From positions 1 to 9,965 of the forward strand of contig JAJRTK010000350.1 in NCBI GenBank assembly GCA_024278345.1: a stretch of 9,965 bases of DNA, written 5' to 3'. Below, one piece after another: positions 1 through 9,965 of the stretch. Under the pieces are notes generated by a model. The model was not told where the DNA came from, made no database searches, and saw only the letters and a list, made by a program, of their open reading frames with translations. The translations under genes were made by a program, and so were the position numbers. Within the stretch, counting starts at the first letter, position 1. Every line of letters starts with the position of its first letter. This stretch comes from a bacterium. Lineage in GTDB: Bacteria > CSSED10-310 > JAJRTK01.

Positions 1-79
1 CAGATGGACACTTTTTCCCGCGTTATTCATTTCGAGCGAGGAGAAGAATCAGACCGAATCACAAGAAAGGAGGCGAACC
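1..79 (+). promoter_or_regulatory. Upstream region and strong ribosome binding site of cas8b
   Basis: This is the 5' flank of the cas operon, cut by the window edge. AAAGGAGG at 66-73 lies six bases before the ATG at 80 and is a near-perfect Shine-Dalgarno sequence, which fixes the cas8b start even though the cas8b frame stays open to the window edge. TGGACA at 5-10 resembles a -35 box, but I find no -10 box at proper spacing, so the operon promoter is probably further upstream. All three forward frames are open through these bases, so the tail of an upstream gene cannot be excluded. Confidence 0.6.
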
Positions 80-2107
80 ATGTTTCTGGACGAAATGCGA
101 GCGTTGGCCCTTGATTTTCTACAGCGAAAAATCCATTTCGGAGGATTCCAGGAGCAGGCGAACCGCGATCCTGAGGCGTGGTACCGGAACCTGCGCGACC
201 AAGAGACCGCAATACTCTTGCGCTACCTGCTGGAGCCGCCGGGCAGGATTGAGCGCATTTATGTGTTGAAACCCATGGAAGGAGACGCTGAGGCGCTCTC
301 TTTGGAAGCTCACGATTTGACTGAGGAAAAAGCGCGCCGAGTGCCCTTCGCCAAGCCCAGCGGCTCCCAATCGCGTTGGTTCGGACCGGTGGTGAAACGA
401 TCTTCACAAAAAGGCAAAGGCCCAGGACCGAAGCTCAAAATCGTGGAGAGCAGCATCACCGGTTTCAGGGAAAAAGCGGCATCGGGTGAACCATGGGCGG
501 GCTATTTCCGAGAGATCGTGGAGTTGCTCGAGCAGCGGCCTGTTCTGGTCCTTCCCGACGGGACCCGTATCGAACCGGAATCCCGGGCCACGGAGACCGG
601 AGCCCCTGCACTATCGACCGCCATCCAAATAATCAACGAAAAAAAGACTGTGTTCCTTATCGTGGCCGATCACGAAGGGCGTTGGCCCGGTGATCGCAAG
701 GAGTATACCAGTTACTTGCAGGCCAAGCTGTCCGAGAGATACGTCACCAAAAATGCTCCGGCGGAACCCCAGAAGGATTGTTCCCTTTGCGCCGCCAAGG
801 ATGTGACAGTCTACGCCAACGGAATCAAAGGCGCCGGCATCAATTTCTCCAACATGGAGCGAACCGGCGCGTTTCCCGGTGTCCAGCCAAGCGACGCCTG
901 GAAAAGATTCGCTATCTGCAGCGCCTGCGCCGATCTCATTACGGTCTATAAAAACCATGTTGCCAAGGATTACGAGGCTCAGGTGGCCGGTGAAAAGGTC
1001 CTCGTGGTCCCCAGAATCGATCCTCCTCATAGTCAGCGTCGGACATTCTCGAAACGCGTCCAAGCTTGGCTCGCTTTGACCAAAGAGGGAACGAAGTCCA
1101 AGGAAGAGCAACTGCTGAGGATTCTCCGCAAGCACCCAGGCCTGGTCACCCTGAATTTCCTTTGGGTGAAGATGGGGCAACACATCGAGGAGTGCCGGGG
1201 AGTGGTCTCGGAAGTTCCGCCAACCCGCCTCATGGAACTCAGTACCCGGAACTTGGAAGCGAACCGCTGGAATTCGCCAGTCTTTCCAAGACAACAGGTC
1301 CATGACTGCCAATTCGATCTCAGCCTTCAATTCCTCGGCTCCCTGTTGAAGCGGCCCGGCGGCAACGTAGCGACAAAAGTTAATAACAGCTCCAGTCTCC
1401 GCAACCAGAGGATCGCTCTCTGCCAGGCCCTTTACCATAAGAGGCCCATGGATGAAACGGCCTTTTATCAGGAATGGCATGAAACGGCCTGTTGGTATCT
1501 CCTGGAGTTCCTCCGCACAGACCGGGAACAGAACGGGTTTTCGAAAAGCCGGTGGATGAGCCTCTTTCTGGAAAGCACCGAAAAGCAAGCTGGCAAGGGG
1601 ATTCTCACGTTTGCGAGTTGGATGCGTCACACAGCTCGTTTTCTTCACTACCTACGGATGGAAGGAGTCTTTCCCATGATCAACACATTCTACGAGCCCA
1701 AGATGGAGGATCTCAAACCCTATTTCACGGCGGAGAGCGGAATCGATTGCCCGGAAAAAGCCTTTGCCTTTCTTCTTGGCGTCTTGTTCGGATATCTCAT
1801 GCGGGTTCAGGGAGCGCGGAAGGTCAATGTCGCCGCCAACGCCCTCACCTGGCTACGCCGCCTGTCGCTGAAGGGCAAGGATCTTCCCGAGCTCTATGTC
1901 AAGATCCGCGGAAAGCTCCTGGAATACGGCTCGGAAAAGGACTCCGATCTCCGGGAACTCATCGAGGAGATCGGCCGCCTTGGCGTCCGCCTAGGCGATT
2001 CGATTTCCCTGGATCATGTAAAAGCCTCTTATTTCTTGTTGCTGGGGCAATCCCTCAACCGGGAGGTTCTTCCCAAAAAGGAAAAAAAAGCGGAGGAAAC
2101 CCCATGA
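80..2107 (+). CDS. cas8b: Type I-B Cascade large subunit Cas8b (TM1802/Csh1-like)
   Basis: This 675-residue protein is the probable large subunit of the type I-B Cascade complex, which in this family takes part in PAM recognition and Cas3 recruitment. The visible hallmark is a putative four-cysteine zinc-binding site: CSLC (Cys234, Cys237) and CSAC (Cys280, Cys283), typical of TM1802-type Cas8b. The length fits the family. The C-terminal third is helix-rich and ends with a segment around ASYFLLLGQSLNRE, which resembles the end of other Csh1 proteins, so the gene looks full length. The start at 80 is supported by AAAGGAGG six bases upstream. It is the first gene of the cas8b-cas7-cas5-cas3 module, which supports the call. 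An A8 run at 2082-2089 lies just before the stop, and the TGA overlaps the ATG of a small ORF. The assignment rests on motif, length and context, since Cas8 sequences diverge fast. Confidence 0.88.
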   Translation: MFLDEMRALALDFLQRKIHFGGFQEQANRDPEAWYRNLRDQETAILLRYLLEPPGRIERIYVLKPMEGDAEALSLEAHDLTEEKARRVPFAKPSGSQSRWFGPVVKRSSQKGKGPGPKLKIVESSITGFREKAASGEPWAGYFREIVELLEQRPVLVLPDGTRIEPESRATETGAPALSTAIQIINEKKTVFLIVADHEGRWPGDRKEYTSYLQAKLSERYVTKNAPAEPQKDCSLCAAKDVTVYANGIKGAGINFSNMERTGAFPGVQPSDAWKRFAICSACADLITVYKNHVAKDYEAQVAGEKVLVVPRIDPPHSQRRTFSKRVQAWLALTKEGTKSKEEQLLRILRKHPGLVTLNFLWVKMGQHIEECRGVVSEVPPTRLMELSTRNLEANRWNSPVFPRQQVHDCQFDLSLQFLGSLLKRPGGNVATKVNNSSSLRNQRIALCQALYHKRPMDETAFYQEWHETACWYLLEFLRTDREQNGFSKSRWMSLFLESTEKQAGKGILTFASWMRHTARFLHYLRMEGVFPMINTFYEPKMEDLKPYFTAESGIDCPEKAFAFLLGVLFGYLMRVQGARKVNVAANALTWLRRLSLKGKDLPELYVKIRGKLLEYGSEKDSDLRELIEEIGRLGVRLGDSISLDHVKASYFLLLGQSLNREVLPKKEKKAEETP

Positions 2108-2268
2108 CGGCTTACGGCAGGTTGGTGCTGAAACGGTTTCTGGGCAGCCACAGGATCTTTGGGCCGTGGAAAAGGCGACTGGCGGGCGGCGGCTGCCGCG
2201 CGACGGGAGCGGACCCAACCCCAAAAAAGGAGAAAGCGTCGTCGAAAAATCGTGCCCCGAAAATGTAA
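2104..2268 (+). CDS. Possible small basic protein between cas8b and cas7
   Basis: This is a 54-residue ORF that I do not recognise. Its ATG overlaps the cas8b stop as ATGA, and GGAGG at 2092-2096 lies seven bases before it, which is the ideal arrangement for translational coupling. Its third codon positions are G/C-rich, as in the neighbouring genes. The product is strongly basic with many Lys and Arg, has a short aromatic and hydrophobic N-terminus (begins MTAYGRLVLKRF) and a low-complexity Lys-rich tail. No membrane segment or known domain is visible. It is far shorter than known Cas11 small subunits, so that role is only a guess. It may instead be a chance ORF in a 237-base spacer, since another frame (2106-2330) is also open. 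It stops at TAA, 76 bases before cas7. Confidence 0.35.
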   Translation: MTAYGRLVLKRFLGSHRIFGPWKRRLAGGGCRATGADPTPKKEKASSKNRAPKM

Positions 2269-2331
2269 TGTGCCCGGAGTTGCTGACGCGATCCCAGCCT
2301 GACCGCGAAACCCATTTATTGACTTTGAGAT

Positions 2332-2337
2332 AGGAGG
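2332..2337 (+). promoter_or_regulatory. Ribosome binding site of cas7
   Basis: AGGAGG lies seven bases before the ATG at 2345. It supports that start and independent initiation on cas7, giving strong translation of the subunit needed in most copies per Cascade. Confidence 0.8.
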
Positions 2338-2344
2338 TTTTTCC

Positions 2345-3175
2345 ATGAACTCGTCCACGATCCTCGATTCTCGCCGTGAAATCCTTTTTCTTTACGATAT
2401 TCGCATGGGCAATCCCAACGGCGATCCCGACGAAAACCGGCCCAGGGTTCTTCCCGATGGCACACATTTCGTCACCGACGTGCGTCTGAAACGCTTTGTC
2501 CGGGACTTCCTGAAAACGCAGGGCCACGACATCCTGGTGGACACGGTGGAGGGGAAGACCAAGAACCTCACCGGTCGCGTCGCCGCCTACCTGGAAAGCA
2601 AAGGCGAGAAGGAGGCCAAAGGCGAAAGGCTCGTTGAAATATTGCTGGACTCCTTGATCGATGCCCGGCTTTTCGGCAGCACGTTCGCTTTCAAGGAAAA
2701 AAACTGGAAGCCAATTCCCAAGACGCTCACCGGCGCGGTTCAATTCAACCACGGAGAAGTGCTTCATCGCGCCCAGGAAATCAGTATCGCCGGGACCAGC
2801 ATTTTTTCGAGCTCTGAAGACAAGGAACAGGGCACGTTCACTAACTACCACGCGCTACGCTACGCACTCATCGGATTCGCCGGGGTGGCGAATGAACACT
2901 CGGCTCGCTTGAGCCGGATGACCGCAAATGATTATGAGTGGCTTCTCCATGGCCTCTGGAACGGTGTCCGCGCCGCCGGAAACACCCGTACCAAGGTGGG
3001 TCAGGTGCCCCGGCTCCTTCTCTCCATCGAATATCATCCGACAGAGGAGTTTCAGTTCGGTTCGCTTTTGGACTATCTCAAGCTCGCCCCGGCCGGGGAC
3101 AAACCGGAAATTGAATGGAAGAGTCCCGACGACTACGTCTTGGATTTGAGCCTACTGGGGAAACGCCTGTCCTAG
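2345..3175 (+). CDS. cas7: Type I-B Cascade backbone subunit Cas7 (Csh2), ending at an internal UAG
   Basis: Cas7 polymerises along the crRNA spacer to form the Cascade backbone. Read with the standard code the protein has 276 residues. Family marks near the N-terminus are GNPNGDPDENRPR (about 22-34) and TDVRLKRFVRDF (44-55), typical of Csh2/Cas7 proteins, which bind crRNA through an RRM-like fold. FGSTFAF, the TGAVQF segment and GNTRTKVGQVPR also fit. The start has AGGAGG seven bases upstream. The reading stops at TAG (3173-3175) in the middle of what looks like a helix. The same frame then continues for 50 codons to a TGA at 3326-3328, giving a 327-residue protein closer to the usual family length. 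The UAG is either a nonsense mutation, a sequencing error or a codon that is read through. Family and context are secure; whether the product is full length is not. Confidence 0.9.
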   Translation: MNSSTILDSRREILFLYDIRMGNPNGDPDENRPRVLPDGTHFVTDVRLKRFVRDFLKTQGHDILVDTVEGKTKNLTGRVAAYLESKGEKEAKGERLVEILLDSLIDARLFGSTFAFKEKNWKPIPKTLTGAVQFNHGEVLHRAQEISIAGTSIFSSSEDKEQGTFTNYHALRYALIGFAGVANEHSARLSRMTANDYEWLLHGLWNGVRAAGNTRTKVGQVPRLLLSIEYHPTEEFQFGSLLDYLKLAPAGDKPEIEWKSPDDYVLDLSLLGKRLS

Positions 3176-3328
3176 CAGCGCCAGCGGATCCGCCGGGTCG
3201 CCTTCGCCACTTCCCCGGATCTCCGATGGGCGGTGCCTCTCGAGGAACTCCTGGCCGGAAGCATTGGCAAAAACCCCGAGGTGCTCGACCTCGATTCGCC
3301 TCGACAAGCGGAAGGCGTGGAGAAATGA
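3173..3328 (+). other. In-frame continuation of cas7 beyond the UAG codon
   Basis: After TAG at 3173-3175 the cas7 frame stays open for 50 codons and ends at TGA 3326-3328, whose bases overlap an ATG at 3325 as ATGA. The peptide begins QRQRIRRVAFATSPDLRW and looks like a natural ending: helix, then a strand of the sort seen at the C-terminal end of the Csh2 core. I count 36 of 50 third positions as G or C, in line with neighbouring coding DNA. No start codon with a ribosome binding site precedes it in this frame, so it is unlikely to be a separate gene. It is best read as the C-terminal part of Cas7, split by one codon. Confidence 0.8.
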
Positions 3329-3375
3329 GCAGCCCACCGGTCAAACTACGGGGCAAGTCTGCCGGGGAGCGCGTC

Positions 3376-4092
3376 ATGAGGCTCGTGAAGTTCCGATTGC
3401 GTGGAAAGCTGGGGCACTATCTGCGGGCTGAGACAAGTGCCAGCGCCCTCTCCTATCCGGTTCCGCCAAGGACGGCGATCTTGGGCGTCGTTGGCGCCAT
3501 CCTGGGCCTGGCGAAAGATGAACCGCCCGTGCTTCTGGAACCGGCCTCCATCGCTCTTTCGGGAAGGCTGCCAGCCACCTGCTGGCACAAGATCAAGCTC
3601 AGGAAGGATCCGCCCAGGCCCTTGCCATTCTCCGTGAAGGCGGGAATTAAGGGAAGCTCCAAGGATGAGAAGCCCACCCTTATCCTCCAAGAGTGGCTAT
3701 GGAAACCTGATTACATCATCCGTGCGGCCCTGCCGGAAGAATACCAGCAGGCGTTTTTGAAGCGTCTTCAGGAGCGGAGATGGCATTTTTCGCCCTGCCT
3801 GGGCCTGTCGGAGATGGGGGCCGACCTCGAGTTCCTGGATGAGGTGGAATGCGAGAGATTGGCTTCCGGCTGCTACGAAGTGACCGGAGTTGTTCCGACG
3901 GGCGGGGGTCGATTGCACGACGACGCCTTCAACCGGGGCCTCTCTCTTCGGGTGGAGCAATTGCCCCGTACATGTACCGGCGACCGCCTTTTCACCCGCG
4001 CCACTTACTATATGGAGAAAAACGCGGAGCCCATCCCGTTCGAGACAGACGAGGCGTGGAGGGCCGGAGAAGAGGTTTTCCTCTTTCTCTGA
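3376..4092 (+). CDS. cas5: Type I-B Cascade subunit Cas5 (Cas5h/Cas5b)
   Basis: This 238-residue protein is the Cas5 subunit, which caps the 5' handle of the crRNA and anchors Cas8b in Cascade. The N-terminus (MRLVKFRLRGKLGHYLRAET) followed by SALSYPVPPRTAILGVVGAILGL is characteristic of the Cas5 RAMP fold in I-B systems. Since a Cas6 is present, Cas5 is not expected to process crRNA. The chosen ATG has GGGGAG at 3364-3369, six bases upstream, and matches where the family core begins. An alternative ATG at 3325, overlapping the extended cas7 stop as ATGA, would add 17 residues. The same frame is open further upstream to 3115, but that part only shadows cas7. The gene ends in TGA, 28 bases before cas3. 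Confidence 0.88.
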   Translation: MRLVKFRLRGKLGHYLRAETSASALSYPVPPRTAILGVVGAILGLAKDEPPVLLEPASIALSGRLPATCWHKIKLRKDPPRPLPFSVKAGIKGSSKDEKPTLILQEWLWKPDYIIRAALPEEYQQAFLKRLQERRWHFSPCLGLSEMGADLEFLDEVECERLASGCYEVTGVVPTGGGRLHDDAFNRGLSLRVEQLPRTCTGDRLFTRATYYMEKNAEPIPFETDEAWRAGEEVFLFL

Positions 4093-4120
4093 GTGCGCGC
4101 TCTTTTTTTGGGAAGCAACC

Positions 4121-6559
4121 ATGAACGGTCATCCCCGAACAGATTCCAACGGAAAACTCTTGTCCCATCCGGACGTGGAGTTGAGAACGCACGTGGAGCA
4201 GGTTCTGGAAGCGGCCCGATCCGCCCTCGACGGCCACAGCAGTTCCATGCGCTCCTCTTGGCCGTTGCTGGAGATCGTCGTCAGACTTCACGACCTGGGC
4301 AAGGGATCGGCGGCGTTTCAACGCTACATCCGCGATCCGAAGGGATTTCGTGAACCCCGAAGCGAAAAGGCCCATGCGTCGCTTTCCATGTTGCTGGGAT
4401 TGCGCTGGATTGCCCGGAAAGAAGGGCTGGGAAACAAGGAGCATCTTCCTCTTTTCCGGAAACAGGACTGGATCATCCTGGTGGCCCAGGCCGTGGGCGG
4501 CCACCACCGAGGGCTTGGGAGTGGAAACGACCTGGATCAATGGCTCTTGCGGGACGAAACCATCGATGCCTTCGACCGCCAACTGGAGGCTCTTCCCCTC
4601 ACGCGCCTTGGCGAAGCCGTTGGCCTCGACCTATCGTCTTCCCTTCTCGATGAAGAAGAACCCTGGTTCGCCGCCGCCGAGGACCTGGAGGAAGCCCTAG
4701 AAGAGTTGGAAAACGAGGCACCTTGCCAGCTCTTGAACACGAGGCTCTCGATACAGTTCATCTTTTCCATCTTACTGGAGGCCGATAAAACTTTCCTGGC
4801 CGTCACGAACCCGCGGGACCATCTGACCCGGCCCAGAAGAAAACTGGAGCCCGGCTTGGTGGACCATTACCTGGAGAAACTTGTAGGCCCCGTCAATGCT
4901 GCTCTTCCACGTATGGCACCCTGCTCCCGAGTCCGTTCTCCGGCGCCTCCGAGCGGCTGCGATTCGGTCCAGAGTCTGTCGATGAACGCGCTTCGAAGGC
5001 GAGCCCGCAATCAGGTGCTGGAGAGCCTGGCAACGACCGGAAAGAAACGCTTCTTTTCCATGACTCTACCGACCGGTATGGGCAAAACCTTGAATGCCGC
5101 AACCTGGGCGTTGAGCCTCCGCGAGGCGGTGGCGGCTTCTGGAGAGCCTCCTCCCAGAATCATCGTCGCCATGCCCTTCTTGTCCATCATCGACCAGACG
5201 GAATCGGTTTGGCGGCAGCTTCTGGGAGACCCCGGGGGGGAGGTTCTGCTTCCCAGCCATTCAGTGGCGGATCGCACCTACGATCACGAACTGGACTGTT
5301 CCACGGCGGAGTTTTTCGTCGATACATGGCGGAGCGAAGTCGTTCTCACCACCTTCGATCAACTATTCATGGCCCTTCTGGACCGCCGGCCCAGGCACCA
5401 GATGCGGATGCACAACCTGGTGGATTCTCTTCTCATCCTGGACGAAATCCAGACTCTACCCTGCAACATTTGGGATCCTGTTGGAGCCATGCTCACGAAT
5501 CTGGCCTCCATGGGAGAAACAAGGATTCTGGCCATGAGCGCCACTCTTCCCCCCATCTTTCCCGGCACCCACCCGCTCATTCCCGACTTCGATGACTACT
5601 TCCAACATTTCCAGCGCTACCGGCTGGATCTTTCGGGGCTGGGACAAGAGTCGGATATCGGGGATTTTGCCCATCGCTGCGCTGTGAGAAGCGAAGAGTG
5701 GTTGGAGCGGGAACTCCGAGTCCTCATCACCCTCAACACTCGTGCATCGGCCCGCCTGGTGCGCTCAAATCTTGCCGAAACCGTTCCGGAGGAGCATCTG
5801 GAATTCCTGAGCGGCGATGTCACTCCCCGCGATAGGCTGACCGCCATCCGGAGGATCCGGGCCGGCGAGCCCTGCATCGTCGTCTCCACCCAGTGCGTCG
5901 AGGCCGGTGTCGATATCGACATGGACCTGGTTCTGAGGGACCTCGCGCCTCTGGATTCCCTGGTCCAAATCGCCGGCCGGTGCAATCGGAATGCCACAAA
6001 GTCGTGTCAGACCGTAGAGATCGTCTACATCCTGGACGGAAAAGGCAAGGCGGATTGCCGGAAGATCTACGATCCCGTGCATCTCCAGGAAACCTGGCGC
6101 CTGTTCCAGGGAAGATGCCAAATCGAAGAGCGGGAAGTCCGAGAACTTTGCGGCGACTACTTCCAAGCCCTGGCCTCCAAGAAAGAAACCGGTGCCGCCA
6201 CCACGGCGAAGCTGGCCAATTGGGAATATGCGGGGCTCGATGTCCGCGCGGCTCTTCGAGGCCGAGCGAGTGACAAGCTCGATCTCCTTGTCTCCGAACA
6301 AGACAGTCCCCTCCTGGTCAAGCTGGAAGAAGCTCTAGATGAACGAAACCGCTGGGAACGCAGAAGAAAACTGCGCAAGCTCGCACCGGAGATTCGCGCA
6401 ACCAGTATCAGCATTTACCCACGTCCCGGCCTGGACCCGAACACCTTCGCCAAACCGCGTCGCTGGTTCTGGATCCTAGACCCGGGATTCTACAACCCCA
6501 GAACGGGATTCCAGCCCCCGGAGACCCAGTCTCACGACGGAGCCTTGGAAATCTTCTGA
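4121..6559 (+). CDS. cas3: Cas3 nuclease-helicase (HD domain fused to DExD/H helicase)
   Basis: This 812-residue effector nuclease is recruited by target-bound Cascade, nicks the displaced strand and degrades DNA while translocating 3' to 5' with ATP. An N-terminal HD domain shows His24, HD at 57-58 within HDLGKG, His85, the HH pair at 128-129 (GGHH) and a likely final Asp222. The superfamily 2 helicase follows: Walker A LPTGMGKT (316-323, Lys322), motif Ia around AMPFLSIIDQT, motif II DEIQ (441-444), motif III SAT (473-475) and motif VI QIAGRCNRN (616-624). A Cas3 C-terminal region makes up the rest. All metal and ATP residues expected are present, so it should be active. The ATG at 4121 has GGGAAG-like bases just upstream and starts 28 bases after cas5. 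The frame is open from 3890, but that part overlaps cas5. It is the last gene of the interference module. Confidence 0.95.
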   Translation: MNGHPRTDSNGKLLSHPDVELRTHVEQVLEAARSALDGHSSSMRSSWPLLEIVVRLHDLGKGSAAFQRYIRDPKGFREPRSEKAHASLSMLLGLRWIARKEGLGNKEHLPLFRKQDWIILVAQAVGGHHRGLGSGNDLDQWLLRDETIDAFDRQLEALPLTRLGEAVGLDLSSSLLDEEEPWFAAAEDLEEALEELENEAPCQLLNTRLSIQFIFSILLEADKTFLAVTNPRDHLTRPRRKLEPGLVDHYLEKLVGPVNAALPRMAPCSRVRSPAPPSGCDSVQSLSMNALRRRARNQVLESLATTGKKRFFSMTLPTGMGKTLNAATWALSLREAVAASGEPPPRIIVAMPFLSIIDQTESVWRQLLGDPGGEVLLPSHSVADRTYDHELDCSTAEFFVDTWRSEVVLTTFDQLFMALLDRRPRHQMRMHNLVDSLLILDEIQTLPCNIWDPVGAMLTNLASMGETRILAMSATLPPIFPGTHPLIPDFDDYFQHFQRYRLDLSGLGQESDIGDFAHRCAVRSEEWLERELRVLITLNTRASARLVRSNLAETVPEEHLEFLSGDVTPRDRLTAIRRIRAGEPCIVVSTQCVEAGVDIDMDLVLRDLAPLDSLVQIAGRCNRNATKSCQTVEIVYILDGKGKADCRKIYDPVHLQETWRLFQGRCQIEEREVRELCGDYFQALASKKETGAATTAKLANWEYAGLDVRAALRGRASDKLDLLVSEQDSPLLVKLEEALDERNRWERRRKLRKLAPEIRATSISIYPRPGLDPNTFAKPRRWFWILDPGFYNPRTGFQPPETQSHDGALEIF

Positions 6560-6847
6560 CCCACCCTAACCAACCCTCACCGGCCAACAACAAGGTCAAC
6601 GATCAGTCGATTCCAGCTATGCCCCCAATTCCGAATCGTGTTCGTCGTCCAGGGTATAGATCCCGATCAACTCTTTGTTTTTCATATGCTACATTCCGCT
6701 CACATCGGCGGCAGTCCGTCCGCCGCTGCTCGCCATTGTCGCCGCTCTCCCTATCCATCGCCCAGAGACTGAAGCACCGCCGGATTCTCAGCTACGTCCT
6801 GAGTCTCCGTCGTGAAAGTTACACCCCGCCACAATAAGAGCCTTCCC
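6560..6847 (+). other. Gap between cas3 and cas6 without a convincing gene
   Basis: This 288-base stretch separates the interference genes from cas6-cas1-cas2-cas4. An open frame at 6619-6837 gives a Ser/Arg-rich peptide without a ribosome binding site or recognisable motif, so I reject it. CGGCGG (6706-6711) and CCGCCG (6720-6725) can form a six-base-pair hairpin with an eight-base loop, but no U-tract follows, so it is not a clear terminator. An A/T-richer patch at about 6670-6695 contains TATGCT, and TATAGA occurs at 6655-6660. Neither has a matching -35 box at the right distance. A second promoter for the downstream genes is plausible but not shown. Confidence 0.5.
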
Positions 6848-7582
6848 ATGCCCCCCAAAATTGCTCCCCCGGAAAACGCTCACAAAGATACGCCCATTCG
6901 CATCGCCCGGCTCACTCTCCACACCGAACCACCTGCTGCAACGGCCTCACTGGCCGATCTGAGAGGCGCCATCGCCCGGATAGCCCCAGAACTCGACCTG
7001 CTCCACCAGCACACAGAAAAGGGATTCCTTTACCGATACCCTAAAGTGCAGTACCGCAGAAATGGAGGAAAGTTCGGGATTATCGGCATCGACGAAGGAG
7101 CTTGCATCCTGCTGAAACTTCCCCTGGCCGGAACTTCCCTCCACCTCCGCAACCGCCGCTACCGCATCGTTCGGTGCGATATCTCACTGTCCGAATCGAC
7201 TCTCCGAGTCACATCCCAACTCCGCCACTACCGCCTCCAAACTCCAGCACTCCTGCTCAACAAGGAAAACTTCATCCGCTATGGAAAACTCGTCGGACCC
7301 GAACGCTCCGCCTTTCTTGACCGGATCTGCGTCTCTCAAATCCTCCGGGTAGCCAAGGGAATCGGAGTCTGGCTCAATAACGAAGTCATCGCGGCTCTTG
7401 CTCTTCAAAAGACCCTTCCCTGCACGTTCAAAAAACGCACCTTTCTTGGATTCCAAGGAGAACTGATCACGAACGTCGAACTGCCTCCGGGCATTGGCTT
7501 CGGAAAAGCCGTCGCGTTCGGATATGGCGTCTTGGCGTCAGTGGGAGCCACCGCAAGGCCCGCGAACCTCCACGAATCCTGA
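6848..7582 (+). CDS. cas6: CRISPR RNA processing endonuclease Cas6 (Cas6b-like)
   Basis: Cas6 cuts the array transcript within each repeat and leaves an eight-base 5' handle on the crRNA. The 244-residue protein resembles the Cas6b group: LRGAIARIAPELDLLHQH (from about residue 38), then GFLYRYPKVQY, then GKFGIIGIDEGA, and a C-terminal glycine-rich RNA-binding loop PPGIGFGKAVAFGYGVL (213-229). His53 and His55 in LLHQHT lie where paired catalytic histidines are found in characterised Cas6b proteins. The ATG at 6848 is preferred; a GTG at 6812 in the same frame would add 12 residues but has no ribosome binding site. The binding site before 6848 is also weak. The gene ends in TGA, 58 bases before cas1. 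Placement next to the adaptation genes rather than with Cascade is less usual. The predicted substrate is the repeat at the end of this window. Confidence 0.87.
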   Translation: MPPKIAPPENAHKDTPIRIARLTLHTEPPAATASLADLRGAIARIAPELDLLHQHTEKGFLYRYPKVQYRRNGGKFGIIGIDEGACILLKLPLAGTSLHLRNRRYRIVRCDISLSESTLRVTSQLRHYRLQTPALLLNKENFIRYGKLVGPERSAFLDRICVSQILRVAKGIGVWLNNEVIAALALQKTLPCTFKKRTFLGFQGELITNVELPPGIGFGKAVAFGYGVLASVGATARPANLHES

Positions 7583-7640
7583 ACCAAGTTTCTCCGTCCC
7601 CAGAAGCCATGACGGGGAGCCGCCCAAAAAAGGAGCCACC

Positions 7641-8657
7641 ATGCAGCTTGTAGTCCAAAGCACGGGTACTTCCATTCGTCGTCATGAAGGCTGCTTCGAG
7701 CTTCGCAACGGTGATCGGAAACGAAGAATCGCCCCCAACCGCATCGAGAGCATCGTATTGGGTGATCGGTGTTTCCTTTCTACAAGCGCTCTTCTCTTGG
7801 CGCTGGACCACAATATCGACGTCTTGGTCATGGACCATTTCGGGGATCCCGTGGGCCGATTCTGGCGGGCCAAGTTGGGAAATACGGCGAGAATTCGCCG
7901 ACGCCAATTGGAGGCGGGGCGGACAGAAGTGGGCCGCCGAATTGTCCAAGAGTTGTTGACCCAGAAGTTGAAAAACCAACGAAAATTCATCAAGCGCCTC
8001 CAAGAGGCCCGGCGAAAGCGCCACGCGGAGTTCATTCCCGCCCTTGAGTCTCTGGACAAAGCCATCATGGGCATCGCCGCCATCCAGGAACTTTTGCCGG
8101 GCTCCAGAGAGGCTTTTATGGCGGTGGAAGGCGGCGCGGCACGCCACTACTACGAGCAAATATCCCGTATTCTTCCCACGGCCTACCGCTTTCCGAGGCG
8201 CAGCCGAAGGCCAGCGGAAGACCCCTTCAATGCGGCCTTGAACTACGCTTTCGGGATGCTCTACTCCACCGTGGAAAGAGCCTGCCTTTTGGCCGGCCTC
8301 GATCCTCAAACCGGTCTTCTTCACGCTGACAGCTACAACAGACCCGGGATGGTTTTGGATTTGATCGAACCCTTCCGAATTTGCGTCGAACGGCCTGTCG
8401 TCTATCTATTCACCGGGCGCCGGTTCTCCGACGACGACTTTCAACGGACCGAAACCGCCACGACCCTGAGCGACTCCGGAAAGAAAAAAATCGTCGAAAC
8501 CGTCTTGAAAAGCCTCGATGAACGGGTCCGCTTCCGAAAACGAAACCTCAGCAGAAAAATGGTCATCCAACAGGAAGCCCACCGGCTGGGAAACTGGCTC
8601 CTATCCGAACAAGCCACTTGTCCAGATCCCACCTGGCTCGAAATCGAGGAGTTGTGA
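7641..8657 (+). CDS. cas1: CRISPR adaptation integrase Cas1
   Basis: This 338-residue integrase forms the Cas1-Cas2 complex that inserts new spacers at the leader-repeat junction. Catalytic metal residues are all visible: Glu163 in VEGGAARHYY, His228 in GLLHADSYNRPG, and the acidic pair Asp240 and Glu243 in LDLIEPFR. The N-terminal beta domain and C-terminal helical domain are both present and the length is normal. AGGAG at 7631-7635, preceded by a run of A, lies five bases before the ATG. The frame stays open 147 bases upstream, but that part overlaps the end of cas6 and has no matching binding site. cas2 begins three bases after the TGA, so the two are almost certainly co-translated. Confidence 0.97.
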   Translation: MQLVVQSTGTSIRRHEGCFELRNGDRKRRIAPNRIESIVLGDRCFLSTSALLLALDHNIDVLVMDHFGDPVGRFWRAKLGNTARIRRRQLEAGRTEVGRRIVQELLTQKLKNQRKFIKRLQEARRKRHAEFIPALESLDKAIMGIAAIQELLPGSREAFMAVEGGAARHYYEQISRILPTAYRFPRRSRRPAEDPFNAALNYAFGMLYSTVERACLLAGLDPQTGLLHADSYNRPGMVLDLIEPFRICVERPVVYLFTGRRFSDDDFQRTETATTLSDSGKKKIVETVLKSLDERVRFRKRNLSRKMVIQQEAHRLGNWLLSEQATCPDPTWLEIEEL

Positions 8658-8660
8658 ACC

Positions 8661-8966
8661 ATGCCCGCGAAACCCTACATGGTATGGGTCCTCTACGACA
8701 TTCAAAAAAACAAGATCCGCACCAAGGTGTCCAAGATCTGCAAGCAACTGGGCCTGGAAAGAGTTCAGTACAGCGCGTTCCTGGGGCCGCTTCCCAAGAA
8801 TCGCATCGACGAGCTGGCCCTCCAATGCCAGAGCCTCATCGACGAGGAAACTGATCGTGTCTACATCTTCCCCTTCTGCGACAGAGACTTCGATAACATC
8901 AGAGTCATCGGAATCGGCTTCGACAAGGACTACATCAAGGGCGAAACGCTCCAGGCATTCTTCTGA
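8661..8966 (+). CDS. cas2: CRISPR adaptation protein Cas2
   Basis: This 101-residue protein is the Cas2 dimer that bridges two Cas1 dimers during spacer integration. It has the ferredoxin-like start VWVLYDI with the conserved aspartate at residue 13, then VSKICKQLGLERVQYSAFLG, and the typical tail strand VIGIGF near the end. The ATG at 8661 has GAGGAG at 8646-8651, nine bases upstream, inside the end of cas1. A second ATG at 8679 would remove six residues and sits closer to the family's usual start, but has a weaker site. The stop is TGA. The cas4 frame is open right across the end of this gene. Confidence 0.96.
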   Translation: MPAKPYMVWVLYDIQKNKIRTKVSKICKQLGLERVQYSAFLGPLPKNRIDELALQCQSLIDEETDRVYIFPFCDRDFDNIRVIGIGFDKDYIKGETLQAFF

Positions 8967-9060
8967 ATCAAAGACCGCAAACTCCCACACGGCACAAGAC
9001 CCTGACCCGCGCAACTGGACGGACAGGCCCACGGGAACCCTGGAGATCCAAGCCATCGAC

Positions 9061-9615
9061 GTGGTGCAGTACGTCTACTGCCCAAGATTCACTTACTACG
9101 AAATCTATCTTTCCATCCCGCAACACGAGGAGCAAAGATACAAGGTCCTGGAGGGCCGAAAAGTACACGAGCAACGAGAAAAACTTGGCGCCCGTTATCT
9201 TAGAAAGCGGCTCGGCTGCATTGAAAAACGAACCCATCTCCACCTGGGCACAGATGATGGTCTCGTGGGGATTGTCGATGAAGTTCTCTTTTTCCCCGAT
9301 GGCACTGCCGCGCCATTGGACTACAAATGGGCACAAGCGCCCAAAGCGCCTCACAGGACCCACCGCCTCCAGTTGGCATTCTACGCCAAGCTTATCCGGA
9401 CAACCAAAAAGCTCCCCGTGACAAGAGGATTCCTGGTCTATGTCCGCTCGGGAAACCGGCTCGTGGAAATCCCCCTTGGAAACAAAGATGAAAAGCTCTT
9501 AGAGAAAGCCATTCGCGAGCTGAGAGAAATCGCCGCAGGCTGGTACCCTCCCCCAACGAGAAAAAAGAAGCAATGCCCGGACTGTTGCTACCTTTTTTTG
9601 TGCGGAGGAGCATGA
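9061..9615 (+). CDS. cas4: CRISPR adaptation nuclease Cas4 (RecB-like, iron-sulfur), start uncertain
   Basis: Cas4 trims prespacers and helps define PAM and orientation before Cas1-Cas2 integration. Counting from GTG 9061 the protein has 184 residues. Cysteines for the iron-sulfur cluster are Cys7 (YVYCPRF) and the C-terminal group Cys172, Cys175, Cys176 and Cys181 (CPDCCYLFLC). RecB nuclease residues are Asp73 (GIVDEV), Asp87 and Lys89 (PLDYKW) and Gln104 (HRLQLAFYAK), so it should be active. The start is unclear. GTG 9061 leaves only six residues before the first cysteine. The frame reads on upstream as ETHLE-like coding DNA without ATG or TTG: TLEIQAIDV precedes, with CTG at 9040-9042, and an in-frame GTG at 8857 lies 110 bases inside cas2. 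I give the first ordinary codon, but the real start is probably upstream. Confidence 0.9.
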   Translation: MVQYVYCPRFTYYEIYLSIPQHEEQRYKVLEGRKVHEQREKLGARYLRKRLGCIEKRTHLHLGTDDGLVGIVDEVLFFPDGTAAPLDYKWAQAPKAPHRTHRLQLAFYAKLIRTTKKLPVTRGFLVYVRSGNRLVEIPLGNKDEKLLEKAIRELREIAAGWYPPPTRKKKQCPDCCYLFLCGGA

Positions 9616-9773
9616 TGCTTGACTTTCTCCTGCAATGACAATAGGATAAGTTCTACATGCTGCTTCAGAGAGGCTGTCAGATCCGCTGCTACACGGCTTC
9701 GGAAGGTGGAATAAGCCATGACGAAACCAACCTGCCATATCCGTTCATAAGGAAGCGCAGGGCTGAGTGCAGG
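9616..9773 (+). promoter_or_regulatory. CRISPR leader
   Basis: These 158 bases lie between the cas4 stop and the first repeat. Leaders hold the array promoter and signals for integration of new spacers. No ORF is credible here. The promoter is listed separately. GGCTT (9695-9699) and AAGCC (9713-9717) could pair around a 13-base loop. Just before the array the sequence GCAGGGCTGA is an imperfect copy of the junction GCAGGGTCTGA, 12 bases further on. This may be a trace of an old repeat edge or chance. I see no clear IHF-type site. Confidence 0.75.
9619..9647 (+). promoter_or_regulatory. Predicted sigma-70 promoter of the CRISPR array
   Basis: TTGACT at 9619-9624 matches five of six -35 bases, and TAGGAT at 9642-9647 matches four of six -10 bases, with an ideal 17-base spacer. 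Transcription would start near 9653-9656 and give about 120 bases of leader RNA before the first repeat. It begins only four bases after the cas4 stop, so the array can be transcribed independently of the cas genes or by readthrough from them. Confidence 0.6.
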
Positions 9774-9965
9774 GTCTGAAGCATCAATCCAGCAAAACAA
9801 GGATTGAAACGATCTCCACGAGCTCGAAGCCCAAGCGCTTTTCCCCCGTCTGAAGCATCAATCCAGCAAAACAAGGATTGAAACTAGTGAGAGCACTCGG
9901 TCCATCCCCCGGCTCGCACCAGTCTGAAGCATCAATCCAGCAAAACAAGGATTGAAACTCATGAG
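9774..9965 (+). CRISPR. CRISPR array, leader-proximal end (three repeats, continues past window)
   Basis: Three identical 37-base repeats lie at 9774-9810, 9848-9884 and 9922-9958. They begin GTCTGAAGCATC and end GGATTGAAAC. Two complete spacers of 37 bases each lie at 9811-9847 and 9885-9921, and a third starts at 9959 and is cut by the window end. The ATTGAAAC end is the 5' crRNA handle expected in I-B systems and sets transcription on the + strand, away from cas4. TCAATCC (9784-9790 in repeat 1) can pair with GGATTGA (9801-9807) to form a seven-base-pair hairpin with a ten-base loop. Cas6 cutting eight bases before the repeat end would then fall inside the 3' arm of the stem. Perfect repeat identity and leader placement suggest recent spacers and an array still in use. 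Confidence 0.98.

What the first reader, a model, noticed from the sequence alone, without database searches (positions are those of the whole stretch)
3173..3328. In-frame UAG inside cas7 with an intact 50-codon continuation
The cas7 frame meets TAG at 3173-3175, then runs 50 codons without a stop to TGA 3326-3328, which overlaps an ATG as ATGA. The continuation has G/C-rich third positions (36 of 50 counted) and supplies a C-terminal strand and helix expected in Csh2, bringing the protein to 327 residues. Nothing but one codon is damaged in an otherwise intact locus. The codon may be a recent nonsense mutation (one change from CAG, AAG, GAG, TCG, TTG, TGG or TAC/TAT), a sequencing error, a suppressed or recoded UAG, or a leaky stop (UAG followed by C). 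Loss of the Cas7 end would probably disable Cascade, so each option has a different meaning for immunity.
Basis: partly seen in the sequence, partly recalled or inferred. Interest (0 to 1): 0.72.

Follow-up and report, generated by a model that had tools for sequence, protein, structure and literature searches.

The report
Broken CRISPR gene: stop inside cas7
A bacterial CRISPR immune gene (cas7) carries one early stop codon just before its last 50 codons, which are still intact; this is most likely an ordinary recent inactivating mutation or a sequence error, and not a special way of reading the code.

Summary
The csh2/cas7 frame starts at 2345, meets TAG at 3173-3175 and continues open to TGA 3326-3328. 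The continuation is the true Cas7 C-terminus: all 34 intact homologues aligned run on over it. Its similarity to them is normal (rank 10-11 of 35), and 0 of 20,000 shuffles of it align as well. Every test of genome-wide recoding was negative: prfA is present, no PylS exceeds the cut-off, none of 48 tRNAs has a CUA anticodon, and TAG ends 197 of 673 well-coded ORFs in 1.28 Mb of this genome. A crude survey of that sample also found a TAG-broken kinase-like gene and two TAA-broken genes, so in-frame stops are not special to UAG. The RNA downstream is no more structured than shuffles. Nonsense codons in cas7 occur elsewhere too: a Spirochaetes homologue has TAA nine codons further on. A published parallel is the TAG in csy2 of E. 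coli UTI89, where sibling strains have CAG. Best reading: a recent nonsense mutation that removes the last core strand of Cas7 and probably disables type I-B interference. A MAG base error is the main rival; only reads can exclude it. Interest is low.

The parts
2345..3175 (+). cas7 (csh2), 276 codons up to the in-frame TAG
   Evidence: NCBIfam TIGR02590 191 bits, cut-off 171.55; Pfam PF05107
3173..3175 (+). In-frame TAG. It lies at a variable position: the 34 relatives have G, E, Q, D, K and others here
3176..3328 (+). Intact remainder of cas7: 50 codons and TGA. Encodes the last high-confidence strand (residues 282-289), invariant D292 and a short helix (299-304)
   Evidence: alignment A1, AlphaFold2 model, similarity test
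80..2107 (+). cas8b (TM1802 type), intact
   Evidence: Pfam PF09484; PADLOC Cas8b
3376..4092 (+). cas5b, intact; an alternative upstream start ATG 3325 overlaps the normal cas7 stop
   Evidence: TIGR02592 and TIGR02593; PADLOC Cas5b
4121..6559 (+). cas3 (HD nuclease and helicase), intact; the start is inferred from the reading frame
6812..7582 (+). cas6b, intact
   Evidence: Pfam Cas6b_N and Cas6b_C
7641..8657 (+). cas1, intact; the start is inferred
   Evidence: PF01867; PADLOC Cas1b
8661..8966 (+). cas2, intact
   Evidence: PF09827
9046..9615 (+). cas4 domain (start codon not settled)
   Evidence: TIGR00372; PADLOC Cas4b
9774..9958 (+). CRISPR array: three 37-nt repeats and two 37-nt spacers, near the contig end

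Best explanation
It is a recent single-codon nonsense mutation in the cas7 (csh2) gene of an otherwise complete type I-B CRISPR-Cas locus. Translation ends at codon 277 and gives a 276-residue Cas7. Shown: the gene identity, the stop, and that the next 50 codons are the conserved C-terminus with normal similarity to relatives. Inferred: the truncated protein lacks the last strand of its core sheet and fails to fold or to build the Cascade backbone, so crRNA is not held and interference is off. Adaptation genes (cas1, cas2, cas4) remain intact. Translation of cas5, which in most relatives starts next to the cas7 stop, may also be reduced.
For: All 34 intact homologues aligned continue past the stop. 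Similarity of residues 278-296 to them is within one SD of the intact genes (identity 0.339 against mean 0.379, SD 0.059; rank 10 of 35), so the damage is recent if real. Eight further cas ORFs (or domains) are open. In the AlphaFold2 model the stop falls at the end of helix 269-277 and removes strand 282-289, in blocks of pLDDT about 95; solved Csh2 7xz3 aligns over model residues 5-315 (Z 26.3). Similar events exist: TAA at query residue 286 in L008, frameshift near residue 130 in L049, one-stop hits in two Bacillota genomes (G470, G295). The genome holds other genes interrupted by TAG and TAA. Published parallel: csy2 of E. coli UTI89 has TAG where sibling strains have CAG, and nonsense mutations in cas10 and cas6 arose in selected escapers (PMC3784566). 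Cas5, Cas6 and Cas7 were needed for stable crRNA in the type I-B system of Haloferax (PMC3945376).
Against: No reads and no sibling genome were available, so a base error in the assembly gives the same picture. No self-targeting that would explain selection for loss was found: neither of the two readable spacers matches elsewhere in the genome with up to 3 mismatches. The array is cut by the contig end. That the truncated protein is inactive is not tested.
Confidence: 0.62

Rival explanations
1. The TAG is a base error of sequencing, assembly or consensus calling in a metagenome-assembled genome; the living cell has an intact cas7.
For: The genome is a draft in 550 contigs, 87.9% complete. The continuation has no sign of decay and the rest of the locus is intact. 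Three other interrupted genes were found in 1.28 Mb, with TAG and TAA, as scattered errors would also give.
Against: Single-base substitution errors are uncommon in assembled short-read consensus (general knowledge). No base qualities or coverage were seen, so nothing here argues for it directly.
Confidence: 0.28
2. UAG is read as an amino acid here, by recoding, a suppressor tRNA or pyrrolysine, and full-length Cas7 of 327 residues is made.
For: The frame beyond the stop is open and conserved, and the stop lies at a variable position that would tolerate many residues. A second TAG-interrupted gene exists: an APH-type kinase, with the Pfam match 31-250 across codon 144.
Against: prfA is present at full score. 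PylS matches are far under the cut-off, 23 bits against 178. None of 48 distinct tRNAs has anticodon CUA. TAG ends 197 of 673 well-coded ORFs; coding-like continuations follow 5% of TAG, 3% of TGA and 8% of TAA, so there is no TAG excess. Two genes are interrupted by TAA, and TAG has the largest mutational opportunity: 48,036 codons one change away against 25,766 for TAA and 21,117 for TGA.
Confidence: 0.04
3. A leaky, regulated stop: a few percent of ribosomes read through, giving a little full-length Cas7 and a low or tunable level of immunity.
For: The next base is C. Intact reading frame downstream. A Spirochaetes homologue has a stop nine codons further on.
Against: Downstream RNA is no more structured than shuffles (z -0.44). 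The other cases have another stop codon and place. All 34 intact homologues have a sense codon or a gap here, so the stop is not conserved.
Confidence: 0.04
4. The protein normally ends at 276 and the following frame is chance.
For: Open 50-codon stretches after a stop are common in this genome (96 of 233), and the codon-usage signal of this stretch is weak.
Against: Homology to the C-terminus of all 34 intact relatives, including invariant D292; 0 of 20,000 shuffles reach the similarity; TIGR02590 is extended from position 244 to 282. In most relatives cas5 starts within a few nucleotides of the cas7 stop, which fits TGA 3326 and not TAG 3173.
Confidence: 0.02

Closest known systems
Cas7/Csh2 of type I-B CRISPR-Cas (NCBIfam TIGR02590; PDB 7xz3 from Thermobaculum terrenum)
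   Same: Sequence over the whole length, predicted fold (Z 26.3 over model residues 5-315), gene order cas8b-cas7-cas5-cas3
   Different: An in-frame TAG at codon 277 truncates the product before the last conserved strand
Nonsense-inactivated cas genes, for example csy2 of E. coli UTI89 (PMC3784566)
   Same: Premature TAG in a Cascade subunit gene of an otherwise intact locus
   Different: There, sibling strains with an intact codon and a spacer against a resident plasmid are known; here neither sibling nor self-target was found, and the subtype is I-B instead of I-F
csh2 of a Spirochaetes MAG (L008, JAJSAL010000117.1)
   Same: A single in-frame stop in the same C-terminal stretch, with the frame and homology continuing
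   Different: TAA instead of TAG, nine codons further on; a related genome (L006) has a sense codon there

Membership tests
Cas7/Csh2 (type I-B) | Profile match above the curated cut-off | tested here: met
   TIGR02590 191.3 bits truncated and 197.3 read through, cut-off 171.55; PF05107 164 bits, cut-off 33.2
Cas7/Csh2 (type I-B) | Neighbouring cas8b, cas5b, cas3, cas6b, cas1, cas2, cas4 and a CRISPR array | tested here: met
Cas7/Csh2 (type I-B) | Complete C-terminal strand in the translated product | tested here: not met
   Present only beyond the TAG. It is a damaged member by sequence; whether it still works as Cas7 was not tested
Nonsense-inactivated cas gene | In-frame stop with conserved homologous frame beyond it | tested here: met
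Nonsense-inactivated cas gene | Intact codon in sibling strains | tested here: inconclusive
   No genome of the same genus or family was held; the nearest relatives (60-70% identity) all have sense codons
Nonsense-inactivated cas gene | Stop present in the living population | not testable with these tools
   No reads available
Pyrrolysine or other UAG recoding | PylS or another dedicated synthetase | tested here: not met
   Best match 23 bits against a cut-off of 178.15 in an 87.9% complete genome
Pyrrolysine or other UAG recoding | tRNA with CUA anticodon | tested here: not met
   None among 48 distinct tRNAs; the genome is incomplete
Pyrrolysine or other UAG recoding | UAG rare as a real stop, or loss of prfA | tested here: not met
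   prfA present; TAG ends 197 of 673 well-coded ORFs

The most novel reading that the evidence does not exclude
The C-terminal strand of Csh2 is a recurrent site of reversible inactivation: cells keep a type I-B locus with intact adaptation genes, silenced by one stop codon near the end of cas7 and leaky or revertible enough to be regained. The two independent stops nine codons apart, in the window and in a Spirochaetes genome, would be instances.
Probability: 0.03. Interest if true: 0.5.

Novelty: new member of a known kind. Interest (0 to 1): 0.12.

Why it matters
It is a small, clean example of a Cascade gene broken by one codon while the rest of the locus looks functional. It warns against calling a CRISPR system active from gene content alone, and against reading isolated in-frame stops in MAGs as recoding. 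If the stop is real, the locus could acquire spacers without being able to use them.

Tried and rejected
Genome-wide UAG recoding was tested five ways (PylS, prfA, tRNA anticodons, stop usage, coding-like continuations by stop type) and rejected. A first look at ten TAG candidates gave a second TAG-interrupted gene and none for TGA or TAA; this hint of a TAG bias disappeared when the sample was enlarged and two TAA-interrupted genes were found. The survey is crude: my codon-score filter would itself miss the window's cas7 (continuation score 2.1 against a threshold of 6), so the counts are lower bounds, not rates. Readthrough-stimulating RNA structure: none. Self-targeting spacers: none for the two readable spacers in the own genome, and none for the first spacer in phage records. 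A second intact csh2 in the assembly: none; the only other Cas7 is on contig C296 and aligns only over query residues 10-116. Phylum relatives of G134 added nothing, and viral contigs gave only two distant matches. A second structure prediction, of the truncated protein, was not run because AlphaFold2 responds poorly to truncation.

Full report
What is there. The window is the whole of contig C280 of a 6.06 Mb draft genome in 550 contigs, 87.9% complete. It carries a type I-B CRISPR-Cas locus in the order cas8b, cas7, cas5b, cas3, cas6b, cas1, cas2, cas4, and an array of three 37-nt repeats that is cut off at the contig end. The cas7 (csh2) ORF starts at ATG 2345 and meets TAG at 3173-3175. 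Read through, it ends at TGA 3326-3328 with 327 residues. The finding's coordinates and its GC3 count of 36 of 50 are right.

Is the continuation real. An open stretch of 50 codons after a stop is common in this genome, 96 of 233 ORFs, and codon usage alone is weak evidence. Homology settles it. A scan gave 56 loci, most at 57-70% identity with matches to query residues 293-301 or beyond. All 34 intact homologues placed in alignment A1 continue past the stop, and D292 is invariant. Residues 278-296 are as similar to the relatives as an intact gene would be: identity 0.339 against a mean of 0.379 with SD 0.059, rank 10 of 35. None of 20,000 shuffles of the continuation aligns as well. TIGR02590 is extended from profile position 244 to 282 of 286. 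In most relatives cas5 begins within a few nucleotides of the cas7 stop, which fits TGA 3326. The stop itself sits at a variable column where relatives have G, E, Q, D, K and others.

What is lost. The AlphaFold2 model of the read-through protein has mean pLDDT 84.3. The stop falls at the end of helix 269-277, and strand 282-289, in blocks with pLDDT about 95, lies beyond it. The model matches the solved Csh2 7xz3 over residues 5-315 (Z 26.3) and type I-C Cas7 chains up to residues 289-290, so that strand is part of the shared fold. That a protein without it cannot build Cascade is inference. In Haloferax, Cas5, Cas6 and Cas7 are needed for stable crRNA in the type I-B system (PMC3945376).

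Is UAG recoded. No evidence. prfA is present at 491.7 bits. The best PylS matches have 23 bits against a cut-off of 178. None of 48 distinct tRNAs has a CUA anticodon. In 1.28 Mb of the genome TAG ends 197 of 673 well-coded ORFs, and coding-like continuations follow TAG (10 of 197), TGA (10 of 386) and TAA (7 of 90) without a TAG excess. Pfam scans of read-through candidates found an APH-type kinase interrupted by TAG, a protein kinase interrupted by TAA inside its GTxxYMxPEQ-like motif, and a 2-hydroxyglutaryl-CoA dehydratase-type gene interrupted by TAA. In-frame stops are thus scattered over this assembly and not special to UAG. The survey is crude and its counts are lower bounds. The RNA downstream of the stop is no more structured than shuffles.

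How common it is. Among the close homologues, L008 (Spirochaetes) has an in-frame TAA nine codons after the window's position, where the related L006 has a sense codon, and L049 is frameshifted near residue 130. A search of 398 genomes of the phylum of G199 (the Bacillota genome of L016) listed two Cas7 matches with one internal stop among well over a hundred. Loss of a cas gene by a nonsense codon is a published route: csy2 of E. coli UTI89 has TAG where sibling strains have CAG, and nonsense mutations in cas10 and cas6 arose in Staphylococcus escapers that accepted a targeted plasmid (PMC3784566).

Mechanism and verdict. The most likely account (0.62) is a recent nonsense mutation that truncates Cas7 and probably switches off interference while the adaptation genes remain. 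A base error in the draft assembly (0.28) would look the same and can only be excluded with reads. Recoding (0.04), a regulated leaky stop (0.04) and a natural end at 276 (0.02) are unlikely. No reason for selection against the system was found: the two readable spacers have no match elsewhere in the genome, but the rest of the array is missing.

Noticed in passing
window 2108-2344: The gap between cas8b and cas7 is 237 nt, against roughly 0-70 nt (alignment-based) in nearly all of 44 relatives compared. A 54-codon ORF from ATG 2104 (ATGA overlap with the cas8b stop) lies in it and has no match in the relatives.
   Followed up: partly
L008:3865-3867 (JAJSAL010000117.1, Spirochaetes): csh2 with an in-frame TAA at query residue 286 in an otherwise intact gene; the related L006 reads through with a serine codon.
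   Followed up: partly
L049 (JAGWBW010000080.1, Latescibacterota), about 3384-3430: csh2 split by a frameshift near query residue 130.
   Followed up: no
L136:6880-8037 (-), G000:C5: APH-family phosphotransferase-like gene interrupted by TAG at codon 144; the Pfam match spans the stop.
   Followed up: partly
L124:5947-8850 (-), G000:C306; L213:5278-6672 (-), G000:C51: Two genes interrupted by TAA (a protein kinase with TPRs, and a 2-hydroxyglutaryl-CoA dehydratase D-component) with Pfam matches across the stop.
   Followed up: partly
L131 (G000:C296), 5427-6230: A second Cas7 gene in the same genome, 328 bits to PF05107, aligning with the window's Cas7 only over residues 10-116: probably a separate CRISPR system of another subtype.
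   Followed up: no
L121:2872-2944 (-), G000:C257: A tRNA-like gene with a two-base anticodon reading '(tg)' by ARAGORN, a weak or degenerate tRNA.
   Followed up: no
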